Shown: positions 1 to 64,000 of the stretch, in pieces
Numbering within the stretch: position 1 is the first letter of the stretch
How the letters are laid out: each line of letters opens with the position of its first letter
Assembly: GCF_964204865.1 (NCBI RefSeq)
Contig: NC_135264.1
Span: forward strand, 1,984,001 to 2,048,000
Direction of reading: 5' to 3'
Length of the DNA stretch: 64,000 nt
Source: Styela clava
Lineage: Eukaryota > Chordata > Ascidiacea > Stolidobranchia > Styelidae
The notes under the pieces: generated by a model
Databases searched by the model: none
What the model saw: only the letters and a program-made list of their open reading frames with translations
Told to the model about the DNA's origin: nothing
Made by a program: the position numbers and the translations under genes

Positions 1-1537
1 TCAATCAAATGAAGAAGATATCGCTTGCTAAATTACAACTGCATATATTTATATACTATTTCGAAATATCGAGCCAAATGTTAAAGGAAAGATTTTTTCA
101 GTAACGTAAGATTTTTTCTGTTGTAAGTATTTCAATCAGATATGTTGTAGCGAATTGTAGACTTATTCTCTTAGCAGACAAACAAATAGTTTAACCCATT
201 TTTTCTTATCGACTACAAATTTAATTTCATTCTGACAATGCTACATTCTAAAATTTACTAACGAAGAGAAGAAAAATACACGAAAGCTTGGAAGATAACG
301 AAAATAACAAACAATATGTGAGTAATACGGGTTTAATTTGCTGTTTGCAGCTTTAGTCCTGTTTCGATCAACAACATTCGCGTTTTTATATCTTACTTTC
401 AACCTAATGTTTAGTGGCGTAATATTGTTTCACTTAAAGCTATGAAATGCTTGCTTTAGTATTTATTAAACTCAATTAATTTTACACATTCATACAAATC
501 AAAATTCGGGTTGGTGGGCATCTTCGCGTTTTGGATTTAATATGAAGTCTGGTGGGAAGCATTTATGCAATCAGCTGATGCGGTTTCGTAAAATTTGGTA
601 ATTATCTTTAGTATTTGGAAACCACATCGGGAAACCACAGAGAATAGCGATGTGTACATAATACTGTTGTACATTGCGGTATAAATCCTACAGATCAGCA
701 AATTTAACTCAATCGACAAGCATATTGTTTATTCTCTACATTCCCGGGTTCAATACATATCTACCGGTAAAGCAGGGATAGTCAACCTTACTTGATTAAA
801 ACTAACTAAAATGTTTGTTAAACCTTGCGATTGACTGAATTTTGAAGTCACACAACATACCAGTACCAAATTTGAAAACGTTGATGAACTCTTAGGGCCT
901 GTTAAGTCTGCTTTAATGTGAATCTAGTTACACCAGATTTTACATCAGAGGTACCGAAAGTTTAGGCTTAAAGGAACGCACTTCGTTTTTTTGTTTTTGT
1001 TTTCGTGTTACTTTAAAATTCAGTTGATTGTAACGAACATTTTATCCGGTGTCAATCGAAGTAGATTGGCCGCCTCTGCTTTACCGGAAGAAATGTATTG
1101 AGCCCAATAAGTAATTCCGAAATCGGTGCCAGACGTATATGATTCGAAATTTCTGGATCACAATTCTAGTCTAAAAATATAAACTCGCATGCTAAATAAA
1201 CTTCAGCATCTCAAAAATTTGTGAAACGCTGTTAACAACCAAACTAGCTGAACGGCTAAATTGTACAAATATATCGATTCAAAATCAAACAGAAAACATC
1301 ATTGTATTCTATTTATTAATGATAATATATTACAGTTTGTCAATGGTAATGCACAATATAAGTTCGTCAAAAAAAATTTAATCTGTGTATAGTTAATTTT
1401 TTCTGTAGCTTTGCCATAAATGCTTTGAATCTAACGTCAAGTTTACAATATAAACGTTATGTACATAATTGATTCCAAAAGAAAAACATCTTTTGGATTG
1501 AAAAATATTTTGATGTCCACTGGCAGTCGCTGTTCTA
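1..1537. other. 3' flank of protease gene, no gene seen
   Basis: AT-rich DNA without a convincing exon on either strand. On the minus strand, AATAAA lies at 1312-1317, about 220 nt beyond the protease stop codon, and is a plausible polyadenylation signal for that gene. No repeat or RNA gene was recognised in the remainder. Confidence 0.5.
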
Positions 1538-4500
1538 TCACTCGGACAAATCGCATGAGTAGGTCTTGCTATCCTCTGGTAGTCCATGCTCAATCAGCCA
1601 CTTGTAATATCCTTGTACACGGGTGTAGATACCCCAATAATTTGCTCGATTGCACCCATACCCGCCACTGGTTATGCCAGCCAAGTACCAATCACAATTG
1701 TTGCAGCGCTGACAAACCAAAGGACCCCCACTATCTCCCTAAAATGGATAAATAGGAACAGATGAAAAAATGAATAAAAGTGACTATCAGTCCAAAATAA
1801 TCTTTACTTTTCAATGAACTGCAAACTGCAAAAAAGACAGATATAAAGATGACTAAAGAACAGCTCTTAAATAATTATGGAAGAAAATACGTAATAAGTG
1901 TGTTACATGACAGGCGTCAACGCCTCCTCCAAGTATCCCAGCGCAAAGCATGATATCGTCGTTGAAAGTACCGTGCTCATTCCGTTTATATTCTTTGTAT
2001 TGTTTTCTACATTCCTCAGTAGACTGAATAAATACTGCTCCTTCTCTCAATCTAACGGGCTCCTTAGGAGCTCCTTCGTATTCTAAAAAATCCAAATATT
2101 TTCAATTCTTATCAGCTTGCATAATTGGAAAATACAGTACGAAAACGAATTAAATTTGTTTACCATATTTTCTACACCTATGTCAAATTATTTTTCAAGC
2201 AGCGTCTAATATTAAAGTCAATATAATGCAGTGTTTATTGTTAAGTACCTGCTAATATTACGACTGTATACTTGTTTATTTTTAGCGGTTGAATCACTCA
2301 TTTTATCGACCAATACGTGGATAGCGTAATTCAGAAGTATTTTTTTATAATTTACCCATTTATAATTTATATAATTTACTTATAATTTATTTTTTATAAA
2401 CTATTATTTATAATTTAATGATGTGTGTAATATGAGAAGCAATGTGCTATATATTCATGCATACTCCATGTGTTTGTGTGTTTTATTCCGTCTGATGGAT
2501 ATATATGAGGTGCAATGAGAGCGTATCACTTTGACATCGTGGTCTTTGACCTCGATGAAGACCTCGTTCAGCTTGAATAAAATCCCATATACACCTTTGA
2601 AATATTTCTCTTGTGGCTGATTTCGGCAAAATGGATGACGTAGATAAGAAATTGATTAAAAATATAGCTCACCATCTCCCCAACCAGTTACAATGCATTT
2701 TTGTCCAACAAGAGGTTTTTCTCCTAAAGGCATCGAAATTGCCTGGATTGTATCCGTATATTTTACGGTATCTCTTAACTAAAACAATACATTCGAAAAT
2801 GTAAGTTATCAACAAGATTGATGGTCAATAAATAACCTTCAAATGTGATGAAAAAGTTTGGATTTTCTCTGCAGTCACAATCTAGGCAAATTTATTCATT
2901 TTCTACAAACACCACAATTTATTATTTTCTTATATACATTGGCCGACATATTGAGAGAAAATCCAAAACCGATAGCATTCTACATCTTATAACCATTGGA
3001 AAAATGAATTTGCGACTTTATCGTAAAAGAATATTTTGTTTATTCGACACTACAAGCAAAATAGTAATTTTTAATATAAAATAGCCATAAATGTACTGGA
3101 TGAATGGGTTAAATACAATATGCACTGAGCTATAAAAACTGGCAACTCAAAGGTGGCGTATCACAGAAAAAATGGTACTCCCGTAGTATGTAAACCAAGA
3201 TGGCGGACACCGGAACGTAGTATTTGTACCAGGTTAGGGTTAGGACATAATTTCAGGTACAAATACTACGGGAGTCACTTGGCAACGACATGCAAGCCTC
3301 AACTTCATTTCTCGAGTTAAAAATCAGAGTTGAATATAGAGATGTTAAGTACCTCACTTGGGAATATACTGTGAACACAAGTTCGTGATCGAGTTTTCAG
3401 TAATATTTTATAATAATAACTGCTTGTTTCAAAACAGGGGCTTCTTTGAAATGTATATCGTTGTTTATTTTGTATTTTTATTCAAATACCGCATCGCTGT
3501 GATACTATGTCCGATTGACTAGAAAAAAAACATTTCCTTCGACTTCCACTCTTGTGGCATCGCTTTCTCACCAAGTTAGTACTTACATTAAAGTTCTGTT
3601 ATACGATTTTAACATAATGTTTGTTTGAAATAATGGAGAAATGCTTTGAGTAAACAAAGTAAGGAAACTCACAAAACATAGCTCACGGGCCTGCAACACA
3701 CAATCCAAAAGCAGTTGCTTCGGACGCGCCCTCACCACCCAAAGTGAGACCAACTTAGCTCGGAGATAACGGTAGAAACCTACGAGGGGATTACTGGACT
3801 ACTCGACGCCACAGTGTAATTTCATGTAATGGCGTGTAGGCTACTGCTTTTTCAGCCAACGAAGTTTTTACATCCGCTTTTCTAGTTTTAACCAAGTTAG
3901 TGCAAAATATTCAGATAAAACAGCTATTTTAAACAAAACGGGAAGAAAATATTTATGTGAAACAATTGTTTTGAAATGAATCTCTTTGTACAAATCCTTC
4001 GTTCTCAGTATACTACGTCATCGAAGGTCGTTTCCGAACCGCGGTCGATTTTAGTTGAAGCGGTTTTCAAAAACTAGGTCGATTTTACATAAATATAGTA
4101 ATCGTCAAGAATTCTGAAAAAATATACGAAATCAAAATTGTATGTGATAAACCACCTTTAAGTACCATAAAATCGGTAGAGAACGAACTCAAGAAAAGTC
4201 GACGAAGTAGCGTTTATATAATAAATTCACGTACTGTTATTAAGCGAATGTCATGGTCATGTCCTGTGGCAGAGCTATCATAATTCTCATGCCCTGCATT
4301 AGAGTCTACCTCCCACATTACAACATCGCCGTCGTAGGCGGAGTTTGTGCCGAGCAGTACTTTGACAGTCTCGCTCCTGTAAATTATATAAATGTTTTTG
4401 CGAATAAAATCTACAATGTTTGGGTTGTTTATTATGTGACAATCAAAACTCGAAAAAACACCAAATTTAAGTAAGCTATTTGAGATAACACATACGAATC

Positions 4501-5237
4501 CATAATATAACAAAATGAAGAAGTTTCCATCGGGTAGACATTGATCATAGTTTGAATGCAAGAGAGAAACAATGAAATAAAATTTCGATATTATATATTC
4601 AAACTTCTATTCGTCACCAAACAGCCAAACAGACTATAACACGGAAACTGCTAAACACGGAAATGTACTCTTTTACAATACTGCGCCGTTTATACTCACA
4701 AGTCACAATGCGCCGCAGTGATGACGTGTCTATTGCTGACAAGCACTCCACCGCAGAACCATTTGCCTCTTGCAAATAATAGAGCCTGCATACAAAAGCA
4801 GTTGAAATAGAAATCTCTATTGGCCTACCTAGATTATACATTTATAACATAATATATTCTCATCCAATTTTACAATTCCTTTTACCATCGGAGTGAGTAT
4901 TCATAAATATTTTGGTGTGGGAGGAATTTTTAATTATGCGTGTCAAAATTATTTTTACAGAGTGAGTTCTTGACTAGAAGTTTTAATTAACCTGTATCTA
5001 ATGAATACAACAAGCATAGAGTGTATTGGGAATAAGCAATATGGGATAACTGCATTGGATAACATTGGAGAAAGTCGAATTTTGTCAGAAGCTAGTAAAG
5101 CACTAAAAATATCAGTACCTGCCACGGCCATTTTCCGTCATCGGCTTCGTCACCGCCGACAATTTTAGTCGTTCCTGGTAGATCATAGCAACAACTGTCC
5201 TGGCCATAACGCAATTTATATCCAGTAGGACACTCCC
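1538..5237 (-). other. S1 protease domain block of the modular protease
   Basis: Six exons cover the linker and catalytic domain. 5119-5237 holds the CC linker and IVGG site; 4700-4785 holds [17 protein letters not shown] with the active His; 4235-4376 holds the active Asp; 2673-2778 ends in CIVTGWGD; 1907-2082 ends in [13 protein letters not shown]; 1538-1738 starts with GDSGGP and ends after a short tail. The 2673-2778 exon is only 106 nt and sits far from its neighbours, but its phases (0 in, 1 out) and TGWG motif fit exactly between the flanking exons. Confidence 0.88.
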
Positions 5238-8200
5238 CTGTGAGAACATAAAGTATAAAATTGTGTATGCCATAAATACGTTACAGAGAAGCGGTGCAAA
5301 AAAAGAATTTCTGAACGTTTGAAACAAAAACTGCATGTATACCCCTTTTGGTTTATATTTAAAGATTTAATTCAATACAAATATATAAATCATTTATTTC
5401 CGATGTAAATGTAAATTCCGGCAAACGGGTAAGACAGACTACCAATTAAGAACGCAATACTTTTCCCTATTTTTAACCTCAAAATACTGATAAAAAAGCT
5501 ATTTCTTATTGCAGGGTCTCCAACACGCGGCCCGAGGCAATTTTTTTCGGCGTCATGGTTGATATTTTTCCACAAAAAAACTAAAATAGTACGATGTCAA
5601 CTTTATTATGACGAAATAAACGAGTTTCGGTCAGATCATTGTGCCCAAAGAAAGGTTCGCAAAGTTAATTGCACACTCATGTCACATACTAGCATACTCA
5701 TATTTGCAAGCAGTTTTTTTTTCAACAACAAAAATTAACAAATCAGTCTTCCGCACACGACTAACGGACGAGCATTTGCATGCTGTCTTAGGACTAGCAA
5801 ACTAACGCAAAATAAGGCCGAACATCGAGTCTCTCACCGCTACACAACGGTGCCAAATACCCAGAACGAGTGATTGAATATGTTTCATGTCTCGTTTTGT
5901 GTAAGATTCAAGTGTAATTTTAACAGATACATCCAGATTTATTTTGTTATTTTTTGTGTATCAATTCTGTACCTAATTCGTTGGTTTGTGGCCCGCTTCG
6001 TCAATAAAGTTTAAAGTTCAATGACATATTTTGAGTTGGAGACCCCTGGCTTATTGAATGTAGCCAGCCGTTTACTCTGTAAGACTTCTAACCTATAATA
6101 CACTTTGGAGTGTGATTGAAATCTCCATCATCACACCATTGACATAGAGAATTTTTCATCGAACACTGGCTCTCAGTGACATGTTTGGTCGGAAAGCAGT
6201 TTATAGCGTTTGGATTCGTACAGCTTCCTCTTGCTCGAAGTTTCGAATAGTAAAATAGTTAGAACGTAATTGTATTTAGCAATGGTGGTAACTGAGCTAC
6301 AGTAATGCACTGTAGCATGTTAGATCTTATTGATTATATTCAATAACAGATTCAATTCGTCAGTTTTAAAGCATTTAATAACTGCAAAACAAATAAATCA
6401 CATACCTTTAAAATCTAAATATACTTTTAATTTTGAATTGCGAATAAATTTAATGATGTGCATTTGTGTAATGTGGATTTGTTAGTGACAATAGATATGT
6501 ATTATACTTACGAACTACTTGCAATTCACTTACACACATCATCTGTAAAATATAAATCAAATAACTATTTATTTGAAAAAAATTATTTCTGTATTACAGC
6601 TGAAATACGGATACTCAATTTTATATGTCAATGCTATTTTGTCAATGTATTAGCATCAAGTCAACAATATAATGAACCTGTTATTTCCTTATTGTACTAC
6701 AACTTTGAATTACTGTATTTGTCTCAAACCTTTTACACATTTTGGTGTGCTTTTAGGACACCAGGAACATCTATAAATGTTTAGACAGTCTTTTCCATTC
6801 GGGGGATTCAAGTTTTCTGTCGGCCAGCAATTATCAGCATCTGTGATGTCATCCCGACGACATGCTGCACCTTTAATAAAATATTTTGATCATTGTAGAA
6901 TAACTGCAATCAATTGTGCGTCATGACGTCATCAACTACGTGTCACAGAAAAAGACCGTATGGAAGACATTGTAGTACATTACAAATCTATTTTGTAATA
7001 TAGATATACGATGCGTCTGGTCATTGTTGAAGATGTTTCAAACTCAAAAACATTTGCTGTAACTGTCTAATCTCTAATGTACAAACATGATACGTTTGAG
7101 TAAAATTGGAATCTAAAATATCAACTGTATACGAACCTCTGATGCATTTGGGTTTGCCATTGGTACAATAATGACAGCCTTTTTTAGCACAATGCTTTCG
7201 GTTTCTGGCTTTACATTTCCATTCCTTCCTATCTTCAGTTGCGATCGCGCAGTTGTCAACAGCTATTATAATATAGATGTTTTTTTACTGAAATATTGTT
7301 CAATATGGCGCAACCTCATGTCTCCAATTAAAGGATGAAAAGGCAGATAATTCTTAATAGAACGAACTAAGTATATATAATTCATTTGACATTTAATAAC
7401 ATTAACCATTTAGCATCTGAATGGTGGCGTTTGTATTAAAGTTGTTTTGTACTTCAACCCGTATAGAAATTACTCACCTGTTGGTACAATTGGTCCATCT
7501 GAAAACATATTAACATTTATGAAAAAAGGAATAGACCATGATTTCAAATTGATTCAGCAATAACATTGAAACTCTAGATATTTTACTGACTTTGAGTATA
7601 AAGATATTAAAATACAACACTAATATGACTAAAATAGTTATTTTCTCATAAACATGCTGTTTTATAAAATTCATTTGATCTTTTCCAATTATGTCAGACA
7701 TAGAACAAATGGTCTACAATTTTTTATCTATATTTCCTATAATTGCTTGCCCCATTGTTTCATTTTAATAAAGAGAAAATGAATGAAACAAATTTTTTTA
7801 TTTTGTATAACTCTCGCACCTCTAACGCATTGGTATTGTATGTGATGTTTACAATAAGAGCATCCTTCCTTCTTACGGCATTTCTTAGGATTGACTGGTC
7901 CTTCTTCATCATTCCAGCAATTGTCTTCTGGTTGAAGATTTGTTCTTCTACATGCCTGCCCTAATATAATAAAGAATGTAAATAAATATACTGACTTTTT
8001 CTGTATATTTCATATTTGGTATAGGAATCTTGAATATTTTTAACATGTGACTAATTTTCAACACTGCTGCAGGGTACAGTGGATATTACGTAATCAGTGT
8101 TGAAATTTGGGAGGTTCGCGTTTAGGAATGTCGTTATTAGTCAACGAACCCGCTCTCGTTATCTGGTTTAGACGTTGGACGACAGTATCAAATGGGTAAC

Positions 8201-9247
8201 GCGCAGCTGATGACTAGATTTATACTTGCACTTCAAAAATATGTATTCAATTAGATTAATGTAAATCGCTATCAAAGTTTAGAATTCCATCAGTGTATAT
8301 TACATAATATCAGTGAAGTTTTATGTTGAAACTATTGCTTGGTATTCATGGATCAAGCCGATATAGAAATGATATATATATATATATGTTATTACGTCAG
8401 TATTTTCAAATATTTTATTCCAAAAATAAAGTATTGCAAAAACTGAATCTTATGAATCGTCGTTTTGGTTTAAAGGCCTGCGACATAAAAAATACATGAT
8501 TTATTAATTTTTATATGAATATTAGTGTTTAGCTAATTCAATAAAACAGTGGAAAATTTTTTTAATGGAAATTTCAATGCTCGTAACAAACAGTGTGAGG
8601 ATACATCCTTAACACTTACCATTTTTAGTATATTTTCATCGTATCTTTTCTCCAAACATTCCCGACAAATTCCAACAGTCTTTTTTATACGCTAAGTTCA
8701 AACACTTGTTCGTTTAAAGTTCAAAATATTTCTGTGCAAAATTACCTTCAACGCATATTGGCTTTTGACCCCCACAAAAATAACATCCTTTCCTGATACA
8801 ATCTTTTTTTCCGCGGGCATTGCATCTTGTTTTATCGCTTTTCTTTAGATCTGAATTGCAGTTGTCAATTGCTGAAAAGCAACAGCTAAATGTTAATGCT
8901 TATGAGCATACAAAACCTAATACAAATGAGAGGATTATACCAAAATCCGGTAAAACTTTTACGTCAACATCGCTATACGCGCTTACTTAGCGATTGTGAA
9001 TATCCAGGATTGGAGATAACCTGGGGACATTTACAAAACAGAAAATAGTATGGAAAATAATATGTGAAATACTCTTAACACAGGCTTCGGAATTATCAGG
9101 GTTTAAGCTTATGGCCGAATCTTTGCTATCACTTAGCACCTAGCACTTGCTATCATTATCAGAGATTTAGAAAATATAGGAAATCTTACCTGAAAAGCAA
9201 ACGGCAATAAATGCAGCAATACAATATATATATAGAAAAGTTTTCAT
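1538..9247 (-). CDS. Secreted modular trypsin-like serine protease, 13 exons
   Basis: Exons (minus): 9190-9247, 8746-8871, 7820-7960, 7478-7498, 7137-7262, 6730-6870, 6093-6227, 5119-5237, 4700-4785, 4235-4376, 2673-2778, 1907-2082, 1538-1738. They total 1578 nt, or 525 aa plus TGA, and every junction is GT/AG with matching phase. The start is the ATG at 9245-9247, followed by a hydrophobic signal peptide of about 19 residues. Five cysteine-rich modules follow, then a linker with a CC pair, the activation site TTK|IVGG, and a chymotrypsin-fold (S1) protease domain. The triad is visible: His in TAAHC, Asp in HDIRL, Ser in GDSGGP. Asp six residues before the catalytic Ser (D-A-C-H-G-D-S) predicts cleavage after Arg or Lys. 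Lys before IVGG means the zymogen itself needs trypsin-like activation. Unusual pocket residues are reported under findings. The protease call is secure. The physiological role (digestion, immunity, development) cannot be read from the sequence. Confidence 0.88.
3177..3275. mobile_element. Short MITE in protease intron
   Basis: The ends are inverted: ACTCCCGTAGTATGT at the left and its near complement at the right (ACATACT-type end, ...TACTACGGGAGT). The interior carries AAGATGGCGGACACC and TACCAGGTTAGGGTTAGG, which recur in the copy at 47678-47904. It lies in the intron between the protease exons at 2673-2778 and 4235-4376. It has no coding capacity. Confidence 0.7.
5512..6048. mobile_element. 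Non-autonomous hAT element in protease intron
   Basis: The left end is CAGGGTCTCCAAC and the right end GTTGGAGACCCCTG, an imperfect terminal inverted repeat of the CAGGGGTC type. Flanking 8-mers are tcttattg and gcttattg (7 of 8 identical), consistent with an 8-bp hAT target duplication. The element is 537 bp with no intact transposase. The 'GCGGCCCG' near the left end recurs in other elements of the window. Confidence 0.75.
6093..8871 (-). other. Five cysteine-rich modules of the protease, one per exon
   Basis: Modules 1 (8746-8871) and 3 (7137-7262) are both 126-nt exons with identical cysteine spacing, C-x11-C-x7-C-x4-C-x2-C-x6-C. Modules 2 (7820-7960) and 4 (6730-6870) are both 141-nt exons that begin with ACRR and have a C-x10-C pair before a CW. 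Module 5 (6093-6227, 135 nt) is more divergent but keeps the C-x-W-C core. All are bounded by phase-1 introns, as expected for shuffled extracellular modules. The GC-x-[YWF]-C core recalls trefoil or PSI domains, but the spacing fits neither well, so I leave the family unassigned. Confidence 0.8.
7478..7498 (-). other. 21-nt microexon of the protease gene
   Basis: It is flanked by AG on the 5' side and GTGAGT on the 3' side (minus strand). Read in phase 1 it contributes seven residues, D-G-P-I-V-P-T, joining modules 2 and 3. Skipping it would keep the frame, so it could be a cassette exon. It is supported by splice signals and phase only. Confidence 0.65.
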
Positions 9248-10276
9248 GTTCCAATCATTTAAAAACTCTCGATGCGACTTTTCCCGGCACTAGACTTCGT
9301 TTTGTTCTTACTTGTTTCACGATTAATTAAATATGTTTCTACAAAAGAATTTAAGTTATTATAAAATATTATTTCGTATCTGGTAAAATAAAAATTCGGA
9401 ATAAAAAAATACTGATCTTTAATGCATTTTATCTGTATGTACCTTCTTTTAATGAATCATAGTCGCCAGTAAGTCTTCCCCCACGTATGGAAGGGAAACA
9501 ACAGTATTTATAACAAAAATAGAAAGAGGCACCATATAAGCCAGTGAGTGCACCGTCTACTTGACTTAGAATAAAACAAGTCAATTAGCAGGTTTTGTCG
9601 CCTACCGGGCGTAGTAACAATTTTGCAATTAACCTCATCGATCAGCTTAAGCAATCAAGTCGGAGGAACATAGAGTCGGAAGACTTTAAAGTTTTAAATG
9701 AAAACAAAAAAGAAAACACCAAATCTTTCGTTGCGAAAAGAGCTTAACTAGAGCAATTCTCTTTCAAGTTAGAAGCTTTTGTAAGCGAGTGATCTTGAAG
9801 ACATATAACCTCCATATATATATAAATATTTATTAGAATTTGATATGAGAACACACGCTGTCTGCGATCCGATATCTCTTGTTTTTTCAAAATAGTCCTC
9901 CTCTAGAAATAGTTTATGCCAAAATTATCTAGCTCGTCAGCATTGTTCAAGAAAACTGTTCAAGACTGCAAAGGCACCTGGGTGAACCGAGACAAGAGCA
10001 TGGCCGATTGAAGATTCGAATTTTATACCGGACAATCGCGTTAATTGTTGGTATATTGAGAGTTGCGCCCCTTTTTTGTTGCTACAACGCACAGGGAGCA
10101 GAATCATCTGCATATTTCCCATCTTTAATAGCCACAGCTGGAGTACAAAGTTACAATTTACGACATAACTTCACAGCCTTTTACTCTATTAACTCCTCTA
10201 CCATACGGAAGGGGGTATTTTGAATCGCAATCATTTTATTGGATCTCCGCTCAAGGAGACCCTTATTATCAGTCGT
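9248..10276. other. Intergenic, no gene seen
   Basis: This is the upstream region of the protease gene. Short frames here lack family motifs or plausible splice partners. No TATA box could be assigned with confidence. 10239-10260 contains a short palindrome (TCTCCGCTCAAGGAGA) immediately before the microsatellite. Confidence 0.45.
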
Positions 10277-10804
<528 letters not shown>

Positions 10805-11021
10805 TTTAGATGTAGCGTCTTAACGGCTGGACCAATCTGGATGAAATTTTCCATATGAGTTTTTGTGCGTTTTATGGAAAGTCCGGATGGAGGTTTCGTT
10901 TCCATGGAAACAACGAAAAACGAGCCGATCGTCAAAATGAACTGGCGGGCTTCAAGCAAAGGCGGAGATCCAACTGGGCGCCTACCGGCTTGTTCCGGTG
11001 TAAGTCAGTAAACACTTCGAA

Positions 11022-11213
11022 CGGTCCCATTACATTACATTTGAACCCCCGTACATTTGAACCCGTAATTTGAACCCACGACAATTGCACCTGCATACTA
11101 TTGCACCTACGAATATTTGAACCCATACTAACCCTAACCCATGGATTTTAGCATATAGATTGAACCCGCAGATATACGGATGCAAATGTATGGGTTTAAA
11201 TGTGCTGTCACCC
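11022..11213. mobile_element. MITE of the CATTTGAACCC family, copy 1
   Basis: It carries CATTTGAACCC near its left end and GGGTTTAAATG near its right end. The interior has CAATTGCACCT, CATACTAACCCTAACCCATG and ATTGAACCCGC blocks, all of which recur at 32311-32489 and 32629-32794. It is non-coding. Exact ends are uncertain by about 10 bp. Confidence 0.75.
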
Positions 11214-11667
11214 TTCGAACGCGCACTTAAAATGTCGCAAGACTCTCAGAATGGCATCTTGTCTAACACGCCTGAAAGGGAATTCAAGCTTTTCACCTAA
11301 CAATTACGCTCATCTTTTATAAAATCCGCAATGACCAAGATAAGCACACGCACCTTTAAAATAGCGTCACAACCAAGTTTGAATTAAAAATGTTTTTAAT
11401 CGGAAAAATTTATTGAAAATTAGAAAGACAACTCTAATGCTCTAATGGTTTTAAAGAAAATGAAGTGGCACTGCGAATCTTGATTGAAACTAGCAAAACT
11501 ACCGTTCAAAAGTTCTCTTCAAATTAACATATACTTGCTTTATCTTTGTCGTAAGATTTGTTTGTTTAACGATATTTATTTAACTGCACTAAACACTGTA
11601 TACTTGGCATTCTTAAAAATTATAATACCGATACCCCAACTTCAAGAAAAATATATATTCCTATTTC
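11214..11667. other. Intergenic, no gene seen
   Basis: AT-rich sequence between a MITE and the hAT element. The only open frames are short, one of them running into the hAT terminus, and none shows a recognisable motif. Confidence 0.4.
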
Positions 11668-14600
11668 CAGTGGCGGCGCGTGGTCATTTTGACAACCGGG
11701 GCAAGCTACTGCGGGACCAAGTCACCCCCATCTACGGGGACAGGATGAGCGCTGTAAGTTCTCCCATCATTTTATGAGTATAAAAACCATTCCATCAGTA
11801 ACAACCAATCGGCAAAAGCGACAATTTTTAACGATAAGAAAGTGTCTTTAAAACCGGTCCAAGTCAAGGGATAATAAATATAGACATAGTTTATTTTGAA
11901 ACCTCTTTCAAAAGGAAAGGCAATATTTACCCAGATAAATACAATGACATATTAACAGAAACTTCGGGAAAGCAGGCAAAACCTAAAATAAGGTTTAAAA
12001 CGTTACTATGAAGAAAGGAAAGGTAATGCAAAGATAAGGACATGCGTCGCTCACTCATAGATATATATGCTGCTAGACTTCTACTGCTTGAACATATATG
12101 CAGCACGCCGCGGCTTCTTGGAAGCAAAATGCTCAATAACGCACTGATTAAAGTCATGCATCCCAGAAATAACGTCTCTGTGAATGGATAAAACAGCCAA
12201 GGAATTTAATCTATCTTGCTTCATTGTGTTTCTGAGATACGTTTTAATACGCTTCAGCGTGCTGAATGTTCGCTCTGCGTCGGCGGAAGAAATAGGCGTC
12301 GTCAAAATGATGTCCAGAAATTTTGCAGACGCCGCAAAGGTAGTTACTAGAGTGTTATCTATGAGGAACCCATAGAGCGCGCAAGGTGATGTGATGTTCA
12401 AAAAAGTTTGATTGGTGTATATACATCGCAATTCATTTTCCAATTTACCCACGTTCATCATGGGGTAAAATTTGGAGACAGTAGCCAACAAATGGATGGG
12501 AAATTGACGTGCAAATTTTGAAAAATTTTTGGGGTTCATCAAAGAGAACGCGGCAAGGTGTTCAGTGCGCAGACGATCGCCTATTTGATTCACCAGAACG
12601 TCACAGCATTCCTTTGCAGACAAAATCAAACGCTGCGTTGTTTGCCCGCGGCGTAAAGAAGCACTCCATGTGTCGTCGTATTTTATTGTTTCCCGGATAC
12701 GAGATACAGCATCGCAGAAGTCTGAAATACACGACTGCACAGACGCTCCATCCATTAGCCTTGACTGCAATGCGCCGTATAATACATCCACGTGATAGAA
12801 TATTGTGGAGAAAAAAGCGAGAAAAAATGAAAACTCACCATCTTCTAGCAGACGCTTTAGACCTGCCGCCTCCCTCACAGAGCGTTCGTCCCAAACCGGA
12901 GAGCTCTGAATGCCATTGAAACACTCAATGAGATCAGACCTAATTTCGGACACGCCCTAAACCACGCGTGATTGGAAGTTCCAACGTGTTGGTGCACAAG
13001 CTGGGAGACGGCGGCTACATATCTGGCGAAGGAGGTCAGAGCGCTTCGGCGAAACGGAAAAAAATGAAGAAAACTCCGAAACATTTGCAAAAAATATACG
13101 GACGAGAGGGGTATCAAGACACATATTTTTAATAACGAGGTTAAATTGGTGTGCATAACAATGTAAAAAATGCGCATGAGGAAAATCTTCTTTTATATAA
13201 ACTTGAACATCATGTTTCGACCCACTCATGACTGCCGCGCCGTCATAAGTTTAACTATCAATTTTGACTTCGCGTTGTAAGGCTGTAACACTTCTTTCAG
13301 TACAGCCGATATCCCGCAAGCCGTGCGATCAACGATTGGTACAAAGCTGTGAAATCTCTCGGTAGGTTTACCATCTTTCACAAACCGAAAAATCACAGCC
13401 AGTTGGGAAACGCACGTGATGTCAGTTGTCTCGTCAGACTGAATCGAAAGGAACTGGCAATTCTCAATTCCCAGAGCCAAATGTTGTAAATAAATTTTAT
13501 ACATTGAGTCGAGCAAATCATTTTGGATATCCTTAGATGTCCCTTTCGAAACAGTTGCGGCATCAAGATGATCTCTCAATACTGTATCTAGGGATGCGGT
13601 GTATTCCACCAAAAATACCCCTCTATTAGAAGAGCCAGCCCGTTCATCGTGCCCACGGAGGGTCAGCTCGTGACAACCAATGAACTTCAAAACATCTATC
13701 AATCGACCGAGAACATGGCGGTTTTTCTCGACGTTTTGTTTGTGCCGACGAATAGAAACCGCGCGTCCTTCATCCAACTGTGCTGCAATATTAACATTTC
13801 CGAATGTTCGGTATTTTACTGCATTGTCCAGATGCTCCATAGAAGATTGATGATCCCTGGCATGCTCGGAAAGATGTTTAAGATCTCTAAAACCAAATTT
13901 ACATCAACGTGAGTCACGGGCGGTAGCAAAAAGTAGGCAATAAAAACAAAAAAATGCATTTTTGTCCTCGCTGTAACACAACCATTCGTGTTTTTTATAC
14001 CAAGTTTCTGCGCAGAATGTACGCCGACGCTTTCCTCCGTCATGGGATTGTTCCAGTGAACAATTTTTTGGTTGATAAGGCCCAAGACGTTGTACCTCTA
14101 ATTTTTGTTCCAGCGGCAGCTGCGAAAACGGAGTGCGAAGTAGTGCATCAACCTTATTCATTATGAGGTCTAAGGCTAAGAAATGCGAAGCCGGAAAGAA
14201 GTGAGGAGCTCAAAAGGAATGTGGAAAATCGAAAGCAAATGGACTAAAGGTCTCTAACTGATTCAAATAGCGAAACAAGCGACAAAAACGAAGGCGAGGA
14301 AACTATCAACTCTTCAAGCAACCAACGAACGAGAAGGAATGCGTGAATATGTCAACAAGTTGTTGTAAGAAACGTCGGCATTGTGTCGTCATAATTTCGG
14401 GGCTAGCCCCGATCGGCCCCGATGATTTAGTAGAAGAAACAGAAAACAAACCAGACAAACGCGGCGAGTGGAAGATAAAAGAAAGAATACGATATACAAT
14501 GAGCAACCGGGGCAAAATCGGCGTCGCCCCGTCGACGTTCGGCGAAGGCTTTACGAGCGAAAAATGAACCATGTCGGGAGAATATGGCTAGTGTAGACAG

Positions 14601-14701
14601 TCTGTGCAACCGATATTGAGGTATTTTTCGAATATTTTTTATTATACCGAAAAAACAACCGGGGCATTGCCCCGGTTGGCCCTATTGACGCGCCGCCACT
14701 G
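11668..14701 (-). mobile_element. hAT-family DNA transposon, nearly full length
   Basis: The terminal inverted repeats are CAGTGGCGGCGCGT at 11668 and ACGCGCCGCCACTG ending at 14701. The flanking octamers cctatttc and tctatttc agree at 7 of 8 bases, matching the 8-bp target duplication typical of hAT elements. The 3034-bp element carries one transposase gene on the minus strand. GC-rich subterminal blocks with GGGGC-type repeats lie at 14400-14420, 14510-14540 and 14658-14680 and may be transposase binding sites (inference). Confidence 0.9.
12081..14161 (-). pseudogene. hAT transposase, broken (ZMYM1/TTF-zinc-finger type)
   Basis: Reading 14161 downward, an N-terminal TTF-type zinc finger is visible (WYKKHEWLCYSEDKNAFFCF, then CLLF). 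It is followed by a central catalytic region with IQSDETTDITCVSQLAVIFR and an HCYAHQFNLV block. The C-terminal dimerisation segment contains SSADAERTFSTLKRIKTYLR. The frame has an in-frame TGA near 13904, an apparent 1-nt deletion near 13243 and an in-frame TAG at 12957-12959. Family hAT transposases have these domains in the same order. The small number of lesions points to recent inactivation. It could be an individual dead copy of a family still active elsewhere in the genome. Confidence 0.88.
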
Positions 14702-17700
14702 TCTATTTCTCAAAGTTTCTCAGCATATATGCCTTTACATCTATCCAAGAATACAGTCAAGCAATTTAATATATTGGATAAATATATTAACGTCTACGTC
14801 TACGCTCAATTTACAGCTGTACACCAGCCTTTGTTATAGAAATACAGACTGATGTTAGGCTGTTTGGCACAAGCTCCACTAAAAGGTATGCTATAATAGG
14901 CGTACAGTCACCTCATTTCTTCGAATCCGATGCGTCGCAACGAGATAAATAAAACACAATCATATCTTCAATATAAAAGAATTATAAAACATTTGTTTAA
15001 GATATGCATGATTCATGGAGAAATTAGTAAGCGGAAGTTAGGTGTTTACGTTAATAACATCCTTTTGGTAAACATTTAATTCAACTCAATTCACATAGGA
15101 ACCGCCGACTTCAGCAGCTGTGTTTAAAAAGCCATGTTAGTCAGATGTTTGCGGATATTATGAAATTTTCCAAAATGAGCAAGCATACTTTATTCAACAA
15201 AGAAAGAACGCGTCGATGAAAAAATTTAACTTTGACATTGCTGTTTCAAATATATATATTTTTTTTTTGATGAATCTCAGATTCTCTATAAACTAATAGA
15301 AAATTACACCACTATATTATTCATGACGGAAGTTGCTAGAAGACTATTACTTATATTATATTCAAAATTCCACCGAGCCCAATGGGATTCGCTATGGCGG
15401 CTACGTTATTTCAATTTAGAACACTTTTTATGACATACACGCTAATACATATGATATATATTTGAGCATTGCTTTCTCGGTTCTATAACTTTGTTTAATC
15501 ACAAGGTGTCAAAAGGGTAGTATTGATTGAAATTTTAACAGTCACTCAAAAACAATTTTCCCTCAGACAGACTCACTCAGCACGATGTTTTGTTGTGTTT
15601 CTGATATTTAGGTATAAATGAAATAACTTATTAGTCATTTTGTCCTCCGAGGAGACCAAATAAGTTGCAATATTCAAAAACTAATACCACAGATGCTGCG
15701 ATAGAAAATAAAATTAGCTATCAATGCTTTTAAAAGACGATTCGTTAATATTTTGATAGTTTTCTAACGTCAACCCGCGAAAACACCCTTCAAATAAGCA
15801 TCATACATTTTGCCTATTGAAAAGTTAGTTATAAGGGGAATTATCGAAAGTTGATTTTCCAAACTCCGATAACAAAAATCTTCAGCTTGACAGTTCCAAT
15901 ATGTTACTTCTAATTATAGCGTAACATTTTGAATTCATCACTTCATTTATAAACATAAATCGATGCTCAAATTACGCAAAGGTTCAATTACTATCATATA
16001 GCTAATTCAATGAGATAATCATAACTGTCACTAGCAGGCGCGACGTAGACGATCACGCATGATAGAATAAAAACAATATTTCCATAAACTGAAATGAAAC
16101 AGCAAAATTCTGAATGATATAGCGGATCTCAAAGGGAATTTGGAATAATAAATAAACTAGGCAATAGCTTTTTCGGAGCTACTTCCATCTTTAATTACTA
16201 TAAAGTTGAAAATCTATTTGTCGATAAAGTTACTGAAAAAAGCAATTTTTCACAGCAGGAAAAACGCTACAACAACAAAGGTTTAGCAAAACGAACAAAA
16301 CTTGGTGTCTTGCAACTGTTTATTACTGAAATTCGTGAAAACTATGAGCTTCATGCAATTTAATAATAAGAGTGTACACGAATACAAAGATAAAGAAATC
16401 TGCAACTCGGGTTGTGTTTCTTGATTTGTGTCGTTTTGCCAAATATCCCGAAGGCTGGCGGAGTACTGTGAGAATTTGTATGTTCCAGTATTCATTTGCC
16501 AGTGTAACCGCTTGGTTATGACAAAGTTATATTTCTTTATGAAGTGATTTACCTTCCTTCGTTTATTTTAAAATGATGTTTGAAAAGTATGATATTGATT
16601 ACGCCACGGCGTTTCGGCCAACAAGCAATTGCACTTTTAGGGTTCCGATCCGGCGCAGAAGCGTTTCGTAAGTGTCTAAAATCTTGACATATTGACGTAA
16701 CGCTATATTCGTCTCAAAGTCCTCATATTTCGAAATTTCCTAATTTTTATCAGAAAATTTTTGCTAATTTTTGCTTGATTGTGTGTTCAAAAAATTCAAA
16801 CGGTATGTTATTCATGTACTTTCCTAAAGCAAAAGTCGGCTGAGAAGTCAATATTGGCTTCTAAAATATTAAAAAAAGAAATCGACGGGAGGGAGGAGAC
16901 AGGTATTGACCGATAGTGCTATTTGTAGGAAATTCTGTTATCAAATTTCTGTTATCAAATCAATTCTTGTTTTTTTAATTTTGTATAGCTATAGCATTGA
17001 TTCTAAAGTAAGTCCAATTTAATTTTATTACTCGGTAGCCACATTTATTTGATACATACCAATTATGTTTTGTTCTTACAGATACCACGTACCAAGTAGA
17101 AACAAAAGAAAAAAAGGTCTCATCCCGGAGAAAATGATCGGGGTAAAATACTAAACAGGAAAAAAGCCACATTTTTGGATAGCAATAATAGAACTTTTTT
17201 AATAGAAAATCTTCTGTCATTTATAGCAAAACGTTTATGGCACAGGGATTTTGTAATGAATGAGACTCTGACGACTGATACACATTACGAATGAATATAC
17301 ATCATGATTTTATCAATCGGGGAAATGATTTCATTACAAATATAGCTTTAGTTGGTATTTGAATACAAGTCATTACTTTCTATTACATTCGTTTCAATAT
17401 TTTGTTGCCGGTCCGCGAAGTTTTTCCATTTGCTTTTACTGGTTCGAGGCGTAGAAAGATAACCCTAGTCTAAATCATGCAATGCGAGGATATCGTTAAA
17501 ACAACTTCATGTTACCATCTGTTCAAAGCGAGAGTGTGAGCTCCTTCAAAAATTGAAACATATTATCTCTGTAGTGGAAGTTAATTTTTTTTTATTGCTT
17601 ATCGGAGTGCTTTCGTATAAGTTTAAATTATCTTGCTTTTTTATCTACATTTTAAAAATCACAGTGATCACTTTGAATGAGCAATATGCACATCAAATTA

Positions 17701-18032
17701 TTTTTACTCGAGTCTAATCGACTGAGGGATCTTATCGGTTATATTTAAAACTTCCGAAACGACCGTGTAGATATATATATACGAGTTCATTCTTATCCGA
17801 ACAAGCAAGAGGTAATAACTGCAAGAGGTAGAAAAATGCATATTTGTATTGTGAGGACCTCATGGTCGTTGGCAAATATTTGATTTTGATTCTAATTTAG
17901 AACTTCGTACTATTGGCTGAAATTTTTTACAAGTTCTACTCTCATTCAGCATTGCGATGTTTGATAGCTAGCTAGCCAGGCATTTAAAAATAATCAGGTG
18001 AACGATAGCGTTTATCAAAAGTTATTTCCAAG
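14702..18032. other. Gene-free stretch, 3.3 kb
   Basis: AT-rich sequence with no exon showing a family motif and no terminal-repeat element that I could delimit. Small open frames (for example near 16283-16495 and 16975-17220 on the minus strand) have no signal peptide, motif or splice support and are probably chance. The last 300 bp is the presumed promoter side of the first esterase gene; a (TA) run lies at about 17772-17781. Confidence 0.45.
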
Positions 18033-21000
18033 ATGGGAAGAAAGTTAGCGACAGGGTTTGTTTTTGCATTGTGCATTTCTTATTTTCTGTACATACCATA
18101 TCCGGATGCATGTGATTTTCCGATATTGGTAAAGGTGTTTTTTAGCGCGCTCAAACTACTTGATTTCGCGGTAAGTACATTTTTGTTCTCAATCCACTGC
18201 CAAATTCTAGACGGCGTATACTTCGAACACGTGTTTCCCAATGAGCGTTTGTTTCGTGATTTAATTAGTACTGCTAACCAAATTTCATGTGTCTGTGTGG
18301 CAAGATTATTCGTTAAATAATCGCCAAAGGGTTATATCTACCGATAGATACATTACATTAGTACATTAGTAATACATTTTATTTTTATTTTCAACAACTG
18401 TTCATTAATAAGTAACGTGTTTTTGCCAGTGCATTGAAAGAAATAAGAAATAAAAATTAATTGTTCCAGGGCGGCGTATCGGTATGGCTCGGTGGAAGAT
18501 ATTCAACTCCTTACAAACTAACAGATTACAATCTGGCAAAATCAAGCGATGTGATGACAACGATAGCTGTGTTCGATGGTGTTGAAGTTGCGATTTATCA
18601 TCCTAAAGGTCGGTTTGGATTGAAATAACATATTTCGAGGCCATAGTGAAATACAGCGGTGATATTGCATCTATTTTACAGAGGCTATATATTCTGATTA
18701 TGAAACAAGTTTTAGTCGGAAACGTTTTTGTTAAATATCGTATGTCTTTTCGCACAAGGTCAAGTTTTATTGCCGGCATCGGTGTCTCCAGTATACAAAA
18801 CTATATCGGTCACAAAACAATGTAAAAACTGACAACGATGTTAACTATGAAGCAATCTATGTATGCTCTGTCAACAATGCAACAACTAATGAGACTTATT
18901 ACCTACCTAAAATAGCTTACGATGCCAACATATAGAAGCTGACACAGCTTGATTTTGTGCTTCAAGCATTGCATCATTTGTTATTTGCAGGCGTTTCTTC
19001 CATAAATAAATGTTGTGTGCTAGTGATTTTCGCAACTCTGCTATCAAAAATGTCTACACCAGGCATGTCCAACCTTTTTAGTGTCGCGGGCCACTTTCAA
19101 ATGAGGAAACTCATCGCGGGCCGCAAACGTTTTTACCAAACTTAAATACCATCCAAATTCCAATTTACGTTAGAATTTGAGCGTCGCTAAATCAAACGCC
19201 TGGATTGCACAACACTTATACGCAATACTTATGAAAACAACATGCACACAAAGACTACGAACCATGAACTACTCAATTTTTATGCAAAATGCATAACTTT
19301 CAAGCAATAATATACATTGGCATAAAAATTAAAAAAGTCGGCAATTTCTTTTTCAACTAGTGCGAAACTTGCCTTTGAATGTCATTGCTCAAGTGTTTAA
19401 TTAATATCAACTGGTATAGTTTTGATACCGCACAACGTAACTGGCTTGTCAAATTGTCGTTCGCCAGCTTATTCCTATGCTTCGACTTCATAATTTTTAA
19501 TTTCGAAAAGAAAGATTCGCACAAATATGTTGTGCCTATTGCCGGGGAAACTCATCTTCATCGATATAGTGACTGTATAATTTAAGTTTTCTATTTCTTA
19601 GAAACAAGCGTGTAAGTTGCGTACTTAACTGGACATCGATCAATTCAAGTTACATATATTCTGGGGCCTCTTCTACCCGAATGTCAAATGGACACATGAA
19701 AATTTCAAAGAGACTTTCGAATTTTAATAAAAATGAAAAATGAACTGCTTACTTCAATCCAAATTGAGTTTTATACAGTTCAAGCTTTGTGATAAACGCC
19801 TGTATATCTTCATAACAGTCTGTAATCCACTGTGTAGAAAACTCTGTCTTCACAATGTGTAGAAAATTCATTGTATCGCCACAGATGTTGCACGCTTGAG
19901 TGGTCCTCTGTAAAATCATATTCTGTAGCGCTTAACGAGTCTAACGATGCTTTTCTTATTTCGGATCCCCGTTAAATTAAAGCCTGAAATCTGTTAAGAT
20001 TTGATATCATACCAGGAAAATTAACATAAATTTCAAGTGTGCCGCACAAATCCTCCGTGTGGGCCGCATGCGGCCCGCGGGTTGGGCATCCCTGGTCTAC
20101 AATACACCATTACGTAAAATTTGACGAAACTGACTACATTATTTTGGGGGCGTGGCTATTGTGTTAAAATTCGACAAATCAGCTAAACGCATAAATGTCT
20201 TTTTGGTCGTGGTCACAAGATTTGTCTCTTAGTCAGAAATATTGACCGACAACATAGTTTGCTATTTCATGTCAACGTAAAGCAGTCTTTGCCCTCTAGA
20301 TATCTCATTTTTTTTGTGTAGCAATGGTTTTGTCCACACAAGTGGAAAATTTAACACGAAAAGAAAATGTTTCGTCGCCATTGAATCCTATATGGGTTCA
20401 GCCGTGGAATTAAATTCTGTTATAGAGTACTACAACGCATAAGTATTTAAATTGTTTTGCAGAGTTTGCTGAAAACCGACCAGGATCAGCGATGATATAT
20501 TTTCACGGTGGAGGTTTCACTATAGGATCAATAGGTAATTTGAATTTATACCCCAAGATATTTAAATAATTTGATTACTTTCTCAAGTCTTTACGAGATT
20601 TAAGTTCACAGTATTATCTGCTAACAATCAAAGTTTCTTGTTAGAAGATTCTTTACAATACTTCGATTTCCTCCTACATTTTCTTGACGAAATTTAATCT
20701 CGAGTGAACAAACTTTCATAAAAAATCGAGTATTCTTTTCCATTTTTCTTTCAGCGTCCTATGCATCTTTAACAATGAAAATCGCTGAAAAAACGGGAAT
20801 GCTTGTAATAGTACCAGAGTAAATATCATTCCTATATAATTTTTTATTCGTTCAATTTTTAAAATGTGGTCGCTATGATTGGTCGTTCACATTATCTCAC
20901 AATCAAAATATCATAAAATTGATTTGTTGTGAAATATAACTTATCTAAATTTCCTACTTAAATTCTTGTGAAAACGCTTACCATCTTCCTGATAGATAAT

Positions 21001-24000
21001 TCATATACCGTAAGCTAACTAATATTTCAGTTCACACAGAATGCGCAATAATTTCACCAAGAATCGAGTATGCAAATCACGTATTTAAATTGTACATTTG
21101 ATTTTTTAACTAATGTCTGCCTATAAGATAGATTCATTTACTTAATGCGCGTTCTTGAATTTGGTGAATTTCACTCTATAGCAAGTAATAATCGTGAATC
21201 GTAAAATCCTGTGAATTTGTTTTTCAGGTACAGACTCGCCCCTGACCACCCATTTCCCGCAGGATTTGATGATTGTCTGCGCGTCACAAAATATTTTATT
21301 GAAAGAGCCCGAGAATTTGACGTGGATCCGAATAAAATTGTATTATCAGGAGATAGCGCAGGTCATTTTTTCTAAGTGCAACCTAACCTACTAATACAAA
21401 TCTTTTTTTGTTTTTTTTAGTATAACTTCAAAATGCATATGACCATACATTGCTAATACATATTACAAATAAGTATTATTGAAAGATACGCTATGCATTT
21501 CCCTTATAATAGGGTTGGATTATTCGGATAACGGATAACACGATAAGCGGTTAACCGAGGGGTATTTTGCTATCTGATATTATTGTGCCGGTTGCCGGAA
21601 TGAGCATGAATAATGCATTTGCTCATTAGTGGTTTTAATATTTTTTGTTAAGTGGCGGCTGACATCCCCAGAGCACATAATAAAAACTTTTATCCACCCT
21701 TTTTGCTCATATTTTAGCCTTCCGTAAATTGCTGGAGTGAACTTCACGATCACATCACCAAAAACCCAGGCTTGTCCATGAGACATATTTTTCTGTCCCA
21801 TTCCCATCCCATCGAATAGCAATTATGCCTGTCCCACTCCATGGGATTCCCATTGGAATATAATCCAATAAAAATTGTTAAATTTAGCTTTAGCGTTTAC
21901 TAAATAGGACTACATGTACGAAGAGACCTGCAGGACAACAAAATTTACGGACTTTGTTAACTTTATATTTATAACTATTATACATGTGTTCACAAAGTAT
22001 ATTGTTAATGCTGAATATATTTTGCTCTTTATAACTTATAAGAGAACTATGCTCAAATATATGGACACGAAGTCCATAACGAAATGTTTGACCATCATTT
22101 GCCGGAAAATCATACGTTTTTCGTGTCCCACAGGAAATACAAATGTGTGCTGTCCCATCCCATGGGATTCCCATTCCCATGGACAAGCCTGCAAAATACG
22201 CATTCGCTTTATAAGGTTGGGTTGGAAATATAAGCATGTAAATGAATTCACGAACGAAGTTTTGAAGGGGTAGGTGGGAAGATGAGGCAGTCTGAAGGAT
22301 GACGGTTTTGGTGATGACTATTTTCGCTGTCGCTGTTATTGCCATTGGGTATATTGTCGGGAAAATGGGACGTGTTTTGGTTCGGGATTGGACACAACAC
22401 CAATACCGCACGATCTACCCCACTTAGGCTATGTATCACAAGGCTTTGTCGGTGTTGGATGGCCTCTTTTCTATCCTACATTTAGAATTTGTTGGAGATC
22501 TGCCGCGGCCGGGTGGTACATTTTGATTTTGATCTGGTGCATTGGGCTTTTACGGACATATAACTTAGGCCTACACTGGGGGAAGTGCGATCCACGGATT
22601 GCTGATATTGTTTATGTCCATAATTTCATGGCTTTCCCGGGTAGTTTGTTTGCCAGTGCCCACTGATCAGCATTTGTTTACTGATTTTTTTTTTGTCAGT
22701 ATCGTTCGGCTTACATAAGCCTTACCGTCAGCTTACGTCGGCTCTTACTACTGAACAAAAATTTGCACCTATGTAGGTTGTCATCATTGTGTATATTTTT
22801 CAGGTGGAAATATGGCAGCTGGAATAAGTGTTGAACTTGCTAAACAACTCGACACCAATCAGAAGCATCCAGTTTGTATGATGAACTTAATTTATCCATC
22901 ATTGCAGAAGGCGAACTTCCAGTTACCGAGTTTCCTGCAGAATCGAAATCCTCCAACACTACCGCCAGAATTAGTTGGGCGTTTTAGTTTAACTTATCTC
23001 GGGTGTGTTCGAAATCACCCTAAAACAATATTCATGTGCTATATATGTATATATATAACATAGAATTCAATTTTATACATTAGATTGAGAAAAATATAGT
23101 TGCGCAAAAATTTTATTGAAAATCGATCGATCAATTAATCTAATTACAATCTATTCGTTCCATAAAAAATAAGTTATCGATCTGGATCGAAAATTTAGGA
23201 TGCAACTCTGTGAGAAATGACAGTTGATAAAGCTGTGTATTGCATCCTGATTTTGCATTATGAAATTTCAAAACTCGGCGAATTTCAGCTTAAAGTTGAG
23301 ACTTTTTTGACCAAACTCTCAGATTATTGATCCGTTTGTATGAGTGAATTTTAAATTCCACAACGATTGATACCCTTGACTCCAACTTTACAAATGATCA
23401 ATATTGCGTGAAACTTTCTATACAGATTTGAAAATGAGACCAGCTTTATTCCGTTGATTCTTAAGAATGCTCACATGATAGGATTCGATGATAAAGGCGG
23501 AGTTCTGCAAGGAATGAGCGAAAAATGGATTCCTCAAAAGTAAGTGTGGTATATATTAATATAATACATATAATTCATTTTCTTCAAGTTAAGAGCGGGC
23601 TACCGATTCAACTTTAATCAATATACTTTCTTGTTGTACAGAATGTAAACAACAGCTGAGCTATGGTTACAAATTAAATTTTCATATTTGTTGTTAAAAT
23701 GATGTAGACTACATGTTAACTTCGGGACTAGTTGCTGTTGGAACATTCGGATTGTTAGCAAATTCATCGTTTATTTAACTATAGTTTGATTGCCGCCAAC
23801 ATTAACCCATATTTAAACTTAACCTCTTTATTTTGGTTTAACAAATATTCCAGCAGCTTATCAGAAGTAAAACCACAAACGTTGTCGCATTCGCGTATTT
23901 ACTGCAGCGTTGCGGGCAAAAGTTTCTTCCCCGTCGAACAATACCTTGTAAAGAAAGCCCGAGTGATGATAAATTCCGAAAAAATTCAGCAACGCATAAT

Positions 24001-24844
24001 TTAATAACAGATATAAAGAAAGAACTTATTCAAAACCTGAGATTGCACAACTCACTGACGAAGAAAAAAAGTCGTTTTCAGCTGTGTCTTCAAAGCTACA
24101 GTCCGTAGTGTCTGACACGAGAATGGGGCCACTTGCTGCATCTGACTCATTGTTACGAAAGCTTCCTATAGCCAACGTGATGACGTGTGAATATGACGTA
24201 CTTCGTGACGACGGCGTGAGTTTTTGGACATTTTAAGTTTTTTAATATTGGTAAATGTAACTTACTTATCTAATGTAGTAAAGCCACGGATTGGGTTTCC
24301 CTTTTGATTCATGTCGTATTTGTTTGCTTTTTATTTTTCAATAAGCCTGACCAAAACTCGAATATTTCCCAATATAGCCAGAATCAAATATTCTAGAAGA
24401 ATGAACATTTATACAAATAATTCAAACAACATTACCTTACACTTCAACTAATCAGGCGCAAATCGCAATGGCTGGACAAACCAGTAATGAGTAAATGAAC
24501 AACAGCAGTCGCTCAACTCTCTCGCCTTCCTTGCTTGTGATTCGAAAATCACGTTATAGTTGATTTGCATCAAACTCAATTTTAAATATTTGATGCGTTT
24601 GGTGAGAGCTGGTTTATAATCTTACAATCGGCATAACTTTACCTTTGTAATCGGTTGATACATTCATGTTCAGATAATCTTCTACGAAAGAATGAAAGCA
24701 CTTGGGAAACGAGTGACTCACCAAAATTGGGAATTTGGCGCTCATGGTTTGATAAACATGTACGGTATTGCAGAGTATTACCAACTGGAGCGGGAAATGA
24801 ATTACATGTTTGAATTAATTAGCAAAGTAGTGGAACAGTGTTAA
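18033..24844 (+). CDS. AADAC-like esterase A, nine exons, 411 aa
   Basis: Exons: 18033-18170, 18470-18608, 20463-20534, 20755-20818, 21228-21361, 22804-23002, 23426-23539, 24011-24215, 24674-24844 (1236 nt). It starts MGRK, then a hydrophobic N-terminal anchor ending in YPDACDFP, typical of ER-membrane type II arylacetamide deacetylases. The alpha/beta hydrolase (HSL family) signature is complete: oxyanion-hole HGGG at residues 107-110, nucleophile Ser181 in GDSAGG, Asp349 in CEYDVLRDDG and His379 in GAHG. The family's human members are about 400 aa. It should hydrolyse lipid or drug ester and amide bonds on the ER lumenal side (family knowledge). AADAC and NCEH1 are equally possible orthologues, but the MGR start and PLPD-like motif favour AADAC. 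Two transposons sit in introns 2 and 5. Confidence 0.92.
19060..20094. mobile_element. Non-autonomous hAT element in esterase A intron 2
   Basis: The left end CAGGCATGTCCAACC and right end GGTTGGGCATCCCTG are inverted. The flanking octamers gtctacac and gtctacaa match at 7 of 8. Near each end lies a GCGGGCC motif (CGCGGGCCAC on the left, CGGCCCGCGG on the right), shared with other elements of the window. It is 1035 bp. Interior fragments resemble decayed transposase (about 19379-19585) but are not an intact frame. Confidence 0.8.
21767..22191. mobile_element. MITE with CAGGCTTGTCC ends in esterase A intron 5
   Basis: It starts CAGGCTTGTCCATG and ends CATGGACAAGCCTG. The flanking octamers caaaaacc and caaaatac agree at 6 of 8. 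The interior is rich in CCCATTCCCAT and CATGGGATTCC. A rearranged copy in inverse orientation lies at 48544-48903. It contains GGACACGAAG-type palindromic blocks and no coding sequence. Confidence 0.75.
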
Positions 24845-25759
24845 TTTTTGGCCAAATTCCATCATATAATTCTTACCTTTGTAAAATGTTCATATTTTTA
24901 ACTCAATTCGGATAACCAAATTGTATTCGCCTTTTATTCTCGACCTGTGTATCGTTTCTAATACTGCCTTCGTCTCGCCAATTTCCGGCCAATCTCTTCT
25001 CAGTAATTCTAACCGCATTTTGCTCCAGCTTCATTTAAAAAAAATCTATGTCATGTCATGAATCCACCTTGCACCGAACCTCCCATGACTATAAGAAAGG
25101 TGACTGAGACACATCCAGCGAATTTATTCGTGATAGGCCATGGACATATGTATATATATATATGCATTTTCGTTACCAGTTGGATTTTGCGCTTCAGAGA
25201 TCGCAGATTGTTTGCGCCATGGTTTCCTTTGAAACACTTGCGGCGTTGCTGCTTTAGACAAAATGCATCTATCAAAAACAAACAATCTGAAATGCTTCTG
25301 GCGTCTAATGAGTATTTACTGATGCGTCATTCTGCGATATAGCACAAAAGCCCTTGACACTTCATTGGTCGACCTTTGCTCAGAGATCAGTCTCCTTTAT
25401 TTGTGAGTGAGTGCGAGTGACCTTCCTTTGAACAAATTTCATTACAAGAAACAGCAGCATGAAAAGCAACAAATTGACCTAAAGACGGGATCAGAATCAC
25501 AGATCTGGATTTGCCTGCCATAGACCAGTGATTCCCAAACTTTTTTTAATATCGTTACCCCTAAACCAGAAGTTCAATTCTTCTTGAAAAGAATGGGATA
25601 TTCATGTTGAAAGTCAATCCGAAATTTTCAAATGTAATATACGTATCTGTCTTTGCGAAAGAAACTGAGAAATTTCACTTTCGCGGTCATATAGTTATCA
25701 CTTTTTCTCTTTATGCAAAAATGGCGATAATACAAACACCTCCTAACCATCCCCTAAAC

Positions 25760-26532
25760 CAGGGGTCACCAACGCGTTGCCCGCGGGCACCAAGTCGCCC
25801 GTGAAGACCTTACGATTCGCCCGAAGGTCTGTTCCAAACTAAGTATAACAACGGCGCTTATGAGTAAACTACATCAATAATTTCTGTCCTGCTATTCTTG
25901 TGTAAACCACACTTATATGGAAATCGGGAAGGGCACTATATTAATTATTGTAGCCATCAACCTGATTTTTATTTGATCTCAGTAATGTGACGGGTCAATT
26001 AACAGTCTTGCAATTATGACATCACACTGATATCACTTACCACGAACCCACAGCGTAGTACGGGCAGAAAAAGCTCGCGATTCAAATCATACAGCAATTC
26101 TATTTTACGAAACCATTGTTTCGTTCAACCTATCTTTGTGAATCAACATTTTTGACATAAACTGAGGATAGGATGGGATTTACATATTTATCCCGGGGGA
26201 GAAGATAGCCGATAAGACGGCTTAAACATATGGCGAACCAAGGCCTCTCGTCCGGTTACCATTTCATGTCGGGTATGGGATTAGTTAGTTATTTGTTTTC
26301 GTAAGCATGGACTTGATGGCGAAGGAAGCCATCCCAACGACGGCAAGGGTCCAGCAATCCTCTCGCACATAACTATCCTCGCATGGGATTCTAACCTGCG
26401 AACCTAACGCTTAGCACACTAACGATGGCCACACAGCCGCGACTTTTTAGAAGTATACATTGAATTGGTAGCCCGCGGCTTAATCTGTACCCAGAAAGTA
26501 GCACTCGGCCTCAAAAAGGTTGGTGACCCCTG
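25760..26532. mobile_element. Non-autonomous hAT element with perfect target duplication
   Basis: The left end CAGGGGTCACCAACGCG and right end TTGGTGACCCCTG are inverted, and both flanks read ccctaaac, a perfect 8-bp duplication (25752-25759 and 26533-26540). 'GCCCGCGGGC' next to the left end and 'GCCCGCGGC' near the right end are subterminal. A tRNA-derived SINE is inserted inside. The element has no transposase. Confidence 0.88.
26308..26442 (-). mobile_element. tRNA-derived SINE nested in hAT element
   Basis: Read on the minus strand it begins GCGGCTGTGTGGCCATCG, has an A-box-like TAGTGTGCTAAGC and a B-box-like GGTTAGAATCCC, then an unrelated body with GCGAGAGGATTGCTGGACCC. A second, more diverged copy is at 51994-52178. 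The spacing of the A-like and B-like boxes fits a polymerase III promoter. The 3' (body) end could extend further left than given, toward 26230. It is not a functional tRNA, because no complete cloverleaf can be drawn. Confidence 0.65.
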
Positions 26533-28229
26533 CCCTAAACCTATTTTAAGATGACTTGCGTTCGCTCAGAATTTTAGTTTAACATTTTTACAGCGAAATA
26601 TTTTTATTATGTATTTACTAGCAGCGCAACTAGATGGCTATTTTTTCCGTTTTCCGATCTTCCGTCTACAACACAGAACACGAACAAGTGCTGTAACCAG
26701 CGCCTTTGCCAATTCACTCACACAAGTGGAAAAAACTCGCCAATCAGTTGGTCGGGATCAGGCAGTTGTCCATCATCCTGTCGCAATACGAGCATGATTT
26801 TTTGAACGGGAATTTAATATATACTGGTATCCTTGGTCATTTCGTGTCCAACAACAAAGCAATGCTTACTACATATATGGACACGAATGTCGTGCAGCAG
26901 TACAGGTGCGGAAAAGCCGCCGAGCAATACGAAATGCTCATATTACACCTCAACGGGACAGAAAATTTTGTTCCATCCCGGATAAAATTTCGCGGGAGCC
27001 CGTGGCATTGCAAGACCCGAATACTTTATTCACCATGCATGCGTTTTAAGCTAGGGCTCGACATGTGACGCATTGTGCTAAGCGATAGGAACATGTTCGT
27101 CACCGCACCCCCTGATTATCCTACATGGGTTTGCAAGGTTCCAGTAATCAAATATCAGTATTTCGTAAAAAGTAAAAAAATGCGGGAAAGTGAAAAATGC
27201 GAGAATTACAAAAAAGTTTGGGAACCACAGCCATTGACGGTAATGGATGATTGGTGTTGAGACCATGTAATGAAAAAAGGCGACAATTAAATGGGAGTAG
27301 TTTTATTTCTATATTTTTAAACGCAATCTTCAATAAACCAGCTTGAATTCCGATTCCAGAGTAAAACACGAATTTGTTAAGCTAAATAAAAGTATCTTCG
27401 ACCAGAGATAAATATCGCTCAACTAAGATAACTGTTCTCAACTACGAACGGCCCAAATTAACTTGCAACACAGGTGAACGTTACAATGTTTTCTTGAAAT
27501 TGTTTCAGCTTTAATTACTATACACATACACGCTCCTCTGTGCAAATATTAATCTCAGGCTCGTGTATTGCGATCATCATTGTTAAATATTTACCAATTT
27601 TGAATTTTTTAAACACGTTTTGCTTAGTGTTATAGCCGTGCTTGGAGAACATAAAATCTTCTAATTGTTGGTTATTGAGGGAAGTTTATTTGTGTATAAT
27701 ACCATTGTGATAGGGAGGCGAGCGTGATAGAGCACTTAGCATTCAGAACATGCACCGTTGAAATCGCAAAATTCAAAAGATAGAAAATTTGGGAGATAAT
27801 CAGGACAGGACAGAAGAGATAAAGAAAAATCCAACCAGAAGTTACAGATCGATTATAACATTTCGTATCGCTTTTTAGTTAGCTGTTTCATTAGTGAATC
27901 AGCCAGATGAATACAATGACTTGCAATAGTTGTTATACTAGTAAAGATGTGATCTACTGAATATGATTCAAACTGAATGTGATTTTATTTGTAAAATATT
28001 CAATATATATATATATATATCTATGTAGGATTTTAATATAATGATCAAACTGATCTTTTAGGCTATAATTGATTTCATTGCTAAAGTTGATTAATTTGCT
28101 CCAAGGTAAAACCCTAGTTTCCCTCCTTTCTCGAATCTAGACAACGAAATTTTTGTAAAATAGCCAAAGACAATATTCTATTCTCAATCAGAACAGTATA
28201 ATATTTTAGCGTTCATATTATAATTTGAA

Positions 28230-31200
28230 ATGGGAAGAAGATTATTAGGATTTTTGTTCGCATCCTGGCTGGCCTATCGTTTGTATGTACCGTTGCCAGA
28301 TTATTGTGACTTTCCAATAAAAATAAAGGGACTCTATAGTTTGTTTAATGCATTCGACCTTGCGGTAAGTGGCATGACTATTATTTGTTACAGTATTTTA
28401 TGTCATTGTGTCAAAGATACTTCGGGTTGAATATACATTGGTAGGCTATGGCCGATAGAAAATATTTCAGCTTTCTAAATCAGGTAGCTTATGTGTGGCT
28501 GCTACCATTGTTTTGACTTGACCAAAGTATAAAATAATTAATTGAAATGAAATGGAAATTTCTAGGCCACATTATGGGTTTTAGTATATAAACTCATTAT
28601 GGTGTAACTCACTTCAACTGCTATTATGAGTGCAAATATATTAGTTCGAAAGAATCGTTCCAAACATTTTTATATATCTATTTGGAATATATATATACAG
28701 GGAAATGTGTTCGAACTTTTTGGAGGAAGCTACTCCACGCCTTTCCATCTAACAGATTATGACCCGGGAGATAATTTAAAAGAAATAACAACTACAACTA
28801 AAACACTTGCTGGCCGACAAGTTGACATTCATCGCCCCATAGGTAGTTAATAATATTAATTTTATTTTTAAATATTCAGCGATTAACATTTATTTGAAAT
28901 TCGGAATGAGATAAAGTAAATACCAAGATTACACATAACAAATTAGTATTTGATTTGAGCAGGCCCTGTTTTTCGAATCATTAAAGAGTCGTATATCGGT
29001 AAATAAGTCATATACGTTTTAACAAATCGTCAATTTTATATTTGATCATTTCAGGATTCCCTAAAAAGAAATCTGGATCAGCTATCATATTTTTACATGG
29101 AGGTGGTTGGACGATAGGATCAAGAGGTTAGTGTTTCATTTTGTGTTGCCACAATGCCGCTAATGCAAAAATTAACTTTTTGTCATTTACTTTGTTTGTT
29201 AAGCTGCTTATGCTGTTGTGACAAGAAAAATTGCGAAAGAAACAAACATGATGGTTTTTGTGCCGGAGTAAGTTTGTTTTATATATGATTTCAGAGTAAT
29301 AATAAAATGAAAAATGGCATATGACATATTATGTAAATACAGATATCGTTTGGCGCCAGATCATCCCTTTCCTGCGGGATTCGAAGACTGCCTAAAAGTT
29401 ACAAAAGAAATAATCAAAAGAGCAAGAGATTTTGACATAAATCCGAACAAGATTGTTCTTGCGGGCGACAGCGCAGGTAAAATTACATATATTCTGATAT
29501 CCTTGTTTGCCTTTTGTGTTTTTAGCTTCCATTTATGTCTTGTTTTTTATATTTTCACAATATAACAAGACGATTTCTTTCACCAGGAGGAAACCTTGCA
29601 GTCGCCATAAGTTTGAAGATAGGTGAAGAATTTCAAAATGAAACACACCCAATTTGCATGATTAACGTTATATATCCATTCATGCAATTAGCCAATTTTC
29701 AATTGCCCAGCTACTTACAAAACAATGACGGAGGGTTGTTTTCCCCTTATCCTGTCGTTCGATTTCTTCTATATTATCTTGGGTGAGGATTTTCGTGTTC
29801 CAGTAACTTATTTTGTTTCTTTCGTGAAAATTAATATTACGGTTGAAGAAGAAATAAAATTATTTGTACTCGTAACCAAAAATATGCAATTATCAATTAT
29901 TAATACTTTTAGTTTTTGGAATCACACCAATATAATTCCACTGATTACAAGAAACAGTCATATGAACGGATTCAAAGATAAAGATATTCTCGATAGAATG
30001 AGCGATAAGTGGATTCCAGAAAAGTAAGAGATTATACTGTATATAAATATCGGTATGTGATCAATAATATTTTAGAATATTATCTACGAACAATACTGAA
30101 ATTTGTAAATTCAAACCCTACCTGTGACCAACCGACTCAAAGTTAATAATATGCATTTCGTTTAAAATACTTTCATTTTGCCTTTCGGAGTAAAATTTCA
30201 GGCATTTGATTTATTTGTTTTTGTGTATTCACTCCAGGTACTTTTCATCAGTCAAAACAAATTTCATTTCAATTGATATATCTTCCATGGTGTCATCTCG
30301 TCTAATCATGTCCGTGTTTTGTTTTCATAATACTGACAAATCTATGAAAACCACAATTAATATAGAATAAATCTCATTTCAATACCATTTTCATTGTGTT
30401 ATTTATGTCGTCATCGAAACAAGAAATTGGAAGACTAATGTTTTTTTTAAGATATAAAAAAGGTCTAGTTCCGACAGATGATGATAACGAAATTGGATCC
30501 GATCAAATGGAAACGTACTTCCTACACGCCACAAAGATTCAAGAATTCGTTTCCAATCGCCAAGTTGCACCTTTGGCCGCGAGTGACGAACATTTACGCA
30601 CACTACCCTACACACACGTAGTTACCTGTGAATACGATGCCATACGTGACGATGGAGTGAGTGAATGATGAAACCATTACAATTTTTATTTAAAAGATGG
30701 TGTGTCAATTCTTGAAAACAAGATTGACTTTATTTACCGTAATTCCAGTCAATTTATATAGTTTCGTGAGAAAGAAAAAAACAAAAATATTTTGGTAAAT
30801 GTCGAATCTTTGTATTAAAAAAACACATTGGGATATGCTGGAGTAAGACGAATATCCTGATATGGCCATTTACATTTGCACTAGACTGCATACAATTTTA
30901 GTTTATAAACATAAGTACGGATTATTGAGAACCAAAAGTCATCAACAGATATTATACTACTTATATTGTACTACTTTTTTACATATATATAGATCTTTTA
31001 AATGTTATTTTTTGAGATAAAGTTAATATGAGATACCAGGATACAATAATATATTCCAATCCTCTTCAGATAATTTTCTACGAAAGATTGAAAGATCTCG
31101 GAAAGAAAGTTACCCATCAACATTGGGAGTTTGGCGCACACGCTTTATTGAACGCATACGGAATGGTTGAATATGAAAAACTCGATCAAGCAATGGGAGA

Positions 31201-31240
31201 GATGTTTAACATAATTCAAAAAGGAGTAGACCAATGTTGA
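28230..31240 (+). CDS. AADAC-like esterase B, nine exons, 409 aa
   Basis: Exons: 28230-28364, 28701-28842, 29055-29126, 29204-29267, 29343-29476, 29587-29782, 29913-30023, 30452-30656, 31070-31240 (1230 nt). All introns fall at the same places and phases as in esterase A, and the exons of 72, 64, 134, 205 and 171 nt are identical in length between the two genes. It starts MGRRLLGFLFASWLAY, an N-terminal anchor. HGGG is at 107-110, Ser181 in GDSAGG, Asp347 in CEYDAIRDDG and His377 in FGAHA. Introns are much shorter than in esterase A and hold no recognisable transposon. The protein is predicted to be an active ER esterase. Substrates cannot be deduced. Confidence 0.93.
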
Positions 31241-32310
31241 TAAATTATCAAATATCGTTTTTTTTAAATAACTATTTCATTAGTATTAATAGCAGGCTGC
31301 TAGGCTATTAAAGTTCTGGTCAAAGACAAATTTTGATACGTATTTTATTCTTGTTTATGACAGACGAAGCAAACAATACAATTGGGCATAAACTTATTAA
31401 TCATTGAGGTAAAATCACAAGAACTTATTTATCTGAACAGATGAGCATATTCAAGCAAATCCAAAAATTTCTTATAAGATGTGTGCGATTTTACTAATCT
31501 ATTAGTTCTTGCCTTATCGGAATAAATTGAGAATAATCTATATTATGACTTAAGACACAAGACTTTATATATCCTTAACACGTATACTTGTGGTGGCGAT
31601 CATTCTCCAACCAAATTGCTTTGTCTTGCTCTGTGTACTGCATGGGTATTCATAATCTTGTCACGCTTCTGATTAGTTTTTCACCCATTGTTGTTTGTTA
31701 TTTTTCTTTTACCAACGGTAACTTTTTTCGGTATTGGTGGATATTCGTTGTAGCCCAAACCCCACGACATCTCAGCGTGTCTCCCTCTACACTTCAGAAA
31801 GTTATTCAAAGCCCCCCACTACCAGGTCGATGTAGAATTCTACAATGGGAATCTTGCTAAAATTTTAAATATTTTGAACGAAAATGTATTGAATTTCAAT
31901 ATGGCAAACCTGTTTCCATGTTTACGTCAGGAATGTGCGCCCTGCGGGCCAAACGGGGAGACCGACCGGAATAATGCCCATTTTGAATGGTGTGCGGCCC
32001 GCGAAACGAGTTTTTAATTTAGTTTAATTTGATACATGCGAGTAATTTCAATCACTTTGCGTTGCGAAGTAATACCTGAATCCAATTTGTTATCTATGCC
32101 TATGACGTTTCAGTGCCCAAACATCTAGCTTGTGAGAAACGAACAACGTATACCATAATATGTCAATCAACAAAATTTTTGTATTTGCTACTACTGGCAT
32201 ATGATAAATAAAGGTGCGGCCCGCGGTTTCACCCAGTTATTTGTATTTGGCACTCCTGTATTAGAGGTTGTACACCCCTGGTTTATGGCAATGCTTGTTG
32301 AAATATAAAT

Positions 32311-32489
32311 ATGCGGGTTCCTGTACATTTGAACCCACGACAATTGCACCTGTATATATATATTGCACCTATGGAAGTTTTTTTGTTTTGCGGATATTTG
32401 AACCCATACTAACCCTAACCCATGGGGTTTAGCCCCCGTATATAGATTGAACCCGCGGATATACACATGGGTTCAAATGTACGGTCACC
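32311..32489. mobile_element. MITE of the CATTTGAACCC family, copy 2
   Basis: Inverted ends: TGTACATTTGAACCCA on the left and TGGGTTCAAATGTACGGTCA on the right. The interior has CAATTGCACCT twice and CATACTAACCCTAACCCATG. It is homologous to 11022-11213 and to the neighbouring 32629-32794. Confidence 0.8.
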
Positions 32490-32628
32490 AAATATGCGAT
32501 ATTGATTTGTGTTGTTCGTTACATACTTCGACGCAGTGTAATGAAATAGTTAGTTAATTCTGCATGACCGTAAAATTTAAACATTTTTGTTGGAAGGTAA
32601 TATATACGATAGCTAATATGTTTGAGAT

Positions 32629-32794
32629 GGTTCCATTACATTTGAACCCATGACGATTGCACCTATGGACCGGCATTGCACCTATGGAAATTTTTGTTGT
32701 TTTACGGATATTTTAACCCATACTAATCCTAACCCATGGGTTTAGCACTCGCATAATCCCGCGAATGTACACATGGGTTCAAATGTACGGTCAC
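32629..32794. mobile_element. MITE of the CATTTGAACCC family, copy 3
   Basis: It runs from GGTTCCATTACATTTGAACC to GGGTTCAAATGTACGGTCAC, with the shared interior blocks GATTGCACCTATGGA and CATACTAATCCTAACCCATG. It lies 140 bp from copy 2 in the same orientation, so a local duplication or two independent insertions are both possible. Confidence 0.8.
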
Positions 32795-33217
32795 GTTTGA
32801 TATGTATGAGTGACAAGTCACGCGTAGCCACCAAAGCATAACTATAGACGAGTTTTTGAACAGATCTGCATGTTTACCATAATATCGTAACATCAACCGG
32901 TATAATTAAACTTGGAATGGCTCGTTAAATGAAATTTTATGTTTCTAGCTTCGCCCTGAGTAAAATGAGATTCCCGATAATAACACAAACTGTTAGACAA
33001 AAGCAACCTTGCAGAAGTATTAGATGGACAGCAAACCTCAGCTTAACAGTATATTGTTTGATGGATGCCTGAAAAGATATTTTAGACAACAAGGACGTTA
33101 ATATGAAGACTATATTTCGCTTTGTCAGCAGATAATGCTTTATCGTAATAGTAGTTGCCATGAAATGAGGCACATGCTATTTATTGGAGGACATGCTATT
33201 TTTTGTAGAAGTCTCAG

Positions 33218-34251
33218 CATATATCTTCTTTTTATACATACCCCGATGCGTGCGACCTCCCTTTATTGGTGAAAGCGTTTTACAACTTACTTAAAGTACT
33301 TAATAATGCATTGAGTACGAATTTCGTTTTAATTCACCTCATACAAGTTACAACAAGCAACCAAGTTTTTCCGAATAAGGACTTTTTAATGTGACGCTCG
33401 CTATTCTGCCAACAAACGCTTCACCGATCTTACATTCGTGATTCAATCGCGACCGTTATGGTTCCTAGCCTTCTTTTATATTCATCGAAATAGAGTAAAT
33501 ATCAGGATTTATCACTATGTATACAATTGTAATGTATACGTAGAATCGGCAAAGGTCATTAGCATTTTTGTAAAGTGCTTTATATTTTTTCCACCTGTTG
33601 ACGTTTCGAGCGCCGTTTGTTTTACATAAATTATTCTCAGATGGCGTATCAGTATGGCATGGTGGAAAGTATTTCCCTCGTGAAATAGCAAGTATGAACC
33701 CGACAAAATCAAGTGAGTTGGTGACCAGTATCGCAGATCTTTACCGCCCGAAAACTTTTTAGTATGAATTGTAATAAGAGAAATATATCATTAGCGCGTG
33801 GCGCAATTGGTTTTGTTTACTGATATATATAGTAATATTATTATGAAATAAAATAGTCCTGTTCCTAACAGGAAACAGTCCTGTTAGTTGCAACAGTAAT
33901 TTAGCAGAGCAGTTTACAAGATCATTCAATCATATACAAAAGAAGCCAAAAAACAAATGCAGGTGGCATTCGAAAAGATTTTAGAATTAATAATCAAGAA
34001 CGATTATTACAGCATTGATTCTAATTTTTCAGTCTACATATAAGACTGTATACCTATCATACTGGCTTACCGGACTGACAATTGGATTATCCGATGAAGT
34101 CATGAAATTATATCAACCATCAAATGACCTAATTTCCGTGTAAATTTAGTAATATGCATTACGTTCTATTGTTTTGCAGAGTTTGCTAAAACCATCCAGG
34201 ATCCTCGATGAAATATTTTCACGGTGAAGGTTTCACTATTAGGTCAAGATA
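33218..34251 (+). pseudogene. AADAC-like esterase pseudogene (first three exons)
   Basis: Three remnants line up with exons 1-3 of esterase A. 33218-33310 reads YPDACDLPLLVKAFYNLLKV, but there is no in-phase start and the donor after it is TTGAGTAC where esterase A has GTAAGTAC. 33641-33760 follows an intact CAG acceptor and reads DGVSVWHGGKYF, then diverges and reaches a stop. 34180-34251 retains the exon 3 acceptor, is frameshifted, and its oxyanion motif reads HGEG instead of HGGG. No exons 4-9 were found before esterase C. It is closest to esterase A in wording, so it is probably a truncated duplicate of that gene. Confidence 0.88.
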
Positions 34252-35977
34252 ATTTATAACTTAGTGAGATTCAATTCTCTTACATTTTTAAATATTCCAC
34301 CGATGCAATGTCGCGAAGACTCACTACAAAGTAAACATATAATTTATGCATGTCAGGTATTTCTTCAATATGCTTTAGTAAAGAGAAAATTGCTAATTTC
34401 ACACGGCAAATATTTTAAAAAATTTAGATAAAGATCCAGCTTGTCGATATATCTCCTTCCCTATTCTGTGATATAGGATGCATCAAAACCTTGTATATCC
34501 ATCCGTCTGTCATCCCATAAATTCTTGAAAATAATTATTCGCAAATGCGCGGTTGCAACAAGCTCAAATACGCTGTTTTGTGGAACTCTGGCTTTCTCAT
34601 TGCATTAACGCGCACCATGTATGGAATTTTTAAAGAAAATTTGCGTTGAGAACAAAGCTTGCCAATTTTAAGAAGTCGTCGACCGAAATAACCAAATTGG
34701 GCTAACGAAAAATCAAATTAGGCGCGGGTGTTATAAATGAACAATAAGATATAATCAATTACCCGTCTACAGATTATCCGTACGTTGATTCACTTGATTG
34801 TGATTAACTTTGATATTATGTCCTAGCCCTTGCTTGCTTTTTGTCTACTACTGCTCGCTCGTGGTACTTCGAGATCGAAAGCAAGAGTCAGCATAATTCT
34901 ATACCGATAGAGTAACTCTTGGTATTTCATTCAACGTAATTCTCTCTAATTAGTGCATGATTGAGAACTATAGCAACAGAAATATAAACCAGATCGGCAA
35001 TCAAGCTGTAACAAACTCATAACGTCGTCCTGAAACAGCAAACAGTTGACATGAACCTGACATGAGCAACATATTGTTCTACTGTAAGACGATACTCTAG
35101 TCTAGAGTCTAGACTTCAAGGAAATTAGATAATACCAATGCAGAGTTCGATCTGAGAAATGCATTTGAGACTGGAATGTTAGTGCGTTCCGACAACGCGA
35201 GACTAAAACGTGATCTAAAATAAACAGCAGATTGTTGTTAATTATTAACCAATGGTTTTATGGCGTTATATTATATTGCTTTAGCTGTTATTCATGAGAG
35301 TTCAGTGAGGAACAGCGCGAGAGTGAGGAAATTGTTTAGATTGTGATTTATATCTTACGATTACAGTGATTGAATTATTGGGAAATGAGGCATTTTGGTA
35401 CGACTAGATTTTTTTAGTATCTGTGGTCACGGACATTATCTTAAACCCTCCCTATCCGGGGTACTTTTAGAGTTAAATGTTAACATTTATAACTCAATCT
35501 GCAATTGACGGTCAAAACAGCTTGGGTATCTCACATAGAAGGCTCATTTATATACCCAACTTTTTCAATATCTGCCAGAGAGGCAGAACGATTCAATTAA
35601 CTACAAACTGCTGCAATTCGACATTTCAATCAATCAATCAGTTTTTTCAATGTTTTTGAAATTATCCGATGACAAAGTCATTTTCGTGTTTTCTCCTATT
35701 GTTACCGTTTTTGCAATTTCATTGAATCGAACTGCTTCTACACTGGTGTTTCTTTGAATAGTTCTACGTTACATGTCGATCGGCATATGCTGACTTCTCT
35801 GTCGCGTAAATAGATCCTGTCGTAAATATGGTGATTGTGATCTGGTTTAACGGCTTTCCCTTACATACCAACCCAGAAGTTGACTTTAAAATGAAAAAAT
35901 ATCGCTGCTCCGATGATTACATAGAGGATGTCATATCATAACTATACTTATACTTTAGAATTTTAACTTCGTTTGTC
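34252..35977. other. Intergenic, no gene seen
   Basis: The region lies between the pseudogene and esterase C. The missing 3' exons of the pseudogene (GDSAGG, CEYD, GAHG motifs) were looked for on the plus strand and not found. No delimited repeat was recognised. Confidence 0.45.
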
Positions 35978-38900
35978 ATGCTTGGATCAAGGGCACTCAT
36001 TTTTATCACAATATGCATACTTGCTGTTAGTTATATAAGTTACATTAAATACCCTGAAGCATGCGATTATCCGTTGGGGATAAAAGCGTATTACAGCGCT
36101 ACAAAAATATTGACATTTCTGGTAAGTTGTGTAATCCAGTAATCTTTTTGTTAGGGTAGACCCTCAAAATTGTTGTAACGGCCTCGTGATATATATTTAC
36201 TTGAACTCTTTTTTGTTTCATTTATCAAACAACAATTGAAGAAGATTTCTGTTGTAGAGCTCTCTCTTCAAATCGAAATTGATTTTCTCTTAGCTTCTAT
36301 GTCAATATTTTCAGGCGGATTTGTCCTTGCGTTTGGGAGGAAAATATTTGACTCCGTACAGAATCTCCGAACATGATTACAGTGCACCTGTTGAAGGCAT
36401 AGAAGTTTCCATTCACAAATTCGGAGGCGTAAAAACAACTGTAATAACACCAACAGGTAGATTGTTATTATTGCCTGAAATATCAAACCTAGATATTCCT
36501 ATTCTAATATTCTAAATTTGTCAGGTTTTGGTGATAATGGAGGCGAGTCTGCTATAATATACTATCACGGCGGAGGATGGGCATTGGGTGGAATTGGTAA
36601 GTATGGATATTCCTAGACCCTAGTATTATACATTTTTCAAATATGACTGTCTGACAGGCTTAATCTGAAGCACTGAAGTAAATATATTGCACAATGTTTC
36701 GAGAGTTGTTCTTAAAGATCAATTTATTTTGTATTCAGCTATATATGCCGCATACTTGAAAAAATTGTCAAAAGAATCTGGGATGGTGGTTATTGTACCC
36801 GAGTAAGTAACTCCACAACCTCGGATTACTAAAATTAGTAGGCATTATTGCCATTATTATACCATGAATATATATTATCAGTATTGCCTGACTGTTTTGT
36901 CACCGAACAGATTGAATAAAAACGTTTGACTTGCTAATTTAGAGCTCTAATGCTCGAAGTACACGTGCTTGGAGCTCACCCTACAAAACCGTGTTACTTA
37001 AATGATTCAAACACAACAATGCTCTTCACAATGTAATGCATCGTAACAAAATGGAAAAAGTGACTGACAACCTAGAAACAACATTCAAAATACGATAACA
37101 TTGTATTTAAAGATATCGACTAGCACCAGAGAATCCATATCCAATACCATTTGAAGACTGCTTGCATGCAACGTTAGCTTTTGTCAACATAGCAAAGACA
37201 TTCAAAGTTAACCCTAAAAAGATCGTCCTAGCGGGTGATAGTGCAGGTCAGTTGTGTATTAGTTAGACATTTATAGTAAGATGGTGAAAGCCAGAAGAAC
37301 ACAATTTTGTTATTCAAATCCTTCTTTTTCCACAAAAAATTCGATATTATGATGTGAATGTGGAATACTTTGAGCACAGACTATTACTTAGGTCAAATCA
37401 GTCTACACTCTACAGATATAAACAAGGTCAAATTTGGTAGGTTTTTCATGTTTATGATAATCTATTAAAATAAGTTATTTTCTCTGTTTAGGGGGGAATC
37501 TGGCAACTGCAATAGCATTACGCTTAACAAATACCAGGAATACGAAACTGAATCCTTGTATGCTGAATGTTGTGTATCCAGTGCTTCAAATGAGCAATTT
37601 CATGTTACCAAGCTATCAACAAAATCGAAATCCGCCTTTGCTAACTCCACCAATTATGGCGCACTTCTTCTTACTTTATATTGGGTGAGTGCTTTGTTTT
37701 TTTATATAAAATTTGGTGAAAGACCTGTCACAGGAATTCACTCATCTCGCTCGCAATTGAAGTTGTGGACATAAAGGAATTCACTCACGCAAATTAGCAT
37801 TTTCCGTTCGACTTAAAAATAGAAGTCTTTCGAATATTGGGAAAGTTATTTTGAAATGTTCAAAGAAATCATTACAATTGCAATATGTTGTAATCATTCA
37901 AGAAGAAGAATTACATGTCCCGGGTGTCTGTAAAATTTAATGCATCGTAACATAAATGCAACCTTTGCGACCTTTTTTGGTCCGCGAAATATCGGGTTTT
38001 TACATATGGGATGCTCATGAGCATTGTTGGAAAGACTCCAGTTCGACTCTAGTCATCTTTTTCAAAAATAGGAGTACTCGACTAAAACAAATATACCTAT
38101 ATTCAAACAGCAATGTAAACGTGATAAACACCGTATATGTCTTATTCAACATATCGGAAATTCTCTTGATAATTTGTTACCACGATTCTTCCAAATACAA
38201 CATTAAATATATGGAATCGCATATTTGGAATGTACTTTTATAGACTAGAGAAAGAGACGAAGCTGATAACACCAATGACACATAACTTACACATGGAGGG
38301 AATCAAAGACGAAATATTATTAAAGAGAACAAGTCCAAATTGGATTCCAGATACGTATGACAGTTGATAATTTGTTTAAATACTGTAATAATGATAGTTT
38401 TTCGCTAATATGTTGTAATATACTTCGTAAATTGAATTTTGTACGCCACATTTGATTTATTGTTCAAGTCCACAAAATTTTTCAAATAATACACTAAGCC
38501 TTTTTGTTTAAGATACAAAAAACGAGAATATGAGAAACCTAAACTCCGTCCCACGGAAAATGAAATGAAATTACTTAAAACATATAAGAAAAAACTTCAG
38601 AAATTTGCCAATGATACAACGTTCGCTCCTTTGTCCGCTAGTGATGAAGAATTGAAGTTGTTACCCAGAACACACATCCTAACGTGTGAATACGACATTC
38701 TACGTGATGATGGGGTAAATTTTTTTAAACTTTTGTTCAGTGTGAAAATACTGAATTTTATAATGACAAAAAAGTTAAATTTAAACACAAGTATATGATT
38801 CAATGTGCTAAGGCGATGATATCTATTATATATCCTTCAAACACATTCATGTATATTATGCGTTTTATGATATTCACCTAAATCGAGCCCCAGCACCTGA

Positions 38901-39444
38901 TCACGATGGCCGAATCAGCTTTGAGTCACGCCCCCATTTTTTTTAATTCGGCGAAACATAATACACTTTATTCCATATACCACAGCGAATCTAGCCAAAT
39001 AAGCATGTGGAAAACTCCAAACAGGATAAAAAAAAATCGGCCAACACTGCTTCTCTTGCAGAACTATCTATACCACGACGATGTCAGTTATTAGAGACAT
39101 TAGTCAGCACACTTCTAACATAGCCAACACAATTTCTTCGCGATCCCAGGCCAATATTATTATTCGTTCAATCATTTGAAAACACATTATCCCCCCATGA
39201 GCTTATATTTGCCTACGACGTGTTGCAGTTCAAATATTTAACCCTTCTTTTTGACAATAAACACTGTTTCCAGATTATTCTTTATGAAAGAATGAAAAAG
39301 TTGAAGCTAGATGTTTCTCAACAAAATTTGGAATTTGGTGCACACGGATTGTTATCACTTTATGGAGCTGTAACCTATGATAAACTGGACAATGCCGTTG
39401 CGTATATGATAAGCCAAATGAAACACGGTCTTAGTAAATGCTAA
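35978..39444 (+). CDS. AADAC-like esterase C, nine exons, 410 aa
   Basis: Exons: 35978-36121, 36315-36456, 36525-36596, 36739-36802, 37113-37246, 37492-37684, 38244-38354, 38513-38714, 39274-39444 (1233 nt). The gene structure equals esterases A and B. The start is MLGSRALIFITICILAVSYI, a hydrophobic anchor, then YPEACDYP. HGGG is at 110-113, Ser184 in GDSAGG, Asp348 in CEYDILRDDG and His378 in GAHG. It differs from A around the catalytic His (QQNLEFGAHG where A has HQNWEFGAHG). It is the most diverged of the three, but all catalytic elements are present, so activity is expected. It is probably an older duplicate with its own substrate range (inference). Confidence 0.93.
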
Positions 39445-42337
39445 TTACTCTAGCATATGCAAATTACATATGCAAAGATTAAACTAAAATAACAATTGTA
39501 ATTTGCAATATATTTTAAACTATGAATTCTGTTTAAGAAGTTTTATAATTATTTGGTAATTTAAATCTATGCAATCTTTATATAGAATATCAGAATGACT
39601 GTTCCCGACCAGTGCTACAAAGCCTACCAATTATTTCGTGTTTTTCAACCAATTACTTTTCAAAACTGTAAACATTACTAATTTAGAGCTGAACTGCAGA
39701 ATGTGTTTTATTACCGTGCAGAAAGTCGAAATAGTTTGGTTTGAAATAACTCCCTTATATAAACAAAAAATTGGGCAACTTTCTTATGATTTGTAATTTT
39801 GATTGAAAGCATTCGAATGATCAGTCAGATTTAGATGTAGTTCACATAAGCTACTTGTAGTGAAGCCATTCGAGGAAAACTTATTTAAACCGTTTTCAAA
39901 ACTTTTTTACTTAAACATTATCATTACACTAAAATAAAATATCAACAATTTATCGGATGTTGATAACATACTATACGTCACTGACCTCCTAAGTAAATGT
40001 CGTATAAATCATTGGCATGGGTCGCTTGTCCTAAAATCTTAGTCGCATGCATTATGCTTAAGAATAAAATGTCCAAAGAATTGCAAGATGATAAAAAATA
40101 TATAAATATCAAATAATTGGCTCCAATATGATTGGAAATAGCTTCTCAACCATGAAAAAAAGTAAGTCAAAATATTACAAAATAGAACTTCGTGGCAAAT
40201 TTTAGAATAATTATTATTTAAACATTATCCAAAAACTTCCCAAACTAATGTACCAAGGATAAACACACATAAACCCCCGGCAAATCAGAACAGAATAGTA
40301 AGTAAATGATTAAATTCCAATTGCGCACTTGGATTAGTTGTGTTTTGAATAAATATAAAAAAACAGATATTAAATGACTTTTTTGTCCCTCAAAATATAT
40401 TTTACTTAATAATCAAATATATATTGCATTTATTTTATTATCAATACGTCACTCAACTTCACCGTTTATACTCTAGTTCTGGTAGAAGTAGGAGGCTGAA
40501 TGAAACTGGTCCCAGACGTAGAAGAGACAAAATGCGAAAATTTCACATTGCATAATTACATTAAAGTTACGTTTTACAATAGACCTTATTCATTAAAAAC
40601 CCATCCTACGCGCAAAAAGAAAAGTGATAGAAAAAAAAATATTTTAACATTAGCTCTTATGGGGAATGTGATCACCAGAGCAGAAATTTGCATTTTATGT
40701 AATTTTTTAGATATCTTTCATTGTATACGTGAGCAGTTTTGAAGATAAAATATTTTTTACATCTTTTTTGATATTTTTATTATGATAAACATGGTCAAGA
40801 TTTTTAATAATCGTTCATTGAAATTTTAATGAGCGCGGTGTTTCCGATGACGTCATTCTCACTAGACCATGAGATTCTGCCAACGCGCCGTGCTCTGTGG
40901 GATATGCGCTGCAAAATCTTCTTCAGTTGAAACAAGGGAGAGATGCTAAAATATATGGACACGAAACCCAAAGCAAAATAGTAGTCCACATTTCCCTCCT
41001 ACGGTACCAGTACCGCCAAAAAAACTTCCGACATTGGCATAGCAAGAGTGTAGCACAAGATAGATCGAAGAACCACTACAGATAATTTTGAATTTAATTA
41101 GATTAATTTTCAATAGGTCATCACACAAAATACAATCTTTAACCACTCAAAATTTCAAAGCAATTAATGCTGAAGTTAATGAGGAAGGCGATTTTCTTTT
41201 CCATATGGTAACAACAAGAAGAAAAATACCAACAAGAACAACAACATGATACCAAAACGATCCATAGGTCCATTTTGTGTCCAATAGTTATTCTGAATGG
41301 TAAATAGTCAACCAAAGCGACATATATATGTGGACCAGATATTTTACATCCAAAGCAGGTTTTTAAATAAACTAAGCTTCATGGTTACAATGTCGTTCCC
41401 GAGAAAATGACCCAGAGTTGATTGACAAGAGTTTGTCCCAAGTTGGTGAAACCAAGTTCAGACCTGAAGATGACCACAGGCAGGCAGTACAGAATAGTCA
41501 ATAAAAATACCTCATGAACTTCATTATAGTTTCCGATATTATATACAGGATACAATGTATACACTCTCAGATCTATGCTATTTTCATCTGATTAACATTG
41601 AAAAGATAGCAAATATATATGATATACGTTTATATATTATAAGTATGTGACTATAAGAAATAAACAATAAATACAAGATACATTACCGAAAGTGGTTTCA
41701 CCAAAACCTATGACGTGTTATTAACTCTAGCTGATACGGTGGGAAAGTATTTCTAATCACGAAGTCACGGAAATTAAAATTGATATTAAGTGGTGTCTTG
41801 GAACGGATTTTAAATTTGTGAAATATAATTGGAAATGGAATTGGCTGGCACCAAAAACATAGTTCTTCCAATTGTTCCAGAATTGCAATTTTAAGATTGA
41901 TTAATTTTGTTTTTACTGTTTTAGTAGAATTGAGTTAATTTGGGGGGTCTGATAAACGAAGTGGATACACGTGGATTTGCATGTCTACGGTAGCTTAATT
42001 GAAACTCACATTTTACAATCAGCTAAGACCCAGACCTGGTAATTTCAGACTTGAGTTCGCTCTATTCTAGACTAGATCCGAAGCACAACTATTAGGTGAG
42101 TATAACAATATGAAAGTCGTTAGTATTCTGCGAGGGATGTGATATGCAAATATTTTTCAGCTATAATATGTTGAAACAGCCTAGGGCCTAGGCACTGTTG
42201 ATTTACTTTACATTACTTTATTATAAGTTTTAGCTTTTTGAAACTTCAAAGGCTTAAGTATTTTCAATACCCATCACCATGAATAAAATACAGTACTAAT
42301 GTCACCGCTTCAACTTAATTTTTCGTTTGTCAACGCC
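39445..42337. other. Gene-free stretch, 2.9 kb
   Basis: No exon with a recognisable motif. An 80-codon plus-strand frame at 40500-40742 is Lys/Asn/Thr-rich without a motif and is probably chance. Near 40930-40970 a TATGGACACGAAAC-type block recurs, also seen at 22060 and 26875. Minus-strand AATAAA at 42217-42222 probably ends the C2orf69 transcript. Confidence 0.45.
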
Positions 42338-43330
42338 TCAGAAACTGTTCAAAATTTTGAAGTGATTTTCTAACGTTCTCGAAACGTTCCATCGTGTTTC
42401 ATTATAGTTTACATCCAGATTCCTCAGTTGTGATCCAAACTGAGATAATTCCTCTTCGTATCGAGGTTGCATCGGGTCGTTGATTCCCCACAATGTAACT
42501 TGAACATATATTTTAATATTTTTCATCCATATTCCATCTTTTAAATATGCTAAGACATTAGAATCCACTACCCACAGGCCACGTGTTCCACTATGGCCTC
42601 CATCGAGCCAATATAATTCAGAAATTTTTGCAACAAACTTCCTTACAGATTTATAATCTTCGTCTTCTGACAATGCAACTGAATATTTTTTCGACATATA
42701 TGCAACTTCGTGCAAAAACTGATTCAAAACAATGCATCCCTTGCTAAATCCTACAAGAATTATTGGCCTATTAAGTGTCGTGTTGTGAAATTTCATTGTT
42801 TGGTGTTGCCCAGAAGAAAGAAGTTTTACGAAATGAGTTAGCCCACCATGTGACGCGTTATGAGGGATAACCGGAATACCGTAGTCAACGTCGTCATTAA
42901 CAGCGAACGGAAGAAAGTTTGGGTAAAGACTGAAAATTCCCCCATTTCGCTTTGAAGGTTGCACTATCCATAAACAGTTGTTGGGGAATCTTTTTTTTAG
43001 TATTCGAAACATTTTTTCATAACTCCAATTAATCCATTCAACGCTGAGATCGTACTTTTTCATGTTTTTCTCGAAATCTTGTATATCTCCAGGAAAGAAT
43101 ACAACATGGCCATATGATTGTGATGACACAGGACAAGAATAAACTAAACTGTTCCGGCGACCTTCCAAGCCCTCTATATCTTGAAAATTTCGAAATTCCT
43201 CATCATTTTCTGGTGCATCAGTTATTGTTGAACCACTTTGATTCAATGTTATTTCCAAGAGCAAAATTAAAATTATAAATGCGACTAAGGCGAATGACGA
43301 TTCATATGAGGAAGCTAGCATTATTGGCAA
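42338..43330 (-). CDS. C2orf69: C2orf69 homologue (UPF0565 family), single exon, 330 aa
   Basis: The frame contains the family hallmarks VVFFPGDIQDF, GFSKGCIVLNQF (Ser196 in the nucleophile-like position) and ELYWLDGGHSG, which I recognise from vertebrate C2orf69. The protein has an alpha/beta-hydrolase-like fold and, in mammals, is mitochondrial; loss causes a severe multisystem disease (family knowledge). Residues 13-27 are hydrophobic and could be a signal or targeting segment. Human C2orf69 is 385 aa, so the length is plausible. The start is the first ATG of the frame. A CAG acceptor-like site just upstream (minus, near 43350) suggests a 5' UTR intron or a trans-splice acceptor. A polyadenylation signal lies about 115 nt past the stop. 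Confidence 0.9.
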   Translation of the reverse strand: MPIMLASSYESSFALVAFIILILLLEITLNQSGSTITDAPENDEEFRNFQDIEGLEGRRNSLVYSCPVSSQSYGHVVFFPGDIQDFEKNMKKYDLSVEWINWSYEKMFRILKKRFPNNCLWIVQPSKRNGGIFSLYPNFLPFAVNDDVDYGIPVIPHNASHGGLTHFVKLLSSGQHQTMKFHNTTLNRPIILVGFSKGCIVLNQFLHEVAYMSKKYSVALSEDEDYKSVRKFVAKISELYWLDGGHSGTRGLWVVDSNVLAYLKDGIWMKNIKIYVQVTLWGINDPMQPRYEEELSQFGSQLRNLDVNYNETRWNVSRTLENHFKILNSF

Positions 43331-43659
43331 TGAGTTGCACTAATCTTCCTGGAACAAAAAGTATTAAAATTACAAAACTATTCCGCCATATTTAAAAAGC
43401 TGCATCGATTTTTTACTCCAAGTCTTTGTATCGATTTTCGAGTGAGATAAAATCTTGCGCCACGAAAGAGCATACGCCCAAGGCCGTCATTGTGGTTGTA
43501 AATTGAAACGTAATAAACTGATGTAGGTTGTGATGTCATTTATACCAGGTGTATAACAATACATACAATCAGAAAAAAAAAACATATTTACAGGGTACGA
43601 ATTTGAAACCCAACTTTACCTCTCCTAGTGTAAATGGGATCAATTTAATCGATGTTCAT

Positions 43660-44076
43660 TCATTTTTCCACGGTAATACAGTGTAAGCGAGAGGTTGGTA
43701 AACTTTTGTCATTTGCAGACAAACAGTAAATATTGTATGACTTGGCAAGCATGAATATTTTTTGCATGTAATAGTCAGATAAGAAATGCACAAAGCGTTT
43801 CGCACTAATGCTATTTTTTGCGTGGTTAGTTAAATTTAAATTGAGATTTCTCTCGAGAAGGTCTGAATATCCAAAAATAATATAAATCTCAAATAGAATA
43901 TAGATTATTAAATTTTCCAGTTTAATAGGCTTCATTTGAGAATTGTCTGCGACAAAATTAATGTTAACATCATTCGGAGTACTCAGAAGAACGAAAACCA
44001 GAAAATTGAGAAGAGAATTCATTCGTAACTCCTTTTCCCCAGACATGAAATCTTTGTGGTTTCCTGGGTTTGACAA
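43660..44076 (-). CDS. Hypothetical small protein, possibly secreted
   Basis: An uninterrupted 138-codon frame, unusually long for this AT-rich DNA. An internal Met (about residue 19) is followed by SLLNFLVFVLLSTP, a good signal-peptide core. The rest is mixed helix-like sequence with two cysteines near the C-terminus and no motif that I recognise. It lies upstream of the C2orf69 gene on the same strand. It could be a lineage-specific gene, part of a split gene or chance. I cannot separate these by eye. Confidence 0.3.
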   Translation of the reverse strand: MSNPGNHKDFMSGEKELRMNSLLNFLVFVLLSTPNDVNINFVADNSQMKPIKLENLIIYILFEIYIIFGYSDLLERNLNLNLTNHAKNSISAKRFVHFLSDYYMQKIFMLAKSYNIYCLSANDKSLPTSRLHCITVEK

Positions 44077-44448
44077 AATTAACGAAGTTATTAAATAAGC
44101 ATTTCTCGAATGCGCGTTTGAGTCATTCAGGGTCGCGAAATTCAGTACAACACTTTATTTCGCTTCTGGGAAATGGAAAATAAAGACATTCCATTGCGTA
44201 CACTCCTCTCTAGCAACCTGTGCTATTGTCTATATTCAAAATGATATTCAAAATTCAAATATATATATATATATATATTCTGTTCTTTTTTAGATATTCC
44301 ATCAAAATCTGATGTATTAGGGCTTTCGATCATTTTATGAAGCTGCCGAGGCTGCAAAAGATGTGGCGCAGCTTGTACTGCCTGGCTAGATTCCGTTGAT
44401 ATTTATGTCGTTAATAAGTTAAATACTAAATCTTCTGTTATTATTTGT

Positions 44449-44658
44449 TCAAGTCAGAGCGCGTGATGCAATTTTTTTCATATCACTGTTATCTGAATAA
44501 ACAATAAGCGCGTGATTGTGACGCGGATTTGTGTCGTGCTTGATAGCTTCAATGAAATATAAAAGTGCTGCCTGAATATTTAAAAGCACAAATGTAGCTA
44601 AACGCATTTGGGAGTAAGACACGTGTTTGTGACTCGCTAATTGCAAATAGTCCTCCAT
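44449..44658 (-). CDS. Hypothetical 69-aa protein
   Basis: The frame starts MEDYLQLASHKHVSYSQMRL and has a hydrophobic, helix-forming middle (FVLLNIQAALLYFIEAIK) and no cysteines. Codon choice is not obviously biased by AT content, which is mild evidence for coding. It lies divergently upstream of the arylsulfatase gene, 207 bp from its start, so the two could share a promoter region. No family was recognised. Confidence 0.3.
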   Translation of the reverse strand: MEDYLQLASHKHVSYSQMRLATFVLLNIQAALLYFIEAIKHDTNPRHNHALIVYSDNSDMKKIASRALT

Positions 44659-44865
44659 ACTATTTTAGTGACCTTTAATAGTGCTTCGACTCATTTCATT
44701 ATTAGTAGTTACAAAGGGTGCAATTTCAGGCAGTGTGTCGTTAAAGCTTCGTTAGTTCGATTATTATATTTTGCAACACGTTTTATGATTTTTTCATGAT
44801 TTATGTTTGTTGTTCACCTTTTGTCTTTAGATATTTGAGAATCGCTATACTCTCACCCACACATC

Positions 44866-46401
44866 ATGAAAATTAACACTTATGTCATCATAATTATGAT
44901 GACTGAATTTTGCGTAGGTGCCGCGATGGCGGATTCTCGTCCTAATATTTTGTTCATATTAGCCGATGACTTTGGATTCAATGATATTGGATATCATGCC
45001 AGTGAACATGAATCAGCAATAAAAACTCCTCATTTGGATTTCTTGGCTGAGAACGGAATAAAACTCGAAAATTATTACGTTCAACCAATTTGCTCGCCAA
45101 CCAGGAGTCAACTAATGAGTGGTCGTTATCAGATTCATACAGGTTTGCAGCACGGAGTGATTCGACCTTCACAACCAAACGCGTTGCCAATTCAAAATAA
45201 GATCATGCCTGAACAATTAAAAAATTGTGGCTACGATACACACATGGTGGGAAAATGGCATCTTGGTTTTTATGAAGAAAAATTTTTGCCATGGAAAAGA
45301 GGTTTTAACTCGTATTTTGGGTATTTAACCGGAGCTGAGGACTACTATACTCATGAGCGATGTTTCAATGGAATGTGCGGAGAAGATATGTGGGATTCTG
45401 AAATTGGACCCGTGAATAACACATGGGGGAATAACACATATTCCGCTCATTTATTCGCTAGAAAAGCAATTGAGGCAATTGACAAACGTGATTCTACAAA
45501 ACCGTTGATCATGTATTTGGCATATCAATCTGTACACGGGCCTTTGCAAGTGCCAGATAAGTATACTGAAATGTTCAAAGACATTAAAGATAAAGCACGA
45601 AGAACTTACGCTGGAATGGTGTTAGCATTAGATGAGTCAGTTTAGAATGTGACTCAGCACTTAGCTAAAGTTGGTATTCTGGATAACACTATCATTGTGT
45701 TTTCCACTGATAACGGCGGCCAGACTATGGCCGGTGGTAATAACTGGCCACTAAGAGGGAGGAAAGCCACTCTTTGGGAAGGTGGCGTTAGAGGAGCGGG
45801 ATTCATGTATGGTAAACTACTCGAGGCTAAAGGTGTGACACATAAGGGGCTGTTACATGTTTCAGACTGGTTTCCGACACTACTACAAGGTGTCGCAATG
45901 TGTTCAACATTAAATGGTACCCAGCCATTAGATGGATACAATCAATGGGACGCCATTCGTCAAAAGGAATCATCGCCCAGAACGGAAATTTTACATAACA
46001 TTGACCCTTTGTATAGTGCCAATTCAAATGAGACAGAAATGCAAAACATTATTATCAATGGATTTGACATTAAGGTTCACGCAGCAATTCGAAGTGGACC
46101 TTGGAAATTACTAACTGGAAATCCGGGCTTTGACCAATGGGTAAAACCTCCCGAATCCGAACAAAATGGAGTTGGCCAAATGACCTATGCTAATTCGTCC
46201 TCAAATGTAATGTTGTTCAACATAGAGAATGACCCTTATGAACATAACGAAGTATCCGAAATGAATCCGACAATAGTTCAAAATCTTCTTAGTAAACTCG
46301 CTAAATATAATTCAACTGCCGTTCCTGTTAGATATCCACCAATGGATGCGAAGGCGAATCCCAAAATGCATGGTGGCTTCTGGAGCCCTTGGATGAAATA
46401 A
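44866..46401 (+). pseudogene. Arylsulfatase B-type sulfatase with in-frame TAG
   Basis: One frame of 511 codons is interrupted only by TAG at 45643-45645 (codon 260). It starts MKINTYVIII and has a signal peptide ending near AAMADS. Metal-binding DD is at 34-35. The formylglycine site CSPTR has Cys76, followed by the sulfatase blocks MVGKWHLGFYEEKFLPWKRG and STDNGGQTMAGGNNWPLRG. The sequence resembles ARSB/ARSI/ARSJ, lysosomal or secreted glycosaminoglycan sulfatases. Reading continues in the same frame beyond the stop with conserved sulfatase sequence to the natural end, so the lesion is a single substitution: a null allele, a young pseudogene, readthrough or an assembly error. The lack of introns may mean a retrocopy. 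A CAG-like acceptor (TGTCTTTAG) ends at about 44831, 35 nt before the ATG. Confidence 0.85.
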
Positions 46402-46467
46402 TTGTAGAATAACGTGTACTGTGCTGTGTGCTGTGCTGTGTTTACAATTACAGTAATTTGATTGCCT

Positions 46468-46473
46468 AATAAA
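46468..46473 (+). terminator. Polyadenylation signal of the sulfatase gene
   Basis: AATAAA lies 67 nt past the sulfatase stop codon, the normal distance for a 3' end. Its survival supports a gene that is or was recently transcribed. Confidence 0.6.
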
Positions 46474-47191
46474 AATAACATTATATTCAATTATATAAAT
46501 AGTATTATACTTTTTTTTTTAATTCTAAAATCTAGGTTAAAACAACCATCTACATATGCAATTTTCTGAGATATACCATATGATTTATTATATATAATAT
46601 ATTCAAAGGACTTAGTAGTTGTTACTGGTTTGTCTCCCAATTATAGAACAACGTTTTAAAGTAGGTTTTTATCGAATTAATCCCTAGATAGGAACTACAA
46701 AATGAATTGAAACCTCGTATTTCGGATCCCAATCGCAATTACAAGGAATTGGGCGAGATTCGGAAGCAGAATTGGTGTAATAAGAATTCACACAATTTCG
46801 GATTCGATATCACGTCCACCTCGTTTTCATTGAGTCCTTATTTATTTTTGTTTTAACTAACCGGCGCCTTCGTTATATATATATATATACATTCACCTCC
46901 AAAAAGCTCAGTTAAAAAACGATATTCGTTCGAAATAATGCGAAGATCTCCATTGACATACAAATGTAATGTATAACAGGCTATTATCAAAAAAAAATAA
47001 GATTCTCATCGTTAGCGACCACCAAATCGAAAACTTCTCTAAACTTTAGTAATTTGATGTCAAGTGTACTCTACCGGTGTTCTAATGCAAATCCATGAAA
47101 ACACAGCAATGAGTTTCTTTGGAATATTTTAGTGAGTTGGTTAGATGATAGTATATTACTAGAGTCCTAGACAATCAAACATAATTCGTTC
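46474..47191. other. Intergenic, no gene seen
   Basis: AT-rich with a (TA) run at 46874-46889. No motif-bearing frame and no delimited repeat. Confidence 0.4.
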
Positions 47192-47677
47192 AAGATTGGT
47201 ATTCGACTACCGATGACATAAGAAACAATGGTTATTATTTTAATTCGTTCTTACGCCTTTGAAATCACAAATGTGTACCTAAACAACAATAAACATTCAA
47301 ACGTGTACCTAATGAAAATTGAACAATAAGAGGTCAATATATGTATAAATCGCGTATCAGTTACTGTACGTTTGAGCAAATTACTGTGGTTTCTATGGGA
47401 TTCGTTTTATGTATGAGATGAAGTCATCAAAAATTGCACACATTTTGGCGGTTCCACTTTTGTGTTAGTCGATAAGATTGCTGTATACTGGTAGTCTACT
47501 GTGACAGATTGAATACCCGAACTACTCCGTTTCCATATATTTGAGCATCGATCTCTTGTTGAGTGGTCAAGAGATGCGCGGTTCGGGTGACGTAATCTCA
47601 CTCGGTGGCGTGCTCGGGTGTTCGGGCATCGAATTTCTGTTCAATTACAGCAGCATTTTTGACTAGAATATTTGGTA

Positions 47678-47904
47678 CTCCCGTAGTATGTGAACCAAGA
47701 TGGCGGACACCGGGACGTGGTATGTGTACCAGGTTAGGGTTCGACCACAATCTCAGGTAAAAACACTTCGGGAGTCACTTGGCTAGTCCCCAAATTCGTA
47801 ATAGAACTAAAACAAGGAAAATTGGAATAAAATTATGGCCTAAGCCGACCTGCTACACATACTATGTTCAGGTGTCCGCCATCTTGGTTCACATACTACG
47901 GGAG
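47678..47904. mobile_element. MITE with long inverted ends in duplication unit 1
   Basis: The terminal inverted repeats are about 34 bp and apparently perfect, starting CTCCCGTAGTATGTGAACCA and continuing through AAGATGGCGGACACC. The interior matches 3177-3275 and also shares CCCGAACTCGTAATAGAACT-like and TAAAA(C/T)TATGGCCTAA blocks with 49856-50065. Comparison with unit 2 of the duplication gives the empty site (around GACTAGAAT), so insertion followed the duplication. Confidence 0.85.
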
Positions 47905-48543
47905 CGCCGAATTTTTCATTCGACTTACGAATTGTTCGATTATCGAGGTATGACTGTATATTTAATTAAAAGGAAACCAAGATGTCGGCAATTGTTCTCA
48001 TAAAAGAATGCATTCATTCGCCTTTATTCACTATTGAAATGGATGCACAGATACCAAACATATCAATTAATAGAAATTTTATCAAAGAAAACGAATGACA
48101 GAATAAGATTCTTGAATATATTATTGATTGGTATTAAGATTGGTATTCGACTACCGATAACATAAGAAGCAATGGTTATTTTTTTCAATCCATTCTTACG
48201 CATTCTAAAATACCCAAAATATTAACAAATGTGTACCTAAACAACAATAAACAACACCTAATGAAAATTGAACAAAGGGAGGTCAATATATATATAAATC
48301 GCGTATCAGTTGCTGTACGTTTGGGCAAATTACTGTGGTTTCTTTGGAATTCGTTTTATGTATGCGATGAAATCATCAAAACTTGCGCACATTTGGCGGT
48401 TCCACTTTCGTGTTAGTCAAGAAGATTGCTGTATACTGGTAGCCTATACTGTGACATATTGGATACCAAAACTCTTTCATTTTGGCTTTCTTTTCCATAT
48501 AGTCGAGCATCGATTGTTGATTTAATGTTGAATTGTCGAGAGA

Positions 48544-48903
48544 CAGGCCGCATGATTTTCGGGAAATGATAGTAAAACATTTCGTTATAGACGTGTCCAT
48601 ATATTCGAGCATAGCTCTCTGGTCAGTTATAAAGAGCGAAATATATTCAGCATTAACAATATACTTCGTGAAAGGGCTGATGGACACATGTATAATAGTT
48701 ATGAATACAAAGTTAACAAAGTCCGTAAATTTTGTTGTTCGCATGTCTCTTCGTACATGTAGTCCTATTTCTTAGATGCTAAACCTAAATTTAACAATTT
48801 TTACTGAATTTTATTCCAATGGGAATCTTGTGGGACGGGGCAGGCATATTTGCTACGGGATGGGAATGGGATAGAATGATATATGTCCCACGGACAAGCC
48901 TGC
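48544..48903. mobile_element. MITE with GGACAAGCCTG end in duplication unit 2
   Basis: It ends GGACAAGCCTG at 48903, matching the terminus of the element at 21767-22191, and shares long interior stretches with it in inverse orientation (for example CATTTCGTTATAGACGTGTC, and ACATGTAGTCCTATTT). The left end is rearranged: CAGG is followed by GCCGCATGATTTTC, skipping the outer 90 bp of the other copy. Confidence 0.75.
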
Positions 48904-49165
48904 GAATTCCTGTTCGATTACCGCAGCATTATTGACTAGAATTGTTTAGTCGACTACCGAATTGTACGATTGTCAAGGTATAATATAAATGTATATTTAA
49001 TTGAAAGGAAACCAAGATGTCGGCAATTGTTCTCATATAAGAATGCATTCATTCGTCTTTATTCAGTATTGAAATGGATGCACAGATTCACAAAACATAT
49101 AAATTAATAGGAACTTAATAAATGAAAACGAAATACAGAATAAGATTCTTGAATATAATAAACTA

Positions 49166-49639
49166 TTATTATTGGAAAAGACTATAAGCAGGCTATTGTG
49201 TCATAAGATATTTCCAGAATACACGCCATTGTGGCAATTGAAATGATATTCATTAAATTATGCAACATTATTGTAGTATTGTAGATATAGAGTATTACCT
49301 ATTGTTCAATATTGAATTCTTTGTATATGCGCAGGATACTGAATATGCACGTAGAAAATATAAATCCACGCTGTGGAGGGCAGGATAACACAACACGCCG
49401 AAGAGCAAAGACCAACTGTTTGAAAGCAACGAGGTATTTATTTATATTCTTTTGTCAAATAGCTATGGTGATTGGGATGCGAACCAAAGTCATCTAACGA
49501 CGGCGAGACTGAAATTAACTATGCGATCTATTTAATTATCTATGTTTTACTGACTTTGGGTTCGAACCTGTCATCAAACAATCTGTGTATTAATTTGTTT
49601 ACATCATAGGTTTCAGAATAAAGAAAATCTTCAAAGAAA
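49166..49639. other. Upstream region of the peptide precursor gene
   Basis: AT-rich, with no repeat recognised and no motif-bearing frame. No clear TATA box is placed near the presumed transcription start. Confidence 0.4.
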
Positions 49640-52600
49640 ATGCGTCTGAAAGTTGCAGCTATTCTTTTTGTCGCATTCTCTCTCCTACTGGTGGAGGAGT
49701 CTCGGGGCTGGAGGAGAATTTTTCGACGAGTAGGAAGGATAGTTAAGAGGGTTGTGAAGGCCTACAAACGTATTAGAGGAACTACGTAAGTTTCTTTACA
49801 TTGATCCTATAAATATTTAATTTATTACACTGAACAGTTTATTGTCTTTGCGAGCGCTCCAGAAGTGTGTGTACCAATATGAAGGTAACTACTTTTGATC
49901 GCCTATTTTACATCAAGTTGCGTAATGGGACTAAAACCTATGGACTGGGGGATATTCACTTGGCTAATAAAGACAGTCCCCGAACTCGTAATAGAACTAA
50001 AATAAGTAAAAATTAGAATAAAACTATGGCCTAACTATTATAATCTGGTACACATACAGCGGGAGTACCCCATCGCGAATTCTTCGCATGTCACACACCT
50101 CAAATGTACTAGACTAATAGTGTTTTTTGTGTATTCTTAACATTAAAATAAAAATTTTAAGTTCATTGGCAAGAATTTACTTTTTTAAGTTGCAAGTGAC
50201 GTCCAAGTTAAGTAGCAAGTGACGTTCAACTTATTTTCAAGCTCAATTTATTTTCATTGATATTTTTCACGGAAAATTATATGAATAAAACTATATTCTT
50301 AATGGGACGGATGAAACACTTCGACAGGCCGGATACGGCCCGATGCCACAATTTGCCCACCCGATTTAAACAATAAAAAGAACAAATTTATTTTGAGGTT
50401 AAGTTTTCGGTGTGTCCGTGGTAAAAATAAGAAACACTTTCTCCAGTGCGATATAAAATTCGAATATCAATTTTCTCTGATGCTTAGTTTTTGCGGTGCA
50501 GGGAGTCTAATTAAAAAAATTGAAACGACGATTATTATATTCTTCTATATATTATACTCTTCATTTATTTGAATACTTACGACACTTTACTTTTATAGCG
50601 GGGGCCACATTGCAATAGAAGCGGTCAAAAAATATCTTACAACTGTATGGAACAACAAAGAAGAAATCAATGAGCTGAGAGAGCTGAGAGAAAAGGTAAT
50701 CCACTATAATCTGTTTGACATAAAGCTAGCGTTTATTAACCCTTTTCCAGCGGCTAAGCTCATATGAGAGAATATTTACGCTTAATTTTGTGCTCGGTAA
50801 ACTACTGTTAATATCGCTCTTAGCTCTTTGTTGACTTTATCGCCTGATATGAGAGAAGCGATGGAACCTTCCAGCCGTGACGCATCGTGCGAATTCTATA
50901 AATAGCGTGGATTTCAAAATCGCCTGTCAGACGTCTGAAAATGTCGACTCAGCTCAGACAGGAAATACTCCTTTATAATGACTTATTGTTGGTTTAGCAT
51001 GTATTTTCAGACATATATACTATCCCTGACCATCCCTGGCGCTGTGTTGTTTTGATAAATATGATTTTGACTGCTCCATAGTTGGCAGAAGTATGGAGAT
51101 TTTTTGTAGTTAAAAAAAACGTAAAATTAATGGTAATTTTAACGCGTAAATGCGCGTATGGGATTGTTTACGCCGTTCTACGCGCATTTCCGTCGAAAAA
51201 ATTTAATTTTTTTGCGTTGGGGGTGGTCTGTGCAGTAATAATAAGAGCTGTGACGTCATCAAAATCAGTAATTTTAGCCTTGAACTTGATACACCTGTAG
51301 ATACAATTGTGAATTTCAGAGTAATAACCATTTATGCTATAATAGGCGTTTCGGTGATGTTGTGTTAGGAAAAACTTGACGAAAACGTTGAAAAAAAAAT
51401 TAATTAATTAGGAATTAATTATTAACCCTCTACTGTACACAGAATTTCTAAAAGTCTAATTTATTTTTAGAAATTTTTGAGATATTTTTGCAAAAAAATT
51501 TTTTTTTCGGAGTGTAATTTAAAGATATATTGCTGAATAGAACTCTAGCACACGCCTTTAAAAATCCATAAGAGAAGCTTTAGGGCTTAGTGGTTGACAA
51601 AAAAAATAACTTTAAAAAGACCATGTCAAATAAATTGGGTCAACAGCTGTCAGAGAGTTAAAGTGTTAAGACTTGACCGTTTTAGCATCACAGGTTACAA
51701 ATCTCGAGTTTAAATTCTAGAGATATAAGTGATACTTGTGCAGGGGCAAAAGTCGCGAATACGTGTCGTATGAAGATCAAATGTTTACGTTTTCCATTTA
51801 CATTGCAAATGTCGTAAAAATTCTTCGCTTTGCCGCGAATGCCCGTGACGAAATATTATTGAAACAATCTTACCTGGCGTGAACTATTTGCTATTAACTG
51901 ATAAAGCAGAGTATTGAATGGCAACTCTTGAGTATTGCCCATATTTACGAGTCAATGTTAATATGATTAACTGGGTATTCGTCTTAGAAACGTGTACTTG
52001 ATAGTTAAGGAAGCCCCAACTGTTATGCAAAAAACCCACGACGCCAAGGAGTACAGCAATCCTGTCGCACATAATTATACCCGCTGAATTTCAACCTGCA
52101 CTCTCGCATAGAGTAATCAAAAGATCAAATAGCAACGTGTTCCTAACGCCAAGCACAACGCCATAACCGTTGACATTGGTTACTTTTGTAGCTTCCAAAT
52201 TTCAGCACAACTTTCTCTTTGTTTAGGACGAAGAAGCCTATATGAAAGCAATGTCCATGATCGCTGATGAAATTGCGGCAGAATCTGGAGATGGTGAAGC
52301 TCAGTTCATGGTGGAAATGTTGGACGAACTTGCCAGCATGCCTGACGGTAATTTGTTTAATTTGACGGTAGAGTGTTTGCACTGGATACGAAAGAACTGA
52401 TATGTAGGGTGTTATAACGTTTGGAAATAGGCCAAAATTCTCCTATTCGATATTTAGTCAAGTCACAGTATTTCACACATTGTAAGTTCACGAGTCTGAC
52501 CATACTTTTAGCTCTATCTGAACCCTTAACCTAGAATGTTGCGCATATCACTGGATTGCGCGAAGCAACTTTAAATTGAATAAATAGCAATTGCACGTCC

Positions 52601-53069
52601 CTTTTTCAGAATTTGTCAAGTCTCGCGCCCCACCTCCAAAAAAAAAAATAGCTAACAATAAGCAACAAATAACAGATAGTTAGGCGAAAGTATGTTTTAT
52701 TTAAAAAACGCGTTAGAAATACGTGGATGGAACGTAAATAATGAAAAAATGAAAAGTTTTGAAATGTAAAGAAGGCCGGCAAGATGAAATCTGATGAATA
52801 TTTTCATTTTCAGTTAGCTTCACGCCTTCAAAAAATTGTCTACGCGCGCCACCGTTTGAAAACCACTGGCCTGATTGATCTATTTTCTGATTTTACTGGA
52901 CTTGACAAGATTTTGTTCAAAACAGCCGATTCAATTTGTGACTTTCTCCTATAACATACACTATTAACGTCCTTTCACTTCTATTTCAGAGGAATTCAAG
53001 CAATTCGTGGCTGAGCATGAACTTGAAGAAATTGCAGACTCCGGCGAGCTACGGTTATCAGATCATTAA
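49640..53069 (+). CDS. Putative antimicrobial peptide precursor, four exons, 147 aa
   Basis: Exons: 49640-49785, 50599-50695, 52227-52347, 52990-53069 (444 nt including TAA). All junctions are GT/AG and the phases close. Residues 1-22 form a signal peptide (MRLKVAAILFVAFSLLLVEE, then SRG). Residues 24-48 are extremely cationic, with about 11 Arg/Lys and no acidic residue, alternating with Ile/Val/Phe so that one helical face would be hydrophobic (GWRRIFRRVGRIVKRVVKAY, then KRIRGT). From about residue 70 the chain becomes strongly acidic (Glu/Asp-rich, helical). Signal, cationic peptide, anionic tail is the known layout of ascidian styelins, clavanins and related precursors, where the tail is removed. 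Activity is predicted, not shown. No processing site is obvious, so the mature C-terminus is unknown. AATAAA at 53182-53187 is a likely 3' end. Introns carry a MITE, a SINE and an hAT fragment. Confidence 0.8.
49856..50065. mobile_element. MITE in intron 1 of the peptide gene
   Basis: It begins GCTCCAGAAGTGTGTGTACC and ends CTGGTACACATACAGCGGGA near 50065; the ends are imperfectly inverted. Interior blocks (CACTTGGCTA, CGTAATAGAACTAAAA, CTATGGCCTAA) are shared with 47678-47904, and its first 70 bp recur at 63930-64000. It is non-coding. Confidence 0.7.
51994..52178 (-). mobile_element. Diverged SINE copy in intron 2 of the peptide gene
   Basis: It matches the SINE at 26308-26442 through GAAGCC(A/C)(T/C)CC-type, CAGCAATCCT and GTCGCACATAA blocks and the head region (CCTAACGCCAAGCACAACGC), with an insertion of about 35 bp between body and head. 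The B-box region is degenerate. It lies about 50 bp upstream of the exon at 52227. Confidence 0.6.
52606..52870. mobile_element. hAT-type fragment in intron 3 of the peptide gene
   Basis: The right end, GTTTGAAAACCACTGG, is a typical hAT terminus. The left part, with TCTCGCGCCCCACCTCC before a poly-A run, is the kind of sequence expected inside such elements. The left terminus and target duplication are missing or degenerate. Confidence 0.5.
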
Positions 53070-53663
53070 AATGGAGTTTCTTGACGGACAGACCGAGAAA
53101 CAGACAACTCGTTTTAATTTTATACTTTAGTTTTTTTATTGTTTTACAAAGATATTGCAGATTCAAAAAAAAAAAAATAATAATAAATGAATGGCGCCAC
53201 CATAAATTGAAATTGTATTTTATTTTTTCCTGCTACAGTATTAGTCAAGACAGTGGTTCTTAAAGGTAATTTACCGGGGGCCAAAATTAGAAGCGGGACG
53301 ATATTTGCGCGCCGGCAAGGGGCAGATGCTTCTGTCGGTACGTATTATCAAGATACCAATATAATTGAATTGTTACGATTATACACGTGCTTAAATTGTG
53401 GTAATGAGGTCAAAATTGGGGATATCTAAAGATAGAGAGAGTGTTGAATTATTTCACTTAAGTTCGGCGGGTCGTAATAAACCGTTACGCGAGCCGCTTA
53501 AAAACTGAATGAACTTTTCTGCGTTTTGTTGCCATTTGTCTAATTATGGTAGATAGAATTATAGGCTCATTAATAAACGAGTAATTGGGAATTTTATACT
53601 TGTTGCGTTATAATCTGTTCTACGTAAAGAATATAATCGTCAAAACAGCTGCTTTGTTACTAT

Positions 53664-53726
53664 AATTCAGTGAAGCGTCGCGGGCCGGATTATATTGCTC
53701 CGCGGGCCGTGGTTTGCCGACCCCTG
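53664..53726. mobile_element. Terminal fragment of an hAT-type element
   Basis: It reads GCGTCGCGGGCCGG, then CTCCGCGGGCCGTGG, then TTGCCGACCCCTG, matching the right end of the element at 53919-54419. A CAGTGGTTCTTAAAGG motif at 53253 may be the start of the same or another element. I cannot pair the ends. Confidence 0.5.
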
Positions 53727-53918
53727 TTCTGGGGGCAAAATGGAAGCATACTTCATGGTTTTGGGTGAAAGTTCTCAAGTAACGAGTCAAATCTCGTGCC
53801 CCGATAAATTTAAAAAACTTTATATTACTAAGTCGAGTTACCATTGTTCCAAGTCAAACTGTTCCTAACTGTTTTGAGTTCTACGTCACCTATAAAGTGC
53901 GAGGGTGCTGCCCTTGAA

Positions 53919-54419
53919 CAGGGATCGGCAACCTATTGTCGCTCGCGGGCCAAAACTAAAGGTTGCAAATCTTTGTGGTCGCACATATTTTTTTTAAGTG
54001 AGTTTAAAACCAAACGGGTGGTTGATGAACCACATTTTTTACACAGATCAGTAAGTTAAAATTTTAGACCTAAAATAGCAAGCGAACACTGCCACTCGTG
54101 GACTCAAGTCGTCTTACTTGGCAAAAAATTTTAAAAATGACATTTATTGTGATACTTGTTGTTGCATTACGCTTGATAGCTTTTCGACACCAGGTGACAC
54201 TCTGGTCACCTGGCATTGTTTGCCAAATTTGAATACAAATTTCCTTCAAGTAGATACTTTTTTTAGAAATCAAGCAGACAACAACATTTTAAGAAAACGA
54301 TTCATATGTCCACACCGTGTTCAATATAATCTGCTCCACGAGCGTTTTGTCGCTAAATTTCAGTAAAGCATCGCGTGCCGGATGATTTTACTCCGCGGGC
54401 CGTAGGTTGCCGACCCCTG
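53919..54419. mobile_element. Non-autonomous hAT element, 501 bp
   Basis: The left end CAGGGATCGGCAACCTA and right end TAGGTTGCCGACCCCTG are inverted. Flanks are cccttgaa and ccctagaa (7 of 8). Subterminal GCTCGCGGGCC on the left and CTCCGCGGGCC on the right. It lacks transposase. Confidence 0.8.
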
Positions 54420-55445
54420 CCCTAGAACTTCGGCGCGTGTTGAGACTGGGCCACCTTGGAAGTCCGCTATAAGGTCTTTGTTAACAACGCGTAAAATGTA
54501 GAAATTCGTAAAAGTAAAGTATTTTGAGCGCATCGTTCTAGTAATTAACATTTGATATTTGTGGTATTGGGCTTATTGCTATCTGCTTCGTCGAAAATAT
54601 TAAAGTAACAATACTAAACAATTGTATAAATGCATCGTGGTAATTTGTATCTTAAAATCTAGCAATGCGTTATGCAGCCACATCATCTGGCCTTGCTGAC
54701 GCATGCTATTCATCCCTTGAAACTGATCAGACCGCCGTCGAACGCTGACATGGTGTTAAACGGTGGAATACTGGAGTATATAAGTATAAGTAAGAAATTT
54801 TTGGACGAAAACTTGAAAAACCGGACTAACACAGATCCTCCTGAGAAGATAAATACAAACTTAAATCTAAACGATAGCCTACTGGTGAATTCTGTGCACG
54901 GGCACTCATAAAAACAATTATCAGGAAAAATAATAAATTACAATATGTTCTAGGAATCAAGTAGATTCAGATAATTTTTTTTTATCATGTAAGAATCAAT
55001 GCAAACACAACATAAACTAGTCGGATACATTACCGATACGATATGGGTGAGTTTGCATCAGATCACGCTGACCTGCATGGAGTTTATCACGAAAAACTGG
55101 TCGAAGCGGAGGATAACATGAACTGCCAAACGTCAGATGTAACGGATATTTCACGATGAATTCCAAAAAAGACTGCTTACGCAATACACATGGATTTTGA
55201 CTGAAACTGAAGTTGGAACGCCAGAGCGTGAAATTCTCTTGTCATATTTTGCTTCGTTTGTTGTTGTTTACTTTTACGCTGCTTTTATTATTATTGTTTA
55301 TGTCCAGTAGACTATTAGTTGAGTGCATGTGCGTTTGTAATCACATAAATCATCACCAATCGCGCACCGCTTGTTTGTTGTATTTAACACTTCTCGTTAC
55401 CTATACAGATATATATAGTAGAAACTGCCATATATATAGCGAAGT
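54420..55445. other. Intergenic, no confident gene
   Basis: A 79-codon plus-strand frame at 54672-54911 (MQPHHLALLTHAIHPLKL start) shows no recognised motif. It could be part of the LINE whose 3' end follows, or chance. No other feature was seen. Confidence 0.4.
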
Positions 55446-56231
55446 TTGATATGGATATCACAAAATAGGCCTTCAAAAGTATTAATATTGTGCGATTGTC
55501 TTTCTGCATTGGAAAGCATACAGAAAATTTGGAATGTTAAGCATTTTTTATCGACAAAAATACAACTACTTCATTCTATTATTTGTCACACGACTGATAT
55601 CAAGTTTCTGTGGATACCAACCAGCACATATTGGTATTAGCGTAATGATGCAGTGGATCGACTGGCGAAAGACGTAGCAAATGGAATTGTCATCAATGCT
55701 GTTTTTCAACGGTCATTGAAAGAAGCTAAGACATTGTGCAAGCAAGCATGTCTTGCAAAATGAAATTTACCATACCAAGCTAACGATACTGCAAGCCATT
55801 ATAAGAACTTTCGAACTCATATAGCCCAAAAGACTGTCTATTTCAATTTTTCCCGCCAAAAAGAAATAGTATTTTTTCGTCTTCAAACTGGACATATCAG
55901 ACTCAACTATCATTTATTTGAAATAGGGCTACATTCCACAGGGCACTGTATTCGATGTGATACAAATGAACTGTTTCCCATTTTATATTGTCCCAGGTAT
56001 AATAACTTACGATGCGAATTAAGACGTGAAGCAGCAAAAATGAATGTGCCCTGGGAAAGTATTCGTATTTTCAATGTTCCTGATTTGATTCAATTTATTA
56101 TTAGTTTTGCTATATCCACCAAACGAGAGCTGTGTACCTATTTTATTGTACCATACTGACTACTCTCTTTGTTATTTGGCGCAAAAGATCCGGTTGTAAA
56201 AGACGCCAATAAACCTTTTACCTTACCTTAA
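55446..56231 (+). mobile_element. 5'-truncated LINE with RNase H end
   Basis: The translation shows an RNase H-like segment (LILCDCLSALESIQKIW, then NDAVDRLAKDVANGI) followed by the C-terminal region common in I/Jockey-type non-LTR elements (FFRLQTGHIRLNYHLFEIG, then HCIRCDTN and CPRYNNLR). In-frame stops (at about 55638 and 55760) show that it is dead. The 3' end carries CTTTTACCTTACCTTA, a short-repeat tail like that of several LINE clades. Upstream reverse transcriptase was not found. Confidence 0.8.
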
Positions 56232-56941
56232 CTGCAGTCCATGTTCAAACTCCGCATCCACACCAAAGTATTTACGCCCGAATTATCTTTTGTGTATTTT
56301 TTTTTAAATTTATTCCAATTGTGTTGTTTGCTGTTTGGTGTCAAAGCCCGTATGTTTGGGGTAAGGGGGCACGTGCATCAGCACGTCTGAAATCCTTTTT
56401 AGATTTCGCCTACTTTCCTGATTTCTCGTTTATTTGTTTGTTTTGCCATGTATTGTTTTGTTGTAACGGAAAATCGAAAAAAACACATACATTTACTTAT
56501 TTGCATTTGGCCAAACGCCAATATCACTAGAATTCGCCAAATCTGGCAATTACCTACCGGACCGGACCTTTCCAAGCGAAGAATTACGACAGCCGAAACA
56601 AAAAACCTGGCAACATTGGTTATACAGCATGTTGCAAGTTTTCTCGAAAGTGTTTAGGTTCTCTATCTGCAGATTTGCGCTACCGCCAGTATCGCATTGT
56701 TTGATCTTTCATTTAACAGATTCAACCTTCAGACGTTGGTAGCGGTAGTCTAGTACCGTAAGTAGTGAAGTGCGTAGGTCTGCCCATAAGTTGAAACAAT
56801 AATAAAGCGTACTATGTCTGGATGTGGGACTAGTATATAAAATGGGTTACCGGTACTGGGTTACCGGTATCATATTTGTTCAAAATGTCTGAATGTAGAA
56901 AATCCGGGTCTCGGGTAGTTAAGTACGGTACCTAAACAAAA
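56232..56941. other. Intergenic, no gene seen
   Basis: Contains repeated GGTTACCGGTA words near 56842-56872. Frames at 56321-56657 have no motif or splice support. Confidence 0.4.
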
Positions 56942-57446
56942 ACTTCTAGTGGGCGTACCGGTAGCACAACAATTTTTCTACAGGACAATCCTAACCCCCA
57001 CCTGACTACGCCATCCAAAAATCATGTCACAATCACGTCATAGAGCAGTAGAGCTTGCCAAAGTATATCTCCGATCGCCTGAAGTCTGAAAGTGGCATCT
57101 GCGTCGATGATAAAGAACTCACTAACGGCAGCGATCTCTTATATCGGGATCGCTGCTTGGAGAAAACGAGATAAATAGCTTGATCGAATCAACATTTAAG
57201 CACTAAAAATATCAAAAACGCATTTCTATATACCTAAAACACCGCCGTAGAAAATGTGAAAAGACGGACAACTCACCAGGCCTCTCTGTAGTCGAGTTGT
57301 CTCTGGTGAGTTGTCCGTGTAGTCGAGTTGTCCGCATCCCAACCGTAGTGCTGTAGTGACGTACCGTAATTTTTGGATGACGCAGTCAGGATTGACATAG
57401 ATGCTAAAGTTGTTATGCTACCGGTACGCGTACGCCCACTAGAAGT
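56942..57446. mobile_element. Large inverted-repeat element (MITE-like)
   Basis: Left end ACTTCTAGTGGGCGTACCGG, then TAGCA. The right end is its complement with a 6-bp insertion (CGCGTA). Imperfect inverted similarity continues outside both ends to about 56897 and 57500 (CCGGGTCTCGGG, TACCT), so true termini may lie further out. The interior block CCCCCACCTGACTACGCCAT recurs at 58336-58356, marking a second degenerate copy. No coding sequence and no clear target duplication. Confidence 0.6.
57265..57317. repeat. 15-bp perfect hairpin inside inverted-repeat element
   Basis: CGGACAACTCACCAG at 57265-57279 is followed after 23 bp by its exact complement ending at 57317. TGTAGTCGAGTTGTC occurs in the loop and again just after the stem, a short direct repeat. 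Confidence 0.8.
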
Positions 57447-59145
57447 ACCTCGGGCAGTCAGGTACGAAACTAAATAGAACCCGAAAATCCGGGGGTCTCC
57501 TTAAGTACACGCCGCAAGTAGGGTGGTGGAGCCAGTCTGTGGACAATTAAATTCAAATCGTTATAAAACAAAAACCAATATTTCTAACCTGTTAATTTTT
57601 TCACAGTAGGTGCATTGGCATTTATTCTACACGCTAAACTTCGAAATAACTCCCTATGACGAGGGGTTCAAGCTATACAAACCACCAAAGTACGACACTC
57701 GGAAGACAAATTTGTGATCGAACGACCAGTGTGCGACCACGTATTTCAAGCCTTGAACATCGTTTCTGCTGTGTCAAGACTAGAGCATACGCAGCCATGC
57801 GGGAAAAAATTGGGCTTATAATTGCATTTCTGACTGTCATATTTTAAGAACACAGTTATTTCTGACAAAACTCGTCAAATTATAAACAAAGCAACGCATC
57901 ACAGCAATCAAACAGACAAAAACACTGTCTGGCGGTGGTCGCAAATTGGTCGACAAAGATATTATCGGCGTATTGGACATGCGCACCCCCCTATTCCCCC
58001 CTCCTTTAAATGTAGAAACGCGAAACTTTAAAGATGGTTAAAAGAAACACAACTCTACCCACCTGCCAAGTTTCATCTGTTTATCTCTTAGATATGTATG
58101 GATTTTCATGGAGACAATGGGTAGTTGGAACATGATAAAATGGTCCGTTTTTTTTCCTCCGGTCGGGTTTTCGGTCGTAGCTTTTTTGTTTGTGCCCGTA
58201 TTTTAGTGTAATTTTGCTGAGCTACTAGTGGACGATGACGCGTGAGAAATGTCGCGTGGTTCGTTAAATGGCTTAAGCAAAGTGGCTAAGCCACCCTACT
58301 TCTAGTTGGCCTGGCTCAGGAATGACCATTCATAACCCCCACCTGACTATGTCATCCGAAAATTACATCGCTGCGAAGTCGCAGTGACGTAATACGGCCT
58401 CCAAAGTATACGGATGGTCGCCAGACAATCATCCGAAATCGAGCAGTCTATTTCTTTCGTTTTCTTGTGAAACGATACCGATAAAAGAGAGATCACTGAC
58501 GTTAGTGAGTCGTTACGTTATTACGTTACTGTGATGTCTCAGGGACATAAATTTTGAATGACGTTGTGTTAGGAATACCATAATATGCTATACCTAATGT
58601 TTGTGCCACGTCCTCTAGAAGTACTTGCAAACATGGCCCGATTGTTGCCATCAACTTATATTTTGGCCCAATAAAATACTGAGATGTTGACTACTAAACT
58701 AGGCATTTTGTAATTTTTCTTTTTAATGCTTCATTATGCACTTCAAATACTGAAATAAATTGAAATATGCTAGTCCAAGCTTCCAATGTTTAACATTCTG
58801 ACATGATACCGAAACGCCTGCTTGAAATAAAGCCAGGGGACCAATATGTCTTATATATTTTATTTGGTATTGTCCCCAAACTACATTGTCTAACTGCAGG
58901 AAGCATGCTGGCATGCAAAAGAATTGGGCCAACACTGATGCGAATACTGATTCTACTATTTTCAGCTTTGTGCATGTACAAGACATACCGATAATCAATA
59001 AATTGTGTACTCAAATTATTGAAAATATTTTACAGTGGCCACAACCGTAATCGAATCCGTTTGAATTCAATTACTTTGCATCGTTCATCCCTTTGAAAGT
59101 ATTGAGTTTAAACAATACATATATATTTTTAGAAAATAATACATT
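57447..59145. other. Intergenic upstream of BMS1
   Basis: Contains the second degenerate copy of the inverted-repeat element around 58270-58630 (CTACTTCTAGTTGGCC on the left, TCTAGAAGTACTTGC on the right). No motif-bearing frame. A TTTTTAG acceptor-like site ends at 59132, 13 nt before the BMS1 ATG, possibly a 5' UTR intron or a spliced-leader acceptor. Confidence 0.45.
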
Positions 59146-62100
59146 ATGGATGTGGATGTAGATAATAAACCATCAAAACAACACAAAGTAAGAAAAGCTG
59201 GCAGGAAAGCAGAAAAAAGGAAACTGAAGGAAGACAACAGCAGAGAGGATGCAACTACTAAAAAGAAAAACCCAAAAGCGTATGCAATCCAAAGTGTTAA
59301 CAAATTAGCCAAGTCGTTTCATCGGGCACAAGACATCAAAACGAAAAAACATCATATACCTGTCGTTGATAGAACCCCACAGGTGCCACCACCTGTCGTT
59401 GTTGCTATAGTTGGTCCACCAAAGGTTGGTAAAACGACTTTGTTACAATGTATTATAAAGAATTATACAAAGCAAAAACTGACTAATATTCAAGGACCAG
59501 TCACAGTCGTATCTGGTAAAAATCGTAGACTCACAATTATCGAATGTCCGAACGACATTAGTGCTATGATTGATATTGCAAAAATTGCGGACTTGGTACT
59601 TTTACTTGTTGATGCAGGATTTGGATTTGAAATGGAAACTTTTGAATTTTTGAACATCTGCCAAGTGCATGGTATGCCAAAAATAATGGGTGTTTTGACT
59701 CATTTGGATGCAATTGACAATGCGAAGAAAATAAAGAAAACAAAAAAATTATTAAAACATAGATTTTGGACTGAAATATACCAAGGTGCCAAGTTGTTTT
59801 ATTTAAGCAGAATGGTCTATGGTGAATATCAAAAAATGGAAATTCATAATTTATGTCGATTTATCAGCGTAATGAAGTTCAGACCTTTGATATGGAGATC
59901 AACACATTCATATTTATTAACTGATAGAATGGAAGACCTAACCGATCCTGAAAAAATTCGACAAGATTCTATTTGTAATCGGAATATATCATTGTATGGT
60001 TACGTCCGTGGAATGCCACTAAAAAATCTTTCATCAATTCATATTCCTGGTGTCGGGGATCAAATTATTAAAAATATCTCATTTCTTCCGGACCCGTGCC
60101 CTTTGCCCGAAAAGGGAGAAAAAAGACAAAGGCGTACTCTGGATGTAAAAGAAAGACTTATTTATGCTCCTATGTCTGGAGTTGGTGGAATTATTTATGA
60201 TAAGGATGCTGTTTATATTGATGTGCAAAGCTCGACACAAAGGAATAATGGACAAGTCGGTGAAATAGAAACTATTGATAACGAAATAGTAGATGATTCA
60301 ATGATTGGAACAATGACATTATCAAAACAAACTATTGATCATAAAATGGAAAAGAGTCAATTTTCACTTCTGGAGGGAATGAAACCAATTACGAACAACG
60401 AAGCAGAAAGTATGATTGAAATGCCTATGGAAGAAAAAACATTTGATGTTGAAACAAATCGTGTTAGGAGAAGAGCAGTTTTTTCTATGAAAGATGGTGA
60501 ACAGCAAGATTCTACATCAGACGATGATGAGGAAGGTTATCAAAGTGGAGATTCCGATGATGAAAGTTGTAACGAATCTGAAAATGGAATAGAAGAACCA
60601 AATGGCATTTCTGAAAGTAAACTGAAATGGAAAGAAAATTTGAAATTGAAAGCTCAAAATTTGTATATTCACAGGCAGAAAATGATGAAAAATCTTCCAA
60701 AGTTGGTTTATGGTAAAATTGAAATCAAATCAGACACTTCTGAGTCCGAGGAAGATGAAAAAGTCGCTGGTGATTTATTTGTCGTCAAACGGAATATGAA
60801 AGCAAAGAAAAATACGAAAGACAATAAAGACTGCAACATAACTTTGCGGCGACAACATGGGGATGAAAATAGTGAAGATATACGCCAAAGTATCAGTGAT
60901 TGTTTTGTCACTGGTGATTGGAATCAAGATGAAGACGCCTCTCACTTATTACAAGAGGATGAAAATTTGTATGGTGATTTTGAAGATTTGGAAACAGGAC
61001 AATCTTTCACATCTGGAGCTAAAGATAATGAAAGTGATTCTGATGATGTTGATACAGTTAGAATTAAGAAACCCGATGACCGTGAAGCTAGATTGAGAGA
61101 AAAACGTCTTGCCAGAAAACGAAAAATGAAAGAAATATTCGATCGGGAATATGACGTCAGCCAAGAAAATGGTGAAGTAACAACCGCAAGTGGAAGCCTT
61201 TTCGACTCTGTCAAAACTGAACTGGCTGAACAAGCGAAATTGAACCGTGCTGAATTTGAGGATATGGATGACGCAACTAGAGTACAATATGAAGGCTACA
61301 GACCCGGAATGTATGTTCGCATTGAACTGCACGATATTCCTTGTGAGTTTGTAAAATATTTCAATCCAACATACCCAGTTATAGCAGGTGGTTTGTTGGC
61401 AACTGAAATTCAAACAGGCTTTATCAGAGTTCGAGTTAAAAAACATCGCTGGTATCCGAAAATTTTGAAAACACGTAATCCAATGATATTTTCTATGGGT
61501 TGGAGAAGATTTCAATCTTTGCCGATGTATTATATGGAAGATCACAATTTGAGACAGAGATATCTTAAATATACACCACAAAATATGCATTGTTGGGCTG
61601 TAATGTGGGGTCCTCTTTGCCCACAAGGTACAGGATTCTTAGCAATCCAAGCTCTTGCAAATAGAGACGTTCCTAATTTTAGAATCACTGCCTCTGGGAC
61701 TATTTTAGAATCTGATAAAAGTACAAAATTGGTTAAAAAATTGAAGCTTATTGGTTATCCATATAAGATATTTAAAAATACCTGTTTTGTGAAAGGAATG
61801 TTCAACTCATCTCTTGAAGTTGCTAAATTTGAGGGAGCAGCCATTCGAACTGTCAGCGGCATACGAGGACAGATAAAAAGAGCGGTTACTGATGGCCCGA
61901 ACAATAGCGGAGGATCCGAAGCCGGATCTTTCCGAGCATCTTTCGAAGATCGTATATTGATGAGTGACATAGTGTTCTGTCGTACCTGGTGTCCAGTTGA
62001 TGTTCCAAAATTTTTTTTGAATTGTGCAAATTTAATGTTGCCCGACAAAGATAGTTGGAGTGCAATGAAAACTGTCGGACAACTGCGTCATGAAAAAGAT

Positions 62101-62496
62101 CAGAAATTACAACCGAACGAAGACTCCCTTTATAGACCAATCGAAAGAGAAACTAGGGTTTTCAATCCTGTTGTAATACCCAAAAAATTACAAAAAGAAT
62201 TACCATATAAAGTAAGACCGAAGTTACGAAGAGAAAAAATAGAAAGCAGACAAGAAGGAATGATGAAAGTTGCGATTGTCAGAGAACCGAAAGATAGAAA
62301 AATAGTCGAACTTATGACAGCATTGCGTGCGCTTGATCATGACAAAAAGAAAAAGACCAAACAAGAGAAGAGGGTCAAATATCTCAAGCACAGAGAAATG
62401 TTAGAAAAAGAGGAAATCAAAAATAAATGGAAACATAAAGAAGCAAAAAGGAAAGCTTACGCAATGCTGAATCAAAAACAGAAGAAGAAAAGATAG
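59146..62496 (+). CDS. BMS1: BMS1 ribosome biogenesis GTPase, single exon, 1116 aa
   Basis: Residues 1-70 are Lys/Arg-rich with a nuclear/nucleolar look. The GTPase domain begins with P-loop GPPKVGKT at 90-97, has ECPND at 133-137 in the place of the DxxG switch and THLD at 185-188 as the guanine-specificity motif. An AARP2CN-type region follows, then long acidic Ser/Asp/Glu stretches (about 455-640) and the conserved Bms1/Tsr1 C-terminal region (for example RPGMYVRIELHDIPCEFVKY and MFNSSLEVAKFEGA), ending KQKKKR. BMS1 works in the SSU processome in the nucleolus, binding Rcl1 and driving 18S rRNA maturation (family knowledge). Human BMS1 is 1282 aa; the difference lies mainly in the acidic middle. 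The whole gene is one exon, unlike the esterase and protease genes here. AATAAA occurs at about 62817. Confidence 0.97.
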   Translation: MDVDVDNKPSKQHKVRKAGRKAEKRKLKEDNSREDATTKKKNPKAYAIQSVNKLAKSFHRAQDIKTKKHHIPVVDRTPQVPPPVVVAIVGPPKVGKTTLLQCIIKNYTKQKLTNIQGPVTVVSGKNRRLTIIECPNDISAMIDIAKIADLVLLLVDAGFGFEMETFEFLNICQVHGMPKIMGVLTHLDAIDNAKKIKKTKKLLKHRFWTEIYQGAKLFYLSRMVYGEYQKMEIHNLCRFISVMKFRPLIWRSTHSYLLTDRMEDLTDPEKIRQDSICNRNISLYGYVRGMPLKNLSSIHIPGVGDQIIKNISFLPDPCPLPEKGEKRQRRTLDVKERLIYAPMSGVGGIIYDKDAVYIDVQSSTQRNNGQVGEIETIDNEIVDDSMIGTMTLSKQTIDHKMEKSQFSLLEGMKPITNNEAESMIEMPMEEKTFDVETNRVRRRAVFSMKDGEQQDSTSDDDEEGYQSGDSDDESCNESENGIEEPNGISESKLKWKENLKLKAQNLYIHRQKMMKNLPKLVYGKIEIKSDTSESEEDEKVAGDLFVVKRNMKAKKNTKDNKDCNITLRRQHGDENSEDIRQSISDCFVTGDWNQDEDASHLLQEDENLYGDFEDLETGQSFTSGAKDNESDSDDVDTVRIKKPDDREARLREKRLARKRKMKEIFDREYDVSQENGEVTTASGSLFDSVKTELAEQAKLNRAEFEDMDDATRVQYEGYRPGMYVRIELHDIPCEFVKYFNPTYPVIAGGLLATEIQTGFIRVRVKKHRWYPKILKTRNPMIFSMGWRRFQSLPMYYMEDHNLRQRYLKYTPQNMHCWAVMWGPLCPQGTGFLAIQALANRDVPNFRITASGTILESDKSTKLVKKLKLIGYPYKIFKNTCFVKGMFNSSLEVAKFEGAAIRTVSGIRGQIKRAVTDGPNNSGGSEAGSFRASFEDRILMSDIVFCRTWCPVDVPKFFLNCANLMLPDKDSWSAMKTVGQLRHEKDQKLQPNEDSLYRPIERETRVFNPVVIPKKLQKELPYKVRPKLRREKIESRQEGMMKVAIVREPKDRKIVELMTALRALDHDKKKKTKQEKRVKYLKHREMLEKEEIKNKWKHKEAKRKAYAMLNQKQKKKR

Positions 62497-63149
62497 GAAA
62501 TTTAGTTACACTTGAAGAGCTTCTCATTGTATCTTATATGCTAAATTAAAGCATGAAAGCTATTCAGAATTTTCGACTTATAAGGGCATTAACTAAATAG
62601 ATACCAAATAGAAACAATTTTCTTTTACATTTATTAATATCATCCAATTGTATTTTCCACTAAGGCAGCCAGTGTTATGTTGATTGATCCATAGTAATTT
62701 TTTGAAAAGAGAGATATTGCATGAAAGGCAGTGTTTCTATTCTTGCATATTCTTTGAAAATACTTTTAGGGGATTTATTTGTGTTTCTTAGCTAAATTTT
62801 TCGAATAATGTTAATTGAATAAACAAACAGTCTACTGTCAGGTAGCTTACATGTCATTTTTTTCTCGTACTGCATCTTGTTTAAAAGACATGTATTTGTG
62901 TCAAAACTAAGGTTATTTGCATACTACTGTATTTGAAATGGTATTGTAATTATTGATGCCATCATAGACTAATGCTAAATTGTGCTTTCATGTATGTCTT
63001 TCTCCCTCCTCTGGATAGGAACAGTCCTATTTCACTAAGTGTCTTATTATTTTCTTTGCCTAGATGATTACCTAATTTCAGGCACATTAAATTAACATTT
63101 GAGTACTGATTGGCATGAAGACTGAAGTTGTTTTGTGAATATTACAAAC
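62497..63149. other. Intergenic between BMS1 and ZMAT5
   Basis: 653 bp of AT-rich DNA, with AATAAA at about 62817. A CTAATTTCAG acceptor-like site ends near 63081. The distance is long for a tunicate-type operon, but polycistronic transcription cannot be excluded. No repeat was recognised. Confidence 0.45.
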
Positions 63150-63677
63150 ATGGGAAGACGTTATTACTGTGAATTCTGCGATCGGGCATTTTTAGACAAT
63201 CTGAATGCGAGAAAGAAGCATGTTGTGAGCAGTACGCATCAACAGTTGCGGAAGGCCTATTATGACAAATTCAAAACTAAGCAACAAAAGCTGAATGACG
63301 AACTTGCAAAGCCACGAATATGCAAATATTACCAGAATTCAGGGAATTGCCAATTTGGGTCTAGTTGCCGATACCGTCATATTAGCGATGTCGAAATAGA
63401 GAGAATAAAGAAAGAAATTAATGAAGAATCAAAAAAAGATGAAATGAGCAATAGAACTGTCAAAAACTGGCTTTCTTTAAACAAACAAAAACAAATCAGC
63501 AAAGAAAAGCTTGAGAAAACTGGTGGTGCTGCGGTCTCTGAGCGGAAAATCCCTGACATCCCTCAAACATCAACTGTACTCCCAGATTCTTTGAAGCAGT
63601 TGCCCTTTCTTCCTTTGTCGATGCAACCACCTCCAGAAGATGGTTGGCCACGACTTAATGAGGTTGAATGGGGATGA
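63150..63677 (+). CDS. ZMAT5: ZMAT5 (U11/U12 snRNP 20 kDa protein), single exon
   Basis: Starts MGRRYYCEFCDRAFLDN, a U1-C-type C2H2 zinc finger (CEFC, then H-x5-H in KKHVVSSTH). A CCCH finger follows (CKYYQNSGNCQFGSSCRYRH), then a Lys/Glu-rich helix, and the family's C-terminal PPPEDGWPRLNEVEWG. I place the start at 63150 because the family begins with this MG[KR]R motif; an in-frame ATG 15 nt upstream adds five unaligned residues. ZMAT5 is a component of the U11/U12 di-snRNP of the minor spliceosome, so this genome is expected to keep U12-type introns (inference). 175 aa, close to the family's usual 170. Intronless here. Confidence 0.95.
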   Translation: MGRRYYCEFCDRAFLDNLNARKKHVVSSTHQQLRKAYYDKFKTKQQKLNDELAKPRICKYYQNSGNCQFGSSCRYRHISDVEIERIKKEINEESKKDEMSNRTVKNWLSLNKQKQISKEKLEKTGGAAVSERKIPDIPQTSTVLPDSLKQLPFLPLSMQPPPEDGWPRLNEVEWG

Positions 63678-63929
63678 TATGATTGGGCCTTTTGACATGG
63701 ATTTCATGTTGATCATTGGTCCTTTGTAAGGCTTGCATGAATTGTAAAACAGAGTAGACAAAAAGTGGTATCTGTGCTGGCGGTGAATTGATGCTCAATT
63801 AAGAATTATTATTAAGGCATTGGATTCTTTGCGATTTCAAGGCAATATAAATTACATTGGTGAGAAACTGTGAATCAGCGTTCTAACTTGAAAAAACTGG
63901 AATCATCTTAAATTTGGACATAAATTGGT
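63678..63929. other. 3' flank of ZMAT5
   Basis: No gene seen. The canonical AATAAA is absent in the first 200 nt; GATTGATAAT-like AT-rich stretches only. Confidence 0.35.
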
Positions 63930-64000
63930 GCTCCAGAAGTGTGTGTACCAATATGGAGGTAACTAATTTTGTTCGCCTACTTTACATCAGGTTGTGTGAA
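63930..64000. mobile_element. Start of a MITE, cut by the window end
   Basis: GCTCCAGAAGTGTGTGTACC and the following 50 bp match the left part of the element at 49856-50065 with few differences. The rest lies beyond the window. Confidence 0.75.

Follow-up and report, generated by a model that had tools for sequence, protein, structure and literature searches.

A four-exon gene predicted to encode a precursor of a linear cationic alpha-helical antimicrobial peptide, with the module order of ascidian precursors

Background

The described systems closest to the locus presented here are precursors of ascidian antimicrobial peptides. The styelin precursor comprises a 22-residue signal, a mature peptide of 31-32 residues, a glycine and a C-terminal pro-piece of 26 residues (PMC8659048). 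The precursor of botryllin from Botryllus schlosseri is 158 aa long; its signal takes up 23 residues, and the mature peptide, of 37 aa, carries a net charge of +11.2; the synthetic peptide kills bacteria and yeast, anti-botryllin antibodies stain extracellular nets, and a KHK motif is common to botryllin and the styelins (PMC9966394). A survey of Ciona drew its candidates from precursors of 50-100 residues; 17 of the 22 candidates have an anionic helix, and most of the precursors show the order signal, cationic, anionic (PMC7387483).

Here we compare these systems with a split gene found on the forward strand of a genomic window, i.e., the whole stretch of 64,000 nt that was analysed.

Results

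The gene extends from position 49640 to position 53069 and consists of four short coding exons:

49640..49785, + strand, coding exon 1: signal-like peptide (residues 1-23) and cationic amphipathic helix (residues 24-48)
50599..50695, + strand, coding exon 2: Gly-containing hinge, then a charge-balanced stretch (6 K/R, 6 D/E)
52227..52347, + strand, coding exon 3: first part of the acidic tail (1 K/R, 12 D/E)
52990..53069, + strand, coding exon 4: second part of the acidic tail (2 K/R, 9 D/E) and TAA stop

All introns are of the GT..AG type, the splice phases are 2, 0 and 1 (the exon 1 donor reads TAC followed by gtaagt, phase 2), and no in-frame stop precedes the TAA. The spliced product is 147 aa long and free of cysteines. 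Because of the phases, skipping of exon 2 or of exon 3 singly would break the frame. A tblastn search of the window with the 147-aa model (E up to 10) retrieved the four exons themselves and one 15-residue chance match within the BMS1 frame (E 2.9), thus no second copy of the gene in the 64,000 nt; the exons also overlap none of the repeats that a search of the window returned with an E limit of 1e-3.

The coding signal was assessed with codon usage trained on five coding pieces of the same window (BMS1, C2orf69, two sulfatase-like frame pieces and a zinc-finger protein). The full coding sequence scores +24.6 bits. The strongest signal comes from exon 3, whose score is reached by none of 13,023 non-coding stop-free stretches of the same length, while the scores of exon 2 and exon 4 are equalled by 1.2% of 19,369 and 2.7% of 27,911 such stretches, respectively; exon 1 alone is not coding-like (-2.5 bits, with 22% of 8959 stretches as high). 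The stretches overlap one another, and the percentages are accordingly not independent trials.

A search for the best exon chain used codon usage and splice consensus only and left the properties of the peptide aside. It was limited to chains of exactly four exons with a first exon of 100-200 nt and introns of 60-2000 nt, limits chosen after the fact, and passed over in advance, without counting it, any start with a known coding piece or part of the (TCTG)n array in the 4 kb that follow. Among the 76 starts that yield a chain, the identical four exons rank first with 25.1 bits. The runner-up (14.5 bits) begins just upstream at 49345, and the best chain of another region reaches 12.8 bits at 29314. 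Dinucleotide-shuffled windows attained at most 21.9 bits, so that none of 689 (43,499 starts with a chain) came up to 25.1.

The N-terminal part of exon 1 was judged as a signal peptide on its hydrophobicity. Its hydrophobic core passes a strict start filter, in which such a core must precede a 24-residue stretch that has nine or more K/R, lacks D/E and reaches a hydrophobic moment of 0.5 or higher; this filter, like its thresholds and the looser variants, was written with the finding already known. In the window it admits a single start, the ATG at 49640, and none in 1180 shuffles. With the charge conditions alone (at least 9 K/R per 24 residues, no D/E), 17 matches were obtained in the 1180 shuffles, or 0.014 per window. 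We regard only the strict form as telling, because a looser one (6 K/R, up to one D/E) gave four starts in the window versus 1.3 per shuffle. Read from the sequence, a putative signal cleavage site lies between Gly23 and Trp24, with Ser at -3 and Gly at -1.

Residues 24-48 contain 11 K/R and no D/E; Arg and Lys predominate and there is only one Phe. The computed charge of residues 24-47 is +10.8, and this segment has the composition and periodicity of a cysteine-free cationic amphipathic helix. On the Fauchere-Pliska scale G23-G47 has a hydrophobic moment of 0.70 and on the Eisenberg scale one of 0.84, values matched by 0 and 10 of 20,000 permutations, respectively; the moment peaks at 100 degrees among the eight angles tried. 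Five helices taken from the 22 published cationic ones of Ciona gave 0.33-0.65 (Fauchere-Pliska) and 0.42-0.70 (Eisenberg) in the same computation. AlphaFold2, run as a single-sequence model of exon 1 alone and of modest confidence (mean pLDDT 70.7, pTM 0.34), predicts two helices, formed by residues 2-20 and 25-47 and interrupted at 21-24.

Residues 80-147 form an anionic C-terminal region with a pI of 4.05 and a charge of -17.9, and the charge of the whole pro-form is -6.9. Amphipathicity at 100 degrees, measured as the moment against permutations, is absent from the second stretch and from the two pieces of the tail examined. The hinge carries Gly47, Gly50 and Gly51, one of which might take the styelin-type position of an amidation glycine, depending on where cleavage falls. 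There is no furin site of the form R-X-K/R-R in the 147 aa. Minimal RXXR motifs start at four positions, of which 22, 26 and 30 lie at or inside the cationic helix; the fourth, at residues 76-79 in exon 2, directly precedes the acidic exon 3.

In its essentials the sequence-only reading of the window is borne out by these data. It had proposed four exons with closing phases and a 147-aa product, and the coordinates, splice sites and phases are as it had given them; the 25-residue segment rich in positive and devoid of negative charges, its pattern of an amphipathic helix and the acidic tail were recovered likewise.

Relatives were searched for in several collections. No Pfam family matched the precursor above its curated cut-off; three sub-threshold matches, with E values of 0.025-0.076 and scores of 13.5-14.9 bits where 23.7-27 would be required (14.9 against 27 for the best one), were dismissed as noise. 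The five PDB matches of the precursor up to E 10, the best of them at E 0.09 (NusG, Spt5 and two others), were likewise set aside. The cationic peptide retrieved four PDB entries up to E 10, namely 9r1o_A at E 9e-6 and further ones at 0.026, 0.43 and 5.8. One of the four bears the name of a designed helical repeat protein and the names of the remaining three resemble what we take to be design codes; we attribute these matches to composition and the ideality of the helix and not to descent. Exon 1 found no family in PHROGs. Pattern searches gave seven matches in viral contigs and 142 in prokaryote genome contigs, none of which was confirmed, and no relative was expected in either. Three peptide strings were absent from the open-access papers searched, a scope outside which subscription papers, sequence databases and supplements fall.

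The sequence-only reading had further considered membership in a known family. Local alignments of the cationic segment were made with 25 printed segments (21 distinct Ciona peptides in 22 rows, styelin A, styelin B and two botryllin epitopes), and those of the tail with 19 printed anionic segments (all 17 published Ciona rows, one of them as two pieces, and one botryllin epitope). The lowest uncorrected p values for the cationic segment were 0.012 (Ci-META4), 0.021 (Ci-MAM-A) and 0.070 (Ci-PAP-A), and the lowest for the tail was 0.072; in neither set is anything significant after correction, and membership is accordingly not supported within these sets. The comparison with styelins and botryllin was limited to the first 20 residues of styelin A and B and three botryllin epitopes, as printed, and none of these alignments is significant (styelin B p = 0.089, styelin A p = 0.18, botryllin epitopes p = 0.23, 0.39 and 0.28). 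The KHK motif is absent from all 147 aa.

The flanks contain three candidate elements of a transcription unit:

49359..49366, + strand, candidate TATA box (TATAAATC); the pattern has 11 matches in the window versus 6.1 expected and is weak alone
49434..49616, + strand, candidate 5'-UTR intron, from sequence only; donor gtattt at 49434, acceptor tttcag ending at 49616
53182..53187, + strand, candidate polyadenylation signal AATAAA, 113 nt past the stop

The possible donor at 49434 together with the good acceptor at 49616 suggests that the first exon is non-coding or, alternatively, that the acceptor receives a spliced leader in trans. A scan of the upstream flank for bacterial promoters is uninformative for an animal gene. 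Two blocks, 47192-48123 and 48136-49160, repeat a unit of about 1 kb in head-to-tail arrangement and stop about 200 bp before the TATA-like box at 49359.

The neighbouring genes appear animal-like. Pfam identifies C2orf69 (8.8e-54) and a sulfatase (3e-38), and the neighbouring BMS1 obtains 1231 bits against chain 7mq9_SI and 779 against chain 5wlc_SI, chains that we take to be human and yeast, respectively; these scores fit an animal. No feature found in the window points to tunicates in particular, and we treat the ascidian label as a lead.

Discussion

The layout of the predicted product, with a signal, a cationic helix and an anionic tail, looks like that of the published class, and we consider the locus a new candidate within it and not a new kind of system. 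We interpret it as an animal gene for the precursor of a secreted, linear, cationic alpha-helical antimicrobial peptide, with no second copy seen in the window, and give this interpretation a probability of about three in four. The reasons are the gene model, the order of charges, the amphipathicity, the predicted helix break at residues 21-24 and the published precedents. The sequence-only reading had taken the order of the modules from styelin precursors, and this agrees with the published layout (PMC8659048 and PMC7387483). The upstream flank contains no NF-kappa-B-like site, which we count against the antimicrobial interpretation; the window has three such sites, at 50062 (intron 1), 57491 and 63544.

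Clavanins had been proposed as a second model, which is not supported here. In amphibian prepropeptides the acidic piece precedes the mature peptide, the reverse of the order at this locus. The clavanin precursor is likened to amphibian prepropeptides in a review, and clavanins are His-rich 23-mers, whereas residues 1-49 of the present product contain no His.

By analogy with the described ascidian peptides, an antimicrobial function of the 147-aa product, its processing and its expression may be outlined as follows. The signal peptide would be removed near the border of Gly23 and Trp24, and the pro-form would be stored in secretory granules, where the anionic C-terminal part (about -18 to -20) would offset the helix (about +11) and leave the pro-form at about -7. 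A protease would then free the N-terminal cationic peptide, which, on the negatively charged membranes of microbes, would adopt an amphipathic helical fold and permeabilise them. We infer storage, cleavage and membrane action from the precedents of styelin, botryllin and Ciona.

The processing step is not accounted for by the predicted protein, because it has no furin site and three of its four RXXR motifs lie at or within the cationic helix. The mature peptide may extend past residue 48 through exon 2, and two positions may be envisaged for its C-terminus. Cleavage at the hinge near Gly47-Gly51 would release a single helix of about 24-28 residues, while cleavage after Arg79 would release a cecropin-like peptide of 56 residues with a charge of +10.9 and its Gly hinge at 47-51. 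Like the present product, cecropins carry a Trp near the N-terminus and a cationic amphipathic helix, which a Gly hinge links to a second stretch; we know of no cecropin precursor with an acidic C-terminal tail, in contrast to the precursor described here. Styelins are said to resemble cecropins (PMC10608444).

It is unlikely, in our estimate, that the gene founds an undescribed antimicrobial family that would share no ancestry with styelins or Ci-MAM and would devote approximately one exon to each module; its cecropin-like mature peptide Trp24-Arg79 of about 56 residues, made up of an idealised Arg/Lys-rich amphipathic helix, the Gly hinge and the charge-balanced second stretch, would be cut at a single RXXR directly ahead of the acidic exons. 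True membership in the styelin/botryllin family by descent, with divergence past the reach of our comparisons, would be compatible with the antimicrobial interpretation and appears possible, although we lean against it. The order of modules is shared with both; the likeness to botryllin further includes a signal of about 23 residues, a charge of about +11, a long C-terminal pro-piece and a similar precursor length (158 versus 147 aa), and a Trp near the mature N-terminus is found in botryllin (PMC9966394) as well as in styelin D (PMC8659048). By contrast, the KHK motif is missing here, and the printed styelin N-termini and the three botryllin epitopes, to which the sequence comparison is confined, did not align significantly. 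The styelins, known from Styela clava and similar in the order of signal, cationic peptide and C-terminal pro-piece and in the Trp, also differ in that they are Phe-rich and end in a pro-piece of 26 residues, whereas here much more sequence follows the helix (PMC8659048 and PMC8719109). The Ciona peptides Ci-MAM, Ci-PAP and Ci-META share the order of signal, cationic amphipathic helix and anionic part and the lack of a post-signal cysteine, but a precursor of 147 residues would fall outside the 50-100 residue filter of that survey (PMC7387483). Descent from any named family is unproven on this evidence, and we treat the styelin/botryllin label as a lead.

Two explanations would deprive the locus of an antimicrobial role altogether. 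A secreted peptide whose cationic helix serves in signalling, in binding of matrix or sulphated polysaccharides, or in binding of nucleic acids in extracellular traps, with the tail as an intramolecular chaperone, seems to us quite improbable. The gene structure, the signal-like start and the order of charges would suit any secreted propeptide. Many neuropeptide precursors are built of short peptides framed by dibasic sites, but the 147 aa contain no such series. Antibodies against botryllin, which has a similar layout, label extracellular nets (PMC9966394), which agrees with a binding role; on the other hand, the pairing of a cationic, strongly amphipathic helix with an acidic segment is a layout described for ascidian antimicrobial peptides (PMC7387483 and PMC8659048). 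Most improbable of all is a chance or decayed assembly, be it a pseudogene or four unrelated open stretches. The codon usage of exon 1, which is indistinguishable from that of non-coding stretches, the training set of just five pieces from the same window and the limits of the chain search chosen post hoc would leave room for it; yet codon usage and splice consensus recover the same chain as the first of all starts, no shuffled window matches its score, the four exons join in phase at canonical splice sites without an internal stop, and the helix periodicity of G23-G47 is extreme. The antimicrobial precursor thus is the interpretation we prefer.

Conclusions

If expressed, the gene would enlarge the range of antimicrobial peptides from marine animals by a helix of unusual regularity and strong charge. 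Screens restricted to precursors of 50-100 residues, such as the Ciona survey (PMC7387483), would miss a precursor of 147 aa, and annotation built on long open frames could overlook four short exons. Relatives of the gene would show whether precursors of the signal, cation and anion type share descent or arise repeatedly.

Features surrounding the peptide gene

The surroundings of the four-exon peptide gene, which encodes the candidate antimicrobial peptide precursor, contain frames and repeats of several kinds:

about 10250-10800, long (TCTG)n tetranucleotide array
12084-12956, minus strand, frame in which Pfam identifies a hAT transposase dimerisation domain (4.2e-10)
44866-46398, plus strand, sulfatase-like frame without introns
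47192-48123 and 48136-49160, a ~1 kb repeat present twice, head to tail, a short way upstream of the peptide gene
49434-49616, candidate 5'-UTR intron of the peptide gene
53630-53726 and 54323-54419, two 97-nt repeats, 77% identical across their length

Several frames are open on both strands of the tetranucleotide array. Further open frames upstream of the hAT-related frame, reaching about 14209, may be part of it. The end common to both 97-nt repeats is similar to those of non-autonomous hAT elements.

A single in-frame TAG (45643-45645) interrupts the sulfatase-like frame, pointing either to decay or polymorphism of this copy or to a sequence error; the Pfam scan covered the part 5' of that stop.

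The ~1 kb copies are interrupted by other inserts and align in blocks of 84-90% identity; 21767-22116, on the opposite strand, corresponds to a portion of the second copy. In the 5' leader of the peptide gene, the alternative to the candidate intron is a lone acceptor, ~24 nt 5' of the ATG, which could receive a spliced leader.
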